The position numbers and the translations under genes are program-made. The notes below the pieces were generated by a model, which did not search any database, had not been told where the DNA came from, and saw nothing but the letters and a program-made list of their open reading frames with translations. Shown in pieces: positions 1 to 64,000 of a stretch of DNA of 64,000 nt (its first letter is position 1; every line of letters starts with the position of its first letter). Source of the stretch: Rhodothermia bacterium (GTDB lineage: Bacteria > Bacteroidota > Rhodothermia > Balneolales > Balneolaceae). Location of the stretch: positions 1 to 64,000 of the forward strand of contig JAUICM010000005.1 of NCBI GenBank assembly GCA_030427885.1, written 5' to 3'.

Positions 1-10
1 ACGAATATAT

Positions 11-120
11 TGTGAGGTGGCCATTGCGCAAGGGTCCCACCCGTTCCCATCCCGAACACGGTCGTTAAGCCTTGCAGCGCCGATGGTACTGCAATGTGGT
101 AGAGTAGGTCGCCGCCTCCA
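11..120 (+). rRNA. rrf: 5S ribosomal RNA
   Basis: The stretch carries the conserved 5S core, with the GGGTCCCACC and CCCGAACACG blocks, the CGCCGATGGTACTG block and the AGAGTAGGTCGCCGCC tail. The first bases (GAGGTGG) pair with the last (CCGCCTC) to close helix I, with one G-U pair. It is probably the last gene of an rRNA operon whose 16S and 23S lie upstream of the window. Exact ends are uncertain by a few bases. Confidence 0.95.
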
Positions 121-134
121 ATTTTTTTCCCCAT

Positions 135-168
135 AAACCCTCTTCGGTCTCCCGTAGAGGGTTTTTTT
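135..168 (+). terminator. Rho-independent terminator of the rRNA operon
   Basis: A perfect 9-bp stem (AAACCCTCT at 135-143 with AGAGGGTTT at 156-164, 12-nt loop) runs into a T tract at 162-168. It sits 15 nt after the 5S gene. Confidence 0.85.
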
Positions 169-242
169 ATTTACACCATTTACTCACTTTTAGGAAGTAA
201 AAACCTTATATTACTACTTCAAAGAATATTAAAAATAGGCCA

Positions 243-1745
243 ATGATTGATTTCGAATCATTCTTAAAAGAATACAAAGAAAGACTCTCTAAAATTTTTG
301 CTGGTGAAAATGAAACCAACAAAGAAAGTCTTAAAAGGGGTATTGCAGATAACTCTCTTTCAGAAATTTTAAATACTAATCCTCTGGCAGCATTCATTCC
401 GTCTCGTTATGGTGGGTTTGGTGGCAATACCGCAGAAGCATTAGCAATGCTTGAAGCCAGTTCATATGAATCACTTCCTTTATCCTTGATGATGGGTATA
501 AACGGTGCTCTTTTCCTTCAGCCAATTGCAAATTATGCAGATGAAGATGTGAAGAGAAGTATATACGACCGCGTGATTAATGCGAACAAGATGGGAGGAT
601 TAATGATCACAGAACCAGATTTTGGTTCTGAGGCATTAAAGATGCAAACATCTTTTTCTCAGGATCCTGATACAGGTATTTATAAGATCGAAGGATTGAA
701 GCATTGGGCCGGATTGACAGGAATGGCTGATTACTGGTTGATGACAGCTCGTGAAAAGAATTCAAGAGGTGAGCTGGGACGTGATATTTCATTTTTCATC
801 CACGACACAAGAAACGGTGGAATCGAAGTAGAAGAATACTACAATAACCTGGGCTTGTACATGCTTCCTTATGGTAAGAACCGGGTTAATATTGAAGTCC
901 CTGCAGATCATAAGCTAGAGCCAAAAGGCACAGGTATTACTTTAATGCTGGACCTTCTGCACAGAAGCAGGCTCCAGTTCCCGGGTATGGGTATGGGCTT
1001 TCTTAAGAGAATGATGGAAGAAGCTGTTACCCATTGCAAACAACGTTTTGTGGGTGGCCAAAACCTCATCGACTATGACCAGGTTAAAGCACGGGTTTCC
1101 AGATTGCAGTCTTACTTCACAGTGTGTTCTGCTATGTGTAATTTCACAAGTACCAATGTACCTCTCGAAAGAAACACAGCTAAAATGGATGTGGAGGCTA
1201 ATGCGATCAAATCTGTGATCACAGATTATATGCAACGCGCTTCACAATCTCTGCTTCAGCTTACCGGAGCAAAAGGGTACAGACTGGATCATATTGCAGG
1301 TCGATCTACAGTTGACAGCCGTCCGTTTCAGATCTTCGAAGGCTCCAATGATATTTTGTATCAACAGATCTCAGAATCTGTGATCAAAATGATGAGAAAA
1401 TTCAAGCATTCAAATCTGTATGAATTTCTGAAGGATTATAATCTTACGGAGCGTTCTTCTGAATATTTTAAAGACGTGCTTAACTTCGAACTCGATGTTA
1501 AAATGCCCCAAAGAAAATTAGTGGAATTAGGTAAGGCTCTGGGTAGAATGATATCAATGGAATTCACCCTTAATCTTGGAGATCAGGGATTTAACACTGA
1601 GTTGATCCAGAATGCTGTCAAAAATCTTCAGGAAGAAATTCAGTTGATCATGAAGTCATATCGTTCTTCATTAGCTCCGGATGTTGTAAGTGACTACCAA
1701 ATGGAAAGTTCCTGGTTTAACCTTGTAACGGTAGATGCCCGCTGA
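243..1745 (+). CDS. Acyl-CoA dehydrogenase family protein
   Basis: This 500-residue flavoprotein belongs to the acyl-CoA dehydrogenase superfamily, which performs FAD-dependent alpha,beta-dehydrogenation of acyl-CoA thioesters. The middle domain shows the FAD-contact segment MITEPDFGSEA near residues 119-129. The C-terminal helical domain ends its core with RPFQIFEGSNDIL, where the Glu near residue 366 matches the catalytic base of medium-chain enzymes. At 500 residues it is longer than the usual 380-400, with about 110 extra C-terminal residues. The stop overlaps the following sirtuin gene by 11 nt, so the two are probably translationally coupled. Substrate cannot be inferred. Confidence 0.88.
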   Translation: MIDFESFLKEYKERLSKIFAGENETNKESLKRGIADNSLSEILNTNPLAAFIPSRYGGFGGNTAEALAMLEASSYESLPLSLMMGINGALFLQPIANYADEDVKRSIYDRVINANKMGGLMITEPDFGSEALKMQTSFSQDPDTGIYKIEGLKHWAGLTGMADYWLMTAREKNSRGELGRDISFFIHDTRNGGIEVEEYYNNLGLYMLPYGKNRVNIEVPADHKLEPKGTGITLMLDLLHRSRLQFPGMGMGFLKRMMEEAVTHCKQRFVGGQNLIDYDQVKARVSRLQSYFTVCSAMCNFTSTNVPLERNTAKMDVEANAIKSVITDYMQRASQSLLQLTGAKGYRLDHIAGRSTVDSRPFQIFEGSNDILYQQISESVIKMMRKFKHSNLYEFLKDYNLTERSSEYFKDVLNFELDVKMPQRKLVELGKALGRMISMEFTLNLGDQGFNTELIQNAVKNLQEEIQLIMKSYRSSLAPDVVSDYQMESSWFNLVTVDAR

Positions 1746-2442
1746 TAAAATTGCGGTACTTACAGGTGCTGGTATTAGCGCTGATAGCGGATTAAAAACT
1801 TTCCGCGACCATGGTGGACTGTGGGAAGGGCACGATATCAATGAAGTTGCCAGTATTCATGGCTGGAATGCAAATCCACAAAGGGTACTAAATTTCTATA
1901 ATCTAAGAAGAGCTCAGCTTGAATCAGCTGAACCCAATGAAGCTCATAGAGCTTTAAAGGAGCTCGAGAAATACTATGATGTTGTAGTGATCACCCAGAA
2001 TGTGGATGATCTTCATGAAAAGGCAGGTTCAACTTCCGTCATTCATTTGCATGGTGAATTAACAAAAGCCCGAAGCGAAAGAAATGCTGACGAAGTAATT
2101 GATATAGGATATCGAAAAATTGACCTGGGTGAAAGATCAAAAGACGGAACACAATTAAGACCCGCAATAGTTTGGTTTGGTGAAATGGTTCCAATGATCG
2201 AGACCGCAGCCATTGAGATTGTTACTTCAGATATATTGATCGTTATTGGTACTTCTCTGGCGGTTTACCCGGCTGCTGGCTTAACGAACTATGCTAAATC
2301 AGGGATTAAGAAATATATTGTTGATCCAGGAAATCCTGATCTGTACGATTATGAAGGTTGGGAGCATATTCAGGAAACAGCAAAAAATGGTGTTCCTCCA
2401 TTAGTAGAAAAATTGATTAAAAAAGCACAAAGTGATGTCTAA
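1735..2442 (+). CDS. cobB: SIR2-family NAD-dependent protein deacylase (zinc-less type)
   Basis: This 235-residue sirtuin would remove acyl groups from lysines using NAD+. It shows the NAD-binding TGAGISADSG at 10-19, TQNVDDLH at 87-94 and catalytic His106 in HLHGEL. A Y-x-x-R motif (Tyr55, Arg58) matches the residues that select succinyl and malonyl groups in SIRT5 and E. coli CobB. The CxxC pairs that bind structural zinc are absent: after HGEL the region reads KARSERN with no cysteine. It overlaps the acyl-CoA dehydrogenase by 11 nt and the SGNH gene by 11 nt. Coupling to an acyl-CoA enzyme fits control of acyl-lysine stress, but that is inference. Confidence 0.9.
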   Translation: MPADKIAVLTGAGISADSGLKTFRDHGGLWEGHDINEVASIHGWNANPQRVLNFYNLRRAQLESAEPNEAHRALKELEKYYDVVVITQNVDDLHEKAGSTSVIHLHGELTKARSERNADEVIDIGYRKIDLGERSKDGTQLRPAIVWFGEMVPMIETAAIEIVTSDILIVIGTSLAVYPAAGLTNYAKSGIKKYIVDPGNPDLYDYEGWEHIQETAKNGVPPLVEKLIKKAQSDV

Positions 2443-3286
2443 AAAATTAAGTGAAGAAGAGAAAAGTGTACTGGAACAATTTATGATTCCATTCTTTCAT
2501 ATTGGAAAGCGATTTCCGCTTTTTCCTGGGAAGAACAGTGCAGAGGTGGAACCAGCATTACTTGGTATAAGTAAGGAAGAGCTGACATTGTTTCGAAAGA
2601 ACCTGGAGGAAAATGCAAAACAGGCCGCGCTCGAACTTCTAAAAGAGGATGATATCGTTGACCTGATCGACCAGATTCCTTTTGACGGTGAAGAAACTAT
2701 TGCAGTACTGGGAGATTCTCTTACTGAAGATGCCCAGGGCTGGTTCTCGATCTTAAAGCATCTGCTTGAGATCTCTGTTGATAAGGCCTCTTTCACTTTT
2801 ATTAATGCTGGGGTTTCCTATAATACTTCAGCTGATGCTCTTCGTCGTATTGACCGCGATATATTGATGAGTAAACCGGATTGGGTTTTTGTAGCATTGG
2901 GTACTTTTGATGCTCAACGCCTTAATGTAGCTCAGAACAGAACCCTTATGCCTCTTTCAGAAACATGGGAAAACCTGAATACCATTCAGGAAATTCTGGA
3001 GGAGAATGTTGAGAACCCGATCGTATGGATCACCCCTCCTCCGGTTATTTCTGAACTACTGGAATCTAACCCTATTTACGATTTTACCATTTCTGAAGAA
3101 GATCTGGGTCCCGTCAGAGAAGTAGTGTCAGGAAAAAGAGGGGTGATGGTAGATCCTCAGGGTGCCAGAATGGGAGAAGGACCGGATGCCTGGAATTATA
3201 TCGGAGATGGACTACATCCTTCTCTAAGCGGGCATATCAATACCGTTCGATCTGTACTGAAGATGTTGGCTCAGGCTGAAGTTTAA
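2432..3286 (+). CDS. SGNH/GDSL-family hydrolase-like protein
   Basis: This 284-residue cytoplasmic protein has an SGNH hydrolase domain after an N-terminal helical stretch of about 88 residues. Block I is VLGDSLTED with the nucleophile Ser96. Block II glycine sits in INAGVSYN (124-131). Block V is DGLHPSLSGH near the C-terminus and supplies the Asp/His pair. Block III, normally GxND, reads GTFD (157-160), so the oxyanion-hole Asn is replaced by Phe. It overlaps the sirtuin by 11 nt and ends the three-gene operon. The substrate is unknown. ATG codons at 2432 and 2435 are both usable. Confidence 0.75.
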   Translation: MMSKKLSEEEKSVLEQFMIPFFHIGKRFPLFPGKNSAEVEPALLGISKEELTLFRKNLEENAKQAALELLKEDDIVDLIDQIPFDGEETIAVLGDSLTEDAQGWFSILKHLLEISVDKASFTFINAGVSYNTSADALRRIDRDILMSKPDWVFVALGTFDAQRLNVAQNRTLMPLSETWENLNTIQEILEENVENPIVWITPPPVISELLESNPIYDFTISEEDLGPVREVVSGKRGVMVDPQGARMGEGPDAWNYIGDGLHPSLSGHINTVRSVLKMLAQAEV

Positions 3287-3323
3287 TTCAGATTTATTAA
3301 ATATCCTTTTGTAAGTTAGGCTT

Positions 3324-3767
3324 ATGAATAATTGGCTTAACTCACATATTTATAAACGCTTGTTGGTACTTATTCTGGCTCTTGAGTTGATTAATATGCC
3401 TTTATTTATATGGTTAGTTAACTCTGGAATTTCCTCTATACCATTTCATAAAGCTTTATTAAGCTCTGTTATTTTCTGGCCTGGTGGACCAGCCTTCCTT
3501 CTCTTTCTGGGATTATTCCTTCTCTATAGTTTGCTGGGATTTGCAAAGTTCACTCCAAAAATGAGATGGATTTCTACTCACTATATAAGTATGGCTGCGA
3601 TTGGGTTCTTAATATATATAGGAGTAGAGCAGTTGATAGAAGATCATACAGTATTAGATACTGTAAGTATGTTAACCATGTTCGTTAACCTGATCATTTC
3701 CTATGTACTCTTTTTCTATCCTTTTCTGATCCGTGATCAGAGGAAGATTCTTTTCGAATCTGAGTAG
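3324..3767 (+). CDS. Small four-helix membrane protein, unknown function
   Basis: The 147-residue product has about four predicted transmembrane segments: residues 12-33, 42-70, 85-103 and 115-138. It ends with a basic cytoplasmic-looking tail. I recognise no family. It lies 37 nt after the SGNH gene, on the same strand, and converges on the next gene with an 8-nt gap. The upstream sequence is AT-rich with no clear Shine-Dalgarno site. Confidence 0.7.
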   Translation: MNNWLNSHIYKRLLVLILALELINMPLFIWLVNSGISSIPFHKALLSSVIFWPGGPAFLLFLGLFLLYSLLGFAKFTPKMRWISTHYISMAAIGFLIYIGVEQLIEDHTVLDTVSMLTMFVNLIISYVLFFYPFLIRDQRKILFESE

Positions 3768-3775
3768 AATCTGGT

Positions 3776-4447
3776 TTAAAAATTAACCCGGAAATTAACT
3801 AATTCCACAGCTGGGTTAAGATTCTGAGTCAGAGTATTGGCACTTACATCCAGGGTTTGAATCAAAGTCGGATTCACAAAACCTAAAGAAGTTCCATTAT
3901 CCATTTTCATTCCAATGAGTCCGCTTGCTTCCTGGGCAGGGGCAAATGAGATTGGAGAAGGTTCATAGGTTCTTTTAGCAAGAACAAAAGTATCAAAAAC
4001 TCCAAAGCCGAAGCCAATATATGCCCCGATGGAAGCCCCGTACTGCAAGCCATCTAAAATGGGTTCGTTTGCAACCATCATGACTGCAAGGGTTATGACG
4101 GAACCAGTTGCCGCTCCATAGAAGGTATCCAGTAACACAATGATTGAGCTGTTGGCGCCATCATTAAATAAGCCGGATACTACAAATTCACTTCCTTTAG
4201 AATTAACCAGATCATACCCTGCAACCCCAATACCATAAAGTGTTCCAAGTCCGAGACCAATGCGCATTGGAGTTTTGTATTCTGTGGAATTATTCAGTCC
4301 CATATAGGCACCACCAAGTATCACACCCTGCATTGCACCATTTAAGGTGTTTCCTGCTAATATATTGATAGTCTGGGCTTTGAGATCATTAGAAAAGATC
4401 GATGTACATCCGAAAACTATGAGTAAGCCGAGTATTATTTTTTTCAT
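3776..4447 (-). CDS. Secreted glycine-rich protein, unknown function
   Basis: The predicted product is about 223 residues if it starts at the ATG at 4447, where MKKIILGLLIVFGC begins a clean signal peptide ending near LKAQ. An in-frame ATG at 4492 would add 15 residues ahead of the signal and is less likely. The mature part alternates small hydrophobic glycine-rich stretches such as GVILGGAYMGL, GLGLGTLYGIG and GASIGAYIGFGFG. This suggests packed helices or an envelope location. The protein ends in Phe, as many outer membrane proteins do, but no barrel is evident. I recognise no family. Confidence 0.65.
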   Translation of the reverse strand: MKKIILGLLIVFGCTSIFSNDLKAQTINILAGNTLNGAMQGVILGGAYMGLNNSTEYKTPMRIGLGLGTLYGIGVAGYDLVNSKGSEFVVSGLFNDGANSSIIVLLDTFYGAATGSVITLAVMMVANEPILDGLQYGASIGAYIGFGFGVFDTFVLAKRTYEPSPISFAPAQEASGLIGMKMDNGTSLGFVNPTLIQTLDVSANTLTQNLNPAVELVNFRVNF

Positions 4448-4507
4448 CAAACTGTAGCTGATTATGGTTTTGGTGAAGTTAAAGAAATTCAATTGGGTTT
4501 ACACACT

Positions 4508-5197
4508 CTATTCAGGATTATTTAAAGCAACGGGTAAAATCTTGCCATTCATGTATTTATGAGAATTTAGTCCAAATTCTGAAATGAACTTAGCCATTTC
4601 ATCCGGTTGTACAGGGGCAGAATAACCAGGGAAAGCGTCGTTCAGCATTTCTGTTTGTACAGCACCCAGGCATAGGCAATTTACGGCAATTCCGGCTCCT
4701 GCAAATTCTGTACTCAGGGCTTCAGTAAGTATAGCGAGAGCACCTTTGCTTGTACTGTATGCTGAAAGTCCTGGGAATTTTACACTTCCCTGAAATCCCC
4801 CCATGCTTCCGATATTCACGATGTGTGAGCCAGCCTCAAATTTAGCGTATAAAGTTTTGATCAACTTCACCACAGAAAGGAGATTTACATCAATATGATG
4901 CTGCCACTCTTCGTTAGTTGTTTCGAGAAACGGTTTATTGATCAGGGTACCTGCATTATTAATAAGCACATCAACTCGGGATATATGCTGAAGACTGTTT
5001 GATACCCGGGTCAGTCCTTCCGCTGTTGTAAGGTCTGCCTTTATGGTGATGATATTACCCGAAGATTCTTTATCTAATTTGGAAAGTTTGTCTGCCGAGC
5101 GGGCTATTGCAAAAACAGTATGGCCCAATTGTGAACAATACTTTGCTGTTTCATACCCGATACCTCTGCTGGCTCCCGTTATAACAATGTTTTTCAT
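4508..5197 (-). CDS. SDR-family NAD(P)-dependent oxidoreductase
   Basis: This is a classical short-chain dehydrogenase/reductase of about 229 residues. The Rossmann glycine motif TGASRGIG stands at residues 7-14, NNAG near the end of beta-4, and the catalytic Ser in NIGSMGG followed by YSTSK (Tyr and Lys). I start it at the ATG at 5197, which places the glycine motif in the standard position. The longer frame to 5230 would add 11 hydrophobic residues not typical of the family. The substrate is not predictable. It is divergent from hisC and shares the 114-bp region between them. Confidence 0.85.
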   Translation of the reverse strand: MKNIVITGASRGIGYETAKYCSQLGHTVFAIARSADKLSKLDKESSGNIITIKADLTTAEGLTRVSNSLQHISRVDVLINNAGTLINKPFLETTNEEWQHHIDVNLLSVVKLIKTLYAKFEAGSHIVNIGSMGGFQGSVKFPGLSAYSTSKGALAILTEALSTEFAGAGIAVNCLCLGAVQTEMLNDAFPGYSAPVQPDEMAKFISEFGLNSHKYMNGKILPVALNNPE

Positions 5198-5311
5198 AAT
5201 GACCAAAAGTAGTAAAGATGAGTATATCAAAAAACCTAAAACTGGATTATCGAAACTGATTAACGAGCTATTTATTCGTAATTTCTAAAGCATAAATTTA
5301 AAGCAGATCAC

Positions 5312-6424
5312 ATGAGTTCAAACAAGGGAAGAAAGTTGGTGCCAGCAAATATTGATGAGCTGAAACCATATGTACCGGGCAAAACTATTGCGGAAGTAGT
5401 TGAGGCCTATCATCCGGCAAAGATTTCAAAACTGGCATCAAATGAAAACCGATTGGGCCACAGTTCAAAAGTGGATGAAGCGGTTAATGAAGCCTTAAAA
5501 ACAGTAAGCGATTACCCTGATCCGGTTGCAAATAAATTGAAGGCTTCCATCTCTGAAAAGACCGGAATCGGATCAAACAGAATTATGGTGGCGTCTGGTT
5601 CGGAGAGTCTGTTGGCCATATTATGCAGAACATTCTTTCAGAATAAAGAGAACCTGATCACTGCTGATGCCACCTTCATTGGAATGTTTGTACAGGCAAA
5701 GATCAGGGGAGTGCATATGAAACAGATCCCTGTTACCAAAGATTACCGTTTTGATGTGAAAGCGATGGTTAATGCCATCGATGAGCACACAAAAATGATC
5801 TATATCGCAAATCCGAATAATCCCACCGGAACGTACATCACAAAAGAAGAATATGAATGGATGATGGAGCAGGTTCCGGAAGATGTATTGGTGATCATGG
5901 ATGAAGCTTATTTTGAATTCACTGATACCGTATCTGACTATCCCGATGTTCTTAGTTATGATCATAAAAATGTGATCGTATTGAGAACATTTTCGAAAGC
6001 ATATGGACTGGCAGGTTTCAGAATAGGCTATGCGATTGCAAGGGAAGAGATCATTCAATACATGCTTAAAACTAAACTCACCTTTGAACCCGGGGCCCTT
6101 GCCCAGGCTGCTGCAATTGCATCATTCGATGATGAGGCATTTCTAAATGAAAGCAGAAATGTAGTGAGATCGGGAAAAGAGAGGTTGTATAAGTTCTTTG
6201 ATGAGCAGAATATTAAATATATCCGTTCAGCCGCAAACTTTGTGATGATATGTCTGGATACAGAAGAAGAGGCGATCTACATCACTCAGAAAATGCTGGA
6301 GAAAGGAGTGATACTGCGTCGAATCAATGCCTTTGGTTTGCCGAATTGCATTAGAATTACGATCGGACTTAGTCATGAGCTGGATCATTTTGAACAGTCA
6401 TTCCTTGAAGTGATAAATACATAA
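5312..6424 (+). CDS. hisC: Histidinol-phosphate aminotransferase family (HisC-like)
   Basis: This 370-residue class I/II PLP aminotransferase is of the HisC type, catalysing imidazole-acetol phosphate to histidinol phosphate with glutamate as donor. Visible motifs are LASNENRLG, SDYPDP, ANPNNPTGTY, the PLP-contact Asp in MDEAYFEF and the Schiff-base Lys at about 229 in RTFSKAYGLAGFRIGY. Length and motif order match the family. It stands alone rather than in a his operon, so an aromatic or other broad aminotransferase role is possible. After the stop lies a 231-nt gap before the sensor kinase, in which I see only weak short stems. Confidence 0.82.
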   Translation: MSSNKGRKLVPANIDELKPYVPGKTIAEVVEAYHPAKISKLASNENRLGHSSKVDEAVNEALKTVSDYPDPVANKLKASISEKTGIGSNRIMVASGSESLLAILCRTFFQNKENLITADATFIGMFVQAKIRGVHMKQIPVTKDYRFDVKAMVNAIDEHTKMIYIANPNNPTGTYITKEEYEWMMEQVPEDVLVIMDEAYFEFTDTVSDYPDVLSYDHKNVIVLRTFSKAYGLAGFRIGYAIAREEIIQYMLKTKLTFEPGALAQAAAIASFDDEAFLNESRNVVRSGKERLYKFFDEQNIKYIRSAANFVMICLDTEEEAIYITQKMLEKGVILRRINAFGLPNCIRITIGLSHELDHFEQSFLEVINT

Positions 6425-6655
6425 GTCCAGCATAAAGTCGCTCTCAGGAATGAGTGAGGACTGTTAAAAGATTAATACCCGGGACTGATAAAGTCGGTTT
6501 TTTGAGAGAGCGAATGTTGAAAATTAGTCAGTATGGATATGTCACCTGCTTAAAGTTTGGCATCTGACGAAATGTTACATGATTTTTTTCTAATTCTGCT
6601 TAATGGTTATTACCTAGCGTAATCAATAACTTATACGAAAATACGAGGCTAATAA

Positions 6656-8467
6656 TTGAGACTGGGCATAAAAATAATACTGAGCTTTTTCTGTATAAGT
6701 TTTCTTATAGCTGCGATAGGTCTGATTTCTAACTGGTATACAAGTTCAATTCAGGAGCAGCTTTCCACAAATAATAAGGAAACAACACGGGTGGTAGAAT
6801 ATACCGCTGAGATGGAGAGAGCACTGTATCAGAGTCTGATTTTTCTGAATGCGATCAAAGAGTCTGATCTTCAGCAAGAACTTGAAAACGGTATAACCAT
6901 AGATGAACCTACTGTAGATTTAATGAAAAGTGAATTTGAGGAAGAAATGGGAAGGGTATCACAAGCACTTCAAAAAGTAAGTCAGTTTCTTATCATGGCT
7001 GAGATCAAGGACAGTACAGAACAGATCTCTGATATTGACCGGTTAAGGGATCGTTTTCAGCTTTATGAGCGACTTTCAAAAGATTGGCTGGTAATGAAGG
7101 CGGAAGGTTCTGATCAAGCCAAGCTAATCTTTAACACTACGATCAGCCCATATTTCCGGAACAGGATCATTCCGGTGATTTCCCATTTGCGCCAACATAC
7201 TGTTGATCTGCAGAATGTGGAGCGGGAATCACTTAATCAAAATTTGGAGCAGGCGAATGTGGTTGTAAAGATCGTGACTCTGATCTTTGTTCTTCTTTCG
7301 TTAGGTATTGCGGTATTTGTATATCGATCTATAGCTGATCCACTTCTCAGGCTGAACAGGAGTGCCACTTTGCTTGGTAAAGGTAATCTGGATGAGCGTA
7401 TTCATATTGATAATAAGGATGAGATCGGCCAGTTGGCGAGTTCTTTTAATGAAATGGCGTCCAATCTTAAAAAAAGGACCATGGCAAGGGATTATCTCGA
7501 TAATATCATAGAGTCGATACAGGAGGCTCTTATTGTTACTGATGAAGAAGGTATTATCGTTGGCTCGAACAAAGCAGCCCTAAAAATGCTGCACTATACA
7601 AAAGATGAAGTTATGGGGGTGCCGGTTAAACAGTATTATAACCTGGATGATCTTGGAAATGAGTATGAAGAACATGCAGGAAAAGATAAAGTCTTTGAAT
7701 TCAGCCTGATCACAAAAAGGGGAAATAAAGTGCCGGTTCTGTTCTCAGAATCCCGATTGATAAATTCCCTGGGCGAGGAAGTAGGAAAAGTTGCTGTTGC
7801 AACCGATATCACACAAAGAAAAAAAGCGGATAAACAGTTACGAGATTCTCTTCGGGAGAAAGAGGTTTTGCTTTCCGAGATCCATCACCGGGTTAAAAAT
7901 AATCTTGCAGTTATCTCAGGTTTGTTACAGTTACAGATTTTTGAGACACAGAATGAGGAAGTAAATAAAGCACTGAAAGAAAGTCAGTCAAGGATACAGT
8001 CGATCTCGCTTGTTCATGAAATGCTCTATCATAGTGATTCCTTAGCCTATATAGAGTACAATAATTACGTGAACGACCTTCTCCAGGCTATAAGCAGTAT
8101 GCATTTAAGTTCGGGAAAGAATATCCAGATACGATCAGAAATAGATAAGATATCATTGGATCTGAATCATGCGATCCCTTGCTCGCTGTTATTGAATGAG
8201 ATTGTTGTGAACGCCTATAAACATGCTTTTGAAGGTCAGGACGAGGGAGAGATCGTCGTGAAGATGAAAGAAGAAAGAAATGAAATAGCGTTAGTGATTG
8301 AAGATAATGGTGTAGGTTACAAATCAGGGGCTGAATCAAAGGAACAGGGTTTAGGAATCACCCTGATAAATACACTCACGCATCAGCTCAAAGGAACAAT
8401 CGAATTTGAGACATTAAATAATGGGGTCGGAAGCAGAACCACCGTTCGGTTCAATACTATAGCGTAA
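6656..8467 (+). CDS. Membrane sensor histidine kinase (HAMP-PAS-HisKA_2-HATPase)
   Basis: This 603-residue orphan kinase has a transmembrane helix at 5-25 and a helical periplasmic region of about 175 residues resembling four-helix-bundle sensors. A second membrane helix lies at about 203-225. HAMP follows (about 225-275), then a PAS domain (278-390). The HisKA_2 phosphoacceptor box is EIHHRVKNNLAV (His410/411), and the HATPase domain has NEIVVNAYKHAF and GVGY. The start is TTG at 6656: an in-frame TAA directly precedes it, and the next ATG at residue 53 would delete the first membrane helix. No response regulator is adjacent. It converges on alkD with a 6-nt gap. Confidence 0.9.
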   Translation: MRLGIKIILSFFCISFLIAAIGLISNWYTSSIQEQLSTNNKETTRVVEYTAEMERALYQSLIFLNAIKESDLQQELENGITIDEPTVDLMKSEFEEEMGRVSQALQKVSQFLIMAEIKDSTEQISDIDRLRDRFQLYERLSKDWLVMKAEGSDQAKLIFNTTISPYFRNRIIPVISHLRQHTVDLQNVERESLNQNLEQANVVVKIVTLIFVLLSLGIAVFVYRSIADPLLRLNRSATLLGKGNLDERIHIDNKDEIGQLASSFNEMASNLKKRTMARDYLDNIIESIQEALIVTDEEGIIVGSNKAALKMLHYTKDEVMGVPVKQYYNLDDLGNEYEEHAGKDKVFEFSLITKRGNKVPVLFSESRLINSLGEEVGKVAVATDITQRKKADKQLRDSLREKEVLLSEIHHRVKNNLAVISGLLQLQIFETQNEEVNKALKESQSRIQSISLVHEMLYHSDSLAYIEYNNYVNDLLQAISSMHLSSGKNIQIRSEIDKISLDLNHAIPCSLLLNEIVVNAYKHAFEGQDEGEIVVKMKEERNEIALVIEDNGVGYKSGAESKEQGLGITLINTLTHQLKGTIEFETLNNGVGSRTTVRFNTIA

Positions 8468-8473
8468 AAATGA

Positions 8474-9184
8474 TCAGATCTCATCGTCCAGGTATTTCCG
8501 GCGTAATGGCTCTTCAAATTTTTCAATAGCATAGCGAAGCATAGTCCTTGGCATTCTTTTGTAGCGATCTGCTTCCTGCAAAAATAACTCCTCAGTTTCC
8601 TGATCTCTTTTACCGACTTCTTTAAGCATCCATCCAACAGCTTTCTGAATAAGATCCTGTTCATCTTCAAGAAGAATATCTGCGAGCAGCAGTGTATCAC
8701 CAAAGTCGTGATTTCTGATAAAGTGATAGCAGGTTACAATGGAGATCCTCTTTTTCCACAGATCTTCTGACCGGGCGAGATCATACAGAAGATCCCGTTC
8801 TTTATTTTCCAGAAAAGGCCCCAGGATCTGACGACATGAACTGTCTACGATATCCCAGTTATTTACATATTCGAGGTTTTTAAGATAGAAGTTTACCACT
8901 TCTTCTAATACTTCAGAGCCTGTTCTTTCAATCCGATACACCAGGAGAAGTACAGCGGTTAGCCTGCACTCATGAATTTCATGTTGAATAAGTTTCTGAA
9001 CCTCGTCCAAAGGCATATCCTTGTATTTTTTCGCCACCGTTCTCTGGTTGGGAACGGAAATGCCGAGAAATTTATCCCCTTCACCATAATCGCCTGGCCC
9101 GGATTTGAAATACCCCAGATAATGTTGAGATTTATCGGGGTCAGCAAGTGCGAGCAATTCTGAATATACCTGTTCAAAACTCAT
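8474..9184 (-). CDS. alkD: DNA alkylation repair protein, AlkD family
   Basis: This 236-residue HEAT-like repeat DNA glycosylase excises positively charged alkylated purines such as 3- and 7-methylpurines. The family signature WDIVD has Trp110 and the catalytic Asp114, matching Trp109 and Asp113 of Bacillus cereus AlkD. Downstream GWMLKEVGKRD supplies the second conserved Trp. The length is normal for the family. It lies 8 nt after the EamA transporter gene on the same strand, probably cotranscribed. Confidence 0.92.
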   Translation of the reverse strand: MSFEQVYSELLALADPDKSQHYLGYFKSGPGDYGEGDKFLGISVPNQRTVAKKYKDMPLDEVQKLIQHEIHECRLTAVLLLVYRIERTGSEVLEEVVNFYLKNLEYVNNWDIVDSSCRQILGPFLENKERDLLYDLARSEDLWKKRISIVTCYHFIRNHDFGDTLLLADILLEDEQDLIQKAVGWMLKEVGKRDQETEELFLQEADRYKRMPRTMLRYAIEKFEEPLRRKYLDDEI

Positions 9185-9192
9185 TAGTAATC

Positions 9193-10107
9193 TTATCTAG
9201 TCTTTGACCTGCTAATTATGATCACACCAGAGATAATAACCAATGCTCCGATAACCTGAATGAAAGTAAGTGATTCGTCCAGAAAAATCATGGAGAGTGT
9301 GATCGTGGAAACCGGACCCAAACTCCCTATGATGGATACATTAGGAGCTCCCAGTCTGCGAATCCCGGCATTGATCAGGAAGGAAGGTACAACAGTTGCA
9401 ACCACCGCCATTAATAGACTTAGAAAGTAAACTTCGATCGGATAATTCAGCAGTTCTGAGTCGGTTGTGGCCATATAATGAATTATCACTACCAGGCAGG
9501 ATACCATCATAGAAAATGTAGTAATTCGTACAGTACCAACTTTCCCTATAATTGAATTTGTACCCACCAGATAGGAAGCATAAGCAATGGCACTCAGGGC
9601 GATGAATAAAGAGCCTGTGATCACATCAGATCTGCTGCCCACCGTTATACCTCCGGAGTCAAAAAAGATAATGGCAATTCCCAAATAGGTGATCAGAATG
9701 GATAAGATCTGTTTCCCATTGATCTTCTTCTTCAGGAACAGAGCGCTCAGAATTAGAACCACCGTTGGGTATGAAAAAAGGATAAGCCGTTCCAGACTTG
9801 CCGTTATGTAGGTAAGTCCTTTGAAATCCAGGAAACTGGCCAGATAATAACCCAGAAAGCCTAACAATAAGATAGAGATCAGGTGCTTTGAACTAAGTGG
9901 ATTTTGTTTCCATTGCTTTCGTTTGAATACCCAGATAAGAGCATAGAAAGGAAGTGAGAATAACATACGGAGCAGGAGCAGGGAAACGGCATCAATATCA
10001 TACTGGTAGGCCAGTTTGATGATAACTGCTTTTGAGGAGAACATGACAACACCGGTAGCGGTGATAATCACTCCAAGGATTGTGTTTTGAGAAGCGTCTG
10101 ATTTCAT
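9193..10107 (-). CDS. DMT-superfamily (EamA) transporter
   Basis: This 304-residue inner membrane protein has ten predicted helices arranged as two EamA repeats, residues about 8-142 and 160-300. Typical EamA features are the N-terminal VMFSSKAVIIKLAY, SLERLILFSYPTVVLILSALFL at the end of repeat one and SLGPVSTITLSMIFLDE in repeat two. EamA proteins export amino acids and other small metabolites. The substrate here is unknown. It is the first gene of a likely two-gene operon with alkD and is divergent from the thioredoxin-like gene at 10301. Confidence 0.88.
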   Translation of the reverse strand: MKSDASQNTILGVIITATGVVMFSSKAVIIKLAYQYDIDAVSLLLLRMLFSLPFYALIWVFKRKQWKQNPLSSKHLISILLLGFLGYYLASFLDFKGLTYITASLERLILFSYPTVVLILSALFLKKKINGKQILSILITYLGIAIIFFDSGGITVGSRSDVITGSLFIALSAIAYASYLVGTNSIIGKVGTVRITTFSMMVSCLVVIIHYMATTDSELLNYPIEVYFLSLLMAVVATVVPSFLINAGIRRLGAPNVSIIGSLGPVSTITLSMIFLDESLTFIQVIGALVIISGVIIISRSKTR

Positions 10108-10265
10108 GTTGATATAGAAAACCCTCCATACAGAAGGGACTCAAAAATACAGAGTTTAGCACAACTTGAAATTGTTTATTTCCATACCAAACTAAATAGA
10201 TGAGTATTGTTATTTATGACACTGAATCTATAACACTGATATGCTTTGGTATATAGAAATTAATG

Positions 10266-10287
10266 TAATATTATCTAGATAGTATTA
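10266..10287. promoter_or_regulatory. 22-bp near-perfect palindrome, possible operator
   Basis: The 22 bases form an inverted repeat with ten of eleven positions paired, centred on ATCTAGAT. It lies 13 nt before the ATG of the gene at 10301 and just upstream of that gene's Shine-Dalgarno site (AAAGGGAG at about 10291-10298). A separate 8-bp inverted pair (ATACCAAA at 10184-10191, TTTGGTAT at 10245-10252) lies in the same divergent region. No binding protein is known. Confidence 0.35.
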
Positions 10288-10300
10288 AGCAAAGGGAGAA

Positions 10301-11314
10301 ATGAAGTTCGCATTAAAGATCATATTCGGTATCGTAATTGGTGGTGTGGTTTTGTCGTCAGATATTATTGCTCAGACCGAATGTGAATTAACTGAAGAAG
10401 GATTTCCAGTTTTTTGGGAATGTGCAAATACTCATCTCGAACAAAGCAAATACTATGATCCTCTCCAGCGAAAATATGCAAATGCGTTCTATGAGTTCTA
10501 TGTAGAGAATCCTGATTCAGACCTGGCAAAAGATGCCTTACTGGACGCCATAATAATGTGGATGAATATTAAAGAGTATGAAAAATTCGAGGCTGCTTTA
10601 AGTGGAATTGACTACACTTCAGATATCTGGAACGAACTGATAGTATTGCTGTCGCATAGTAACTATTACCGGAATACCTATCCCGAGAAATATATTGCTC
10701 ACTTAAAGAATCTGAGAGATAAACTCACCGATCCGGATAGCAAAACCGTAGTCCTTTCAAATCTGGCAACCGTTTACAGAAGTGAGGGTGATAGAGAATC
10801 AGAGATGGCACTTTACAGGGAAATGATACAATTGGATACTAAATGGTTCTACAAGGATTTCGCAAGTAAAGAATTATATGAGTATGAGCATCTGCAGTTG
10901 GGTGAAGCTGCTCCTGAATTTACATTGAGGTCTATCGGTGGAGATTCTCTTTCTATTGGTGATCTGGAGGGGAAAGTGGTCCTGCTATATTTTTGGATCA
11001 CTCATTCAGGTATATTGGGAAGAGATGTTCCATTTATTAAAGAGTTGGAATCAAGGTATTCAGAGAATGACTTTGAGGTAGTTTGGCTTTCTATAGAAAA
11101 GGATGGAGAAAAATTTGTTGAGAACCTGAAAGAGTTCTCATTGAAATCGCCCCAATTCTGGTTAGAGGGTGGCAGTGAGAATGAAGTGGCGAAGCTCTAC
11201 AATATAAAATATGGCCCACGGATTTTTGTATTAAATAGAAATGGAAGGATTGTGAGTAAGGATCAACGAGGACCGGATTTAGAAGAAATAATATCAGAAT
11301 TAATAAGCCAATAA
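10301..11314 (+). CDS. Secreted TlpA-like thioredoxin-fold protein lacking the CxxC
   Basis: This 337-residue exported protein has a signal peptide (1-24, ending SDIIAQ), a helical TPR-like region (about 35-195) and a C-terminal TlpA/ResA-type thioredoxin domain (about 200-337) starting GEAAPEFTLRSIGG. Where redox-active relatives have WASWCGPC, this protein reads WITHSGILG. Both cysteines are replaced (by Ser and Leu), so it cannot do thiol-disulfide exchange through the usual site. The cis-Pro loop region KYGPRIFVLNRNG is kept. A good Shine-Dalgarno (AAAGGGAG) supports the start. Function unknown; a binding or chaperone role is possible. Confidence 0.8.
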   Translation: MKFALKIIFGIVIGGVVLSSDIIAQTECELTEEGFPVFWECANTHLEQSKYYDPLQRKYANAFYEFYVENPDSDLAKDALLDAIIMWMNIKEYEKFEAALSGIDYTSDIWNELIVLLSHSNYYRNTYPEKYIAHLKNLRDKLTDPDSKTVVLSNLATVYRSEGDRESEMALYREMIQLDTKWFYKDFASKELYEYEHLQLGEAAPEFTLRSIGGDSLSIGDLEGKVVLLYFWITHSGILGRDVPFIKELESRYSENDFEVVWLSIEKDGEKFVENLKEFSLKSPQFWLEGGSENEVAKLYNIKYGPRIFVLNRNGRIVSKDQRGPDLEEIISELISQ

Positions 11315-11332
11315 ATGCAGCTTAAGAAATCA

Positions 11333-11353
11333 CACCCCGGATAATTCCGGGAT
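11333..11353. terminator. Small hairpin between convergent genes
   Basis: CCCGG at 11336-11340 pairs with CCGGG at 11347-11351, extended by two more pairs around a mismatch. It lies between the convergent stops at 11314 and 11365 and could end transcription from either side. There is no long T tract, so the call is tentative. Confidence 0.35.
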
Positions 11354-11364
11354 GCGATGTCATT

Positions 11365-14300
11365 TTAATCTTCTAAAAAGCAGGAACAATGAAGTCCTGC
11401 AGCACCAATTGAGACTGATTGCCAGTCGAATTTGTTGTTAAATCCTTCACGCTCCCACCAGAATGGAAGTCGTTCTTTCGGTTGATTGCCTACTTCATTC
11501 ATGGTGGCAGAGTCGAATAAACGGCCGTTAACCATAGTATAAACCAAAGAATTGGTATTATAGATATCCTCAAGCGGGTTTTTATCCAGGACGATGAGAT
11601 CAGCAAGTTTTCCAACTTCCAGTGACCCGATGTCATCATCGAGGCCCAGATAATGGGCTCCGTTCATAGTTGCAGCACGAAGAGCTTCCATATTGGTCAT
11701 TCCACCTTGATGCAGCATCCACAACTCCCAGTGTGCCCCTAATCCCTGTAGCTGTCCATGGGCGCCGAGATTAACTTTAACTCCTGCATCAGTTAGTAGT
11801 TTTGAAGACTGAGAAGTAAGGATATGACCATTTTCATATTCTTCATCCGGGATCATAGTGCGGTGTCGTGATCTTGGATCGATTACGCTTCTTGGGGTGA
11901 ACGTAAGTAGTTTTTCATTTTCCCAGACATTGTACTTCTGATAGAAATAATACTCTCCGCTCATACTTCCATAGTTCACAATGTGAGTAGGGGTGTATCC
12001 TGTTTCACTGGCAGACCAAAGTTCCTGAACGTCCTTGTAAAGCGGAACAACTGGAATATTGTGTTCGATTCCGGTGTGGCCATCCAGGATCATACTCATG
12101 TTGTGGAAGAAGAAAGATCCTCCTTCCGGAACAACCATCATCTCAAGTTCTTTAGCGGCTTTGATCACCTGCTGACGTTGTTCCCGGCGGGGTTGATTAT
12201 AGCTTTTTACGGAAAATGCACCAAATGCTTTCGTTCGTTTCAGAGCAAAAAGTGCGTCTTCATAGCTATTGATCACAGCCTTAAAATCACCATCAGCACC
12301 GTAAAGAATAACACCTGTTGAGTACAATCTTGGGCCAATCATATTTCCTGCTTTGATGGCTTCAGAATTTGAGAACACCATTTCACTGTTTGAAGACGGA
12401 TCGTGTGAAGTTGTGACTCCATAGGCGAGATTAGCGAAGTATTCCCACTGTTGCTGAGGAGCCACACCTAATCTGAAATTCCCTAAATGTGCGTGTACAT
12501 CTACAAATCCCGGCATGATAGTTTTTCCGGAGGCATCAATTACTTTAGCACCGGTGGGGATGCTTACATCAGTTCCCAAGGCAGTGATCTTGTTGCCTTC
12601 AATAACAATAGTTCCATTTTCTAAGACCTGATCTCCGTTCATTGTGATAATGCGGGCATTGGTAAATGCAATACTACCTTCAGGGACATAGGTTTTTAAC
12701 TCAACTCCAATATCGATTCCTGTTTTAGGTGGTTCCGGAAGTTCTTCAGGAGCACCATCTACAAAACTGAAACTGTCTTTAAGATCAACGGTGAAGTATT
12801 CCTGACCTAGCGTCCAGTGGAGTTTTTTACTATCAGATGACCATTGCATATGATACCCGCCTTCTGAAGCAACCAACGAAACCGGAATAGCTTTTGTAGT
12901 TGGTGAAAGCTCGATAGTCTTGCCGGTTTTGGGCATGGGCGCGATATACACTTTATATAAATTTGAGAATGCCATCCATTTTCCGTCCGGGCTGGGTACA
13001 AACTCATGTCCGTATTTTGAGGTAAACAAAGTCTTGTCATTTTCACCATCCAGATCAATCACGTGATATGATTTCTCAATAGAGCCAAAAAGATATCCGC
13101 CTCCCTGGTAATAGATCTTATTTCCGGTTTCATTGAATCTTGGGAAGACGCCATTGCCGGTAACTTTTTTGGGGTTTCCTCCACGGGCTGAGATTGTATA
13201 AATACCCGGTTTCTGAGTGTATGCAAAGCCCTGCTGGCCATTACCTGATTCCCGCCTGAATACAATCTTCTGACCATCCGGAGAGAAAGACGGTTCACGG
13301 TAAATCCCTTTATCGGAAGTGATCTTTCGAGGTGTATAGTAAGCAGCTCTTTTTCTAAGGTCGAGCACATTTACAGCCCCCATATCCAGATCATTCCAGC
13401 TCACATAAGTGAGATATTTACCATCGGGAGAAAACGAAGGCTCGAATTCCAGGTCAGTTCCGGAGGTAAGTCTTTTTGGTTTAGAATCAGGAAGTGTTTT
13501 TGACCATAGATACCCTGCTGCACTGTAAACAACGGTTTTACCATCAGGTGAAGTGACGGCATTTCGTATAGCTTTGGTTGTGAATGTTTCCGGTGCAACA
13601 TCCTGTTTAAAGCGAACAGCTTCGACTATATTATGCTTTGATTCAAGCTCGAATGGAATGACCGAAGAATCACCAGATTCAACATCTATCTTATTGATCT
13701 TACCGTTTGCCCAAACAATGATGGAGGTACCATCCGGGGTCCAGTTGAAATTAGTATACACTCCGAAAATAGCCCATGCTTCCTGCTGATCCTTACTCAG
13801 ATTTTCGAAGATCGGCCATTCGAGTCCCGAATCCAGATCCCGGAGATAAAGTACCGTCTTCGTTCGTACCCGGCGGACAAAGGCTAATGTCTTACCGTCG
13901 GGGGAGATCTGAGGCCGGGCTGCTCCACCATTCCCTCCGGTTACAGTTTCAATGCGGCCCTTTTTTGTATCATATCTCCTGATCACGTAGATCTGGCTGT
14001 TAGGATCTTTGTTATACTGAAAAGCTCCTCCCGGATAATTGTCTTCACTATAGTATACATAGCGGCCATCCGGAGAAACGGAAGGTTCTCCGATATCCTG
14101 TTGTTCGTTTTTCTTTTCTACCAATTGAATACCGGAACCACCTGATCTGTGGAACATCCAGATCTCTCCGGCACCTAACGAACGGGTGGAAGAAAAATGT
14201 TTTTTAGCAATGATATACTCTCCATCAGGAGCCCACACCGCATTATTTAAAAGCCGGAAATTTTCTTCGGTCACTTGCCGGGCATTTGATCCATCTGTAT

Positions 14301-14637
14301 TCATTACCCAAATATTATCGCCACCTCCGGCATCACTGGTAAAAGAAATAGATTGGTCATCAGGACTAAAACGGGGCTGTACTTCAAAAGCATGCCCACC
14401 TCTGAGTAGTGTTGCTTTTCCTCCTTCTACCGGCATGATGTAAATATCACCAAGCAGGTCAAACACGATTTGTTTTCCATCGTGGCTTACATCGAGGTTC
14501 ATCCAGGTTCCCTCATCGGTGGTGAAAGTTAATGAGGTTGTTTTACCCAGATCGGGATCGGTGACATCCCATTTATCCTGTGCTACTGAAAATTGAAGTA
14601 TTACAAGTGATAGTATTATTGTAAGAATTGATCTCAT
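11365..14637 (-). CDS. Secreted PD40 beta-propeller plus amidohydrolase
   Basis: This 1090-residue protein has a signal peptide (1-19, ending SVAQ). About nine PD40/WD40-like repeats follow (residues 45-600), each with a SPDG-type turn. A metal-dependent amidohydrolase domain runs from about 655 to 1065. The amidohydrolase starts with ARIITMNGDQ, carries the metal-binding HAH at 715-717 in FVDVHAHLG, and later GIEHN, NLGAHGQ and KLADLIVLDKNP near the end. Similar proteins are annotated as TolB-like propeller amidohydrolases or imidazolonepropionase-like. The propeller may present peptides or cyclic substrates. It is divergent from the sensor kinase at 14796. Confidence 0.9.
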   Translation of the reverse strand: MRSILTIILSLVILQFSVAQDKWDVTDPDLGKTTSLTFTTDEGTWMNLDVSHDGKQIVFDLLGDIYIMPVEGGKATLLRGGHAFEVQPRFSPDDQSISFTSDAGGGDNIWVMNTDGSNARQVTEENFRLLNNAVWAPDGEYIIAKKHFSSTRSLGAGEIWMFHRSGGSGIQLVEKKNEQQDIGEPSVSPDGRYVYYSEDNYPGGAFQYNKDPNSQIYVIRRYDTKKGRIETVTGGNGGAARPQISPDGKTLAFVRRVRTKTVLYLRDLDSGLEWPIFENLSKDQQEAWAIFGVYTNFNWTPDGTSIIVWANGKINKIDVESGDSSVIPFELESKHNIVEAVRFKQDVAPETFTTKAIRNAVTSPDGKTVVYSAAGYLWSKTLPDSKPKRLTSGTDLEFEPSFSPDGKYLTYVSWNDLDMGAVNVLDLRKRAAYYTPRKITSDKGIYREPSFSPDGQKIVFRRESGNGQQGFAYTQKPGIYTISARGGNPKKVTGNGVFPRFNETGNKIYYQGGGYLFGSIEKSYHVIDLDGENDKTLFTSKYGHEFVPSPDGKWMAFSNLYKVYIAPMPKTGKTIELSPTTKAIPVSLVASEGGYHMQWSSDSKKLHWTLGQEYFTVDLKDSFSFVDGAPEELPEPPKTGIDIGVELKTYVPEGSIAFTNARIITMNGDQVLENGTIVIEGNKITALGTDVSIPTGAKVIDASGKTIMPGFVDVHAHLGNFRLGVAPQQQWEYFANLAYGVTTSHDPSSNSEMVFSNSEAIKAGNMIGPRLYSTGVILYGADGDFKAVINSYEDALFALKRTKAFGAFSVKSYNQPRREQRQQVIKAAKELEMMVVPEGGSFFFHNMSMILDGHTGIEHNIPVVPLYKDVQELWSASETGYTPTHIVNYGSMSGEYYFYQKYNVWENEKLLTFTPRSVIDPRSRHRTMIPDEEYENGHILTSQSSKLLTDAGVKVNLGAHGQLQGLGAHWELWMLHQGGMTNMEALRAATMNGAHYLGLDDDIGSLEVGKLADLIVLDKNPLEDIYNTNSLVYTMVNGRLFDSATMNEVGNQPKERLPFWWEREGFNNKFDWQSVSIGAAGLHCSCFLED

Positions 14638-14727
14638 ATGTATTTAACTGAATTTATTTTGTGAAATAGTATAACGTTTGACGAGTAAATATGAGTGGGG
14701 AAGGATCATTTTTTTTTAATGAGTTAG

Positions 14728-14771
14728 AATATCTATAATTATGGGTATCTATGTTTTTAATTATAGATATT
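14728..14771. promoter_or_regulatory. 14-bp perfect inverted repeat upstream of the propeller kinase
   Basis: AATATCTATAATTA at 14728-14741 is exactly complementary to 14758-14771, with a 16-nt spacer that itself contains a third TATCTAT. The pair lies 24 nt before the GTG start at 14796 and 90 nt from the divergent start at 14637. It could be an operator or, in RNA, a leader hairpin. Confidence 0.5.
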
Positions 14772-14795
14772 TAGGTTTTAGTTTCAGGTATCGGA

Positions 14796-17700
14796 GTGAA
14801 TTTAAAGCAGCTTTTCAGTCTCTTATTATTATTGGGGTTAGGGTATTCCCATGGATTGGCACAGAGATATAACATCAAAACGTATTCTGTAAATGATGGC
14901 CTTCCATCAAGTCAGGTATATGATGTTCATATCGATGAGATGGGTTTAGTATGGTTTGGAACAACTATGGGGCTCGTTAAATATGATGGTCATGAATATG
15001 AGCTTTTTGATACGGATCATGGGCTAAGAGATGCTCTTATTTACGATATTTATAAAGACGGTGATAAGGATTTTTGGGTTTCCACAGAAATTGGAGGAGT
15101 TGCCAAATTCGAAGAAGACACCTTGATCTATATCTCCGAGCTGGCATGGATGGATACCATTGTAGTGAATTTCATGATCAATGCTCCCAATGGAGAACTC
15201 TGGTTTGGAACAGATAAAGTCGGGTTGATTCTCTGGGATAAAAAGGCACATACGTTTGAAAAGGTCAATGAACAGGATGGGTTACCAAGCAACCAGATCT
15301 GGGACGTCATGTTCGATTCAAAGGGAGTAGCCTGGATCTCAACCATGTACGGAGTAGCGCTCTATACTTCTGAAAAGGGAGTATTTCAAACTTATACCAA
15401 AGAGAAGGATAAGCTCAGTGGTGAGAATACCTATCAGGTATATGAGACAACAAAAGGTAAAAAGTGGATAGCGACAAACGAAGGGGTTTCTGTCATTGAT
15501 GTTGACGGTAGCATTCATACCCTCACAGAGCTTAATGGTGACCGACTGGGTTATGTCTATAGCGTTTCTCAGGATGATGACGGAACTGTATGGATAGGAA
15601 CAGAAAGCAACGGACTATTTTGGTGCGACGGAGGAGTGTATACTCATATTACCCGGCAGAATGGATTGAGCAGTAACTTTATTTACCGACTCATAAAAGC
15701 AGATGATGGAACCATCTGGGTAGCTACAGATGGCAATGGGGTGAGTATCTTCAAAGATAAGCAGTTTATTTTTTACGACAGTCGTTCCGATCTGGGTGCA
15801 GACTTTGTATCAGGAATGCTTAGGGCAAAAGATGGAACTGTTTGGTTAGGTACTGAGAACGGCCTGAGCAGTTATAAGAATGGAAAATTTCAAAATTATA
15901 CCATCCCAAAAGAGTTTTTTAATGAAAATGAGATATGGGATATAGAAGAACTTTCAAATGGTCATCTACTGCTATTAACCTATAATTATGAGATCATTGA
16001 ATTTGATGGGGCAAAATTTTTTAAACCCTCATTTTATGATGACTTATATGAATACTATGTGAGTGATATTATTGCTGATCCGAATGGTGATATCTGGTTT
16101 GCTGCATTTGATGCCTTACTGAAGTACAGCAATGGGAAGCTTACAAAGTTTGATCCTCCTGACGACAATTACTGGAGAACTTCACTAAATACCTTATTCC
16201 GAGATTCCAGAGGTGATCTTTGGGTGGGAACTGAAGGCGGAGCAGCCATATTTGACGGAATGGATTTCAAGTTCTTTGAGACAAGTAATAAAGAACTGGG
16301 TAAAAGTATCTACCAGATCACCGAAGATCAAAAAGGAAATGTATGGTTGGGAACCAATAAAGGGATCACAATTGTGTCAGGATTGAATGAATCGGGGCGT
16401 CCAGCTGATATGCACAGCTTCGATCTTGGAGAAGTATATTTGAATGAAACCATGTTCATCCAATTTGATAACTATGGGGGCTTATGGCATGGTACCAATG
16501 CAGGAGTAAATTATTATGATCTGAGAAATGAAAATGCTGAAGGTGAGATCAATCAGTTATTCTTTCCGCTCCAGGAACATGGAAATGGAGTAGAAATGAA
16601 TGGCTCTGCCAGCCTGATAACTGATGAAGGAGAGATATGGTTTGGAACGGCGTCGGATGGAATAGTGACTTTTCATTTTGACAATGAAAATGGAGAAATA
16701 AGAAGAAGCCGACCACCAAGTGTATTTCTCAGAGAAATTCTGGCGAATAATGAAGTAGTATTCTCCCAGTCTTCGGGTAGTAGAATTTCAGATACTAAAC
16801 CTCTGGAACTTGAATACGAACAGAACAATCTGGAGATGATTTTCAGTGGAATTGATTTCAAAGACCCAAGCAGAGTAAGATACCGTTATAAGCTGGAGGG
16901 ATTTGACAAAGAGTGGGAGCAGGGATCGGATCTTAAGAATGTTCGTTATACAAGTCTGGAACCAGGAACCTACCAGTTTAAAGTTTCAGCAAAATCCATA
17001 AAATCAGATTGGAGCCAGCCTGAAAGTTTGATCACAATTAAGGTGAGAAAACCGTTCTGGACTTCTTACTGGTTCTTTGCAATAATTGCTTTGAGCATTG
17101 TTGGGGTGATAATAACTTATGTTAATATCCGAGTGAATCAGTTAGAGAAAAAGAATCTTAAAAAGCAGGTTGATGAGAAAACGAAAACGCTGCAGAATGC
17201 ACTTAATGAGAAAGAAGTTCTTATTAAAGAAATCCATCACCGGGTAAAAAACAACCTGGCTGTAGTTTCCGGATTACTGGAATTGCAAAGCTGGAGTATG
17301 CCTGAAGGCCACGCTAAAGATGCAATGCAGGAAAGTCGTTTGAGGGTGTTGGCAATGTCCAAGATCCACGAGAATCTTTATCAGAATGATGATCTGGCAC
17401 GCGTTAATTTTAAGAAGTTTCTGGAAGAACTGATCAAAAGTGTATCGGTTACCATGCGCAAAACAGGGCAGGATATCACTGTTTTACAATATGTGGATGA
17501 GATACTGCTGGATGTTAATATTGGTATTCCTGTGGGGCTTATCACGAATGAATTAGTTAGTAATGCTTACAAACATGCCTTTGATGAAAAGGGAGAAGGC
17601 ACGATCACAATAATTTTTGAAGAGAAAGAAGACCGTTACCGACTTGTTGTGGAAGATAATGGGGTTGGCAGTGATCAAAATATTATGGAGATGGCCAAAG

Positions 17701-17813
17701 GCTCACTTGGCATGAACCTGATAAAATCACTCGTATCGCAAATCAATGCTGAAATAATTTTTGACGGGAAAAACGGAGCCAGATTCGAACTGAATATCTG
17801 GAAGAAATTATAA
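14796..17813 (+). CDS. Beta-propeller sensor histidine kinase (Reg_prop, Y_Y_Y, HisKA_2)
   Basis: This 1005-residue hybrid-like sensor has a signal peptide (1-22). A long series of Reg_prop propeller blades follows (about 25-630), each with WFGT- or WIGT-type strands after short glycine turns. A Y_Y_Y domain (about 665-740) precedes one membrane helix (about 755-775), then HisKA_2 with EIHHRVKNNLAV (His near 812) and a HATPase domain with NELVSNAYKHAF. It lacks the receiver and AraC domains of classical Bacteroides hybrid systems. GTG at 14796 is the start: an in-frame TAG lies 8 codons upstream and no ATG intervenes. No response regulator is nearby. It converges with the crotonase gene, stop to stop. 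Confidence 0.9.
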   Translation: MNLKQLFSLLLLLGLGYSHGLAQRYNIKTYSVNDGLPSSQVYDVHIDEMGLVWFGTTMGLVKYDGHEYELFDTDHGLRDALIYDIYKDGDKDFWVSTEIGGVAKFEEDTLIYISELAWMDTIVVNFMINAPNGELWFGTDKVGLILWDKKAHTFEKVNEQDGLPSNQIWDVMFDSKGVAWISTMYGVALYTSEKGVFQTYTKEKDKLSGENTYQVYETTKGKKWIATNEGVSVIDVDGSIHTLTELNGDRLGYVYSVSQDDDGTVWIGTESNGLFWCDGGVYTHITRQNGLSSNFIYRLIKADDGTIWVATDGNGVSIFKDKQFIFYDSRSDLGADFVSGMLRAKDGTVWLGTENGLSSYKNGKFQNYTIPKEFFNENEIWDIEELSNGHLLLLTYNYEIIEFDGAKFFKPSFYDDLYEYYVSDIIADPNGDIWFAAFDALLKYSNGKLTKFDPPDDNYWRTSLNTLFRDSRGDLWVGTEGGAAIFDGMDFKFFETSNKELGKSIYQITEDQKGNVWLGTNKGITIVSGLNESGRPADMHSFDLGEVYLNETMFIQFDNYGGLWHGTNAGVNYYDLRNENAEGEINQLFFPLQEHGNGVEMNGSASLITDEGEIWFGTASDGIVTFHFDNENGEIRRSRPPSVFLREILANNEVVFSQSSGSRISDTKPLELEYEQNNLEMIFSGIDFKDPSRVRYRYKLEGFDKEWEQGSDLKNVRYTSLEPGTYQFKVSAKSIKSDWSQPESLITIKVRKPFWTSYWFFAIIALSIVGVIITYVNIRVNQLEKKNLKKQVDEKTKTLQNALNEKEVLIKEIHHRVKNNLAVVSGLLELQSWSMPEGHAKDAMQESRLRVLAMSKIHENLYQNDDLARVNFKKFLEELIKSVSVTMRKTGQDITVLQYVDEILLDVNIGIPVGLITNELVSNAYKHAFDEKGEGTITIIFEEKEDRYRLVVEDNGVGSDQNIMEMAKGSLGMNLIKSLVSQINAEIIFDGKNGARFELNIWKKL

Positions 17814-17814
17814 G

Positions 17815-18573
17815 CTAATTTCCTTTTTTGAATTCACTGATGAAGTTTTTGGTGAAATCAGACAATACTAATCTTCCACTGATCTCAGCTCTTAGTTCAA
17901 GGAGTTCATCTAAATCATCTGTTCTGATCCAGGTAAGAAGCTTGATCTCCTGCATAGCATCAGGACTTGATCCGGCCAGGTCCTCAGCCAGCCTGTTTAC
18001 CTCATTATCGAGTTCAGATACTGAGGTGGTAAGTGTATTAAATAAACCTTTTTTAAAAGCCCATTCAGCTGATTGCCATTTCCTGGCATCAATACTAAGT
18101 GTAGAAAAAGCTGAAAGTCCGATTTTCCTGGTAACAACAGGGGCGATCACAAAAGGCCCAATTCCAAGGCTTAGTTCACTCAATTTAACAAAGGCACTGT
18201 TTGAGGCGATCGCATAATCAGATGCAGCAATGATACCTAAGCCGCCACCTACTGCTTTTCCATGAACACGTGTGATGATCAGCTTCGGGCAGTTTTTCAT
18301 GGCCAGGATCACTTTACCAAAACCCATGAAGAATTTTTTACCCACCTCGTAATTATTGATGTCGATCAATTCATCAAAAGAAGCACCGGCACAGAAAGCA
18401 CCTTCTCCGGCACTCTTAAGAACAATGACTTTTACAGAATCATCCTTTCCGGTGGAGCTTATTTGCTCAGCAATTTCGTCAAGCAAATGAGAGGGCAGAG
18501 AATTGCCTTTGGGATGAAAGAATTCAATAGTAGCGATCCCTTTTTGAATTTCTGCACTTACTGAGCCGCTCAT
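17815..18573 (-). CDS. Enoyl-CoA hydratase/isomerase family protein
   Basis: This 252-residue crotonase-fold protein keeps the two oxyanion-hole segments, GAFCAGASFDEL (58-69) and GKAVGGGLG (105-113). Glu133 in LSELSLGIGP aligns with the first catalytic Glu of rat enoyl-CoA hydratase (Glu144). The position of the second catalytic Glu (Glu164 in rat) appears to be Thr. A classical hydratase is therefore uncertain, and an isomerase, hydrolase or decarboxylase activity is possible. The start overlaps the stop of the small secreted protein gene at 18570 by 4 nt, indicating an operon. Confidence 0.82.
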   Translation of the reverse strand: MSGSVSAEIQKGIATIEFFHPKGNSLPSHLLDEIAEQISSTGKDDSVKVIVLKSAGEGAFCAGASFDELIDINNYEVGKKFFMGFGKVILAMKNCPKLIITRVHGKAVGGGLGIIAASDYAIASNSAFVKLSELSLGIGPFVIAPVVTRKIGLSAFSTLSIDARKWQSAEWAFKKGLFNTLTTSVSELDNEVNRLAEDLAGSSPDAMQEIKLLTWIRTDDLDELLELRAEISGRLVLSDFTKNFISEFKKGN

Positions 18574-18923
18574 AAATTGTTTTTTCGGATGGAGAGGAAC
18601 TGATTACTATGTAATAAAAACTCGTATTCCTGAACTGTTTTTGTTTCATAACCCCGGATATCAAATGGACTATAAGATTGAAACTGGTCCATTGGAGAAC
18701 GGAACTTCAGCCCCTGAAGAAACCAGCCGGTAAAGTTCAGGAATGCATTAGATTTTACACCAGTTGTTTTCAGGGTAATAGCAAAATGATCTGAATTCAA
18801 TACAGAAGGGATGAATTGTAACGGTTCTGTGATTTCGGAGTGTAACAGGGTATCACTTTGCTGTGCATACCCGTTAATGCTGAAACAGATAATAATTGCG
18901 ATTCCGACAAGTTTGATCTTCAT
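18570..18923 (-). CDS. Small secreted protein, unknown function
   Basis: The 117-residue product begins with a clear signal peptide (residues 1-21, cleavage after YAQ). The remaining 96 residues show no motif I recognise. It shares a 4-nt stop/start overlap with the downstream crotonase gene, so it is the first gene of a two-gene unit. The 128-bp region to the divergent M61 peptidase gene must hold promoters for both. A TATATTTT stretch about 5-12 nt ahead of the ATG is the only candidate -7 element for this gene. Confidence 0.65.
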   Translation of the reverse strand: MKIKLVGIAIIICFSINGYAQQSDTLLHSEITEPLQFIPSVLNSDHFAITLKTTGVKSNAFLNFTGWFLQGLKFRSPMDQFQSYSPFDIRGYETKTVQEYEFLLHSNQFLSIRKNNL

Positions 18924-19051
18924 ACCTTAAAATATAGTTCAAAATCAGGGAAAACGGAATAAATCTATATATGTGAAGAGTTGCTAAATGCCTTGCGCCA
19001 AAGGTCAAAGCTCATCATATTCATTTTCTAATTCAAAAAAGGACCCAATTC

Positions 19052-20845
19052 ATGAAACAACTATTCACCTTACTGTCCGGCATACTTCTGTTTAGCTCAT
19101 TAAGTGCTCAAACTCACAATGTTTACGAGATCTCTTTCAATAATGCAGTACATCACGAAGCTCATATAACTGCAACATTTACCAATCTGGATCTGAATCC
19201 ACTGGAAGTGAGAATAAGCCGTTCATCACCGGGTAGATATGCGATTCATGATTTTGCAAAGAATGTGTATGGAGTAAGAGCATATGACAGTAATGGCATT
19301 GAATTGGAAGTGACCCGTCCTAATCCTCAGCAATGGGATGTAACGGGCCACGACGGAACCGTTCGTTTTGAATATACCTTGTATGCCAATCGCGGGGGTG
19401 GAACTTATTCACAGGTTGATGAGACTCACGCACATCTGAACATGCCAGCTACGTTTGTCTTCGCCAGAGATTACCAGCATCGCCCGATCGAGATCACATT
19501 CAATGTACGTAATGACCTGAACTGGAGAGTGGCTACACAGTTGAAGCAGGTGGGCGAAAATACCTATTACGCACCGGACACTTACTACTTCATGGACAGT
19601 CCAACAGAGATAGCCGATTATCACCTTAGGGAAGAAATGGTGGATGGCCAGCTGATAAGGCTTGCACTTCACACACCTGCATCAGACCGGGAAGTGAATG
19701 AGTATTTTGCTAAAGTAATGGCTATAGTGAAAGCGGAAAGAGATGTATATGGAGAGCTCCCAAGCTTCGATTATGGAGAATACACGTTTTTATCCTGCTA
19801 TATGCCCAATGCCAGTGGTGACGGTATGGAGCACAGAAATTCAACATATGTGGTAAGCTCTAAACCTCTTGACCGTCCTCTCGGAGAAACAAGTATCAGT
19901 ACCATAGCACATGAATTTTTTCATTCTTGGAATGTAGAACGAATTCGCCCACGTGCACTGGAACCTTTCGATTTTGAAGATGCCAATATGAGTGGTGAAC
20001 TTTGGTTTGCTGAAGGTTTTACCAGCTACTATACCGGGCTTACGCTGGCCAGGGCCGGGATCAATACTCCCCAGGAATATATTGAAGGACTGGATGGGGG
20101 ATTAAATTATGTGATCAACTCTCCGGGTAGAAAATTCTTCAATCCGATGGAGATGAGTTACCGTGCTCCTTTTGTAGATGCAGCCACCTCGATCGATCCA
20201 ACCAATAATTCAAATATTTTCATTTCCTATTACACCTATGGAAGTGTGCTGGGATTGGGATTAGATCTTTCACTTAGAAATATGGACAGAGGCCTCTCAC
20301 TGGATGGTTTTATGAGACTTATGTGGCAGAAGTTCGGTAAAACAGAGGTTCCTTATTCAGTGAGAGATATTGAAGCCACTTTAGCAGAATATGCCGGTGA
20401 GTATTTTGCTGGTGAATTCTTTGATAATTACATCTATAAAAGTGAATTACCTGACTACCAGCAGCTTCTCTTTCAGTTTGGTGTCGACTTCGGTCTGGAA
20501 AAACCAGACGAAGCCTCATTGGGAGGAACAATCAGAGAAAGAGATGGAGTCTGGAAGCTTACATCAAATGCCCTAATAGGTAGTCCTCTATATGAAGCCG
20601 GAATTGAATCGGAAGACGAGATCATTTCCATTGGAGGTGTTCGCCTGAGTGATGTGGAAAGTGTGGATGAGATACTGGAACGACGACGTCCCGGACAATC
20701 TGTTGAGATCGTATTTTCCAGATGGGGAGAAGAGAAAAGAACCCGTGCTACTTTAACTAATAATAACAGATATAAAACTGAGATCAGTAACCGCGAAAAC
20801 AGGAATATGCGGGACAAAAGAAACGCCTGGGTAACAGGTAAATGA
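19052..20845 (+). CDS. Secreted M61-family peptidase (glycyl aminopeptidase-like)
   Basis: This 597-residue exported metallopeptidase has a signal peptide (1-19, ending SLSAQ). An N-terminal beta domain (about 22-180) precedes a gluzincin catalytic domain with HEFFHSWN at 287-294 and the downstream Glu in ELWFAEGFTSYYTGL. A C-terminal PDZ domain (about 505-580) contains SPLYEAGIESEDEIISIGG. This order is standard for M61 proteins, which prefer N-terminal Gly or Ala. The next gene, an M24 aminopeptidase, starts 19 nt later, so the two probably form a peptide-degrading operon. Confidence 0.92.
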   Translation: MKQLFTLLSGILLFSSLSAQTHNVYEISFNNAVHHEAHITATFTNLDLNPLEVRISRSSPGRYAIHDFAKNVYGVRAYDSNGIELEVTRPNPQQWDVTGHDGTVRFEYTLYANRGGGTYSQVDETHAHLNMPATFVFARDYQHRPIEITFNVRNDLNWRVATQLKQVGENTYYAPDTYYFMDSPTEIADYHLREEMVDGQLIRLALHTPASDREVNEYFAKVMAIVKAERDVYGELPSFDYGEYTFLSCYMPNASGDGMEHRNSTYVVSSKPLDRPLGETSISTIAHEFFHSWNVERIRPRALEPFDFEDANMSGELWFAEGFTSYYTGLTLARAGINTPQEYIEGLDGGLNYVINSPGRKFFNPMEMSYRAPFVDAATSIDPTNNSNIFISYYTYGSVLGLGLDLSLRNMDRGLSLDGFMRLMWQKFGKTEVPYSVRDIEATLAEYAGEYFAGEFFDNYIYKSELPDYQQLLFQFGVDFGLEKPDEASLGGTIRERDGVWKLTSNALIGSPLYEAGIESEDEIISIGGVRLSDVESVDEILERRRPGQSVEIVFSRWGEEKRTRATLTNNNRYKTEISNRENRNMRDKRNAWVTGK

Positions 20846-20864
20846 TCCACTAATCAGAAGATTC

Positions 20865-22211
20865 ATGAAAAAACTTCTCTTTTTGCTTCTTATTTATTTC
20901 TTGCCGCTTTCGGCAAATAGTCAGGATCATCCCTACATCCTGTCTATGAAAGACCGTGCGACAGTTATTGATGATATACTGGCTGACAGGGTTAAAACCA
21001 TACTCCCTGAGATCATGCGAAGGGAGGGGGTTGATATGTGGTTGATCATCTCCAGGGAGTATAATGAAGATCCGGTGATCAAAACGCTGTTACCGGCAAC
21101 CTGGCTTGCAGCCCGCCGGCGCACCATATTAGTTGTCTTCGACAAGGGAGAAGGTAAAGACCTGGAAACCCTGGCTGTGGCACGGTACGATGTTGGTACT
21201 ACCTTTAAAAAAGCATGGGACAAAGAACAGGAACCGGATCAATGGAAAAGACTGAAGGAGATCATTGAAGAACGGGATCCCAAAAAGATCGCAGTCAATA
21301 AATCTGATTATTTTGGCCTTGCGGATGGGATTGTTGCCACAGATCTGGAACAGCTCAAAGCAGCAATAGGAAGAAAATATTCTCAACGTATAGTTTCTGC
21401 TGAACAAGTAGCGATAGGCTGGCTGGAAACCCGTACACCGAAAGAAATGGCGATCTATCCACAGATCGTACGTATTGCTCATGAGATCATTAAAGATGGA
21501 TTTTCAGACCGAGCCATACAGCCGGGAATAACAACTACCGATGATCTGGTATGGTGGTACCGCGAGCGAATTAGTGAGCTTAAACTTGTAACCTGGTTTC
21601 ATCCCAGTGTTTCCATCCAGCGTCAGGATCCGGAGTCGTTCGATCATCTCCGGACATTTGATACCAGACCGGAAGGAAATGTGATCATGCCCGGTGACCT
21701 GTTGCATGTTGATTTCGGGATCACTTATCTGAGACTTAATACGGATACTCAGCAACATGCATATGTTCTTAAACCGGGAGAAACGGATGCACCTGAATAT
21801 TTGAAAAAAGCTCTGAAGAACGCGAACAGATTACAGGATATCTTCACCGGAAATTTCAAAGAAGGACGAACAGGCAACGAAGTTCTGAAGATGTCCAGAG
21901 AGCAGGCCATAGCAGAAGGGATCAAACCATCCATTTATACCCATCCGATCGGGTATCATGGCCATGCGGCAGGTACTACCTTAGGAATGTGGGATTCCCA
22001 GGAAGGGGTGCCAGTAACAGGTGATTATCCATTGCATCTGAATACAGCGTATTCCATCGAGCTTAATGCAGCTACTTATATCGAAGAGTGGGATAAAGAG
22101 ATCAGGATCATGTTGGAAGAAGATGCCTTTTTTGATGAATCTGGTGTGTGGTATATAGACGGCCGACAAACAGAGCTGATCATCATTCCGGAAGATCCGG
22201 CGAAACATTAA
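20865..22211 (+). CDS. Secreted M24-family metallopeptidase (Xaa-Pro peptidase-like)
   Basis: This 448-residue protein has a signal peptide (1-19) and a creatinase/aminopeptidase P fold. The predicted metal ligands of the pita-bread domain are the Asp in HVDFGI, the Asp in LNTDTQQ, the His in HPIGYHGHA, the Glu in SIELNAA and the Glu in MLEEDAFF. Enzymes of this group release N-terminal residues before proline. It follows the M61 gene at 19 nt and precedes the TPR regulator by 56 nt. Confidence 0.9.
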   Translation: MKKLLFLLLIYFLPLSANSQDHPYILSMKDRATVIDDILADRVKTILPEIMRREGVDMWLIISREYNEDPVIKTLLPATWLAARRRTILVVFDKGEGKDLETLAVARYDVGTTFKKAWDKEQEPDQWKRLKEIIEERDPKKIAVNKSDYFGLADGIVATDLEQLKAAIGRKYSQRIVSAEQVAIGWLETRTPKEMAIYPQIVRIAHEIIKDGFSDRAIQPGITTTDDLVWWYRERISELKLVTWFHPSVSIQRQDPESFDHLRTFDTRPEGNVIMPGDLLHVDFGITYLRLNTDTQQHAYVLKPGETDAPEYLKKALKNANRLQDIFTGNFKEGRTGNEVLKMSREQAIAEGIKPSIYTHPIGYHGHAAGTTLGMWDSQEGVPVTGDYPLHLNTAYSIELNAATYIEEWDKEIRIMLEEDAFFDESGVWYIDGRQTELIIIPEDPAKH

Positions 22212-22267
22212 CCTGATTTGTTCGCTAAAAGCCACTCGTTTATATTTAAAGCCATAAATGATTAGGC

Positions 22268-24160
22268 ATGCGGAAAAAGATTTGGGTTATTTGGTTTGCG
22301 GTCACAGTATGTAATTCACTTAGTTTAGTGTATGCTCAGGGTACGTCTCGTCCTACCATTGAAGAACTTCAATCCCAGTTACAAAGCACTTCAGGGATAG
22401 AAAAAGTACAGGTACTGCACAGGTTATCTGAACTCCAGAGGTATCGGGACATCACTATTGCCCGGAATTATATTGATGAAGCCTATGATCTGTCGGTTGC
22501 GCTTCAGAACGATAGTCTGGTTGCTCAGAGCATGTACCGTATTGCAAGTATTGACATAGTCGAGGGGAAGAAAATTGAAGCCATTGACAACCTGATCGAA
22601 GCTCGTCACGCATTTCAGGAGTTGGGGTTAAAGAGATACGAAACGGATGTGATGCTGACACTGGGAGCAGTATATACAGATAACGGACAGTATGAAGAAG
22701 CATCTGAGTTATACTTTCAGGCCCTGGAGAATAGTCGCGAACTTCAGGATAAAGAAGCGGAAGTCTTTGCATTGACCCGTTTAGGAGTGATCCAGAAATT
22801 TTTGAGTAAATACAGGATCTCACAACGCTTTTTGCATGATGCCATACATCTGGCGAGAGAAACAGACGATTGGGGTAATGAAACCATAGCGCTGGCGGAA
22901 GCAGGCTATCTTGAAGAACAGTTAGGAAGCATTGATAAGGCGGTCGAGTACTTCCAGAAAGCAATTGATATTTTTGAAGAAAAGGGGGTGAAGCACGCAA
23001 TTCCTTCGCTCCAGTTTGATATCGCCCGGCTCTACAAAGACGAGCAAAAGCTCAACGACGCACTTACAATTGCTCAGGAAGCTCTTGAGTTGTCTGAATC
23101 ACTGGATTATCAGTATTTGGTGATAGATGGCCTGGGAAGAATAGCGGGAATCTATCATGAAATGGGTGAAGACGGAAAAGCGATTGAAGCTCTGAACAAT
23201 GCTTTGGAAAAAGCAGATGAGTCAGGAATGCAATCCAGGAAATTTCCCCTTCTTAATAAGCTTTCAAAAAGCTACATGACTTTAGGGAGAAACAAAGAAG
23301 CAGTTAAGGCTGCTCAGGAGGCTTATGACCTGGCGATAATTTCGAAAGATTGGGTTTCTGCGGAGGATGCACTTGAACTGTTGATCGAAAGTGAGATATC
23401 CTCAAACAATTTGAGCAGTGTGGTTGAACATCAGAAGGCTTTACTCGCAGTTCGTGATTCTATCATAAATGAAGAACAGGCAAAAACCATTTACGAGCTG
23501 GAGGCCAAATTCAGAGTAGAGGAAAAAGAAAAAGAGATAGAACTCCTTAAAACCGAGAATGATAAAAAAGCGATCGTACAGGGTACTCTTATTTGTGGAT
23601 TAGTTCTATTGTTGATCATTGGATTGCTGGTATATCGCAGCCAGAGACTGAAGATCAAAACAGGTAAAGCTGAACTGGAAGTTTCGAGGTTAAAAAGAAA
23701 AGAACTGGAACAAGATCTGGAGTTCAAGAACAAACAACTTACCACACAAAGTCTCAATATCGTTCAAAAGAATGAACTGATGGCTGAGCTGAAGGATAAA
23801 ATCGGTGACCTAAAACAGGATGGAAATGCCAAGGAGCTAAATAATATCTCAAATCTGGTTGACTACAGTTTTAGCCTCGATGAAGACTGGAAACAATTCA
23901 GAATGCATTTTGAAGAAGTTCACTCAGGGTTCTATCATATACTTCGGGACCGCTTTCCGGAACTTACTCCAAACGAGATGAAACTTTCTGCTTTGGTGAA
24001 GCTGAATCTCAATATCAAGGAAATGGCTGCAATTCTTGGAATCTCTCCAGATAGTGTGAAAACGGCCCGCCATCGATTACGCAAAAAGCTCGATATAAAT
24101 ACGGAAGTGAACCTTACAGAGTTCATGATCAAGCTCGAAAAAGAGTCTCTTGAAGTCTGA
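22268..24160 (+). CDS. Membrane-anchored TPR protein with C-terminal HTH
   Basis: This 630-residue protein has a signal peptide (1-24). Tetratricopeptide repeats (about 45-385) are followed by a charged coiled-coil, one transmembrane helix (about 434-455) and a second coiled-coil (460-520). The C-terminal LuxR/sigma-4-like helix-turn-helix (about 565-615) contains LTPNEMKLSALVKLNLN and AAILGISPDSVKTARHRLRKKL. The layout puts the TPRs outside the inner membrane and the DNA-binding domain in the cytoplasm, as in a one-component transmembrane regulator. Such proteins recur in Bacteroidota. Targets are unknown. Confidence 0.85.
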   Translation: MRKKIWVIWFAVTVCNSLSLVYAQGTSRPTIEELQSQLQSTSGIEKVQVLHRLSELQRYRDITIARNYIDEAYDLSVALQNDSLVAQSMYRIASIDIVEGKKIEAIDNLIEARHAFQELGLKRYETDVMLTLGAVYTDNGQYEEASELYFQALENSRELQDKEAEVFALTRLGVIQKFLSKYRISQRFLHDAIHLARETDDWGNETIALAEAGYLEEQLGSIDKAVEYFQKAIDIFEEKGVKHAIPSLQFDIARLYKDEQKLNDALTIAQEALELSESLDYQYLVIDGLGRIAGIYHEMGEDGKAIEALNNALEKADESGMQSRKFPLLNKLSKSYMTLGRNKEAVKAAQEAYDLAIISKDWVSAEDALELLIESEISSNNLSSVVEHQKALLAVRDSIINEEQAKTIYELEAKFRVEEKEKEIELLKTENDKKAIVQGTLICGLVLLLIIGLLVYRSQRLKIKTGKAELEVSRLKRKELEQDLEFKNKQLTTQSLNIVQKNELMAELKDKIGDLKQDGNAKELNNISNLVDYSFSLDEDWKQFRMHFEEVHSGFYHILRDRFPELTPNEMKLSALVKLNLNIKEMAAILGISPDSVKTARHRLRKKLDINTEVNLTEFMIKLEKESLEV

Positions 24161-24369
24161 TAAATAAAAACAAAAGCAGCATTTTAGCACATCTTTTTTA
24201 GCCTGCTCACCTGATGTTCACCTTTTTTTCAGGGAAGTGTATACCTGTTGTTTACGTAAGGAACTGCATCCACGGTGGTCTAACCCCGTAATTTTGATCA
24301 TCTGAAAATTGGGTGACACCGAAAATCCGAGAACCATAAAAACAAAAAGTAGAAATACGGAATAAAACA

Positions 24370-26043
24370 ATGAGAAAACAAATAACCGGGATGCTGATAT
24401 TCTTATCGGTATCAACCATAGCATTAGGTCAGCCTTTTAAGGGAGATAAACTATTCGAAGGTCAGCTGGCACCATTACTAGAGGGAATGGGCTTACACGA
24501 TTTCGAAATAAGTACCGAAAATGATCTGGCCTATATATTTTTCAATCAGGCGATCGCCCTCACATATGGCTTCAATCATCTGGAAGCAGAACGGTCATAC
24601 AAGCAGGTAGCGCTACTCGATAGTACATCTGCAATGGCCTATTGGGGTCAGGCGTTGGTACTTGGTCCGAATATCAATGCACCAATGGAAGCTTCGTCAG
24701 TGAAACCAGCTTATGATGCTATCCAAAAAGCTATAAGCTTGAAAAGATTTGCTTCTGCTAAAGAGCAGGATATGATCAATGCCTTAGCAAAACGATACTC
24801 TGAGGATGAGACACAGCAAGATCGTGTGGAACTGGATCATGCTTATGCGGAAGCCATGCGGGAAGTAGTGGCAAAATATCCGGATGACCCACATGCACGT
24901 ACAATGCTCGCAGAAGCATTGATGGTAATTCATTCATGGGATTATTGGCACGGAGACGGACGTCCGAAAGAATGGACTCCGGAGATCCTTAACGTGTTGG
25001 AAAAAGGACTCGAGGACCACCCAAGACATACGGGGCTGATCCATTATTACATTCATGCTGTAGAAGCTTCAAAACGTCCAGACAGAGCGTTGGGTAGTGC
25101 TGATATTCTGCGTGATCTGGTACCAGGTGCCGGACATCTGGTACACATGCCGTCACATATTTATATCCGAACCGGCCGATATCAGGATGGAGTGGAAGCA
25201 AATGAGAAGGCGATCATAGTTGATAGTGAGTATATCACTCAGTGTCGCCAGCAAGGGATCTATCCGGTAGCCTATGTACCTCATAACCGTCATTTCCTGT
25301 GGGCGATGGCAACCATGCAGGGAAATAGTAAAAAAGCGATCATGGCGGCCAATCATATGGCTGATCATATTGATCAACAACTAATGAGAGAGCCGGGTTA
25401 CGGGACACTTCAGCATTACTGGGTGACCCCGATTTATGCATATGTGCGTTTTGGTAAATGGAATGAGATCATGAACCTCCCAAAACCTGATTCCGACCTG
25501 AAATATCCTCTCGCCATATGGCATTATGCACGCGGAGTGGCTTTCACCGGAATGGGAGAATTGGAGAAAGCTAAAGCTGAACTGGCTGCACTGAAGAGGA
25601 TCTCAGAAGATGACGAACTTAAAAATATTACCGTTTGGGAGATCAACGATGCTCACAGCGTTGTTAAAATAGCCAGTCTGGCCCTTGAAGGAGAGTTGGA
25701 AGGAAAATCAGGTAATTATGCCAGGTCGGTAAAAGTGTTCAATTCTGCCATAGAGCTGGAAGACAATCTGAATTATAACGAACCATCCGATTGGCACTAT
25801 CCGATCAGGCAATCGCTTGGCGCGATCTATCTCGAAGCAGGAGAATTCGATAAAGCAGAACAGGTATACAAAGAAGATCTGCTGACTTTCCCGGAAAACG
25901 GTTGGTCGCTTTATGGCCTGCATCAGGCTCTTGAAAAACAAGGAAAGCATACGGAAGCAGAATCAGTGAGAGTACGCTTTGAGAAAGCATGGCAATATGC
26001 TGATATCGATTTGAATGCTTCCAGAGTGTTAAGCATGAACTAA
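24370..26043 (+). CDS. Secreted tetratricopeptide-repeat protein
   Basis: This 557-residue exported protein has a signal peptide (1-20, ending IALGQ). TPR-like helical pairs run throughout, for example FNQAIALTYGFNHLEAERSY and AYWGQALVLGPN near the N-terminus and AIYLEAGEFDKAEQVYKEDL near the C-terminus. Two conserved-looking histidine segments, HYYIHAVEAS and HMPSHIYIRTG (about 220-265), give a family look seen in other exported TPR proteins of unknown role. It has its own 209-bp upstream region and ends in a strong terminator. Confidence 0.8.
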   Translation: MRKQITGMLIFLSVSTIALGQPFKGDKLFEGQLAPLLEGMGLHDFEISTENDLAYIFFNQAIALTYGFNHLEAERSYKQVALLDSTSAMAYWGQALVLGPNINAPMEASSVKPAYDAIQKAISLKRFASAKEQDMINALAKRYSEDETQQDRVELDHAYAEAMREVVAKYPDDPHARTMLAEALMVIHSWDYWHGDGRPKEWTPEILNVLEKGLEDHPRHTGLIHYYIHAVEASKRPDRALGSADILRDLVPGAGHLVHMPSHIYIRTGRYQDGVEANEKAIIVDSEYITQCRQQGIYPVAYVPHNRHFLWAMATMQGNSKKAIMAANHMADHIDQQLMREPGYGTLQHYWVTPIYAYVRFGKWNEIMNLPKPDSDLKYPLAIWHYARGVAFTGMGELEKAKAELAALKRISEDDELKNITVWEINDAHSVVKIASLALEGELEGKSGNYARSVKVFNSAIELEDNLNYNEPSDWHYPIRQSLGAIYLEAGEFDKAEQVYKEDLLTFPENGWSLYGLHQALEKQGKHTEAESVRVRFEKAWQYADIDLNASRVLSMN

Positions 26044-26088
26044 GTGTTATAGTACCCTAAGACACATAAGTCAGGAGAGAAAGCCAAC

Positions 26089-26121
26089 AACCGCGGTACT
26101 GCCCAGTATCGCGGTTTTTTT
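26089..26121 (+). terminator. Rho-independent terminator after the TPR gene
   Basis: A stem of 12 pairs, one of them G-T (AACCGCGGTACT at 26089-26100 with AGTATCGCGGTT at 26105-26116), a GCCC loop and a seven-T run at 26115-26121. It ends the plus-strand transcript 46 nt after the stop at 26043. Confidence 0.9.
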
Positions 26122-26162
26122 ATCTATTCATTTTTGAAATTCTGTACCCAATCAAACCATTT

Positions 26163-26186
26163 GTTCTTTTGGGCCGCCAAAAGAAC
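26163..26186. repeat. Perfect 10-bp hairpin flanking the foldback element
   Basis: GTTCTTTTGG (26163-26172) is the exact reverse complement of CCAAAAGAAC (26177-26186), with a 4-nt loop. It is separated by 2 nt from the long foldback at 26189-26332 and probably belongs to the same element. Confidence 0.6.
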
Positions 26187-26188
26187 CA

Positions 26189-26332
26189 AAACTCCCGGCT
26201 ATGATTGCTTCCGGGCATTTAATCTTCCGAATTCTACGCAAAACCAAATGTTCCACAAGTGGGACAGGTTTTTCGCTTCGAATTCAAGAAATGATTAAAT
26301 GCTACTCCTCCACCAATCAAAGGCCGGAGTTT
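26189..26332. repeat. 144-nt imperfect foldback (long hairpin) in a convergent intergenic region
   Basis: Six collinear complementary blocks nest inside each other. They are 26189-26195 with 26326-26332 (7 bp), 26202-26207 with 26314-26319 (6 bp), 26215-26224 with 26293-26302 (10 bp), 26229-26234 with 26280-26285 (6 bp), 26240-26245 with 26267-26272 (6 bp), and the tip 26249-26256 with 26259-26266 (8 bp, one G-T). Together they pair about 43 bp. It fills most of the 317-nt gap between the TPR gene and the minus-strand gene ending at 26361. I see no open reading frame of note in it. It may be a structured RNA or a miniature foldback repeat. Confidence 0.7.
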
Positions 26333-26360
26333 AAATCATTAAAAGGGTAGCTAAGAATCT

Positions 26361-26996
26361 TCATTTATTAAATGGGGTAAGAAAGTAGAATCCTAATTTA
26401 TGGGTAGCAGCACTCAATTGATTGCCAAGAAGAATTGAAATAGAGAGGGTTTCAATCCATTGAAATCGAAATAAAAAGATTGAGAGTAAAACAACAATGC
26501 CCACTAAAGTTGTGGCTATCAATATCTCGAAATATTCAGCATTCCTGTCACTTACTGAGTAAAGTTCTAAAGAATCATAGTCATCAAGCTTATACATGAT
26601 GATTATGTATAGATAATTTAGAAGCGGAAATAATAAGGAGACTTCATCATCATTTATGGCATAGAATAATGCGATCATTGCCACAATAAGTTGTAAAGAA
26701 AGAGCAAAATGCAGCATGAATCCTTTGGCAAAAACAGTTTTCTTTTTCTTGGAAAAGGCGTGGTAGATTGAAAATAAAATACCTATAAGAATTCCCGCGT
26801 AGATAAAGTAAAACCTTGAGTCTGTACGTGATAAATATTCTAAATCAGAAATTAGATTATCATCAAAAAAAAGTATCATAATAAAAGACATGCTCATGAC
26901 ATACAGAGCAATTTCGTCGTATACCTTGCCGAAGATTTTACTAGTAATCCATTTGAAAAAACTTTTTATCTCTTCAAGTTCTTCTTTGATAGTCAT
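26361..26996 (-). CDS. Multi-pass membrane protein, unknown function
   Basis: The 211-residue product has about six hydrophobic segments, near residues 29-45, 62-76, 88-110, 120-138, 158-174 and 178-192. The N-terminus is short and charged (KEELEEIKSFFKWITSKIFGK). I recognise no family. Its start overlaps the stop of the purine nucleoside phosphorylase gene by 4 nt (ATGA), so it is probably translated from the same mRNA. Confidence 0.7.
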   Translation of the reverse strand: MTIKEELEEIKSFFKWITSKIFGKVYDEIALYVMSMSFIMILFFDDNLISDLEYLSRTDSRFYFIYAGILIGILFSIYHAFSKKKKTVFAKGFMLHFALSLQLIVAMIALFYAINDDEVSLLFPLLNYLYIIIMYKLDDYDSLELYSVSDRNAEYFEILIATTLVGIVVLLSIFLFRFQWIETLSISILLGNQLSAATHKLGFYFLTPFNK

Positions 26997-27787
26997 TCCA
27001 AATCCGAGATAAACAATTTTACCAAGTTGGCAAACTCATCTTTTTTGAACTCGGCAGCTTCTTTCACTTCTGCGTGGTCGAGTTTTTGATCAGTAACACC
27101 AGCTGCGGCATTGGTGATGAGAGAGATCGCTACGGCTTTCAATCCCAGACGGGAAGCTTCCATAAGTTCGGGAGCAGTGCTCATTCCAACGGCATCGCCA
27201 CCAAGATATCGGAAGGCATGTATCTCTGCTTTGGTCTCATAATTTGGTCCAGTTACGAAAAGGTAGGTCCCACGTTTGACCTCGATTCCGGATTCCTGAG
27301 CAAGTTTATATGCTTTATTAGTTAGCTCATATTGATCGTAGATCAATCTATTGGGATCGGGAGGGGAGAGCATTTTACTCTGACGGATGATATTGTCGAT
27401 GATCATAAGGTCACCCACACGGAAGTCCAGATTTATTCCGCCGGCAGCATTGGAAATGATAAGTTTTTCGGCCTGAAAAGCATGAGCTATCTGAACGGGA
27501 ACGATCGTTTTATCGAATCCATATCCTTCGTAATAATGGAATCGCCCTGAGAAAGCCAGAACCGTTTTACCATGTATTTCTCCAAAGATAAGGGAGCCGG
27601 TATGTCCTTCAACAGTTGATTGAGGCATTCCGGGAATTTCTGAATAGGGAAGAGAAAGAGCGTTTTCTATCTCACTCCCAAATCCTCCGAGCCCCGATCC
27701 AAGAATGATCGCGGCGTCTACTGAATCCGGAGCACCGTGGTCTAAAAGGTAATTTCTGATACCGTGGATATTCTCAGGAAGGGACAT
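26993..27787 (-). CDS. punA: Purine-nucleoside phosphorylase (trimeric type)
   Basis: This enzyme of about 264 residues cleaves purine nucleosides with phosphate to base and (deoxy)ribose 1-phosphate. Family motifs are ILGSGLGGFG for phosphate binding, EGHTGSLIFGE, FSGRFHYYEGY, SNAAGGIN, TGPNYETKAEIHAFRYLGGDAVGMSTAPE and LITNAAAG. I use the ATG at 27787 (MSLPENIHGI). The longer start at 27829 adds 14 residues and would overlap the upstream gene by 56 nt, against 14 nt here. It sits between an MBL hydrolase and a membrane protein, all overlapping. Confidence 0.93.
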   Translation of the reverse strand: MSLPENIHGIRNYLLDHGAPDSVDAAIILGSGLGGFGSEIENALSLPYSEIPGMPQSTVEGHTGSLIFGEIHGKTVLAFSGRFHYYEGYGFDKTIVPVQIAHAFQAEKLIISNAAGGINLDFRVGDLMIIDNIIRQSKMLSPPDPNRLIYDQYELTNKAYKLAQESGIEVKRGTYLFVTGPNYETKAEIHAFRYLGGDAVGMSTAPELMEASRLGLKAVAISLITNAAAGVTDQKLDHAEVKEAAEFKKDEFANLVKLFISDLE

Positions 27788-28574
27788 ATGATTCCAGAAC
27801 TTCAGTGATATATCCGGTTTTGTCGTCATGACCGGTTAACCGGAAAATGGGAGTTTGATCATCATGATAACCAAGAATTGTATATCCTTCCTCAAAAGCG
27901 ATCTTTGCAAGTCGTTCACGCTGCTTCTGGCTGGTTTCAGGATCAAAATCGTATTTGGCGGCAAACTTACGGTTAACCTGCCCTTTGGTCGCTATCACAT
28001 CTCCGGCCATCATATATTTCTCATTGCCATCATCAAAGAGAATAACCAGATGATGTTCGGTATGCCCACCGATAGTTTCTACTTTGATCTCAGGGTAAGG
28101 CTGGTCGGTATCATCCATAAAATGGAGTTCAGCTTTGGCATCGAGAAAAGCCAGAAATTCAGTTTTCTCTTCGTCATAGAATACTTCTTTAGCTGTAGCT
28201 TTTTCCCAACCTGCTCTAGAAGCCCAAACTTTAGCATCCGGAAAGGTAAGTTCCCAGTAGCCATTTTGTTTATGAGCCAGACCTCCTAAATGGTCGTAAT
28301 GGAGATGACTGATAAAAACATCTGTGATGTCATAATCCTGAAGCCCGTGATCACTAAGATTCTCACGGATGATATCAGGGCCGGTTTCCTCGCCAAACTC
28401 ACCGATCCCGCAATCGATAAGGATGTTCTTATCGTTGGTAGAGATCAAAAATGGATTGAGAGAAATTTTAAGAGCGCCTTTAGCAGGTTTACCATCTCTT
28501 GGGATCCGGTTGAATTTCCTGTCCAGACCAACAGAAAATGTGCCTTCATACAATGCGGCGCAGTAAGTTTTCAT
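27774..28574 (-). CDS. MBL-fold metallo-hydrolase
   Basis: This 266-residue metallo-beta-lactamase-fold protein has the zinc motif HLHYDH at 90-95. Further ligands lie in GGHTEHH (about 167-173), AGDV and GYHDD near the C-terminus. N-terminal strands include ILIDCGIGEFG. The family covers lactonases, glyoxalases, RNases and others. This subgroup with a long N-terminus resembles quorum-quenching lactonase-like hydrolases, but the substrate is not inferable. It overlaps the phosphorylase gene and follows phoH after 86 nt. Confidence 0.87.
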   Translation of the reverse strand: MKTYCAALYEGTFSVGLDRKFNRIPRDGKPAKGALKISLNPFLISTNDKNILIDCGIGEFGEETGPDIIRENLSDHGLQDYDITDVFISHLHYDHLGGLAHKQNGYWELTFPDAKVWASRAGWEKATAKEVFYDEEKTEFLAFLDAKAELHFMDDTDQPYPEIKVETIGGHTEHHLVILFDDGNEKYMMAGDVIATKGQVNRKFAAKYDFDPETSQKQRERLAKIAFEEGYTILGYHDDQTPIFRLTGHDDKTGYITEVLESYVPS

Positions 28575-28623
28575 TTTGTATAAGAATTAGATATTTGCCG
28601 CATCGAAATTCCAAAAGCCAGAC

Positions 28624-28675
28624 TTCCAAATTTCAGGATCTTTGTCATGTTTGGAATTTGTTAATTGGAATTTGT
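28624..28675. repeat. Clustered TTGGAATTT repeats at the end of phoH
   Basis: TTGGAATTTGT occurs twice with a 14-nt period (28651-28661 and 28665-28675). A complementary TTCCAAA at 28624-28630 can pair with TTTGGAA at 28650-28656, and another ATTCCAAA lies just upstream. The second copy is inside the last codons of phoH. It could act as a weak terminator. Confidence 0.4.
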
Positions 28676-29662
28676 CTCTTCGCTATTATCGTAGCGTTCA
28701 TATGCATTAATAATATCCTTCACCAAACGGTGGCGAACTACATCTTCATCGCCGAGATAAACAAAGTCGATTCCTTCAATGTCTTTCAGGATCTTTTGAA
28801 TAGAGATCAGACCCGAATGTTGTTTTCTTGGGAGGTCTGTCTGCGTTATATCACCAGTTATGATGGCCCGGCTATTGAACCCGATCCTGGTCAGAAACAT
28901 CTTCATTTGCGTGTTGGTAGCATTCTGGGCCTCATCAAGGATCACGAAAGCATTATTGAGTGTCCTTCCGCGCATATAAGCTAGTGGTGCGATCTCAATG
29001 ACATTCTTCTGGAGATGCAGGTTCAGTTTATCCTGATCGATCATATCCTCCAGGGCATCATACAAAGGTCTCAGGTATGGATCGATCTTTTCCTTTAGAT
29101 CACCGGGCAGGAATCCAAGATTTTCACCGGCTTCTACTGCTGGACGGGCAAGTATGATCTTTTGAACCCTTCGTTCTTTGAGGGCTTTAACTGCCAGTGC
29201 AACGGATGTATACGTTTTACCGGTTCCGGCTGGGCCGATCGAGAAAACAATATCATGCTGAGCAGAAGACTTGAGGATACGTTTCTGTCCCGGAGTCTTT
29301 GCCACTACTGCCTGTCCTTTGTGTGTGTAGAGGATGAGTTCACCGTCACCAATATCAGCAGGAGTGGTACGCGAGATCTTTTCACCTTTCTTAAGAGCAA
29401 TCAGTGTTTTAACATCGTCCTCGTCCACTTTATTCTTACGGGAAGCGACTTCGATCATTCCCTCGATCACCTCTTTTACAAGAGCAACCTCCTCGCTGGG
29501 ACCTGTGATCTTTACGCGTTCACCACGAGCATTGATCCTGGTTTCAGGAAAAGCTTCATCAAGGATTCTGATGTTATGGTCGTGAAGCCCAAACAGGCTG
29601 ATAGGATCAGTGTGTTTTAGCTCAACAACTTGTTCTAATAATGTGCGTGCGTCGTCTATAAT
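28661..29662 (-). CDS. phoH: PhoH-family ATPase with non-canonical start
   Basis: PhoH-like P-loop ATPase/helicase. Motifs include FSIGPAGTGKTYTSVALAV (Walker A), ILARPAVEAGE, FVILDEAQN (Walker B) and TRIGFNSRAIITGDITQTDLP. The frame stays open upstream of the first canonical start (GTG at 29470). There it encodes the family's conserved N-terminal segment, including LEQVVELKHTDPISLFGL and FPETRINARGERVKITGP. No ATG, GTG or TTG occurs in frame between that segment and the TAA at 29705-29707. I place the start at the ATT at 29662, giving 333 residues, close to the usual length; this choice is tentative. If only canonical starts are allowed, the gene is 28661-29470. Confidence 0.75.
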   Translation of the reverse strand: MIDDARTLLEQVVELKHTDPISLFGLHDHNIRILDEAFPETRINARGERVKITGPSEEVALVKEVIEGMIEVASRKNKVDEDDVKTLIALKKGEKISRTTPADIGDGELILYTHKGQAVVAKTPGQKRILKSSAQHDIVFSIGPAGTGKTYTSVALAVKALKERRVQKIILARPAVEAGENLGFLPGDLKEKIDPYLRPLYDALEDMIDQDKLNLHLQKNVIEIAPLAYMRGRTLNNAFVILDEAQNATNTQMKMFLTRIGFNSRAIITGDITQTDLPRKQHSGLISIQKILKDIEGIDFVYLGDEDVVRHRLVKDIINAYERYDNSEETNSN

Positions 29663-29754
29663 AGCGATATAACTTAGGGTTAGAATAAACCTAAAGGTAA
29701 GAATTTAGCAGAAGAATTGTGAGTCTGAAGAGGAATAGGGAAGGGAGATATTAA

Positions 29755-30423
29755 TCAGGAAATTTTATCCATCAATTCTTTTACTCGTGCAGGAATATCT
29801 TTTGCACTGAATACGCTATTACCAGCAACCAGAACATCAGCACCCGCTTTAGCGATCTTCTGGATATTTTTCAGGTTAACTCCTCCGTCGATCTGAATAA
29901 GAAATCCATACTCACCGGTTTCTCTGATATCAACCAGCTCTTTGATCTTGTGATAGCTGCTTTCGATGAAGCTTTGTCCGCCATAACCGGGATTAACAGT
30001 CATAATAAGCACCATATCCACATACTCCAGAATAGGCTCAATATTGAAAAGCGAGGTGGCAGGATTAACTACTACACCAGCCATGATACCATGACTTTTG
30101 ATCTTCTGAACAGAGCGGTGTAAATGAGGAGTGGTCTCATAATGAACAGTGATCATATCAGCCCCGGCCTCAACAAAGTTATCGATGTAATCATCCGGGT
30201 TTTCAATCATCAGGTGAACATCAATAAAGGCATCTCCGGATATCTTACTCACTTGCTTAACTACTCCGGGGCCAAAACTGATATTTGGCACAAAATGACC
30301 GTCCATGATATCACAGTGGATCCAGTTAGCACCACCTTTTATAGCTTTTTTGATGTCACTTTCAAGGTTGGTGAAATCGGCAGCCAGAATAGAAGGAGCA
30401 AGGATCGGCAGATTGAAATTCAT
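29755..30423 (-). CDS. rpe: Ribulose-phosphate 3-epimerase
   Basis: This 222-residue TIM-barrel enzyme interconverts ribulose 5-phosphate and xylulose 5-phosphate in the pentose phosphate pathway. Diagnostic segments are APSILAADFTNLE, the metal/catalytic HCDIMDGHFVPN, DVHLMIENPD, MTVNPGYGGQSF and IQIDGGVN near the C-terminus, with the phosphate-binding VAGNSVF. Full length for the family. It follows the PASTA protein gene by 29 nt on the same strand and lies upstream of phoH. Confidence 0.95.
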   Translation of the reverse strand: MNFNLPILAPSILAADFTNLESDIKKAIKGGANWIHCDIMDGHFVPNISFGPGVVKQVSKISGDAFIDVHLMIENPDDYIDNFVEAGADMITVHYETTPHLHRSVQKIKSHGIMAGVVVNPATSLFNIEPILEYVDMVLIMTVNPGYGGQSFIESSYHKIKELVDIRETGEYGFLIQIDGGVNLKNIQKIAKAGADVLVAGNSVFSAKDIPARVKELMDKIS

Positions 30424-30452
30424 TAAGCAGTTATTTTGATAGTGTTTACCAA

Positions 30453-31277
30453 TTATTTATTGTCGATCTCAGGGGTGTTATTAACTCCGGTAGAGTCGAC
30501 GATCACTGCACCGCTTTCAATTTCCTCGGTTACTTCAAACCGTTCAGAAATAATAAGTGCCAGTGTTTCCCCTTCAACAATTTCGCTTACTTTTGGGCTG
30601 TAATCAAGCACAGTATTTGCGACAACATCTTTTGATGGCTGGAATCTAATCTCACCAACCCGTAATCCTGCTTCACGTAGTTTGAGCTGAGCATCAGGGA
30701 GCCGTAGTCCGATGATCTCAGGCACTTTAACGATCTGATCACCTAATCCATCACTAACAACCAGATCGATAGTTGCTCCTTTTTCAACGATAGTACCTTC
30801 TGGAATGGATTGACGGAGAACCGCATTCTTGAAACGGGATGACTCATAACTTATGGAGCCAACTTCTAGTCCATAATTCTGGAGTTGAATCTGTGCATTT
30901 CTGAGAGAGAGGTTTACCACTTCAGGAACTTCAACCTGAGGTTTGAATTCCGAATTTACTGTCAGATATACTTTTCGGTTTGGCTTTACAATGATCTCAG
31001 CCGTAGGTGATTGATCAATAACATAATTAGCGGGATAAGCCGTATTCGCTCGCCGGTCAGCAACTTCAAAGCGTAATCCATAGCTTGTAAGCAGTTCCTC
31101 TGCTTCTGCCAGAGAAATACGGGTTACATCAGGTACAGTAACACCTTCATTATAATTGGTATAAACCGGCATCAATACCTTGTCGACTAAGGCAAGAGAG
31201 AGTGCTCCAACCACTATCAAAATACCGAGAGTGTAATAAGTGTACCTGGATGTTAGAATTAGCTTTATCATAACCAA
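30453..31277 (-). CDS. Membrane-anchored PASTA-domain protein
   Basis: The 274-residue product has a short cytoplasmic N-terminus, one transmembrane helix (about 15-36) and three PASTA domains (about 45-110, 113-180 and 185-248). Each opens with VPDV, VPEV or VPEI and ends in a conserved hydrophobic strand. PASTA domains bind peptidoglycan fragments or act as spacers in kinases and penicillin-binding proteins. Here there is no kinase or transpeptidase domain. A stand-alone PASTA protein is common in Bacteroidota, and a cell-wall sensing role is inference. An alternative ATG two codons later (31271) is equally possible. Confidence 0.85.
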   Translation of the reverse strand: MVMIKLILTSRYTYYTLGILIVVGALSLALVDKVLMPVYTNYNEGVTVPDVTRISLAEAEELLTSYGLRFEVADRRANTAYPANYVIDQSPTAEIIVKPNRKVYLTVNSEFKPQVEVPEVVNLSLRNAQIQLQNYGLEVGSISYESSRFKNAVLRQSIPEGTIVEKGATIDLVVSDGLGDQIVKVPEIIGLRLPDAQLKLREAGLRVGEIRFQPSKDVVANTVLDYSPKVSEIVEGETLALIISERFEVTEEIESGAVIVDSTGVNNTPEIDNK

Positions 31278-31299
31278 AAATACGGGATGATTAAGGATC

Positions 31300-32247
31300 T
31301 TAAAAGTGGAAGATCACAGAAAATGAATCCGGGCGAAGCAGGTTAGCCTGCGTCTCGATCCGGCTGTTCTTCAACTTGACAGTAAAAAAGGCGTCGAATG
31401 CTGACACAACGTGGTTTACCAGTATCAGCTTTAATATGTTCCCGGCCTGGCGGTAGTTATTATTGAACTCCTCAGCCCGATCCCTTCCTTCTATGAAATT
31501 AGGGGTTATCATCCCGGCATTCCAGGTATAGCGAAAATCGTGACCCGGATCGTTGGTCCATATATCATAAAAATCCTGCCATCCGGGCTGAAACTGATAG
31601 TATTTACTCATCAACTCGTAGTACTGCTGAGAGCCATAGTCCTGCAATTCGTGAGAAAAGTTACTTTTGATATTCCCATTGGAATAATAATACGTGGTCT
31701 GAGATTCAACCTCTCGCACTATATTGATATCAAGAATCATCCATTCTGTAGTGGTATTTCCAAAATTCGGGGATTTTCCGATCAGATGGGTTTCCAGATC
31801 CTGATACCCATTTGGGATGTTATTGGCCCTGGAATATTCAACCAGCCATTGTGCGTAGGCAATTGAGCTCCAGTTTTCATTAGCATATCGCTCGTATGAA
31901 GCTTCATTATCTCTGGCAGTGCTGTTTCTGTTGAAGTAATAAACCGCACTTGCAGCATCAACAAGGAAATAGATCGCTGCTCGGCCCCATTTTCCATTGA
32001 TAGCTTGTCCTGAACCGGGTATGATACCTGAGTAAAGGAAGGCTAGTCCGGGATTTGTACGGGCTGATCTGATCATTCCGGAATTAAGATCTTCTCCGCG
32101 GATATATCTGAAATCGGATAAGTGAACTTCAGAGGCGGGATGATTTTCTTCCAGAACTATACTTCCAGTGAGGGCATTGCGTACCGGCTGGCCGAGTACA
32201 GGTAGACTCACAAAAAAGGAAAAGACTATCAAGATCAGTTTTCTCAT
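31300..32247 (-). CDS. Exported DUF5683-like protein
   Basis: This 315-residue protein has a signal peptide (1-19, ending PVLGQ) and a hydrophobic region, ARTNPGLAFLYSGIIPGSGQ then GKWGRAAIYFLVDAASAVYYF (about 62-104). That region resembles the DUF5683 membrane-associated family. The rest is tyrosine- and asparagine-rich and ends in FHF, as outer-membrane or envelope proteins often do. The role is unknown. Its start overlaps the stop of the gluzincin-barrel gene by 4 nt, within the porU-to-rpe gene run. Confidence 0.65.
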   Translation of the reverse strand: MRKLILIVFSFFVSLPVLGQPVRNALTGSIVLEENHPASEVHLSDFRYIRGEDLNSGMIRSARTNPGLAFLYSGIIPGSGQAINGKWGRAAIYFLVDAASAVYYFNRNSTARDNEASYERYANENWSSIAYAQWLVEYSRANNIPNGYQDLETHLIGKSPNFGNTTTEWMILDINIVREVESQTTYYYSNGNIKSNFSHELQDYGSQQYYELMSKYYQFQPGWQDFYDIWTNDPGHDFRYTWNAGMITPNFIEGRDRAEEFNNNYRQAGNILKLILVNHVVSAFDAFFTVKLKNSRIETQANLLRPDSFSVIFHF

Positions 32248-35200
32248 AGCAATTCAAAGTCAAAAGTTAACCCGAAGTGAAAGAGTATCTCTTTGCCGTA
32301 TGTGACCTTATTACTCTGAGATCCGGTAACGAAGTCATCTGGCAGAGTCAGAGTAAATTTATCAAACCCATAGGAGGCGCTTACAAAGAACCGAAGAGGA
32401 AACAGATAATATCCATTTGTTGATAAGCGAAGTTCTGCTCCGATACCACTTTTCAGGTTGTTGCCACTATGTAGTCCGTCTCGTTCCTGGGTACCTGTAC
32501 CGGAACCTCCTGGATTCCAGCCGCCACCGGTCTCGAAGAAGAAACGGGCGTACATTTTGTCAAAGGTATATGGTCCGATCTGTTTGTTGATGTTCTTAAA
32601 GATAGGAGTAAACCAACTGAGGCTGGCAAAAGCAGTAGTAGTACCACCGATCGCAAAGTATGGATAGCTTCTCATTCCTAAGAACCCGCCTACATAATCA
32701 GTGTAGAAAGTGTTTTTGGGATCATTGAAATAAGTGAATCCCCGAACCCTGGCCTGAAATGCCTGCCGTCCAAAAGTTCTGAATCCATAACGGACGTGCA
32801 ATTCGGTTGAATGATTTTGTACATCTTTGAAGATCGGAACTAAAGATCCTTCCTTGATCTCATATTCTTCCAGAAGCTTAGAGGGTTGGAACTGGTATCT
32901 CAGATAGCCTTTTAGCCCAATAGGGGCAATGTCACCATCGGTGGTGTAATCATAATAGTCAAAAGTGTAAGCAGCTGATAATGTAGTGCCTTTATAATAT
33001 TCTGACGAAGACCCGCTGATAAGAGCTTTTAACTCACGGGAGTAGAAATTGTCGGTTGTTACTTTATAAGGAGTATAGCCAATACCCAGTTCCAGCAGGC
33101 TACGGCGGCTCAGTTTACTTCGCAGGAAGAGATCAGCTTCCCATACCTCATATCCAATATCGACATTAACGGTATCAGGAGAACAGGATGTACAAGGGAA
33201 TTCCTCGATGGATAATCCGTCTTCCACATTACGATGGAGGTTATATAGTTCAATAGCAACGGTAGGGGACCAGCTCCGTTTAATAAAAGGAAGTCCACGG
33301 TATTCCGCTGTGAAGAAAATATCGCGTTCAAGATTAAGCAGGCGATCGGGTTTAAAGAAACTGCCGATGCTTTCTGCAGGACGAGAAGCGAGCCCTAACA
33401 TCATTCCGCCGAAGATACTCAGTTTATCCAGTACATCACGGGAGGCAAAATAAATACCGGGCTTCATGTCCCTGAGGAGGTTATCTCCTAATTTTCCGAT
33501 CTGTCCGTTCTTTATGAGCGCACCGTTACGTCCATTTTTGGCTGAATAATTATCAAAACGGATAACGGGATAGAAAGTGAAATCGATGAATGTATCTTCA
33601 TAAGGACGGTATTCCCGTATATCTGGCTCATTCCGGGTTGGAATCTCAAAAGCATAACTCCCGGTATCGGCAGAAGCGTGTGCTACCTCACCGAAGGGAT
33701 CGAGGTCTTTATCATCGAATGTATTCAGAAAGCTCACATCAGGAATAGAATCAGGATCAAAAGTAAACTCAGGAACCGGAGGATTGTAATAACCCGGGTT
33801 TGAATTGCTTATCAATTCGGAAAGTGAGGCTTTTTTGATCTTGTAACCGTCTTTTTCATATTCGGCAAAGTAGAGCTCATTCTCGTTTACATCAGGCATA
33901 AATGCTCCACCCTGAACACTGGTTATCTTCTCAACCTCCCCGCCAGCGAGAGCTTTGCGGTAAATATTGAAAATGCCATCATAGTCGGCTGAGAAATAAA
34001 TGAATTCCCCATCCGGACTGATAACAGGGTCTCTGTGGTCAATGTATTTATCTTCAATAACAGGGGTGATTACTTTAGTATCGAGATCGATCTTATGGAT
34101 CTCACGGCCCCAGTAATCAGCAAAAGCAAAATAGACGGATTTCCCGTCTGGACTCCACGCAGGGGTGAACATTGTTTCTGCATCATTGAATTGGGTAATC
34201 TGCTCAAGAGAATCCGGAACTTCCGGATTAATTAAAACCAGATTTTGAGTGCCTCTGTTATACTGAATTGCAACGATCCGGGATCCATCTGGACTCCAGC
34301 TCGGCGATTCGATCCTGGCACTATGGGTAAGCCGGTCAACTTTTGAATCATCAATAGTGAGTACGAACAGGTCCCGGTAATCTTCACCATATTTATTCTT
34401 TTTATTAACCGAGTAAACGATCTTTTTACCATCCGGGGAGAAATCGAAGGCAGTATTGATGAACGGAATTAGTGGTTTTACTGCATCTGCATGATTCTTT
34501 GGGGTTTCATAATCGAGCTGGTCCAAAAGGGCTACTTCTTTTTCTTCATCATCATGTTTTATGTAAAGAGAAAGAAGGGAGTAATCACGTCCTTTATTTG
34601 ATGTATAGGCCAGACTCTTGCCATCATTTGAGAGAGTTGGGAAGAAATTGAAGAAACCATCCTTTTCAACATAGTCGGACTGAGTGGTATCCAGTTCCGC
34701 AATAGCCTGAGTGTAATAGATCTTCCGGCTTTCGATCCAGTCATCAAAAACCTGGTTACCGGGAATATCTGTTGCAAGTTCAATTGCCTCTTCAACTGTA
34801 TAAACCCCTTTTTTTCCGAGTGATTCAGAGATTCTTCTCAGTACATCTTCACCAAAGCGATCCACAAGATAGATCACAAATGCATACCCCTGATTGTATA
34901 CGGTTTCACGTTCAAGACTTGTCTTGGATGTGAAACTGCCCATTTCAGAAAGTGAGAACCAGGTATCAGATAAAATTCTGGTACGAAGAATCATATCCCG
35001 GTGGCTGTCCCAGGTATCATATACCATTCCTGCCCGCTGGTATTGTGCAGTTCCTTCAGCAAGCCAGGCGGGGACGTTAATGGAAGCAAAAGGAAGGGAA
35101 ATGATCCCATTAGGGAATCCGTATAAAACATCAGGCCGGCGAACTTTCTCGTAATTCAGCCATTGAAAATATATAGCTGGAATACTCCTGCTTCTTTTCA

Positions 35201-35624
35201 TAGCTAGCTGGATCTGGACAATATGCGTGAACTCATGGGAGATCACATTACGCATCCAGTTATGAGAGCCACGCAAAGGGGTGTCCAGTGATGGCACCCA
35301 GATATCAATCTTGTTGTCAAAGAAATAAGCAGCACCGTTAGAGTAATCCTCACGGTCTTTCAGAACAATACTGACTTTACCTTCCGGTTCGTGTTGGTAT
35401 AATTGGGTTATTGGATCATAGATCTCTTCAGCGATCCTTGATACAACTTTACCGGAACGGTCATTTCCTTCCTGAAAGTGTATGATGAAATGCTCACTTT
35501 CAATAGAATACCATTTAAGATGGTTTTGGGGATACTCGTAGAACTGTGGATCCGTTTGGGCCAAAACAAGAGTTGGTAAGAACAACAATACAAAAAATGC
35601 TATGTATAATAATCGGTTTCGCAT
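32244..35624 (-). CDS. Gluzincin-like peptidase, PD40 propeller and outer-membrane barrel protein
   Basis: This 1126-residue exported protein has three parts. After a signal peptide (1-22) comes a gluzincin-type domain with HEFTH at 130-134 and a candidate third zinc ligand at Glu190 in LAEGTAQY. PD40 propeller repeats follow (about 320-630, with turns such as SPDGKKIVYS and SPDGSRIVAI). The C-terminus (about 720-1126) is rich in alternating aromatic beta-strands and ends FDFELL, like a BamA-type surface antigen barrel. It should sit in the outer membrane with a soluble peptidase-propeller part. Stop and start of adjacent genes overlap (TGATG at 35622-35626). Confidence 0.8.
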   Translation of the reverse strand: MRNRLLYIAFFVLLFLPTLVLAQTDPQFYEYPQNHLKWYSIESEHFIIHFQEGNDRSGKVVSRIAEEIYDPITQLYQHEPEGKVSIVLKDREDYSNGAAYFFDNKIDIWVPSLDTPLRGSHNWMRNVISHEFTHIVQIQLAMKRSRSIPAIYFQWLNYEKVRRPDVLYGFPNGIISLPFASINVPAWLAEGTAQYQRAGMVYDTWDSHRDMILRTRILSDTWFSLSEMGSFTSKTSLERETVYNQGYAFVIYLVDRFGEDVLRRISESLGKKGVYTVEEAIELATDIPGNQVFDDWIESRKIYYTQAIAELDTTQSDYVEKDGFFNFFPTLSNDGKSLAYTSNKGRDYSLLSLYIKHDDEEKEVALLDQLDYETPKNHADAVKPLIPFINTAFDFSPDGKKIVYSVNKKNKYGEDYRDLFVLTIDDSKVDRLTHSARIESPSWSPDGSRIVAIQYNRGTQNLVLINPEVPDSLEQITQFNDAETMFTPAWSPDGKSVYFAFADYWGREIHKIDLDTKVITPVIEDKYIDHRDPVISPDGEFIYFSADYDGIFNIYRKALAGGEVEKITSVQGGAFMPDVNENELYFAEYEKDGYKIKKASLSELISNSNPGYYNPPVPEFTFDPDSIPDVSFLNTFDDKDLDPFGEVAHASADTGSYAFEIPTRNEPDIREYRPYEDTFIDFTFYPVIRFDNYSAKNGRNGALIKNGQIGKLGDNLLRDMKPGIYFASRDVLDKLSIFGGMMLGLASRPAESIGSFFKPDRLLNLERDIFFTAEYRGLPFIKRSWSPTVAIELYNLHRNVEDGLSIEEFPCTSCSPDTVNVDIGYEVWEADLFLRSKLSRRSLLELGIGYTPYKVTTDNFYSRELKALISGSSSEYYKGTTLSAAYTFDYYDYTTDGDIAPIGLKGYLRYQFQPSKLLEEYEIKEGSLVPIFKDVQNHSTELHVRYGFRTFGRQAFQARVRGFTYFNDPKNTFYTDYVGGFLGMRSYPYFAIGGTTTAFASLSWFTPIFKNINKQIGPYTFDKMYARFFFETGGGWNPGGSGTGTQERDGLHSGNNLKSGIGAELRLSTNGYYLFPLRFFVSASYGFDKFTLTLPDDFVTGSQSNKVTYGKEILFHFGLTFDFELL

Positions 35625-38600
35625 CAGTGAGTCACCGCTATTTTAACCAATTTCGATTCACTTCTGCCATTCACAGTTGCTTTGAACATAGCAAAGTAAG
35701 GTCCGCTTGCCCATTCTGCGGTTGATATCCTTATTTCCTGAGGAGAACCTCCGCCTGAACTAACCGTTTGTTCATATACTTTGTGCCCCGAGAAATCAAT
35801 AATAGTGATATCGACCGTGCCTCCGGGAGGTTCAAGCTCAAACCGGAGATGCGTGAAATCTTCAGCAGGATTTGGCCAGTTATACGTTTCTTTGGAATTC
35901 AGCACAGAAAAAGAACTGGAAGTGCCATTATTCAGATTGATCTCGGCAGATACTTTGTTATATGGGTTCTTTCCATACCGTGTAGGCCATTCGGAAGAAG
36001 TAAAATCATCAAACTTCCATGCCTTGAAGTCACCATCATGACTCAACGCGTATAAAATGTTATTGTAAAAACCCGGATGAATAGGTTGGGTTAATGTAGA
36101 TGTTGCTCCCCCAACATAAAGCGGAAACCCTTCAATTGGATTACCATTCATTTCAAAGGCATAAATATTCATAGAGTAATCATCCTGGCCAATTACCAGC
36201 AAATCTTGCTCATCATCTCCGGTGATATCTGCAACAAGCGGAGTTCCTATGAAAGTCACACTATCTGGAGCAAATACAGGAGTGTTATTTAATTGTGCTC
36301 CGTTAAGATTGAACCCAATGATCGCATTCTCAGCTTTACTGATCCAGTAGATCTCACCAGCACCAACAATGGCAGGCCATTCGGCTTTTTCTTCGTCAAA
36401 GATCTGAGTTGTTGGTTCTTCTTTCGATGGATCAATTATACTGAACGCTCCATCTTCAAACAGGTAATAGAGGTTATCACCATTTGTTTTGATAGTTCCC
36501 CCAAACAGACGTTTAGTGGCAGTAGAAAGGTGATCAGGTATGTTTTCTCCAACAAAGTGTACTGTTTGCCCATTGATACCAACAAATTTACCATTCACGA
36601 TCTCAGATCGGAATTCATATCCGGAGTTATTTGGAATAATGCTTCCATCGGCCGGATCAACTGAATTGGTGGTGAAGTCCAGATCGATCGTTGTGCCATC
36701 CTGTGAACTTATAAATCCTGTATTAGCCTGGATATTAGTAGTCCATGATTCAGTATTGTTGATTGGATCTAAACTTGTAAGGTTTAACGACCCTGAGTTA
36801 TCCGGGATAGTTCCCGCGATTATTTCATCAAGGTGTAAGGGCTGTTGAAAATTTACATTACCAATCGGATAGAAACCTGAATCTGGTGAAGGATTCAAGT
36901 GGTCGAAAAAGAAGATGTTCCAGTCACCGGCAATAACAACAGTTGTGTCAACACTGTTTTCATGTATAGTTATCCCAGTCGGGTAGTCTTCATTAATACT
37001 GATGTAGCTACCCTTTGGCTGAGTAATAGAAAAGAGCTGCTCAAACCCAAGGTCAAGATTGACCTCTCTGATCTTGAAAGAAGCGGTCATACCCTGATCT
37101 GAAAAATCATACAACTCAAAAAAGCTTTTTGCACCTGAGTTACTATTGTTGTTGGGATAGGTATCAGGGCCAAAGCTATTATCCGGATTAAGATCTATGG
37201 AGCCATTTTCGGTGATAACCCGATAATCATTATCTGCCCACCAGAAATCGAAGGCGGTACCAAAACTTGGGCTATTATCCAGTAAACCGGGGTCACGACC
37301 AATATCCTGAGCACCATCGGCTTCTTCAAGGTCAATTCCTCTCCGGTAAAAATCAGCATTAACCCGACCGGATGAAAGTTGTTTGTCGATGAGTGCTTCA
37401 TCAATATGCCAGATAAGAATACCACCATTAAGGTAACGGTCGTCGGCAGTTCCTTCTTCTTCGTCCTCTCCGACATCCAGGCCACCGGGAAGGCTCCAGT
37501 CAAAATTGTTTACATCAACCAGAGTACCGGGTATCAGCAGGGTATCAAAACCTGTTTCCTGGAAAATAAATTCTAAATCATCATTATTAAATTGTTGCTG
37601 AACAATTTGTCCATCAGAAGCTCTTCGTATTGAGAAGGTTACATCAGCTTTTCCGGCAGAACTCAGGTCATATTCCCGATATCTGTTCTCGATAAGAAAA
37701 TACTCAGATGATGAAAGTTCATACTTCGCAATACTTTTAGGGGCGTTTTGTGAGCCTGCGGGTAGATCGATCTGGCCTGTCATCCCATTGATTACGAAGG
37801 GCGTTTCCCAACCCAGATATATCTTCTCCCAGGCAGAAGGCTGAGGAGGTAACAGACCGTTAAATGCAAAGAAACCTGCGCCATCCATTAAACCAAACCT
37901 ACCGATGGCCGGTTCGCCGGTTTCTGTGTTAAAGAGATCCGGTAACCCAAGGTGGCTGCCAATTGAAGCGCACAACAAACCGTTTATTGAAAGGGGGAAG
38001 ACGATCTCTTTTTCCTGAATATCCTCACCCCGACGTGATTCAGTTCTTGGAATGACCAAAGAGTTAGTAACCCTGAAACTTCCTCCGTTGATCGGGAAGC
38101 CATTAAAAGAAGCATCATCAAGGAGATCTTTAAGATCCGATTCTCTTAAATAAATAGAAGGGATGTCATATGGGGTTATATCGAGGCTGGTTCCTGTGAG
38201 TTCCACATCCCGACCTACACCGGCATGAAAGATCACAAAAGCGGTGGTTTCAGGATCATAGCTGCTCAGATCAAAAGGGATACCGCCATTTTCTTCTACC
38301 TCAGACCAGGCATCCTCGAGGAGCATAGCCACTTTTTCGAGGGTAAATGTTTCTCCGATCGGGGAGTATTCTTCCATTTTTTTATCTACACGATAGATGT
38401 CAGGAAGAACCCGGTAATTGATGGTCAGCTTGTTATCTGAAGCCTGTTCAAAATAATTCTTTGCAAATTCGAGATGAGTTTCAAAGTAAGTTTGATCGTG
38501 GGGCAGTGGGTCGATGTAGGTTACTTCTTCATTTTCAAGGTAAGGAAGTCCACCAGGGCCGAAGATCCCTGTTCCCGATGTTAGCCGGTTGTCGTCAGGT

Positions 38601-38791
38601 TGAAATTCAACCATGATAGCGATCACATTTAAGGTTCCCGTTGTGGGCACATCGCTTTGCAGGACTGTGGACGTAGAAATAGCATGGCTTCTTTTTGGCT
38701 TATGCGTTTGAGCAAAAAGCGAAAGAGAGCCAAAGAAAAAGAGCATGCTTAGGGTTAACATGCTCTTTATAAAAGGAGGGGTAAATCTCAT
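35624..38791 (-). CDS. M6-like protein with degenerate active site and T9SS sorting domain
   Basis: This 1055-residue secreted protein has a signal peptide (1-28) and an M6 (immune inhibitor A-like) peptidase fold. The fold shows LNVIAIMVEFQPD, LGLPDL (281-286) and GGILIWHIDE. The zinc motif HExxH, expected directly before LGLPDL, reads ASIGS at 275-279, so both His and the Glu are gone. The last 85 or so residues (WPNPAEDFTHLRFEL to KLVKIAVTH) form a type A T9SS C-terminal sorting domain. It lies 5 nt downstream of porV and is a likely T9SS client that is catalytically dead or repurposed. Confidence 0.82.
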   Translation of the reverse strand: MRFTPPFIKSMLTLSMLFFFGSLSLFAQTHKPKRSHAISTSTVLQSDVPTTGTLNVIAIMVEFQPDDNRLTSGTGIFGPGGLPYLENEEVTYIDPLPHDQTYFETHLEFAKNYFEQASDNKLTINYRVLPDIYRVDKKMEEYSPIGETFTLEKVAMLLEDAWSEVEENGGIPFDLSSYDPETTAFVIFHAGVGRDVELTGTSLDITPYDIPSIYLRESDLKDLLDDASFNGFPINGGSFRVTNSLVIPRTESRRGEDIQEKEIVFPLSINGLLCASIGSHLGLPDLFNTETGEPAIGRFGLMDGAGFFAFNGLLPPQPSAWEKIYLGWETPFVINGMTGQIDLPAGSQNAPKSIAKYELSSSEYFLIENRYREYDLSSAGKADVTFSIRRASDGQIVQQQFNNDDLEFIFQETGFDTLLIPGTLVDVNNFDWSLPGGLDVGEDEEEGTADDRYLNGGILIWHIDEALIDKQLSSGRVNADFYRRGIDLEEADGAQDIGRDPGLLDNSPSFGTAFDFWWADNDYRVITENGSIDLNPDNSFGPDTYPNNNSNSGAKSFFELYDFSDQGMTASFKIREVNLDLGFEQLFSITQPKGSYISINEDYPTGITIHENSVDTTVVIAGDWNIFFFDHLNPSPDSGFYPIGNVNFQQPLHLDEIIAGTIPDNSGSLNLTSLDPINNTESWTTNIQANTGFISSQDGTTIDLDFTTNSVDPADGSIIPNNSGYEFRSEIVNGKFVGINGQTVHFVGENIPDHLSTATKRLFGGTIKTNGDNLYYLFEDGAFSIIDPSKEEPTTQIFDEEKAEWPAIVGAGEIYWISKAENAIIGFNLNGAQLNNTPVFAPDSVTFIGTPLVADITGDDEQDLLVIGQDDYSMNIYAFEMNGNPIEGFPLYVGGATSTLTQPIHPGFYNNILYALSHDGDFKAWKFDDFTSSEWPTRYGKNPYNKVSAEINLNNGTSSSFSVLNSKETYNWPNPAEDFTHLRFELEPPGGTVDITIIDFSGHKVYEQTVSSGGGSPQEIRISTAEWASGPYFAMFKATVNGRSESKLVKIAVTH

Positions 38792-38796
38792 TCCGG

Positions 38797-39951
38797 TTAA
38801 AAGTTCAGGAGCACGCTAAATCTGAGTGTATTTGCCAAAGGGTGATCCGATTCCAGAGTCTTGATGTAGCTAAAGTCGACACCAAACGCATTATATCGTA
38901 AACCTGCACCAAAAGTGATGTATTTCCGGTCACCATTGTTTGGATCTTCATAATAGAAACCACCGCGGAGTGCGAAAAGACGGGGAGCGCCATACCAGTA
39001 CTCTAAGCCACCACCTACCATGAATTGCTGCATTAACCCAACATCTACATACTTCTGGCCATCAAAGCGCTCGAATGTATCCCAGGAAGTGAATAGTGCT
39101 TCAATAGGACCCGCCGCAACATATGAAGTATCCATAACTCCGCCGCCCTGATCAGTAATTTCTTCTTTTTTGCGGGCCATGATCTTGGTTACATCAGCGG
39201 CAATAGTAAGCGAGTTGAATCCTTCAGGATCAAGATCATAATCAAAAGCAAAGCCAAATCTCAGAAGGGTAGGCAGCGGATCTTTTTGGGCGTTATCAGT
39301 GTACTGCATTCCCGGTCCGATATTGGAGAGGTTAAAACCAGTACTGAATTTTGCTTCATTTCCACCAATACTGAACGGGTCAGTTTTGTAAAGCATAGCT
39401 AGGTCAACCCCTACGCTACTACCCGGATTTACTTTTTGCTGACTTACCGTAGTTCCACTTGCCAAACTGGAGTAAATGACCCTGAGGCTGGTTCCCAAGG
39501 CGAGATTTTTGTTTACCTCAAAGCCATAGGAAAGTCCAAGGGCCAGTTCATAACTGGAAAATCTGGAGATCACATCAGGACTGTCTTCACCGGTTTGAAC
39601 TTGTTCACCCAGGTTCAGGTAAGTCAGGTGAGCACCTACTGTACCGATCCCTTCTATATAATACTTACCGACAAGGTAATCATAGAACAGATCGCTAACG
39701 TTAAAGTTTGCCAGCCAGTTCGAGTGGGTGATACTCACCTGATTTCCTCTTTGGAAAGCTAATCCGGCTGGATTCCAGAACATGGCTGCTGCATTATCGG
39801 CAATAGCTACACCTGTGTTACCCATGGCGGCGCCTCTGGAATCGGGTTCGATCTGTAAAAATGGGACTGCAGTGATCGCAACCTGTGCACTTGATACAGC
39901 TGGAAATACAAATAGCACAAAAGCTATTGCTAACAACAATACTTTTTTCAT
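38797..39951 (-). CDS. porV: Type IX secretion outer membrane protein PorV (LptO)
   Basis: This 384-residue outer membrane barrel has a signal peptide (1-22). The family N-terminus includes FLQIEPDSRGAAMGNTGVA and MFWNPAGLAF, followed by long amphipathic strands and a terminal Phe. PorV carries T9SS cargo proteins from the translocon to the PorU sortase. It lies between porU, 66 nt upstream, and the M6-like T9SS client, 5 nt downstream. Length and motifs match PorV rather than the shorter PorQ. Confidence 0.92.
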   Translation of the reverse strand: MKKVLLLAIAFVLFVFPAVSSAQVAITAVPFLQIEPDSRGAAMGNTGVAIADNAAAMFWNPAGLAFQRGNQVSITHSNWLANFNVSDLFYDYLVGKYYIEGIGTVGAHLTYLNLGEQVQTGEDSPDVISRFSSYELALGLSYGFEVNKNLALGTSLRVIYSSLASGTTVSQQKVNPGSSVGVDLAMLYKTDPFSIGGNEAKFSTGFNLSNIGPGMQYTDNAQKDPLPTLLRFGFAFDYDLDPEGFNSLTIAADVTKIMARKKEEITDQGGGVMDTSYVAAGPIEALFTSWDTFERFDGQKYVDVGLMQQFMVGGGLEYWYGAPRLFALRGGFYYEDPNNGDRKYITFGAGLRYNAFGVDFSYIKTLESDHPLANTLRFSVLLNF

Positions 39952-39977
39952 AGATGATAAATAGTTTTAAAACGCTA

Positions 39978-40004
39978 GAAAGATAACGGATAAAAAGATA
40001 ACAA
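39978..40004 (-). promoter_or_regulatory. Candidate promoter ahead of porV
   Basis: On the minus strand TTG (40004-40002), a 16-nt spacer and TATCTTTC (39985-39978) approximate the Bacteroidota TTG/TAnnTTTG promoter, with a slightly short spacer. It lies 27 nt before the porV ATG, so porV may be transcribed separately from porU. Confidence 0.3.
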
Positions 40005-40017
40005 TATGATCTGTTTA

Positions 40018-43000
40018 TTATCGGATTATCACGAGTTTTTCGATTTTTTCGGTTGATGTTCTTCCTTCGGGGGTATCTGTTGTAACCCGAAGCACATAAA
40101 TATAAGTACCGTTACCCAGGCGATCATTATCCCTGTCACGGCCATTCCATGAAATACTGGCATAACTGCTATTATTTAGTATCGACTCTTTAATAAGTTG
40201 CACAGGCTTCCCGCTCAGGGTATAGATACGGATATCCACATCCATAGGGTTACCTTGCTGATTATGCTCGAACGTAAAATTTGTATAGTTATTCATAGGA
40301 TTCGGGTAATTATAGATATTATCTAAAACCAGATCTTCCTGTGAAGCCACATCAAAAAAGATGGTCTTTTCTGCGGGGTTGTTATGCACATCCCACGCTC
40401 GAACTTTTAGGGAATAACTACCCTGCTGGATCTGATCCAGCGGGTACTCGATACGCCCCTTAGTGTAATCGTTTAGAGCCCCCTCATAAAAATTATTGAG
40501 GACATATGTTTGTTGAGGTTTTGTATCGATTGTAGCAATTATTTCATGTCCTACTCCTGTTCCTGTAGTGTTGATTCCGGAACTGTCACTCAGTTCCACG
40601 ATTAGTTTTGGCGAATCTGTGGACAGACTGCCGTTTATAAAAGTTTCGTCGTTCAGATAAACATCCATCCCCGGACCTTTGCCATCATTAACTGCCGTAG
40701 AATTCACTCCGTTGAATATCACATCCGTGTATGATCCTCCGGCTGTTTCCCGATCACTTTTAGCGAATACCACCACTCTTCCGGTCTGATCAGAAAAACT
40801 GATATCTTTAGGGATAATAAAAGTGCTGGAAAATTGTCCGTTTTGAACAGCTGCTTTTCCCTTAAAAAGCACGTCGTTTTCTACTTCATATGTACATTCG
40901 AATTCAGTGTTTTCATTAAGAAGACATCCAAAAGTATCGATCCAGGGCAAATCCTGGGGAAGTGTTATCCGGCGTTTAGCATCAAAAATGGTAATGATAG
41001 CCTCTCCGTTGAAGTCAGGCAGAGGTGTGCCGTCCTGTGCGGTTACAGATCCGGTGAGTGTAACGGTGTCCAGGGCTTTTATGGTAAGTGTATCAATAGT
41101 TGATACATCCATATTATTTATAGATTGGATATGGGCTTTTCGGTTTGGGAGTGCAAATCTGATAGCCGGATCACCGAGTAGAATGAATTTCCGGGTGTTC
41201 AGTTCGCTACCCGAACTCGTATTCTTTGTTCTTCGGAATATCTCTCCCAGGGTCAATGGAGAGCCATCTTCATTTCTTTCTAACATTTTTTGGGAAAGGT
41301 TGATATTCAAGCCAAAGTTTCTGGATGAAGTATCAGAACTTGTATACACAACTCGTGTGGTTGTGAAACTGGCAATTGCACCTCCGTTATCTGCAAAAAC
41401 AAGTTTCTCAGCTCCCGACTGTGCATTTATATCATCATACCGACCAAACTGGCAGGTAGCGGTTACTAATAAAGCCAGACGGTTTTTGTTGGTAAGATCG
41501 GGCAGGTAATCGGTTGAGAACATTTCTTCGTCTGTAAGATTCTGTTCATTACCATGACCAGAATAATTAACAACCAACGAGCCATTATTGAAGGCATTCA
41601 TGAAATCTCGGGTTGCACCAGGTAGCTGACGGCCAGCGCCAGTGATCTCCTCCTGATAAGCAAAAAGATAGATCTTTTTTAAACGGGCACCTGGTTCATT
41701 TAGATCCATTCGGGTAGCAGTACCGTCAGCATTAAGCACATGCAGGTCTTTGTTTCTGGTTCGATCTGGAAAATCATCATCTCCGGCAAAAGTAAAAAGG
41801 TTTTGCCAGTCACCGTTATTTGTTGGATTTTCATACCGGTAGATCTTATCCACAGCAACAGCTGCTTCTGCTCTGGTTTGAGCTGGTATTCTCCCTATAC
41901 CAATATCCACGCGTTCTGAAAATCTGAACAGGCCTTCACCATCATCAAGCAGACCAAAGTAATCGTCAGTACCATATGAACTGATTCGGTGAATTGATTC
42001 GGCACTCTCATAGGTTAATACATGATTGGTAAATGATGCCTCAATGACTTTCTTGGTATCGTACGTGGTATCCCCAAACAACAACAGGTTTTCTGGTAAA
42101 GGCTGCCCATTGGCAAGTGCGTTGTCCCAGAGAAATTTTACAAAATCTCTTATAGCAGTGGGGTCTGTAACTCCTCCTGAAAATTCATTCAGGATCTGAT
42201 TCTGTGTTACCAAAATAGTATTTAGTCCCTGTTGAGCCCGGTAGTTGGCAAGTTCCTGAGCCTGTTCAAGCAGATATTCGGAAGTAATTACAATGTATTC
42301 GGGATAGGTATTGATACCGTGCAGGTTTTGATTTGGCACGCTTCGTCCCATTACCGGAGTTTTATATCCGGATTGAACAAAGAGCCTGGAGGATTCATTA
42401 GTATGATAAACCATGTCATAAGATGATCCAGAGCCGGTTACATTTAATAATTTAGGCTGCATAGGATCAGTGATATCTAAAGCCATGGGGGTGCTTCCAA
42501 ACCCTTGTAATTTATAGGTGGCAATATCAGAGCTGGTTCCACCTTCAGGAGGGTAAATAAGAAGCTGACCATTTTTGGGGATCAAAGGTCTTTCAACCGT
42601 TAAAGCCAGGTAATCAACAAAACCGGTAGCTCCATTGTCTCCATTCGACATCTTTAATGTGTATTCAACAAAGCCATTATTAACGGATGTATTAACAGGT
42701 ACATTTCTGAATACACTTCTTATTGCAGATGCCTCTTCATGACCATTATATGAACCGGGGATTGCTCTGATTCCAAACTGAGAAACCAACGTCTCATTCA
42801 GCCTGATTTCAAAATTGGTCGTTCTTTTAGCTCTGGAATAGATGATGCCTGAAGCTCTTAATGTCACATTACCAGAAATACCTGGAATCGTGTCTTTAAA
42901 AACACTGATGTTCTGGTTTTGAGCAGTTGCCGGGATACTTTGTCCCAGCCATAGTCGACCGGTTTTCTGCTGGGTTTCAGTTTTTGTGAGCTCTTCCTCT

Positions 43001-43902
43001 TTCCAGATATAATCTTCGAAGGTAGTAATAGTAGAGGTGGGGCTTAGTCCGCTGTTCACTGCACTAAGCCGGTCGCCATTCGAACTTCCAATCGTAAGAA
43101 ATACATAGCTTGAATCGCTATATGGATGTAATTCGTGTTCGAGGCCTGAGGCACTTCTGAATTCCTGATGTGGACTTGTGCCATAAAATATTACCCGGTC
43201 ATCTGAATCAAAGCTTCCATCACTTTCACCATTAACAAGAATTGGGAATTGTGAAAATTCAGGACGTGCCAGATCATTTTGCTCGGGTAACATATGTCCG
43301 TCTGTACCCCAAATCTGTATCTTACGTGGGTCTATAGTTTCAATGTCGATACCCAGCTCTGAAAGATAACTGCTGTTAAGCTGGTAAATTCCATTTTTTG
43401 TGATCGGGATCTTGTACCAATTACCGCTGGAAAGTGGATGGTCATAAAAACTTATTTTTGCCCGGTTCTGCCGGTTTGCTGAAATCCTGCTGTTATCCTT
43501 GAAGATACGGAACTTGATCTTTTTAGTGATCTGAGTTGAGTTGTCAGAGGCACGGGCAAGGTTTACTTTTAGAGAAACGATCTCTTTCCCTCTGTAAAAC
43601 CCCCGGTAACTTGTTTCTATCAGCCCCTGATTGGTATCAGACAGGTTCAGTGCAGTTCTTTTCTCACTAAGTATATTAAAAGATCGTTGTACTACATCCT
43701 GATCAAGGATCTGGTATCCGGCACGTCCATTTAAATACGGAGCATTAAATTCATATGCCGGATATACACCTTCTTCGGGATTGGATATCAGGTAATCCGT
43801 GTAGGAATCTGTGTCTGTAAGTGTAACCAGTTGTTGTGCCTCAACTGGAACAGCAATACATACCACAAATAGTAAACTAATATGGATCAGTCTTTTGATC
43901 AT
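40018..43902 (-). CDS. porU: Type IX secretion system sortase PorU
   Basis: This 1294-residue gingipain-like (C25) cysteine peptidase has a signal peptide (1-22). The N-terminal beta domains run to about residue 520. The catalytic domain starts YPEYIVITSEYLLEQAQ and carries His783 in NYSGHGNEQ and Cys817 in TATCQFGRYDD. It ends with a FlgD-like/sorting-type domain (NYPNPMNNYTNF onward). PorU removes the C-terminal signal of T9SS cargo and attaches the cargo to the cell surface. It opens the minus-strand run porU-porV-M6-like. Confidence 0.93.
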   Translation of the reverse strand: MIKRLIHISLLFVVCIAVPVEAQQLVTLTDTDSYTDYLISNPEEGVYPAYEFNAPYLNGRAGYQILDQDVVQRSFNILSEKRTALNLSDTNQGLIETSYRGFYRGKEIVSLKVNLARASDNSTQITKKIKFRIFKDNSRISANRQNRAKISFYDHPLSSGNWYKIPITKNGIYQLNSSYLSELGIDIETIDPRKIQIWGTDGHMLPEQNDLARPEFSQFPILVNGESDGSFDSDDRVIFYGTSPHQEFRSASGLEHELHPYSDSSYVFLTIGSSNGDRLSAVNSGLSPTSTITTFEDYIWKEEELTKTETQQKTGRLWLGQSIPATAQNQNISVFKDTIPGISGNVTLRASGIIYSRAKRTTNFEIRLNETLVSQFGIRAIPGSYNGHEEASAIRSVFRNVPVNTSVNNGFVEYTLKMSNGDNGATGFVDYLALTVERPLIPKNGQLLIYPPEGGTSSDIATYKLQGFGSTPMALDITDPMQPKLLNVTGSGSSYDMVYHTNESSRLFVQSGYKTPVMGRSVPNQNLHGINTYPEYIVITSEYLLEQAQELANYRAQQGLNTILVTQNQILNEFSGGVTDPTAIRDFVKFLWDNALANGQPLPENLLLFGDTTYDTKKVIEASFTNHVLTYESAESIHRISSYGTDDYFGLLDDGEGLFRFSERVDIGIGRIPAQTRAEAAVAVDKIYRYENPTNNGDWQNLFTFAGDDDFPDRTRNKDLHVLNADGTATRMDLNEPGARLKKIYLFAYQEEITGAGRQLPGATRDFMNAFNNGSLVVNYSGHGNEQNLTDEEMFSTDYLPDLTNKNRLALLVTATCQFGRYDDINAQSGAEKLVFADNGGAIASFTTTRVVYTSSDTSSRNFGLNINLSQKMLERNEDGSPLTLGEIFRRTKNTSSGSELNTRKFILLGDPAIRFALPNRKAHIQSINNMDVSTIDTLTIKALDTVTLTGSVTAQDGTPLPDFNGEAIITIFDAKRRITLPQDLPWIDTFGCLLNENTEFECTYEVENDVLFKGKAAVQNGQFSSTFIIPKDISFSDQTGRVVVFAKSDRETAGGSYTDVIFNGVNSTAVNDGKGPGMDVYLNDETFINGSLSTDSPKLIVELSDSSGINTTGTGVGHEIIATIDTKPQQTYVLNNFYEGALNDYTKGRIEYPLDQIQQGSYSLKVRAWDVHNNPAEKTIFFDVASQEDLVLDNIYNYPNPMNNYTNFTFEHNQQGNPMDVDIRIYTLSGKPVQLIKESILNNSSYASISWNGRDRDNDRLGNGTYIYVLRVTTDTPEGRTSTEKIEKLVIIR

Positions 43903-43933
43903 TCAACAGATTTATAAAAGAATCACAGCCAGA

Positions 43934-43960
43934 AGCTGATTAATGATAGTAGCTGATTAA
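43934..43960. repeat. 10-bp direct repeat upstream of porU
   Basis: AGCTGATTAA occurs at 43934-43943 and 43951-43960, a 17-nt period, about 32-58 nt upstream of the porU start. It may be an operator or chance. The rest of the 247-nt gap to the thiolase gene shows nothing else I can support. Confidence 0.3.
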
Positions 43961-44149
43961 AGAATAGAGTAAACCCGTGTTAAGATTTTTCTTTAACGTT
44001 TAGAATAGCGATACAGTCCATACAGTACGTTTTGTCCTTGTTTTTATAGAGAAACTAGTAGCTGTTATGTATGGTTAAACGGGTTTTGTTAAAGATTACA
44101 CCTAATAATAGTTGTGAGGCACTATAATGTCAACAAGTATAAGGAATTT

Positions 44150-45328
44150 TTATAGTCTTTCAATTACCAGTGCAGAAGCTCCACCACCACCATTACAGAT
44201 ACCGGCGCATCCAAGTTTTCCACTGGTTTGTTTAAGGGCATGTACAAGAGTTACCACAATACGTGCTCCCGAACAACCTATTGGGTGTCCGATACTTACA
44301 GCGCCACCTCTGATATTTACTTTTTCAGGATCAAGTTCAAGGATCTGGTTATTAGCTAATGCCACCACCGAAAATGCTTCATTGATCTCATAGAGGTCAA
44401 TGTCATCTTTAGTAACACCTGCTTTTTTAAGAGCAATTGGAATAGCATCGGCAGGTGCTGTGGTGAACCATTCGGGTGCTTTAGCAGCACTGGCGTGACT
44501 TATGATTCGTGCAAGAGGTGTTAACCCAAGTTCATTGGCTTTATCCTCACTCATTAGTAATACTGCTGCCGCTCCATCATTAATACTGGAAGCATTTGCA
44601 GCTGTAACAGTTCCTTCTTTATCAAATACAGGGCGAAGGGAAGGGATTTTATCAAAGTTAACCCTGTCAAGCTCTTCATCTCGGATCACCTCTGTTACAT
44701 TACCTTTTCGGTCTTTAACATTTATTTTGATAAGCTCATCTCTGAAGTAGCCATTTTCATGCGCTTCCATAGCCCTTTTGTAAGATAGAATGGCGTACTC
44801 ATCCTGCTGGTCTCTACTGATATTACATTCTTTGGCACAGATCTCCGCGGCATTCCCCATTGCAAAATTATTATACACGTCCCAGAGTCCGTCTTTAAGG
44901 ATACCATCTTCTGTTTGTACATGACCATATTTGGAACCAAAACGTTGTTTGGGAAGATAGTAGGGTACATTACTCATGCTTTCCATTCCACCTGCAACAA
45001 TAATATCAGCATCACCCAAACGGATCTGGTCGAAAGCAATCATGATTGCTTTCATACCTGAAGCACATACTTTATTGACCGAAGTAGCCGGAGTTAATTG
45101 CGAAAGTCCTGCTTTAAGGGCAGCCTGGCGGGCAGGTGCCTGACCAATGCCGGCGCTTAGCACATTACCCATTACAACTTCCTGGACCTTATCCTGTGAG
45201 ATACCCGCTGAACGTACAACCTCAATGATCGCACTGGCTCCCAGTTCAGGAGCTGTGAATGAGGACAGGTTTCCCCCAAATGCTCCTATTGGAGTTCTCT
45301 TGGCTTCAACAATTACAACGTTGCGCAT
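44150..45328 (-). CDS. Acetyl-CoA C-acetyltransferase (thiolase)
   Basis: This 392-residue thiolase carries the acyl-accepting Cys88 in NKVCASGMKA, plus INEAFSVVA, the catalytic His in GHPIGCSGAR and the second Cys in CNGGGGA near the C-terminus. It catalyses reversible condensation of acetyl-CoA, or thiolysis in beta-oxidation. It stands alone without a hydroxyacyl-CoA dehydrogenase neighbour. With the acyl-CoA dehydrogenase and crotonase elsewhere in the window, most beta-oxidation steps are represented. Length and all motifs are normal. Confidence 0.93.
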   Translation of the reverse strand: MRNVVIVEAKRTPIGAFGGNLSSFTAPELGASAIIEVVRSAGISQDKVQEVVMGNVLSAGIGQAPARQAALKAGLSQLTPATSVNKVCASGMKAIMIAFDQIRLGDADIIVAGGMESMSNVPYYLPKQRFGSKYGHVQTEDGILKDGLWDVYNNFAMGNAAEICAKECNISRDQQDEYAILSYKRAMEAHENGYFRDELIKINVKDRKGNVTEVIRDEELDRVNFDKIPSLRPVFDKEGTVTAANASSINDGAAAVLLMSEDKANELGLTPLARIISHASAAKAPEWFTTAPADAIPIALKKAGVTKDDIDLYEINEAFSVVALANNQILELDPEKVNIRGGAVSIGHPIGCSGARIVVTLVHALKQTSGKLGCAGICNGGGGASALVIERL

Positions 45329-45410
45329 GTCTTTGAATAGTTTTTCAGATTAGTATTGTAAGCGCTTTTTCAGCACTTTGAAGATACGAAATGAAATGCG
45401 CTAAAAAATA

Positions 45411-46547
45411 TTAAAATGCCTGATCCAGATCAGCTATCAGATCTTCTACATCTTCAATACCTACAGATATTCGAATGAGAGAATCTTTCAATCCACCCTT
45501 CTCACGAATTTCTTTAGGAATTGAGCCGTGGGTCATGGACGCAGGATTTGAGATCAGAGATTCTACGCCTCCAAGGCTTTCAGCAAGAGTAAAGAATTTT
45601 GTGCTGCTCATGAATTTCACAGCGGCATCAATGGAATCATCTTTAAGAGTGAACGAAAGCATAGCACCAAAGTCATCCATTTGTCTGGAGGCCAGTTCAT
45701 GCTGAGGGTGTGCTTTTAACCCCGGATAATTTACCTGGCTTACTTTAGGATGTTTATCCAAATATTCGGCAATGGCTTTTGCATTCTGTACTGACCGCTC
45801 AACACGGACTGCAAGAGTTTTAATGCCTCTGAGTGTTAAATAGCAATCCATCGGGCCGGGGACGGCACCAGTTGATTTAACCTGAAACCTCAGATTTTCC
45901 ATGATTGCAGGATGTGAGCTTGCCACGGCCCCGTGTACCACATCAGAGTGACCGGCTAAGTATTTTGTTGCTGAATGAAGTACCGCATCTGCGCCAAATT
46001 CGAGTGGACGCTGGAGATAAGGAGAGGCAAAAGTGTTGTCAACAATGGTCAGGATATTCTGTTCTTTTGCGATATCCACTAAAGCCTTGATATCTACAAT
46101 TCGAAGTAAAGGATTTGTGGGAGTTTCGATCCACATCATCTTAGTAGAAGGGGTGATAGATGCTTTAACCAGCTCCAGATCCGTCATATCGATAAAACTG
46201 AATTTGATTCCATATGGCTCAAATACCGAAGTAAAAAGGCGATAGGATCCGCCATAAAGATCATTGGACGATAGGATATGATCTCCTGGTCTGAACATTT
46301 TCAAAAGTGCATCCATTGCGGCAACACCACTTGCAAAACAAGCACATTCATCCGCACCCTCAAGTCCTGCGATCATCTTCTCAAGAGCAGTACGGGTAGG
46401 GTTTCCAACCCGGGCATAATCATATCCCTTATGCACATTGGGAGCTTCCTGTGCATAGGTTGAGGTCTGGAAAATAGGGGGCATAACGGCACCGGAGGTT
46501 TCTTCCGGTTTTTGCCCCGCATGAATGGCTTTAGTATTGAATTTCAT
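45411..46547 (-). CDS. metB: Cystathionine gamma-synthase/lyase family PLP enzyme
   Basis: This 378-residue Cys/Met-metabolism PLP enzyme has the Schiff-base Lys195 in HSATKYLAGHSD. Other family segments are YARVGNPTR, FASGVAAMDA, NDLYGGSYRLF, ETPTNPLL and SLGGVESLI. The group includes cystathionine gamma-synthase, cystathionine lyases and O-acetylhomoserine sulfhydrylase, and sequence alone does not settle which. It starts 6 nt before the stop of the TPR lipoprotein gene at 46554, so it is probably last in an operon with both TPR lipoproteins. Confidence 0.88.
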   Translation of the reverse strand: MKFNTKAIHAGQKPEETSGAVMPPIFQTSTYAQEAPNVHKGYDYARVGNPTRTALEKMIAGLEGADECACFASGVAAMDALLKMFRPGDHILSSNDLYGGSYRLFTSVFEPYGIKFSFIDMTDLELVKASITPSTKMMWIETPTNPLLRIVDIKALVDIAKEQNILTIVDNTFASPYLQRPLEFGADAVLHSATKYLAGHSDVVHGAVASSHPAIMENLRFQVKSTGAVPGPMDCYLTLRGIKTLAVRVERSVQNAKAIAEYLDKHPKVSQVNYPGLKAHPQHELASRQMDDFGAMLSFTLKDDSIDAAVKFMSSTKFFTLAESLGGVESLISNPASMTHGSIPKEIREKGGLKDSLIRISVGIEDVEDLIADLDQAF

Positions 46548-46553
46548 TATTGG

Positions 46554-47732
46554 TCAGGAACTGAAACGATTTTCTTTGAGAGTGTTTAAACTCTTAAGCG
46601 TTGATTGTATTTCATCGTGCTGTGGAGAAATCTTTGCAAGCCTTCCATAGTACTCGATCGCAAAATCAAGAAGGGTTGCTGCTTTTTTTGAGAGAGTCTT
46701 TTTGTCGGTATCAAAGGCAACTTCAATCACGGCAAGATATTTTCCGGTGAGGTTATTGTAAAACACCGCGAGGCTTTCAATATAATCAGTGTTTGTGGTG
46801 TCCCGTTGGAAAGCTGCTACTAATTGCTCTTCAGCCTGTTCCCCAACACCTTCTGCCTCAAAACGAATCTGAGAAACAAGAGCTGTATCATTTGAAGCAT
46901 AGGCATTTGCCAGGTCATCCATGATCATCTCAGTGATCAGATATAACTGTGTGCCATATACATTTTTAATGGATGCATCATTAGGATAATTGTCAGCCAG
47001 TGAACTTAACAGATCTATGGCACTTTCAGTATCAGAGTTTGATATATAAGCGTTTACAAGCCCGAATGCGATATTCTTGCTATTTACGATGTCTTTATTA
47101 GCTAATTCATAATAGAATACAGACTGATCCGGATCTCCATTCTGGAGATAGAGAAACCCGAGATTTTCATAAAGCTCTACCGGTATTGGATCAACAGCAT
47201 TTTTTGCTCTGTCGAGTGTTGCTATAGCGCCATCGATATCATCCGAATCGTATTGAGCAGTAGCCTTAGATAGATAACTGCTTACTTCTGATGGCTTGAG
47301 GATGATTGCATTATCAAAATAAGTGATCGCATCAGATTGATCGGTATCATCCGAAGATTCATAAGCGGCTGTTCCCGCATTATGTTCAGAAGACCAGTAC
47401 TTATCAATCAGAGTATGGATTTGAATCATTTCAGTAGAATCAGCGCCAGCAGCTATGGCTTCGTCGAACGAGTTCCGGGTGGTATTGTAATACTCACCTC
47501 TGTCGGCAGGAGGAGTTTCTTTTGCAAGCACGGCATTGATCTCTCCTCGCTTAATAAGAAGGCTGGGTTGATCGGGATTTACACTGAGATCTTCCGTGAT
47601 CTGTGCTAAAGCCAGGTCATATTGATTGGTTTCTATCAGTGAATCCACTGAAGGTTTACTTGTTGAACAAGCGAAAAAAAACCCGAAAGCAAGCACGAGG
47701 CTTGCAATTCGGGTACTAATTGAAAATCTCAT
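46554..47732 (-). CDS. TPR lipoprotein (paralogue A)
   Basis: This 392-residue protein has a lipoprotein signal (lipobox FFAC, Cys22) and TPR-like helices throughout. Its N-terminal region and a W-S-S-E-H-N-A-G segment near residue 115 resemble W-S-N-E-H-N-A-S in the gene directly upstream (47762-49051). The two therefore look like diverged tandem paralogues. An envelope scaffold role is plausible but unproven. It lies 29 nt after its paralogue and 6 nt before metB. Confidence 0.75.
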   Translation of the reverse strand: MRFSISTRIASLVLAFGFFFACSTSKPSVDSLIETNQYDLALAQITEDLSVNPDQPSLLIKRGEINAVLAKETPPADRGEYYNTTRNSFDEAIAAGADSTEMIQIHTLIDKYWSSEHNAGTAAYESSDDTDQSDAITYFDNAIILKPSEVSSYLSKATAQYDSDDIDGAIATLDRAKNAVDPIPVELYENLGFLYLQNGDPDQSVFYYELANKDIVNSKNIAFGLVNAYISNSDTESAIDLLSSLADNYPNDASIKNVYGTQLYLITEMIMDDLANAYASNDTALVSQIRFEAEGVGEQAEEQLVAAFQRDTTNTDYIESLAVFYNNLTGKYLAVIEVAFDTDKKTLSKKAATLLDFAIEYYGRLAKISPQHDEIQSTLKSLNTLKENRFSS

Positions 47733-47761
47733 ATCAGTTTGTTAAGTACATCGGGTCGTGA

Positions 47762-49051
47762 TTACAGTCCTGCTTTGTCAAAAGCTTCTTGTGCTTTATC
47801 CTGCATGTCAAGTAAAGTGTAAACACGGGATAATGTTTCCCAGTACTTGGTATTCTCAGGATCAAGCTCTGCTGCTCTCTCGTAGTTGACCATTGCCTTT
47901 TTCAGGATCTCTTTTGCTTGAGCGTCAAATTCATCCGCTTTATCGTTATCCAGAGTCAGGTTACGCTTATCAAAAAGTGCTGCTGCTTTATTCTGATAGA
48001 TCACGCCAAGAAGGTTGAAAGTACTGACATTGTCATCATTTAGTTCAGCCGATTTAACAAGCTCGGTGATAGCAAGATTACTCAGTCGTTCGATTTCATT
48101 TTCCAAAGGCTTAAGACTCTTCTCGATCTTTTCAAATTCAGCTTTTTTGGAAGATTTCCCTAATAGTTGATATAGTGAATCAACACCAATTGCCAGAGAA
48201 TCGTTAAGATTTAGTACTTGCTGGTAGATCTGAGATCCAATAACAAGGCGATACTGAGCATTGTCAGGGTCAGACTGAACCAGCTTGTTCATCACATCCA
48301 TTGCTTGCTCTGTACGACCAGTCTGGAAGTAAGCATCAGCAATTTTTTGTACCAGATAAACAGTATCAGGATATAACTCAAGTCCTTCTTCCAAAACTTT
48401 AACAGCTCCTTCATAGTCTTTCAACTGAAGGTAGGAGGTAGAGATGAGATCATATTGAGGAGCACTTCCGGGATCATCGATTTCGATAGATTTATGAAGC
48501 ACCTTGATAGCTTCAGCATATTTTCCATCCCGGTAATACACACGTCCCAGAATCTCGTAAGATATAGAGCTGTCAGGGTTAGCAGTAATAGCGTTCAATA
48601 AGTGAGATTCAGCGATCTCAAATGGATTTTCAACACTTGCCATAACGCTATCATTATTGATATATGGAATAGAAGCATTATGCTCATTACTCCAGGCACC
48701 CATAATAATATTATTGATCTGACCGGCTTCATCAGCTGGTTTCTCCTCTAGTGCATACAATTCACGAGCCTTTACCAGATTCTTATACATATCAGCGTAA
48801 TAAGGCTTTCGTGACGAAACGTCTTCTGTATTTTCAGCAATAATGCTCTGAGTAAGTCCTTTGTAATAGTATCCGTTGGGATTATCAGGTTGAGTAGCAA
48901 TTGCTGAATCGGCAGCGTTTATTGCGGCGTCATAGTTTTGGCTGCTTATGCCCTTCTTGATTGGGGCTATCAGCGGATCTTCAGTAGCGCAGTTAGTTAG
49001 TACAAGCGCAACAAGTAGTACGGAGAAAAGAGTGTAAACTTGCTTTTTCAT
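47762..49051 (-). CDS. TPR lipoprotein (paralogue B)
   Basis: This 429-residue protein has a lipoprotein signal (lipobox LTNC, Cys21) and six or more TPR units (about 30-425), e.g. ISYEILGRVYYRDGKYAEAIKVL and VLEEGLELYPDTV. It contains the WSNEHNAS segment (near residue 130) shared with the next gene. It is the first gene of the unit with paralogue A and metB, behind a good promoter candidate at 49102-49131. Function is unknown; lipoproteins like this often serve as envelope assembly scaffolds. Confidence 0.78.
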   Translation of the reverse strand: MKKQVYTLFSVLLVALVLTNCATEDPLIAPIKKGISSQNYDAAINAADSAIATQPDNPNGYYYKGLTQSIIAENTEDVSSRKPYYADMYKNLVKARELYALEEKPADEAGQINNIIMGAWSNEHNASIPYINNDSVMASVENPFEIAESHLLNAITANPDSSISYEILGRVYYRDGKYAEAIKVLHKSIEIDDPGSAPQYDLISTSYLQLKDYEGAVKVLEEGLELYPDTVYLVQKIADAYFQTGRTEQAMDVMNKLVQSDPDNAQYRLVIGSQIYQQVLNLNDSLAIGVDSLYQLLGKSSKKAEFEKIEKSLKPLENEIERLSNLAITELVKSAELNDDNVSTFNLLGVIYQNKAAALFDKRNLTLDNDKADEFDAQAKEILKKAMVNYERAAELDPENTKYWETLSRVYTLLDMQDKAQEAFDKAGL

Positions 49052-49101
49052 GTTTATTCGATTGAATGTGTAGGATTAAAATTCGTTTATTTCAAGTCTA
49101 A

Positions 49102-49131
49102 GAAAGTAACCATATAATGAACTTTCTGCAA
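49102..49131 (-). promoter_or_regulatory. Bacteroidota-type promoter for the TPR lipoprotein operon
   Basis: On the minus strand TTG (49131-49129), a 20-nt spacer and TACTTTC (49108-49102) fit the TTG-N17-23-TAnnTTTG pattern. It sits about 50 nt ahead of the ATG at 49051. The divergent ridA gene starts at 49179. Confidence 0.5.
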
Positions 49132-49178
49132 TAAAAGACAAGACCAAGTTCTTGTCAGAAATAACATTAAAAGCATTT

Positions 49179-49556
49179 ATGAAAAAAATAGTATCAACAC
49201 CAAAAGCCCCGGCTGCTATTGGCCCATATAGTCAGGCAACTATTCATAATGGACTCGTGTATTGTTCCGGACAGATAGCACTGGATCCGGAGACCATGCA
49301 AATTGTTGGAGATGATGCGGCTTCTCAGGCTAAGCAGGTAATGAAAAATTTAGGAGCGGTGCTCGCTGAGGCGGGAACTGACTTCTCAAAAGTATTGAAA
49401 TGTTCAATTTTTCTGGATGATATGGGTGACTTCGGAGAAGTGAATGAGGTGTACGGGAGTTATTTCCAGTCAGAGCCTCCGGCACGGGAAACGGTAGCAG
49501 TCGAGACTCTTCCTAAAAGCGTACTCGTAGAAATAAGCTGTATTGCTTATATCTGA
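49179..49556 (+). CDS. ridA: RidA family reactive-intermediate deaminase
   Basis: This 125-residue YjgF/YER057c/UK114-family protein hydrolyses reactive enamine/imine intermediates released by PLP enzymes. Motifs are APAAIGPYSQA, YCSGQIALDP and the C-terminal PARETVAVETLPK with the conserved Arg, then VEISCIAYI. I use the ATG at 49179; a TTG at 49152 would add nine residues not found in the family. It converges with the M23 gene, stop to stop. A link to the PLP enzyme MetB nearby is possible. Confidence 0.93.
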   Translation: MKKIVSTPKAPAAIGPYSQATIHNGLVYCSGQIALDPETMQIVGDDAASQAKQVMKNLGAVLAEAGTDFSKVLKCSIFLDDMGDFGEVNEVYGSYFQSEPPARETVAVETLPKSVLVEISCIAYI

Positions 49557-49557
49557 T

Positions 49558-51387
49558 CTACTTTGTGTAGGTTTTCTGAGTTTTGTTACCCGCCCTGTCA
49601 AATACGGTTATCTCAATGGTATTTGTTTTGGCGGGTTTAAACTCGGGGTTATAGTAGATCAAAAGGTCTTCTTCGTTGTCAAACTCAACGATTCCCTTCT
49701 TGCCATTTACAATAATCTCGGCACTTTTATAGTCGATTCCGGATAAGGAGTCAAAAGCATAAATATAGATCAGGGTTTTTCCATAACTGGTTTGAACGAT
49801 TCTGGGTTCGTCAACTTCAGGAGCGTCAACATCATCAAGTATCAGGAATTCTCCAAGATCTGATGGAAAACCATAAACGGTTCTTCCTCGTAGTATTGAA
49901 TCCACATATCTGATGCGATTCCTGAGCCGGTCGAGCCTGTACATCCGGTAATGATGACCTTTTTTAAAATGGTCGCCAAGATAATAGCTGATCATAATAT
50001 CCTTCCTGGCAGGAATCATACCGGGCTGAATATTTATATATGGCGAATCATCATGAAAGGAATGGTAGGATATAGTTGTAAGCGTATCAAAAAAAGCCTT
50101 TTCAGGAAACCGAACCGTTAGTTTTTGGTCAGGGGTAGTGAATTTATACGGCTTATCTGGAGTAAAACGAGCTATGAAATAAGTAGTGTCTCCGGCAAAT
50201 TGAACCTTTTGATTCAGCGATTCAGACCAGGTTCTGCCAAAAGAATAATTACGAAGATCAATGGTTAGCTCATCTTTTGTTGATGCCCAATTATTCGACC
50301 AATACCATTCACGAATAGGAGAGTATGGGAAGTGGTCGCTATGGGTCGCATTTTTGTTTTCTGAATATTCATCAATCTGAACTGAAGCTGCTGTTTCATT
50401 ACCGAAATAGTCTCTGGCTACTATAGTCAGATTTATAACAGAATCACTAGGATTAATTATAGTCTTGGGATCAACTTTCAGATAAAATGGATTATCAGGA
50501 CCGTCTTTTTTGAATAAGGTCTGAAAAGTTCTCCGGTGATCTCCAAAAGCTGTGAGTCGGTCATTCAGCATCAGGTCGTCTTCATCAAAAGAAAACTCAT
50601 TCAGCCGCTCATGGAACAGAGTATCCGTTTTCGAAAGCAGAAGTAATTCATACACGGCATATTTATTGGAGACTTCATCGGCACCGTCATACACATTCAC
50701 TGAAAGTCCAACCGGACCTGAAGCCTGAATTGGCCCGAACTCGGAAATTCCGTTTTTAACATTTCCGGGGTAAAATACTTTTGGGAAATAGGAACCCTCA
50801 ATAAGTGTTTTCTGAGATAAGGGAACAGCCATGACAGAGCTGATTAACGGAGCAATGTTGTCCTCAATACTCAGGTTGGTTCTCAAAGCATTAAATGGAG
50901 TCTCATCTGGATAACGGGTCTCAAAGTGCAAGTGGGGAGGGCCTACTCCGGTGGAACCTGTAAAGCCGATCACATCACCCTGCTTTACCTGAATTTGAAG
51001 AGAATCAATAGTTTGATCAATTTCAAAAGAATAGTCAGTCATCCTGACTGAATCTATGTAAGATTGAAGTTTATCATTGAAGCGCTGAAGATGAGCATAT
51101 ACAGTAAAAGTACTGTCAGGATGCCGCAGATAGATCACCTTACCATAGCCCTTTACCGAGATCGCTAAGCGATACACATATCCATCTTTAGCTGCATATA
51201 CTTTATAGCCTTCGCGACCCCAGGTTTTTATATCCAGTCCGGAATGAAAGTGAGCAGCCCGTGTTTCGCCAAAAGTAGAAGTAAGATGATTACTGGCATT
51301 GGTAGGCCACAAATAACCTGAAGATTGAGCATATCCTGATTGAGCAAAGAGTAGATAAACAGAGAATAGTATCGCGGATCGGATCAC
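49558..51387 (-). CDS. Secreted M23-family metallopeptidase
   Basis: This 609-residue exported protein has a signal peptide (1-20). An N-terminal LytM/M23 domain has zinc ligands His48 and Asp52 in HSGLD and PHLHFE near 158-163. A long C-terminal beta-rich region (about 200-609) contains Ig-like strands such as DRAGNKTQKTYTK at the end. M23 enzymes cut peptidoglycan cross-bridges. The large beta region is unusual in size and may anchor or regulate the enzyme. It overlaps the FAH-family gene by 4 nt. Confidence 0.88.
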   Translation of the reverse strand: MIRSAILFSVYLLFAQSGYAQSSGYLWPTNASNHLTSTFGETRAAHFHSGLDIKTWGREGYKVYAAKDGYVYRLAISVKGYGKVIYLRHPDSTFTVYAHLQRFNDKLQSYIDSVRMTDYSFEIDQTIDSLQIQVKQGDVIGFTGSTGVGPPHLHFETRYPDETPFNALRTNLSIEDNIAPLISSVMAVPLSQKTLIEGSYFPKVFYPGNVKNGISEFGPIQASGPVGLSVNVYDGADEVSNKYAVYELLLLSKTDTLFHERLNEFSFDEDDLMLNDRLTAFGDHRRTFQTLFKKDGPDNPFYLKVDPKTIINPSDSVINLTIVARDYFGNETAASVQIDEYSENKNATHSDHFPYSPIREWYWSNNWASTKDELTIDLRNYSFGRTWSESLNQKVQFAGDTTYFIARFTPDKPYKFTTPDQKLTVRFPEKAFFDTLTTISYHSFHDDSPYINIQPGMIPARKDIMISYYLGDHFKKGHHYRMYRLDRLRNRIRYVDSILRGRTVYGFPSDLGEFLILDDVDAPEVDEPRIVQTSYGKTLIYIYAFDSLSGIDYKSAEIIVNGKKGIVEFDNEEDLLIYYNPEFKPAKTNTIEITVFDRAGNKTQKTYTK

Positions 51388-52040
51388 TTTGAAATACTTA
51401 CAGTTAATGTAGCCAGGTCATTACCCAGAATGGCTTCGATGTTATTTCCTGCTTGTACCGCTGATACCCCTTCCGGTGTTCCCGTAAAAATCAGATCTCC
51501 TTCAGTAAGGGTGAAAATAGTGGAAAGAAAGCTTACCAATTCAGGAATACTGAATATCATGTGGTCGGTATTGCCATGCTGACGAAGCTCTCCGTCTACA
51601 AGTATTTTAAGCTCAAGGCTCTCAATAGATTCGCCAGCGTTTAGTTTAATGAAATTGCTTACCGGTGCAAAATGATCAAAACCCTTGGCGATACTCCAGG
51701 GTTGTCCTTTATCCTTGGCTTGTTTCTGCAGATCTCTGGCGGTGAAGTCAATTCCAATCCCAAATCCAGCTATGTGATCCCAGGCATCACTTTCAGATAT
51801 ATTTTTTCCAGATTTACCAATGGCCAGCACAAGTTCCACCTCGTGGTGAATATCAGTACTTTGGGGGGGTAAATTTATCAGGCTTCCATCTGTGCAAAGT
51901 GCTGATAGTGGTTTTAAAAACACTATTGGTTCGGAGGGAGGAAGATGTCCCATTTCCTTTGCGTGTTCAGCATAATTTCTTCCGATACAGAAAATTGAGT
52001 GGGCTGGGAGATCAAGGCCCGGAATGATAAAATGTGCCAT
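51384..52040 (-). CDS. Fumarylacetoacetate hydrolase family protein
   Basis: This 218-residue FAH-domain protein has the metal-binding motif E-x-E in HHEVELVLAIG and the Asp in GFGIGIDFTARD, plus FCIGRNYAEHAKEM at the N-terminus and IFTGTPEGV near the end. The family includes oxaloacetate decarboxylases, acylpyruvases and dihydroxy-acid hydrolases. A small acylpyruvase/oxaloacetate decarboxylase (FAHD1-like) role is likely for this size. It overlaps the M23 gene by 4 nt and is separated from rpmA by a terminator. Confidence 0.88.
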   Translation of the reverse strand: MAHFIIPGLDLPAHSIFCIGRNYAEHAKEMGHLPPSEPIVFLKPLSALCTDGSLINLPPQSTDIHHEVELVLAIGKSGKNISESDAWDHIAGFGIGIDFTARDLQKQAKDKGQPWSIAKGFDHFAPVSNFIKLNAGESIESLELKILVDGELRQHGNTDHMIFSIPELVSFLSTIFTLTEGDLIFTGTPEGVSAVQAGNNIEAILGNDLATLTVSISK

Positions 52041-52053
52041 AGTTTCAAGATAT

Positions 52054-52087
52054 AAAAAAAGCCATCCGTCTGCTGAGGGATGGCTTT
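52054..52087 (-). terminator. Rho-independent terminator after rpmA
   Basis: On the minus strand a perfect 10-bp stem (AAAGCCATCC with GGATGGCTTT, 52058-52067 and 52078-52087) with a 10-nt loop runs into a seven-T tract. It ends the rplU-rpmA transcript. Confidence 0.9.
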
Positions 52088-52105
52088 GAAACTAATAACT
52101 TTTAC

Positions 52106-52360
52106 TTAGCTTGCAGGATCTACATTAACAAACTTACGACCAGAAGTTGTAGAAAATGAAACGTGACCATCAGCAATAGCAAATAGTGTATCATCGCCAC
52201 CACGTTTTACATTTTGACCCGGGTGGAATTTTGTTCCTCTTTGACGAACAATGATACCACCAGCTCGAACAAACTCACCGCCAAATCTTTTAACGCCAAG
52301 TCGTTTACTTTCTGAATCGCGACCGTTTTTGGTAGAACCCTGACCTTTCTTATGTGCCAT
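52106..52360 (-). CDS. rpmA: 50S ribosomal protein L27
   Basis: This 84-residue ribosomal protein begins [16 protein letters not shown] with the flexible N-terminal tail that reaches the peptidyl transferase centre. It also shows the family core [10 protein letters not shown] and [13 protein letters not shown]. There is no N-terminal pre-sequence of the Firmicutes type. It follows rplU by 30 nt, the near-universal L21-L27 order. Confidence 0.97.
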
Positions 52361-52390
52361 TTGTTTGTGCCTTTATCTTTACTTTAAAAA

Positions 52391-52882
52391 TTAACTTAGA
52401 GCTTCGATCAGTTCAGCTTTCTTCATGCTTGAGTAGCCTGTGATCCCTTTGTCTTTTGCCATTTCTTTAAGTTCGGCAACAGTATTAGAGCTCAAATCAG
52501 AAGCCTCCGCTTTAGGTGCAGCTTCTTTGGTTTCTTCGGCAGCTTTAGGTGCTGCTTTTTTCTTAGTACTACCACCAAGAGTAATTCCCTCGATCTGAAT
52601 CTGAGACATTACCTGTCGGTGACCATTTAATTTTTGATATCCTTTACGGCGCTTCTTTTTGAAAACAAGAACTTTGTCTGCTTTAACATCTTCGAGCAGA
52701 GTTGCAGAAACTTCTGCACCTTCAACTACGGGAGTTCCAATCTTTACACCTTTATCATCTTTTACAAGAAGTACCTTGTCAAAAGTAAGCTTACTGTTAT
52801 CAGCAGTTTGCTTATCTACAAACAATACATCCTTTTCGGCTACTTTGTATTGATGACCGCCAATTTCTACGATCGCGTACAT
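52391..52882 (-). CDS. rplU: 50S ribosomal protein L21 with Rho_N-like C-terminal extension
   Basis: This is a 163-residue L21. Residues 1-103 are the normal protein: MYAIVEIGGHQYKV, then FKKKRRKGYQKLNGHRQ. An Ala/Lys/Glu-rich linker (about 106-127) follows, then a SAP/Rho_N-like helical module (130-163, SSNTVAELKEMAKDKGITG and KKAELIEAL). Typical L21 is about 103 residues. I start at the ATG at 52882; the longer frame to 52948 does not match the family. A candidate promoter lies at 52924-52948. Confidence 0.95.
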   Translation of the reverse strand: MYAIVEIGGHQYKVAEKDVLFVDKQTADNSKLTFDKVLLVKDDKGVKIGTPVVEGAEVSATLLEDVKADKVLVFKKKRRKGYQKLNGHRQVMSQIQIEGITLGGSTKKKAAPKAAEETKEAAPKAEASDLSSNTVAELKEMAKDKGITGYSSMKKAELIEALS

Positions 52883-52923
52883 AATCTTTAGTTTAATTTC
52901 TTTTGCGATTTTATCAGAGCTTG

Positions 52924-52948
52924 CAAAGATAAGGGAATATGCGTTCAA
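52924..52948 (-). promoter_or_regulatory. Candidate promoter for rplU-rpmA
   Basis: On the minus strand TATCTTTG (52931-52924) is an exact match to the Bacteroidota -7 consensus TAnnTTTG. It is 41 nt before the rplU ATG, with a T-rich stretch and a TTG (52948-52946) upstream. The TTG spacing (14 nt) is shorter than usual, so the -33 element is unclear. Confidence 0.45.
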
Positions 52949-53015
52949 AAAAAAGAAAATTTCATCTCGATAATTAATTCCTCATCATTAAATTGAAGCT
53001 GTTACAGTCCTGATA

Positions 53016-54146
53016 ATGAACCTTCAATTACAACCGATCAATTCAGTGGCCGAAGCTAATTTTGATACATGGACCTCGCTCTTTCTTTTTGCATCTGCTC
53101 AAGGGGTATTCTTGTCTGTGATCCTGTTTTTGAGGAAGGAGACTAAAGCTTCCGTTTTAGCTTTAATGGTGCTGATGTTTTCAATAACTCTGGTTGAGTA
53201 TGTGTTCTTTTGGAGCGGTTTTCGATTCAGCTTTCCACATCTGAATAATATCAGCATGCCTTTATTTTTTCTGTATGGTCCGTTATTGCTGTTATTCATA
53301 CAAGCTCAATTGGGAAGACAAAAACGGATAGCAGGGTACTGGTATCATTTTGTGCCCTTTGTACTTTTTCTGATCTACTACCTTCCATATTACTTCCTGG
53401 AAACAGAAGCTAAGCTAATGTATGCTACTGGTCAGGTTCAGTTATCAGAAGTTCAGCTGGTCTTTATCAGATTCATTCCGTGGCTCCAGGTTTTATCACT
53501 TGCTTCATATACTATTGTAAGTTACAGGGAGTATTCCAGCTCGGGTGAACAAAACAGAGCTCACAGATCTGTGATCAGAAATATTCTGATCGCTTTCACC
53601 GGTTTTGTGGTTTCATTTCTCAGCTACTACCTGATGGTGACTTTCTTCAGATATGATCTGACCGGCGACTATGTCATTTCTGTGGCCATGAGTATTTTCA
53701 TCTATTACATAGGTTATTTGGGATATAATGGTCTTTTGGCAGCGAATGGAAATGGGAAAAAATACCGGAACTCCACGCTCACTGATAGTGAGTCAAAACA
53801 GATCATTCATGATCTGAATGAAGTGATGACTTCCCAAAAAGTATTTCTGGAGAGAACCCTGAGCCTTGATGAGCTTTCTTCTAAAGTTGGTACTCCGAAA
53901 CATCATCTGTCACAGGTATTAAATGAACAGGCTCAAAAGAGTTTCTCTGATTTTGTAAATGAGTACAGGGTGGAGGAAGCCAAAAAGTTGTTGCGTTCTG
54001 AAGAGCTGAATTTGAGTATGAATGGAATAGCTACAGAGGCCGGGTTCAATAACAGGACTACCTTTAATAATGTTTTTAAAAAATTCACTGGACAAACCCC
54101 TTCAGAATATAGGCGAATGAGCATCAAAGCTGTTAACTCCGATTAA
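53016..54146 (+). CDS. AraC-family regulator with N-terminal membrane domain
   Basis: This 376-residue protein has about seven hydrophobic segments in residues 20-245 and a C-terminal AraC HTH (about 268-370). The HTH contains LSLDELSSKVGTPKHHLSQVLN and the second helix pair GIATEAGFNNRTTFNNVFKKFTGQTPSEYR. The membrane half should sense a signal in the envelope or lipid phase, and the cytoplasmic half should bind DNA. Targets are unknown. The next gene, a secreted DUF1579-like protein, begins 77 nt later and may be under its control. Confidence 0.87.
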   Translation: MNLQLQPINSVAEANFDTWTSLFLFASAQGVFLSVILFLRKETKASVLALMVLMFSITLVEYVFFWSGFRFSFPHLNNISMPLFFLYGPLLLLFIQAQLGRQKRIAGYWYHFVPFVLFLIYYLPYYFLETEAKLMYATGQVQLSEVQLVFIRFIPWLQVLSLASYTIVSYREYSSSGEQNRAHRSVIRNILIAFTGFVVSFLSYYLMVTFFRYDLTGDYVISVAMSIFIYYIGYLGYNGLLAANGNGKKYRNSTLTDSESKQIIHDLNEVMTSQKVFLERTLSLDELSSKVGTPKHHLSQVLNEQAQKSFSDFVNEYRVEEAKKLLRSEELNLSMNGIATEAGFNNRTTFNNVFKKFTGQTPSEYRRMSIKAVNSD

Positions 54147-54223
54147 TCTTTACAGCTTTAATTTTTACTGGAAAAAGATTGTAGGTATGATGCAGTTGCT
54201 CAACTAAAACCAATCCTATTCTC

Positions 54224-54736
54224 ATGCGCATTATCTCAGTTATGATTCTTTTTTTGATAGTTCCGGTCATCGCAATGGCTCAACAGCAGCAACAAAGCCG
54301 CTGTAAAACTCAACCACAGTATCGGCAATTTGATTTCTGGATTGGTGAGTGGGAAGTCAAGAATCCCAATGACCAGGTGGTTGGAGCCAGTAAGATTGAA
54401 CTTACTGTAGGAGATTGTGTGATCCTTGAAAACTGGACCGGTGGTGGCGGTTATTCAGGCAAAAGCCTCAACTACTACAGTTTCTTTGATCAGAAATGGC
54501 ATCAGCACTGGATTGGCAGTGGTGGTATTCCGATAGATTTTTCTGGTAATTATGATTCTGAAGCAAAAGCAATGAAATATACCGGGAAGGGAATTGCACA
54601 GGGAGGAGTGGAAGTAGAATACAAACTCACCTTTCATCACTTATCAGATGATCATGTACGACAGCATTGGGAACAATCATCTGATGGAGGAGAAACATGG
54701 ACAACCATTTTTGATGGCCACTACCGCCGCAAATAA
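54224..54736 (+). CDS. Secreted DUF1579-like protein
   Basis: This 170-residue protein has a signal peptide (1-19, ending AMAQ). Its core resembles DUF1579: FDFWIGEWEV, then WTGGGGYSGKSLNYYSFFDQKWHQHWI, with tryptophans spaced along a lipocalin-like beta fold. No function is established. It follows the AraC-type regulator and is closed by a long hairpin at 54737-54780. Confidence 0.78.
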   Translation: MRIISVMILFLIVPVIAMAQQQQQSRCKTQPQYRQFDFWIGEWEVKNPNDQVVGASKIELTVGDCVILENWTGGGGYSGKSLNYYSFFDQKWHQHWIGSGGIPIDFSGNYDSEAKAMKYTGKGIAQGGVEVEYKLTFHHLSDDHVRQHWEQSSDGGETWTTIFDGHYRRK

Positions 54737-54780
54737 AACAACCCGTAGAGACACAAGATTTTCTGTCTCTACGGGTTGTT
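54737..54780. terminator. 17-bp perfect palindromic hairpin between convergent genes
   Basis: AACAACCCGTAGAGACA (54737-54753) is the exact reverse complement of 54764-54780, with a 10-nt loop. It lies between the convergent stops at 54736 and 54796 and can terminate in both directions. On the minus side it is followed by a T-rich stretch. The GTAGAGAC/GTCTCTAC core resembles palindromes I recall from intergenic repeats of Bacteroidota and cyanobacteria. Confidence 0.8.
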
Positions 54781-54795
54781 CGAAATATCAAAGCC

Positions 54796-55452
54796 TCAGG
54801 CTACTTTAGCTGGTGCTCGCTGAAAGCCCTGACGGTTCACATGGCCAATGTATTTACCAATGATGCGCACTTCTTCAAACACATCCGGTGAGACAAAGAT
54901 ATCATCATAATCTTCATTGGCGGCTTCCAGCCTCAGGCCATTATCATCCCAGAAGATCTTTTTCAGAGTAGTTTCTCTATTATAAAGAACGGCACCAATT
55001 TCTCCATTCTTTAATTCTGTATCCATAAGCAGTACGAAGTCACCATCATAAATATTAGCGTCTTTCATGCTGAAACCAGAAACCCGAAGTGCGAAAAGCT
55101 TATCAAGATTGGGGAACAGAGTGGATAAGGTTATCGAACCCAGGTCTGCTTCTACTGCTTCCTGGAGATATCCTGCGGCTATAAGTCCACGAATTGGAAT
55201 TCCGTCTTCTTCAGTTTCGTTACCCAGCATGCTTCGTTTATCGGATGGGAGATCATATTCCTCATCATTTCTTTTAACGAGGTATCCCTTTTTAAGTAAA
55301 GCCTGAATATTTTGTGTAACACTGTTGGGTGATCTGTATCCGAAATGATCGGCTATTTCCCGGTAGGTTGGCCATACATCGTATTCTTTTTTGTAATCAA
55401 CGATATATGAAAAAAATTCCTGCTGTTTTCGGGTTAAATGCGCATTATCCAT
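54796..55452 (-). CDS. lexA: LexA-type SOS repressor
   Basis: This 218-residue repressor has an N-terminal winged HTH (1-70, TRKQQEFFSYIVDYKKEYDVWPTYREIA), a cleavage site in IAAGYLQE (Ala93-Gly94) and a serine-lysine protease domain with Ser128 (GFSMKDANIYDGD) and Lys164 (TTLKKIF). The Ser-Lys spacing of 36 is close to E. coli LexA. I start at the ATG at 55452; the frame to 55605 would add 51 unrelated residues. It is divergent from the HEAT-cyclophilin gene with only 49 nt between starts. Confidence 0.92.
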   Translation of the reverse strand: MDNAHLTRKQQEFFSYIVDYKKEYDVWPTYREIADHFGYRSPNSVTQNIQALLKKGYLVKRNDEEYDLPSDKRSMLGNETEEDGIPIRGLIAAGYLQEAVEADLGSITLSTLFPNLDKLFALRVSGFSMKDANIYDGDFVLLMDTELKNGEIGAVLYNRETTLKKIFWDDNGLRLEAANEDYDDIFVSPDVFEEVRIIGKYIGHVNRQGFQRAPAKVA

Positions 55453-55501
55453 AGTATGATAGCTTAATGTGTAAAATATGTGTAAGAAAAGGAGTTTTTC
55501 A
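55453..55501. promoter_or_regulatory. Divergent lexA promoter region with TGTGTA repeats
   Basis: The 49-nt region separates the lexA ATG from the ATG at 55502. TGTGTA occurs at 55468-55473 and 55479-55484 (11-nt period), and again at 55520-55525 followed by TGTATA at 55533-55538 inside the downstream coding region. These may be LexA operator half-sites, since lexA is usually self-regulated. The Shine-Dalgarno for 55502 is GGAG at 55491-55494. Confidence 0.45.
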
Positions 55502-57529
55502 ATGAAGGTCAATAAAAAATGTGTACAAAGTATGTATAAGCTTTTATTGGGTATTGTTTTAATGATCAGTGTTTCCTGTGATCGCCCGGATCCGGAGTTT
55601 GTCAATTTGTTGACAAGTGAGTATCCGTCGCTTTATGAAGCAGTCTTTCAGCGTGATGGAGAGGCGGTGCTGGATTTTACAACCAGTGTGGATTCAATGG
55701 TTAGAGTTCAGGCATGGCGGGCTATGATCAATACTCCTTTTGAGAATACGAAGGAGCTGATCAATAAAGTGACTGTTGCTAATACACCGGAAGCCTGGGC
55801 AGCATTATGGTTAAAGGAATTAACAGAAGAGGATGTTGAAAGACTTAATGGTCTGTGGGATGAAAATCCTGATATGAGAACCGGCCTTGCAAGTATACTC
55901 GGAGAAAAAGGGAATAACACCAGTTTGCAGATGCTGCTGGATAGTGAACCTTCGAATGAGGATGAAGAATATGAGATCGCACTGGCAATAGGGAAGTTAT
56001 CTGGAAGGCTCGAGCTCACCAAAGATCAGGAATGGAGGATCATTGAGAAGACATTATCAGAGAAGGACTCGGATCTTGCGATGGCGTATTTATATGGTAT
56101 CTACCGGTTCAGAAAAGATCTTGATCCTGAGAATGAGTTGAAGTTAAAAGAAGCTTGGGCCAATTATTACCCGGATGGCCCGGGCGCCGACCAGTACGTT
56201 TCCCGAATATTGATGAAGAACAATATGGACGATGTATTGTTTCATTTTGATCTTGGGAAATTTCCGTTCATGAATGTTCAGCTGGCAGTCGAGTTGATCC
56301 AGGGAATTGCAAGAGCTGAAGGAACCAGACATTCTGATGTGATTCTGAATTCTTTTCTGTCTCACCGAAATCCAGTGGTTAGGATTCAGGCATTGAGAGC
56401 AATAAAAGGCAAAGAAGGACTCGCGGACCGCTTATTTGTTTCCATCATGAACAAAAGCGGACTGAATGTACAAGAAGAGCCCTTGGTCCGGCTGGAAGCC
56501 ATGAACACAATCACTAATCCTTCGGAATATAAGGATGAAATCTACCAGATAGCCGGAGATGATCCGTATTTACAATCACTCAAATATGATATTCTGAATA
56601 AAATACTTTCTCCGGAGGAGTTTTTGAATATGCTGCAGAACGATCTCAAATCTGATGAGCAGTTGATCCGTTTTTACGCTATTCAGGAACTGGCAAGTTG
56701 GTGGGCCAATATGGATGATGAATTTAAAACGGCTGAGCACACCGGAACCGTCAGGGCTTTAGTTGAGCGTAATATGAAAACGGCAGACCGCTCGATGATA
56801 TATGAGATGGGATCGCTGTTTATGGATGAGGGACTGTTGAGGGAAGACAGCTATCCGCTATTTGAAGAAATGCTGGCAAGGTTTAGCCTGCCTTTTGACG
56901 TGGAAGTATACCAATCGGTAACCAGGGTTTTGAAGTCACGGTTTGAGGAAGAGGCGATATCTCTGATCGATTCATTGGCTATGGAAGGCAATGCTGCCCT
57001 GAACCGAACACTTCTGGATCAGGGATGGGATATTCTTCAGGGAGATTATTACCCAACCGAATTCAGAACGCCGGATTGGGAAAAGCTTGCCAGTTTAGGT
57101 CGATATCCTGTTCTCGTACTTCAGACCAAAAAAGGAGATATCAAAATGTGGTTGGACGTGACCGTCGCACCGGCTATGATCTCGGGTATGCAAAGCCTGA
57201 TAGAAAAAGGTGAGTACAACGGAGTTCCATTTCATCGGGTGGTTCCAAATTTTGTGATCCAGGGCGGAGATATTGAGACTAAGAACGGATATGGTGGACC
57301 AGATTATGTGGTTCCTACCGAGGCAAGTACTGAGCAATACAAAAGGGGTGTTGTTGGAATTGCCAGTGCGGGCAGAGACACCGAAGGCAGCCAATACTTT
57401 ATTATGCATTCCTGGATGCCTCACCTGAATGGACGTTATACTATCATCGGGGAAGTGTTTGAGGGAATGGATGTAGTGGACCGGATCGTGCAGGGCGATC
57501 TGGTTGAGTACATGTATTGGGATAAGTAA
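55502..57529 (+). CDS. HEAT-repeat peptidylprolyl isomerase lipoprotein
   Basis: This 675-residue protein has a lipoprotein signal (lipobox SVSC near residue 26). A long HEAT-like helical region (about 40-520) is followed by a cyclophilin-type prolyl isomerase domain (about 535-675, with FHRVVPNFVIQGGD and GSQYFIM). The ATG at 55502 is preferred because GGAG lies 7 nt upstream and the signal peptide begins there; an ATG at 55478 would add eight residues. It converges with the acyltransferase gene, 6 nt away. A foldase for secreted proteins is likely. Confidence 0.85.
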   Translation: MKVNKKCVQSMYKLLLGIVLMISVSCDRPDPEFVNLLTSEYPSLYEAVFQRDGEAVLDFTTSVDSMVRVQAWRAMINTPFENTKELINKVTVANTPEAWAALWLKELTEEDVERLNGLWDENPDMRTGLASILGEKGNNTSLQMLLDSEPSNEDEEYEIALAIGKLSGRLELTKDQEWRIIEKTLSEKDSDLAMAYLYGIYRFRKDLDPENELKLKEAWANYYPDGPGADQYVSRILMKNNMDDVLFHFDLGKFPFMNVQLAVELIQGIARAEGTRHSDVILNSFLSHRNPVVRIQALRAIKGKEGLADRLFVSIMNKSGLNVQEEPLVRLEAMNTITNPSEYKDEIYQIAGDDPYLQSLKYDILNKILSPEEFLNMLQNDLKSDEQLIRFYAIQELASWWANMDDEFKTAEHTGTVRALVERNMKTADRSMIYEMGSLFMDEGLLREDSYPLFEEMLARFSLPFDVEVYQSVTRVLKSRFEEEAISLIDSLAMEGNAALNRTLLDQGWDILQGDYYPTEFRTPDWEKLASLGRYPVLVLQTKKGDIKMWLDVTVAPAMISGMQSLIEKGEYNGVPFHRVVPNFVIQGGDIETKNGYGGPDYVVPTEASTEQYKRGVVGIASAGRDTEGSQYFIMHSWMPHLNGRYTIIGEVFEGMDVVDRIVQGDLVEYMYWDK

Positions 57530-57535
57530 GAAGAT

Positions 57536-58165
57536 CTACTCAGTACGCAACTGAAGGATATCATCCTGTATTTTTGAAATAATAGACCGGGTGTCTTCAC
57601 TGGCAACCCAGGTAGGGTTGCCGAACCGGATATAAGAATTAAAAGGAACAGGAATGACCCCTCCCTTAGGTAGATTTTTGCCCATACCGGATAGAAAGGC
57701 AGGGATATACGGGACATCTGATTTCTTGGAGAGAACAAGGGCGATCCCTCTTTTAAAGGGTTTTAACTCTTCGGGTTCACCACGGGTTCCTTCCGGAAAT
57801 AAGATCAGCGAATTTCCCATTTCCAGTTCTGAGATCATCCTCGGTATAGGTGCACTCTCAGGATTCTCTTTCATCCCTTTCCGGTCAATAAGAACAGCGT
57901 TGATAAAAAAAGAACTCAGGTTTCTGGTAAGCCAATTTTTGCCGAAGTAGTCACCTGCTGCAATGGGTTTTACTTTATGCAGAATATCAGCAGGCAGGGA
58001 AGCCAGAAGAGTAATGGTGTCCAGATGACTGTTATGATTTGCGACAATAATAAATTGATCCAGTTCCTTCATGAAATCTGTCTTGGCAAAGCGAACTCCA
58101 ACGATCAATTTCAGAAACCACCGGAGTACAAAGCTGTAGATGAACCTGAGTGTATATTTCTTCAA
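57536..58165 (-). CDS. plsC: 1-acyl-sn-glycerol-3-phosphate acyltransferase family (PlsC-like)
   Basis: This 209-residue lysophospholipid acyltransferase has the H(x4)D motif with His44 and Asp49 in NHNSHLD, the acceptor-binding LFPEGTRGE near residue 120 and the motif V(I)PAFLSG. It would acylate a lyso-phospholipid on the inner membrane. It is 2 nt from the start-side gene for a CdsA-like enzyme, and the three genes 57536-59719 form a lipid-synthesis operon. Confidence 0.88.
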   Translation of the reverse strand: MKKYTLRFIYSFVLRWFLKLIVGVRFAKTDFMKELDQFIIVANHNSHLDTITLLASLPADILHKVKPIAAGDYFGKNWLTRNLSSFFINAVLIDRKGMKENPESAPIPRMISELEMGNSLILFPEGTRGEPEELKPFKRGIALVLSKKSDVPYIPAFLSGMGKNLPKGGVIPVPFNSYIRFGNPTWVASEDTRSIISKIQDDILQLRTE

Positions 58166-58167
58166 AA

Positions 58168-59124
58168 TCAGTAAGCCAGGAAATAGACCATATGGAAGAA
58201 TACCGGTGCGGTGTAGGAAAGCGAGTCAATTCGGTCTAGTACTCCGCCGTGGCCCGGAATGGCATTCGATGTATCTTTAACGCCGATATCCCGCTTGATG
58301 CTCGACATCACTATATCGCCGGAGAAACCTGAGAAGGCGATCAGAAAACTTACAAATACAGCTTCAAATACTGGAAGTGGAATCAGGAAACGCAGGAAAT
58401 ATCCGATCACAGTTGTAAATATAATTCCGCCCAGAAATCCTTCCCAAGTTTTATTCGGGCTGATAGCCGGAATGATCTTATGCTTACCAAATAGTTTCCC
58501 GAAGATGAACTGAAGTACATCATTGATCTCAGTTAAGAAAACCAGGAATAAAAGCAGCCCTCTTCCCCCGGCATCGAAACCTGGTAACTCAGGTAGTGAT
58601 AACAAATAGGCAAGGTGACTGATCCCAAAAACGGATAACATAATGATCCAGTGTAGAGAGGCCATCGATTTAATAATGCCTTTAGTTTCTCCTCTTAATA
58701 CCAAACGAAGCGGAAGTATTAAGAACATGATCACAGGAATAAATATGATATAAGCTCCATACCAGCCGATGTAGGCAAGGTAGTACTGAATTGGAATAGC
58801 TAAATAGGCCCAGAATACTGCATAACGGTCATCATTTCTGAAATCGAGGATGGAATACAATTCACGGAATGCAACAAAGGACAAGAAGCCAAGCGCTATG
58901 AACGAGATCTTGTTACTGAACATGGTTGCAACTAGAAATACGATGGCCATTACCCACCAGGAGCGGGTACGTGATTTTAACTCACCAAGGTTTGCGTTGG
59001 GTTTGATCTTGCCAACAACAAAAAATAAAGTTGAAGCAAAGATCAGGATCCCAAAGATCAAAATAATGACCTGAAGCAGTTCCTGATTCTGGAAGTAGTC
59101 TAGCCTGAAAATTTTATCAAACAT
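58168..59124 (-). CDS. Phosphatidate cytidylyltransferase (YnbB-like)
   Basis: This 318-residue multi-pass CdsA-family protein makes CDP-diacylglycerol from phosphatidate and CTP. The C-terminal signature SPNKTWEGFLGG, SGDIVMSSIKRDIGVKDTSN and GHGGVLDRIDSL is intact. The C-terminus (RDIGVKD..., GHGGVLDRIDSL, TAPVFF) is very like E. coli YnbB as I recall it. It overlaps the CDP-alcohol phosphotransferase by 8 nt and lies 2 nt from plsC. It is probably a second, specialised CdsA rather than the housekeeping one. Confidence 0.88.
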   Translation of the reverse strand: MFDKIFRLDYFQNQELLQVIILIFGILIFASTLFFVVGKIKPNANLGELKSRTRSWWVMAIVFLVATMFSNKISFIALGFLSFVAFRELYSILDFRNDDRYAVFWAYLAIPIQYYLAYIGWYGAYIIFIPVIMFLILPLRLVLRGETKGIIKSMASLHWIIMLSVFGISHLAYLLSLPELPGFDAGGRGLLLFLVFLTEINDVLQFIFGKLFGKHKIIPAISPNKTWEGFLGGIIFTTVIGYFLRFLIPLPVFEAVFVSFLIAFSGFSGDIVMSSIKRDIGVKDTSNAIPGHGGVLDRIDSLSYTAPVFFHMVYFLAY

Positions 59125-59719
59125 GTTTCAATGCTCCTGAAAGTCGTTTATAGGTGCTTAATATCATTAGCACATTAAGAACAATAAAAATGATATTTGA
59201 ATAATCGTGAATGGGGATCTCAAAAAACAAAAGTATTCCGAGTATGCTTATGAAAAAGGCCCGGTCACTTTTACCCATTGGGCCGTCATACCTTCTGACC
59301 CCACTAACTGATTTAGCCAGCAGTCCGCTGAATTCGTTAACCACGGATAGGCATAAAAAACCGACCACCAGATACAGGTCACTGATAAAAAATTTCAAGA
59401 GGGGAAAGTAGATAAACAGGTCTGAGATTATATCACCGATCTCATTCAGGATTTCCCCAAGTTTACTTTGCTGATCAAAAGTTCGTGCCATCATTCCATC
59501 CAGGGCATTTAAAGCCATCCTGATGAGCAGTCCGGCCGGAAGCAACAGGAAAAAAATCGTATAAAGATCAGCAAACCAAAAACAAATACCGATCACAAGA
59601 GACAGGATTATTGAGGAGATTGTAATATGGTTTGCAGTAAACCCGATCCGGTGCAGCAGATTCAAAACAGGCCGGAGCAGCTGTTGAAATTTAGGCTTTA
59701 AATTATAGATCGAGATCAT
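59117..59719 (-). CDS. CDP-alcohol phosphatidyltransferase family protein (YnbA-like)
   Basis: This 200-residue membrane enzyme of the CDP-alcohol phosphotransferase fold has its motif at residues 71-96. The first and third of the four motif Asp residues are Asn (Asn71 and Asn92), while Asp74, Gly75, Ala78-Arg79, Gly88 and Asp96 are kept. E. coli YnbA, as I recall it, has the same Asn variants. The substituted Asps normally bind the catalytic metals, so the family has altered chemistry or metal use. It is the first gene of the ynbA-ynbB-plsC-like operon. Confidence 0.85.
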   Translation of the reverse strand: MISIYNLKPKFQQLLRPVLNLLHRIGFTANHITISSIILSLVIGICFWFADLYTIFFLLLPAGLLIRMALNALDGMMARTFDQQSKLGEILNEIGDIISDLFIYFPLLKFFISDLYLVVGFLCLSVVNEFSGLLAKSVSGVRRYDGPMGKSDRAFFISILGILLFFEIPIHDYSNIIFIVLNVLMILSTYKRLSGALKHV

Positions 59720-59896
59720 ACCCTGTATTTGTTTCTGCCAATTTTAGATAATTATTTCTAATTCTCTAAAAATTAAAAATTAACAACCCCCAAGGGTTGG
59801 AATTTCTGTTTTCAGAACATCTCATTGCAAAAGCAAATTGACCCTGAAAATCTGGTTGAAAGTTATATATTAGGGCGTCTAACCAACGTCTGTACT

Positions 59897-61216
59897 ATGG
59901 AAAAATATGATCGCAAGAAGTTTATCCGAAAATCAGGTGGAGTACTTGCTGCTACAGCATTAGTTCCGGGAGTGGTTTTTTCAAAAGGAGCTTTAGGTAC
60001 TGCCAATACGCTTAATATTGCCTTGGTCGGATGCAGAAGTATGGGTTTCTGGATATTGAATCACGCCCTCAACCAGCCTGATGTAGTTTGTGCTGCACTG
60101 TGTGATGTGGATCAGAATGTGCTGGAAAGAAGAGCAGGCGAGATTGAGAAAAATTTTGGGCAAAAACCCAGACTATTTTCTGACTACAGGAAATTACTTG
60201 AAGAAAAAGATATAGACGCGGTGATCATTGGAACACCGGATCACTGGCACTGTTTGATAGCGGTTGACGCTATGGCCGCGGGAAAGCATGTTTATGTTGA
60301 AAAACCCATGGCAAAGACGGTAGCCGAATGTGAGATCATGGTAAAAGCATCGCATAAGTACGGCAAAAAAGTTCAGGTAGGACAACAGCAGCGCAGCCGG
60401 GCTCATTGGGGTGAAATTGTAAAAATGGTACAGGATGGGAAATTTGGTAAGATCCGCACTATAAAAACCTGGGGGAATTTTGGCTACGGCCTGGGACCTG
60501 AAAAACGTCCTGACGCAAGTGTACCAGAAGGAGTGGACTATAATATGTGGCTGGGGCCATCACCGGAAAGGCCATTCAATCCAAGCCGTTTTCATGGATC
60601 ATGGAGATTCTTCTGGGATTATGGTGGAGGCTTACTAACTGATTGGGGTGCTCATTTACTGGATATTCCGCTTTGGGCCATGGGCATCGATGGTCCCCCA
60701 AAATCAGTAAGTACTGTGGGAGGAATTTTTTCCGGGGAAAACCGAGACCTGGATATGGCTGATACTCAAACGGTGATATATGAGTTTGAAGATTTCAATA
60801 TGACTTGGGATCATGCTGGTGGCCTGGGTGTTGGTCCATATGATCGTAACTATGGAGTAGCTTTTGTAGGTAATAATGGCACAGCCGTTGTAAACCGTCA
60901 AGGCTGGCAGATCTATCCTGAGTATGATGGGGATACCCCGAAAATTGAGCCCGAAAAATTTGTTTGGGAGAGTGGTGATGAAGGCCATTTCGACCATGTC
61001 GCTAATTTTATTAATGCGATCAGAGAAGGGGAAACACTCAATTGCCCGGTTGAAGCAGGAAATATGGCAGCATTCTACAGCAATATTGGTAATATTGCGT
61101 ATCGTTCCGGAAGTACGTTAAAATGGAATGAGTCTGGTAATCTGATCGATGCCGGTAAATTTTCAGAGTTCATAACCCCTGAGTACCGAAGTCCATGGAA
61201 ACTGCCGGTTATCTGA
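59897..61216 (+). CDS. Gfo/Idh/MocA-family oxidoreductase
   Basis: This 439-residue oxidoreductase has an N-terminal secretion signal that looks Tat-like (DRKKFIRKSGGVLAATALV). A Rossmann NAD domain follows (LNIALVGCRSMGFWILNH, then DAVIIGTPDHWH and YVEKPMAKTVAE with the catalytic-type EKP), and then a C-terminal alpha/beta substrate domain (about 150-430). The ATG at 59897 is preferred; a TTG at 59825 would add 24 residues ahead of the signal. The next gene is a DUF1080 protein, and such pairs occur in 3-keto-glycoside pathways. Confidence 0.87.
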   Translation: MEKYDRKKFIRKSGGVLAATALVPGVVFSKGALGTANTLNIALVGCRSMGFWILNHALNQPDVVCAALCDVDQNVLERRAGEIEKNFGQKPRLFSDYRKLLEEKDIDAVIIGTPDHWHCLIAVDAMAAGKHVYVEKPMAKTVAECEIMVKASHKYGKKVQVGQQQRSRAHWGEIVKMVQDGKFGKIRTIKTWGNFGYGLGPEKRPDASVPEGVDYNMWLGPSPERPFNPSRFHGSWRFFWDYGGGLLTDWGAHLLDIPLWAMGIDGPPKSVSTVGGIFSGENRDLDMADTQTVIYEFEDFNMTWDHAGGLGVGPYDRNYGVAFVGNNGTAVVNRQGWQIYPEYDGDTPKIEPEKFVWESGDEGHFDHVANFINAIREGETLNCPVEAGNMAAFYSNIGNIAYRSGSTLKWNESGNLIDAGKFSEFITPEYRSPWKLPVI

Positions 61217-61257
61217 CAAAACAATTGAAACTAAATCACAAAACAGATCTAACTATC

Positions 61258-62010
61258 ATGTCCAGAATTTTATCAATAGCATTGTTATTAAGTTTAGGAT
61301 TTACAGCTACTGCTGCTGCCCAGCAGGAAGAAAAAGAATGGAAACCTGAGGATACAGAATATTACGAGCCAGTACCTCCGAAAGTAACTCCGGTTGAAAA
61401 CAGGTTCCTGGCTCCACCATCAGATGCTACCGTATTATTCGACGGGAAGAATATGAGCCAGTGGGAATCTGTGAATGGTGGAGCTGTAAAGTGGGATGTG
61501 AAAGATGGACAGGTAACGGTTGTTGAAGGAACAGGCGCGATCAGAACAAAAGAAACATTTGGCGATTTTCAGCTCTATCTGGAATGGAAATCTCCCAATA
61601 ATATGGAGCATACTGGTCAAAACAGGGGAAATAGTGGGGTATTCCTGCAAGGTATCTATGAGGTACAGGTACTGGACGTGTGGAATAACAAAACCTATGT
61701 GAATGGAATGGCGGGAAGTGTTTATAAGCAAAATCCCCCACTGGCCAATGTTTCTATTGCACCTGGAGGGTGGAACTCATATAACATTTCATTTTCGGCT
61801 CCGAAGTTTAATGAGGATGGTTCTCTGAAAAAGCCTGCCTACGTAACCGTTATCTGGAACGGAGTTGTGGTTCAGAATAACTTCGAATTAAAAGGAGATA
61901 CTCCATACATCGGTTTACCGAAGTACACAGCTCATGGTGACGGCCCGATCATGCTTCAGGATCACAATTCAAAAGTAAGCTTCCGGAATATCTGGATCAG
62001 AGAACTTTAG
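61258..62010 (+). CDS. DUF1080 (3-keto-disaccharide hydrolase-like) secreted protein
   Basis: This 250-residue protein has a signal peptide (1-20, ending TAAAQQ) and a single DUF1080 concanavalin-like domain. The segments are ATVLFDGKNMSQW, GDFQLYLEWKSP, NSGVFLQGIYEVQVLD, GSVYKQNPP and MLQDHNSKVSFRNIWIREL at the end. The family includes 3-keto-disaccharide hydrolases. I use the ATG at 61258; the earlier ATG at 61195 overlaps the oxidoreductase gene and lacks a signal. It follows the Gfo/Idh gene at 41 nt and is probably cotranscribed. Confidence 0.87.
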   Translation: MSRILSIALLLSLGFTATAAAQQEEKEWKPEDTEYYEPVPPKVTPVENRFLAPPSDATVLFDGKNMSQWESVNGGAVKWDVKDGQVTVVEGTGAIRTKETFGDFQLYLEWKSPNNMEHTGQNRGNSGVFLQGIYEVQVLDVWNNKTYVNGMAGSVYKQNPPLANVSIAPGGWNSYNISFSAPKFNEDGSLKKPAYVTVIWNGVVVQNNFELKGDTPYIGLPKYTAHGDGPIMLQDHNSKVSFRNIWIREL

Positions 62011-62011
62011 A

Positions 62012-62980
62012 TCAGATATGGTCCAGGATCCAGTTTTGGAATACCTGTTGAAAATATTCTGAGAAGGGTTTGTCTGCAGCATCAAGCTCAGGAGTGCATT
62101 TTTCAGCGAGCCTGAAATCATGGTTTGCTGCGGGGATGATCTGGAGGTTGAAATTGTTCGGAATATTATGATCGAAAGTATCATTCAATGTGCCAATAGC
62201 CCAACCTGGATATACATAGTAGTCATTTTCAGCGAAGGAAAAGAAAGCGGGTATTTCAATATTCTTTAAATGGGGGGCGGGATCAAAATCGGAGATTTCT
62301 GAAAGCTGTCGCCATGCTTTGGTGAGAGGAAACCAGGAAACCCAGTTGATATCCGAAATAGCTTTTTTACTGGCTTTGTCAAAAGCAACATTATCGGGAT
62401 CGCCCTCACAGAGATACATGCTGTAATAGGTATTCGTAAGCTGGAGCTCCATATCGTAAGTGGCCGCCCCAAGCGAAGCAATAAAACTGATGTCATCTTT
62501 GTAGAGATCTCCCATGATCTGTGCAACCAACCCACCTTGACTATGCCCCACAATACCGATACGGGTGGAATCAATACGTCCCTGGGTTTTCAGGAAATCA
62601 ATGGCGGCTTTAGCATCTTCAGCTCTTTCATAGAGATCAGACCGCTGCCAGGCACCTTCTGATTTACCGATGCCGCGTTTATCAAAATAGAGAAGAGCGA
62701 TCCCTTTTTTGAGAAAGGGTTCTTCAAGATTCTTTTTTACAAAGTCTTTATAGAGTGTCTGGTAGGAAGAATTTTCACCTGATCCAACCAGAAAAATGAT
62801 AACCGGAGCTTTTCGAGCAGTATCCTGGAGGATTAGTTCCCCGTGTAAAGTGAATCTTCCGCTATCAAAAGTGATGTTGGTCCTTGTTACCCCCTGAGCA
62901 TACCCAAGCTGATTTAACGATATAGAACATATAATAAGTAATCCTATGAACGCTAAGAAAGTTTTTAACTGAGAAATCAT
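62012..62980 (-). CDS. Secreted alpha/beta hydrolase
   Basis: This 322-residue alpha/beta-hydrolase has a signal peptide (1-28), an oxyanion-side VGSGENSSYQ, YFDKRGIGKSEG and the nucleophile elbow GHSQGG (Ser near 147). The Asp/His charge relay is expected in the later FAENDYYVYPG and AANHDFRLAE. The substrate is unknown; esterase or peptidase-like relatives exist. It converges with the DUF1080 gene. A terminator for the gene beyond lies at 63129-63160. Confidence 0.87.
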   Translation of the reverse strand: MISQLKTFLAFIGLLIICSISLNQLGYAQGVTRTNITFDSGRFTLHGELILQDTARKAPVIIFLVGSGENSSYQTLYKDFVKKNLEEPFLKKGIALLYFDKRGIGKSEGAWQRSDLYERAEDAKAAIDFLKTQGRIDSTRIGIVGHSQGGLVAQIMGDLYKDDISFIASLGAATYDMELQLTNTYYSMYLCEGDPDNVAFDKASKKAISDINWVSWFPLTKAWRQLSEISDFDPAPHLKNIEIPAFFSFAENDYYVYPGWAIGTLNDTFDHNIPNNFNLQIIPAANHDFRLAEKCTPELDAADKPFSEYFQQVFQNWILDHI

Positions 62981-63128
62981 TTGATCTGTTTTATCCTACA
63001 ACAACCGTATTACGATTGTGCCCCAAAATTATTTATTAATCTGCCAATCACGCCTTCCCCGCTAGTATAGTAATTTGAATTCAATACCTCACGAAATTCC
63101 GTAAAAATTATTCAAAATTAACAGACAT

Positions 63129-63160
63129 AAAAAAGGCCGTGAACATTCAAGTACACAGCC
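63129..63160 (-). terminator. Rho-independent terminator after the cytochrome c peroxidase
   Basis: On the minus strand GGCTGTG pairs with CACGGCC (7 bp, one G-T) plus two further pairs around a mismatch, and the stem is followed by a T run. It lies about 22 nt after the stop at 63183 and before the alpha/beta hydrolase start at 62980. Confidence 0.7.
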
Positions 63161-63182
63161 CTCGGGGTTTTGTCTCTGTTGG

Positions 63183-64000
63183 CTACTCGTCCCTGAAGGG
63201 ATTCGAGTATTTATCATCGGTTATGAATTCGTTGTCAGTCAGGGTTTTAAGGAATGCTACAAGTGCGTCTTTCTCCGCCTCTGAAAGATTCATTCGCACA
63301 GCACGGCCATTCCTCTCCAGTCTGTTATCAAGTGTTGGGCTGTTTTGAACACCAGAATTATAATGCTCAATTACTTCCTCCAGTGTTTCAAAGCGGCCAT
63401 CGTGCATGTAAGGAGCAGTAAGTTCGATATTGCGAAGCGAGCCGGATTTAAACTTCCCATTGTCTCGATCACGTCCGGTAGTCGCTCCTAATCCGAGGTC
63501 GGATATCACAGCATCAAGGCCGTTGTTTCTGGCTGCATCCCCCACGAACACATCTGATGTATGGCAACGGGAACAATTTGTAGCAGGGGAGAAGAATACT
63601 CGTTTTCCCAGATTCTCTATGTCAGTGAAATTTGGGAAATCATCTTCAGGCCGGTTTACCTGAGCACGACCTTCATCATACTTTGATTGATAGGAAACCA
63701 TAGAACGAACAAACTGAGAAAGGGCATCAGCTATCTTTTCAGAGCTTATTTCAGGATCTCCATACACTTCTTCAAAAAGGATCGGATAGTAGGGTTGATT
63801 AGCCAGTTTTGTTTCGAGTTCGTCCAGCGTCATACCCATTTCAGTGGCATCCTGAATAGGCATTAAAACCTGATCTTCTAAGGAAGCCGCTCTCTCATCC
63901 CAAAAGAAATGTCCATTTTCATAGAACCGTGAATTCGATAGGCCCATTGAGTTTCTGCCGGTGAGTCCACCTTCAAAACCGGTACTCAAATCAACATTAT
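63183..64000 (-). CDS. Di-heme cytochrome c peroxidase (MauG family), partial
   Basis: The C-terminal part of a periplasmic bacterial cytochrome c peroxidase or MauG-type protein. The frame runs off the window at 64000 with no start. A heme-binding CSRCH is visible about a third of the way from the C-terminus, with AATNCSRCH context (FFSPATNCSRCHTSDVFVG). Before it lies HFFWDERAASLEDQ, and after it FKSGSLRNIELTAPYMHDGRFETLEEVI. The first heme site would lie upstream. The known reaction is H2O2 reduction by cytochrome c, or radical chemistry in MauG relatives. Confidence 0.88.
   Translation of the reverse strand, partial: NVDLSTGFEGGLTGRNSMGLSNSRFYENGHFFWDERAASLEDQVLMPIQDATEMGMTLDELETKLANQPYYPILFEEVYGDPEISSEKIADALSQFVRSMVSYQSKYDEGRAQVNRPEDDFPNFTDIENLGKRVFFSPATNCSRCHTSDVFVGDAARNNGLDAVISDLGLGATTGRDRDNGKFKSGSLRNIELTAPYMHDGRFETLEEVIEHYNSGVQNSPTLDNRLERNGRAVRMNLSEAEKDALVAFLKTLTDNEFITDDKYSNPFRDE

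Follow-up and report, generated by a model that had tools for sequence, protein, structure and literature searches.

A widespread family of interspersed repeats in Bacteroidota with a conserved, strand-specific fold

The intergenic element at ~26160-26340 of the window (the whole stretch analysed here, 64,000 nucleotides of contig JAUICM010000005.1 from a Rhodothermia bacterium) belongs to a family of non-autonomous interspersed repeats, ~180-220 nt long, found in many Bacteroidota and in a few distant phyla. What is conserved in this family is structure rather than sequence, the fold being held through near-complete sequence change, and we conclude that selection acts on the fold of one strand, the minus strand in window terms. 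Judging from sequence comparisons, the reading we put first, at about even confidence, is that the transcribed strand of these repeats forms a structured 3'-UTR or intercistronic RNA.

Location and fold of the window copy

The element is housed in the gap between a plus-strand TPR gene (24370-26043) and a minus-strand gene for a 211-aa protein (26361-26996), which converge upon it, and it contains no ORF worth calling; on both counts an earlier note on this DNA was right. A perfect 10-bp hairpin (26163-26172 / 26177-26186, loop GCCG) stands directly ahead of a long collinear foldback, which runs from 26193-26199 out to 26323-26329 by way of the middle blocks GCATTTAATC/GATTAAATGC (26215-26224/26293-26302), GAATTC/GAATTC and CAAAACC/GGTTTT to the innermost palindromic tip, CCAC-AA-GTGG. 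Sequence and fold thus bear out the two structures that the earlier note described, and the hairpin does lie ahead of the foldback, but the two are not separate: by homology they are a single element, with a unit of ~26160-26340. Pairwise homology of the window copy to non-syntenic copies stops near 26161 and 26336. On the folding strand the foldback rod comes first, followed by a U-rich linker, with the hairpin last. The features, including scores from the covariance models R1 and R3 introduced below, are as follows.

26160 to 26340, minus strand: whole element, 5' end at 26340 and 3' end at 26160 (R1, 192.3 bits; R3, 164.6 bits, E 4e-45)
26323 to 26327, minus strand: closing stem P1, 5' strand (CCGGC on minus), pairing with 26195-26199, from RNAalifold and the CM structure
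26195 to 26199, minus strand: closing stem P1, 3' strand (GCCGG on minus), from RNAalifold and the CM structure
26293 to 26302, minus strand: 10-bp middle helix, 5' strand (GCATTTAATC on minus), with compensatory variants
26215 to 26224, minus strand: 10-bp middle helix, 3' strand, with compensatory variants
26238 to 26274, minus strand: apical arm, the CAAAACC/GGTTTT helix and the tight tip CCAC-AA-GTGG
26163 to 26186, minus strand: 3'-terminal hairpin, reading GTTCTTTTGG-CGGC-CCAAAAGAAC on minus; no other sequence is as well conserved across the family
26361 to 26996, minus strand: upstream gene on the folding strand, encoding the 211-aa protein, which has no Pfam match
26089 to 26121, plus strand: intrinsic terminator of the convergent TPR gene, outside the element (ACCGCG...CGCGGT, then a T run)

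When positions 26130-26350 are folded as RNA, the plus strand gives -69.3 kcal/mol (z -6.0) and the minus strand -73.3 kcal/mol (z -4.8), with 0 of 200 shuffles as good in either case, and after GC correction the fold of the element ranks first among 1,596 180-nt segments of the window. The next strongest folds lie at 49521-49700 and 54601-54900. Rfam 15 has no gathering-score match for the element or for nine of its relatives; its sole match in the window is 5S rRNA, the gene for which occupies positions 13-120.

Copies, covariation and folding strand

The earlier note's suggestion of a miniature foldback repeat is supported by BLAST and covariance model searches, which find the element repeated and dispersed both in the host genome and in others of its family, at unrelated, non-syntenic sites with unrelated flanks. 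A minus-strand covariance model built from seven close copies (R1) places the element in 49 of 92 host-family genomes, with up to 25 copies in one, and returns members in distant phyla at E-values of 1e-9 to 1e-12, part of this score being selected for because those loci were first chosen by their hairpin. A second model, built from 65 members (R3), matches 65 of the 394 genomes of the phylum, in 29 genera, with E-values down to 4e-18 outside the host family and no match at 1e-5 in the remaining 329; the similar sequences between Bacteroidota genes that the earlier note tentatively mentioned agree with this wide occurrence. The covariance models also find the element in Levybacteria/Woykebacteria, Gastranaerophilales and Delongbacteria, where R3 counts 13 copies in one Levybacteria genome of 0.9 Mb and eight in a Delongbacteria genome. 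A scan of the same 394 genomes for the hairpin motif returned only the host family (Balneolaceae by named records), with zero matches for the reversed-pattern control, while in named records the motif occurs in Balneola, Gracilimonas, Levybacteria, Woykebacteria, Gastranaerophilales, Delongbacteria and one planctomycete MAG. R3 has no match at 1e-5 in the planctomycete genome, and the exact motif is absent from viral contigs, giving no sign of phage carriage. At loci L002, L005, L022, L133, L361 and L376, other short palindromes (e.g. CCTGAGCTTCCTCAGG, GACTACGTCGAATC) are inserted in the loop of the terminal hairpin.

Pairing is maintained throughout this divergence. Among eight close copies, double compensatory changes occur in 19 of 50 pairs and kept one-sided changes in none. 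An alignment of 63 copies shows two-sided changes in 47 of 52 pairs, with 93.8% of cells pairing (40-47% with slid partners) and a covariation score of 0.587 (slid partners, 0.06-0.10; shuffles, 0.15). Fitting of this alignment to the structure raises the counts, though scarcely by so much. Unfitted MAFFT alignments of three groups still give two-sided changes in 19 of 50-53, 31 of 44 and 23 of 46 pairs. To illustrate, the P1 helix is 98.1% paired with two-sided changes in all five of its pairs, the middle helix occurs as CATTTAATC, CATATAATC and CATTCAATC, each with a matching, compensatory partner, and the lower stem of the terminal hairpin shows G-C/C-G/A-U and U-A/A-U base-pair swaps among copies. 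The earlier note would have given up its proposal for a single genomic copy lacking compensatory changes; the opposite was found.

Folding-energy z-scores alone show no difference between the strands, and for this reason wobble pairs were counted and models were built from each strand. The ratio GU:AC is 128:40 on the alignment from the minus-strand model and still 42:100 on that from a plus-strand model, although this model, built in the same way, would be expected to favour GU on plus. Most copies left out of model building score higher with R1 than with R2. In an unfitted alignment of one Bacteroidota genus, g64, the better fit is again that of the folding strand (-39.7 vs -33.3), with GU:AC at 17:6 on pairs found from both strands, and an unfitted alignment of 29 Balneolaceae copies leans weakly to minus (16:11). 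Strand-specific covarying structure is what is expected of a functional RNA, and the structured RNA proposed in the earlier note as the other possibility is supported by it.

Gene context and mobility

Genus g64, which we take to resemble Chryseobacterium, has a co-directional gene upstream of the element at 27 of 27 determinable loci, usually ending within ~50 nt, although the 27 are not independent, several of them being a single site sampled in more than one species. Downstream genes are co-directional in 18 cases and opposed in 10. The clearest recurrence between g64 species is the argC-argD site, occupied in seven species, where the six alignable copies have a mean likeness of 79% to one another vs 69% to copies elsewhere. 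The element also forms tandem arrays with a period of ~310 nt, and one array is flanked by a PAPS-reductase-domain (cysD-like) gene on one side and an EF-Tu-type GTPase (cysN-like) gene on the other. No neighbouring ORF recurs across copies. The window copy, which begins ~20 nt past the stop codon of the co-directional 211-aa gene, matches the g64 pattern; a homolog of that gene was found in one relative only, and the element is absent from the stretch of that relative examined. At g64 loci L354-L383, the loop of the terminal hairpin, TTTCAAGA(C), is in most copies complementary to GTCTTGAA just upstream, a pairing that is mutually exclusive with the hairpin, as in a switch.

In Balneolaceae, the genes on either side of the element are oriented without preference (++ 25, -- 24, convergent 18, divergent 13). 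This counts against an mRNA element, which would not predict it, and makes a serious rival of a single-stranded DNA mobile element of the REP/REPIN or IS200/IS605-derived kind, in which folded ssDNA would be recognised by an HUH (Y1) transposase or similar and the fold kept only for copying. We regard this explanation as possible but doubtful. The random orientation in Balneolaceae and the non-syntenic copies fit it, as do the recent amplification seen in one genome (G449, ~17 near-identical copies) and the ~300 nt at one G449 site that are missing at the same site of its relative G237, a junction too diverged for a duplication to be read. Dispersed intergenic copies, often in inverted doublets, are a REP-type trait that the family shares, and Balneola has BIME-like head-to-head pairs; REPINs too keep a hairpin, a variable interior and compensatory changes, according to PMC3116915. 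Against it stands the lack of a cognate Y1 transposase gene: among 32 Y1 loci in nine Balneolaceae genomes, the flanks carry other hairpins, and that of the element lies near just one, ~950 nt off. Nor is there a GTAG/GGAG-type tetranucleotide directly 5' of the palindrome, where the foot reads TTTTG-GTTC or TTTTG-CTAC; GGGAG occurs ~6 nt upstream of the hairpin in Balneolaceae types only, not in g64. Replication-strand bias is not significant (30 of 46, p ~0.05), and sense-only placement in g64 would not be expected. An association with RAYT/Y1 genes was rejected, as Y1 loci carry other REPs. The RAYT-like Y1 genes of Balneolaceae (L026, L027, L161-L190) have REP hairpins of their own (GCGAAGACCTGAAGGACTTCGC, GTTCCGTAGCTCAGCTGCGGAAC and others). 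Integron attC sites were also considered; paired RYYYAAC/GTTRRRY boxes were looked for by eye at the element ends, and none were seen. No autonomous copy, with an ORF inserted inside the element, was found.

In Balneola, many copies are carried within a larger unit that is bounded by terminal inverted repeats TGTAGATGTTAG...CTAACATCTACA and probably flanked by a 5-bp target duplication, and the G449 copies share their outer flanks too. Both observations favour a passenger of ordinary inverted-repeat MITEs moved by DDE transposases, its fold having no function of its own. This is improbable, in that the outer sequences vary between genomes, the window copy and those of G033/G005 have neither these outer sequences nor visible terminal inverted repeats or target-site duplication (homology in all of them ends at the stem base and hairpin), and the core covariation and strand bias need selection on the fold. 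Within the same Balneola unit there is a second, oppositely oriented foldback with a CTTTTGCTACTTTTGTATCAAGACAAAAGTAG hairpin, seen ~45 nt upstream, head to head, at L065, L104, L112, L129 and L135. Another dispersed hairpin, GATCCTGAAACAAGTTCAGGATGACG, lies 25-60 nt from many G033, G449 and Balneola copies, and it is apparently into this hairpin that the Balneola carrier unit inserts.

An elaborate transcription terminator of the minus-strand gene is very improbable: the closeness to the stop codon and the stable hairpin at the end would suit one, but, unlike the G+C-rich hairpin and U run of an intrinsic terminator, its hairpin is followed on the folding strand by A-rich sequence with no T run, g64 copies lie inside operons between co-directional genes (argC-argD), and its 50 covarying pairs are, as the earlier note remarked of the structure, more than a terminator needs. 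The TPR gene has an ordinary terminator of its own, so that the element is not needed there.

Interpretation and relation to known systems

The reading as a structured 3'-UTR or intercistronic RNA starts from what the data directly support, namely the repeat family, its strand-specific covarying fold, the non-synteny of its copies, their presence or absence between species and the sense placement in g64. RNA is indicated by strand-specific pairing and sense-only g64 placement, a mobile repeat by recent amplification and the lack of orientation bias in Balneolaceae; these fit together if the folded transcript of a mobile repeat is tolerated or useful after genes. The working form would be an RNA in which a long rod, whose internal motifs are conserved, is joined by a short U-rich linker (CUUUUGG or UUUUGG) to a terminal CUUUUG..CAAAAG hairpin. 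It would be co-transcribed with the gene whose 3' end precedes it, here the 211-aa gene, and would become the 3' UTR or intercistronic region of that mRNA, where its structure may shape the 3' end through processing or through protection from 3'-to-5' decay. Copies would spread as DNA via a putative trans-acting enzyme. Transcription, the effect on the mRNA and the mode of spread are inferred; a function on mRNA ends is suggested by likeness to REP elements, which occur in 3' regions. No conserved promoter or terminator is seen as part of the unit, which weighs against this reading. More tentatively, and rather unlikely, the family could represent a class of mobile structured RNA elements, unrecognised so far and crossing phyla, which would spread within genomes as SINEs do and which in at least one genus would be inserted or retained sense-only just after genes and act on mRNA 3' ends; insertion itself might then depend on the transcript.

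To our knowledge, much work has been done on structured interspersed repeats of Pseudomonadota and Bacillota, and hardly any on those of Bacteroidota or candidate phyla. The present family, with its defined folding strand, its recurrence at orthologous operon sites and its absence from Rfam, offers a concrete way into mRNA 3'-end biology in Bacteroidota and into the spread of such repeats from phylum to phylum, and the covariance models make the element directly findable.

Searches of the open-access literature by sequence and by concept returned no description of this repeat family, and none is given in the available passages on REP, REPIN, RAYT, BRE and FopS; the family is apparently unnamed so far. 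FopS, like the present family, is a multicopy structured RNA family in Bacteroidota, described in PMC11697453 as paralogous Bacteroides sRNAs that act on susC mRNAs and possess both an intrinsic terminator hairpin and promoters of their own; these promoters and the terminator set it apart from the present element. BRE, the Betaproteobacterial repeat element, is likewise an intergenic structured repeat with tandem copies, some of them transcribed, although by description, the only basis of comparison, it is ~90 bp, GC-rich and betaproteobacterial (PMC3110155). REP/BIME/REPIN-RAYT systems are also intergenic, multicopy, palindromic and non-autonomous, with compensatory changes and inverted pairs, but REPs are 20-50-nt palindromes, whereas the present element has 180-220 nt with a complex interior and, in g64, sense-only placement.

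The bcr1 element of the Bacillus cereus group is a ~150-nt interspersed repeat whose RNA folds on one strand. Its mobile-element characteristics are named in a title cited in PMC3110155. By description rather than sequence, bcr1 and the present family are alike as interspersed repeats with mobile-element characteristics and one-strand folding; as far as is known, they differ in sequence and host, and the present family crosses phyla.
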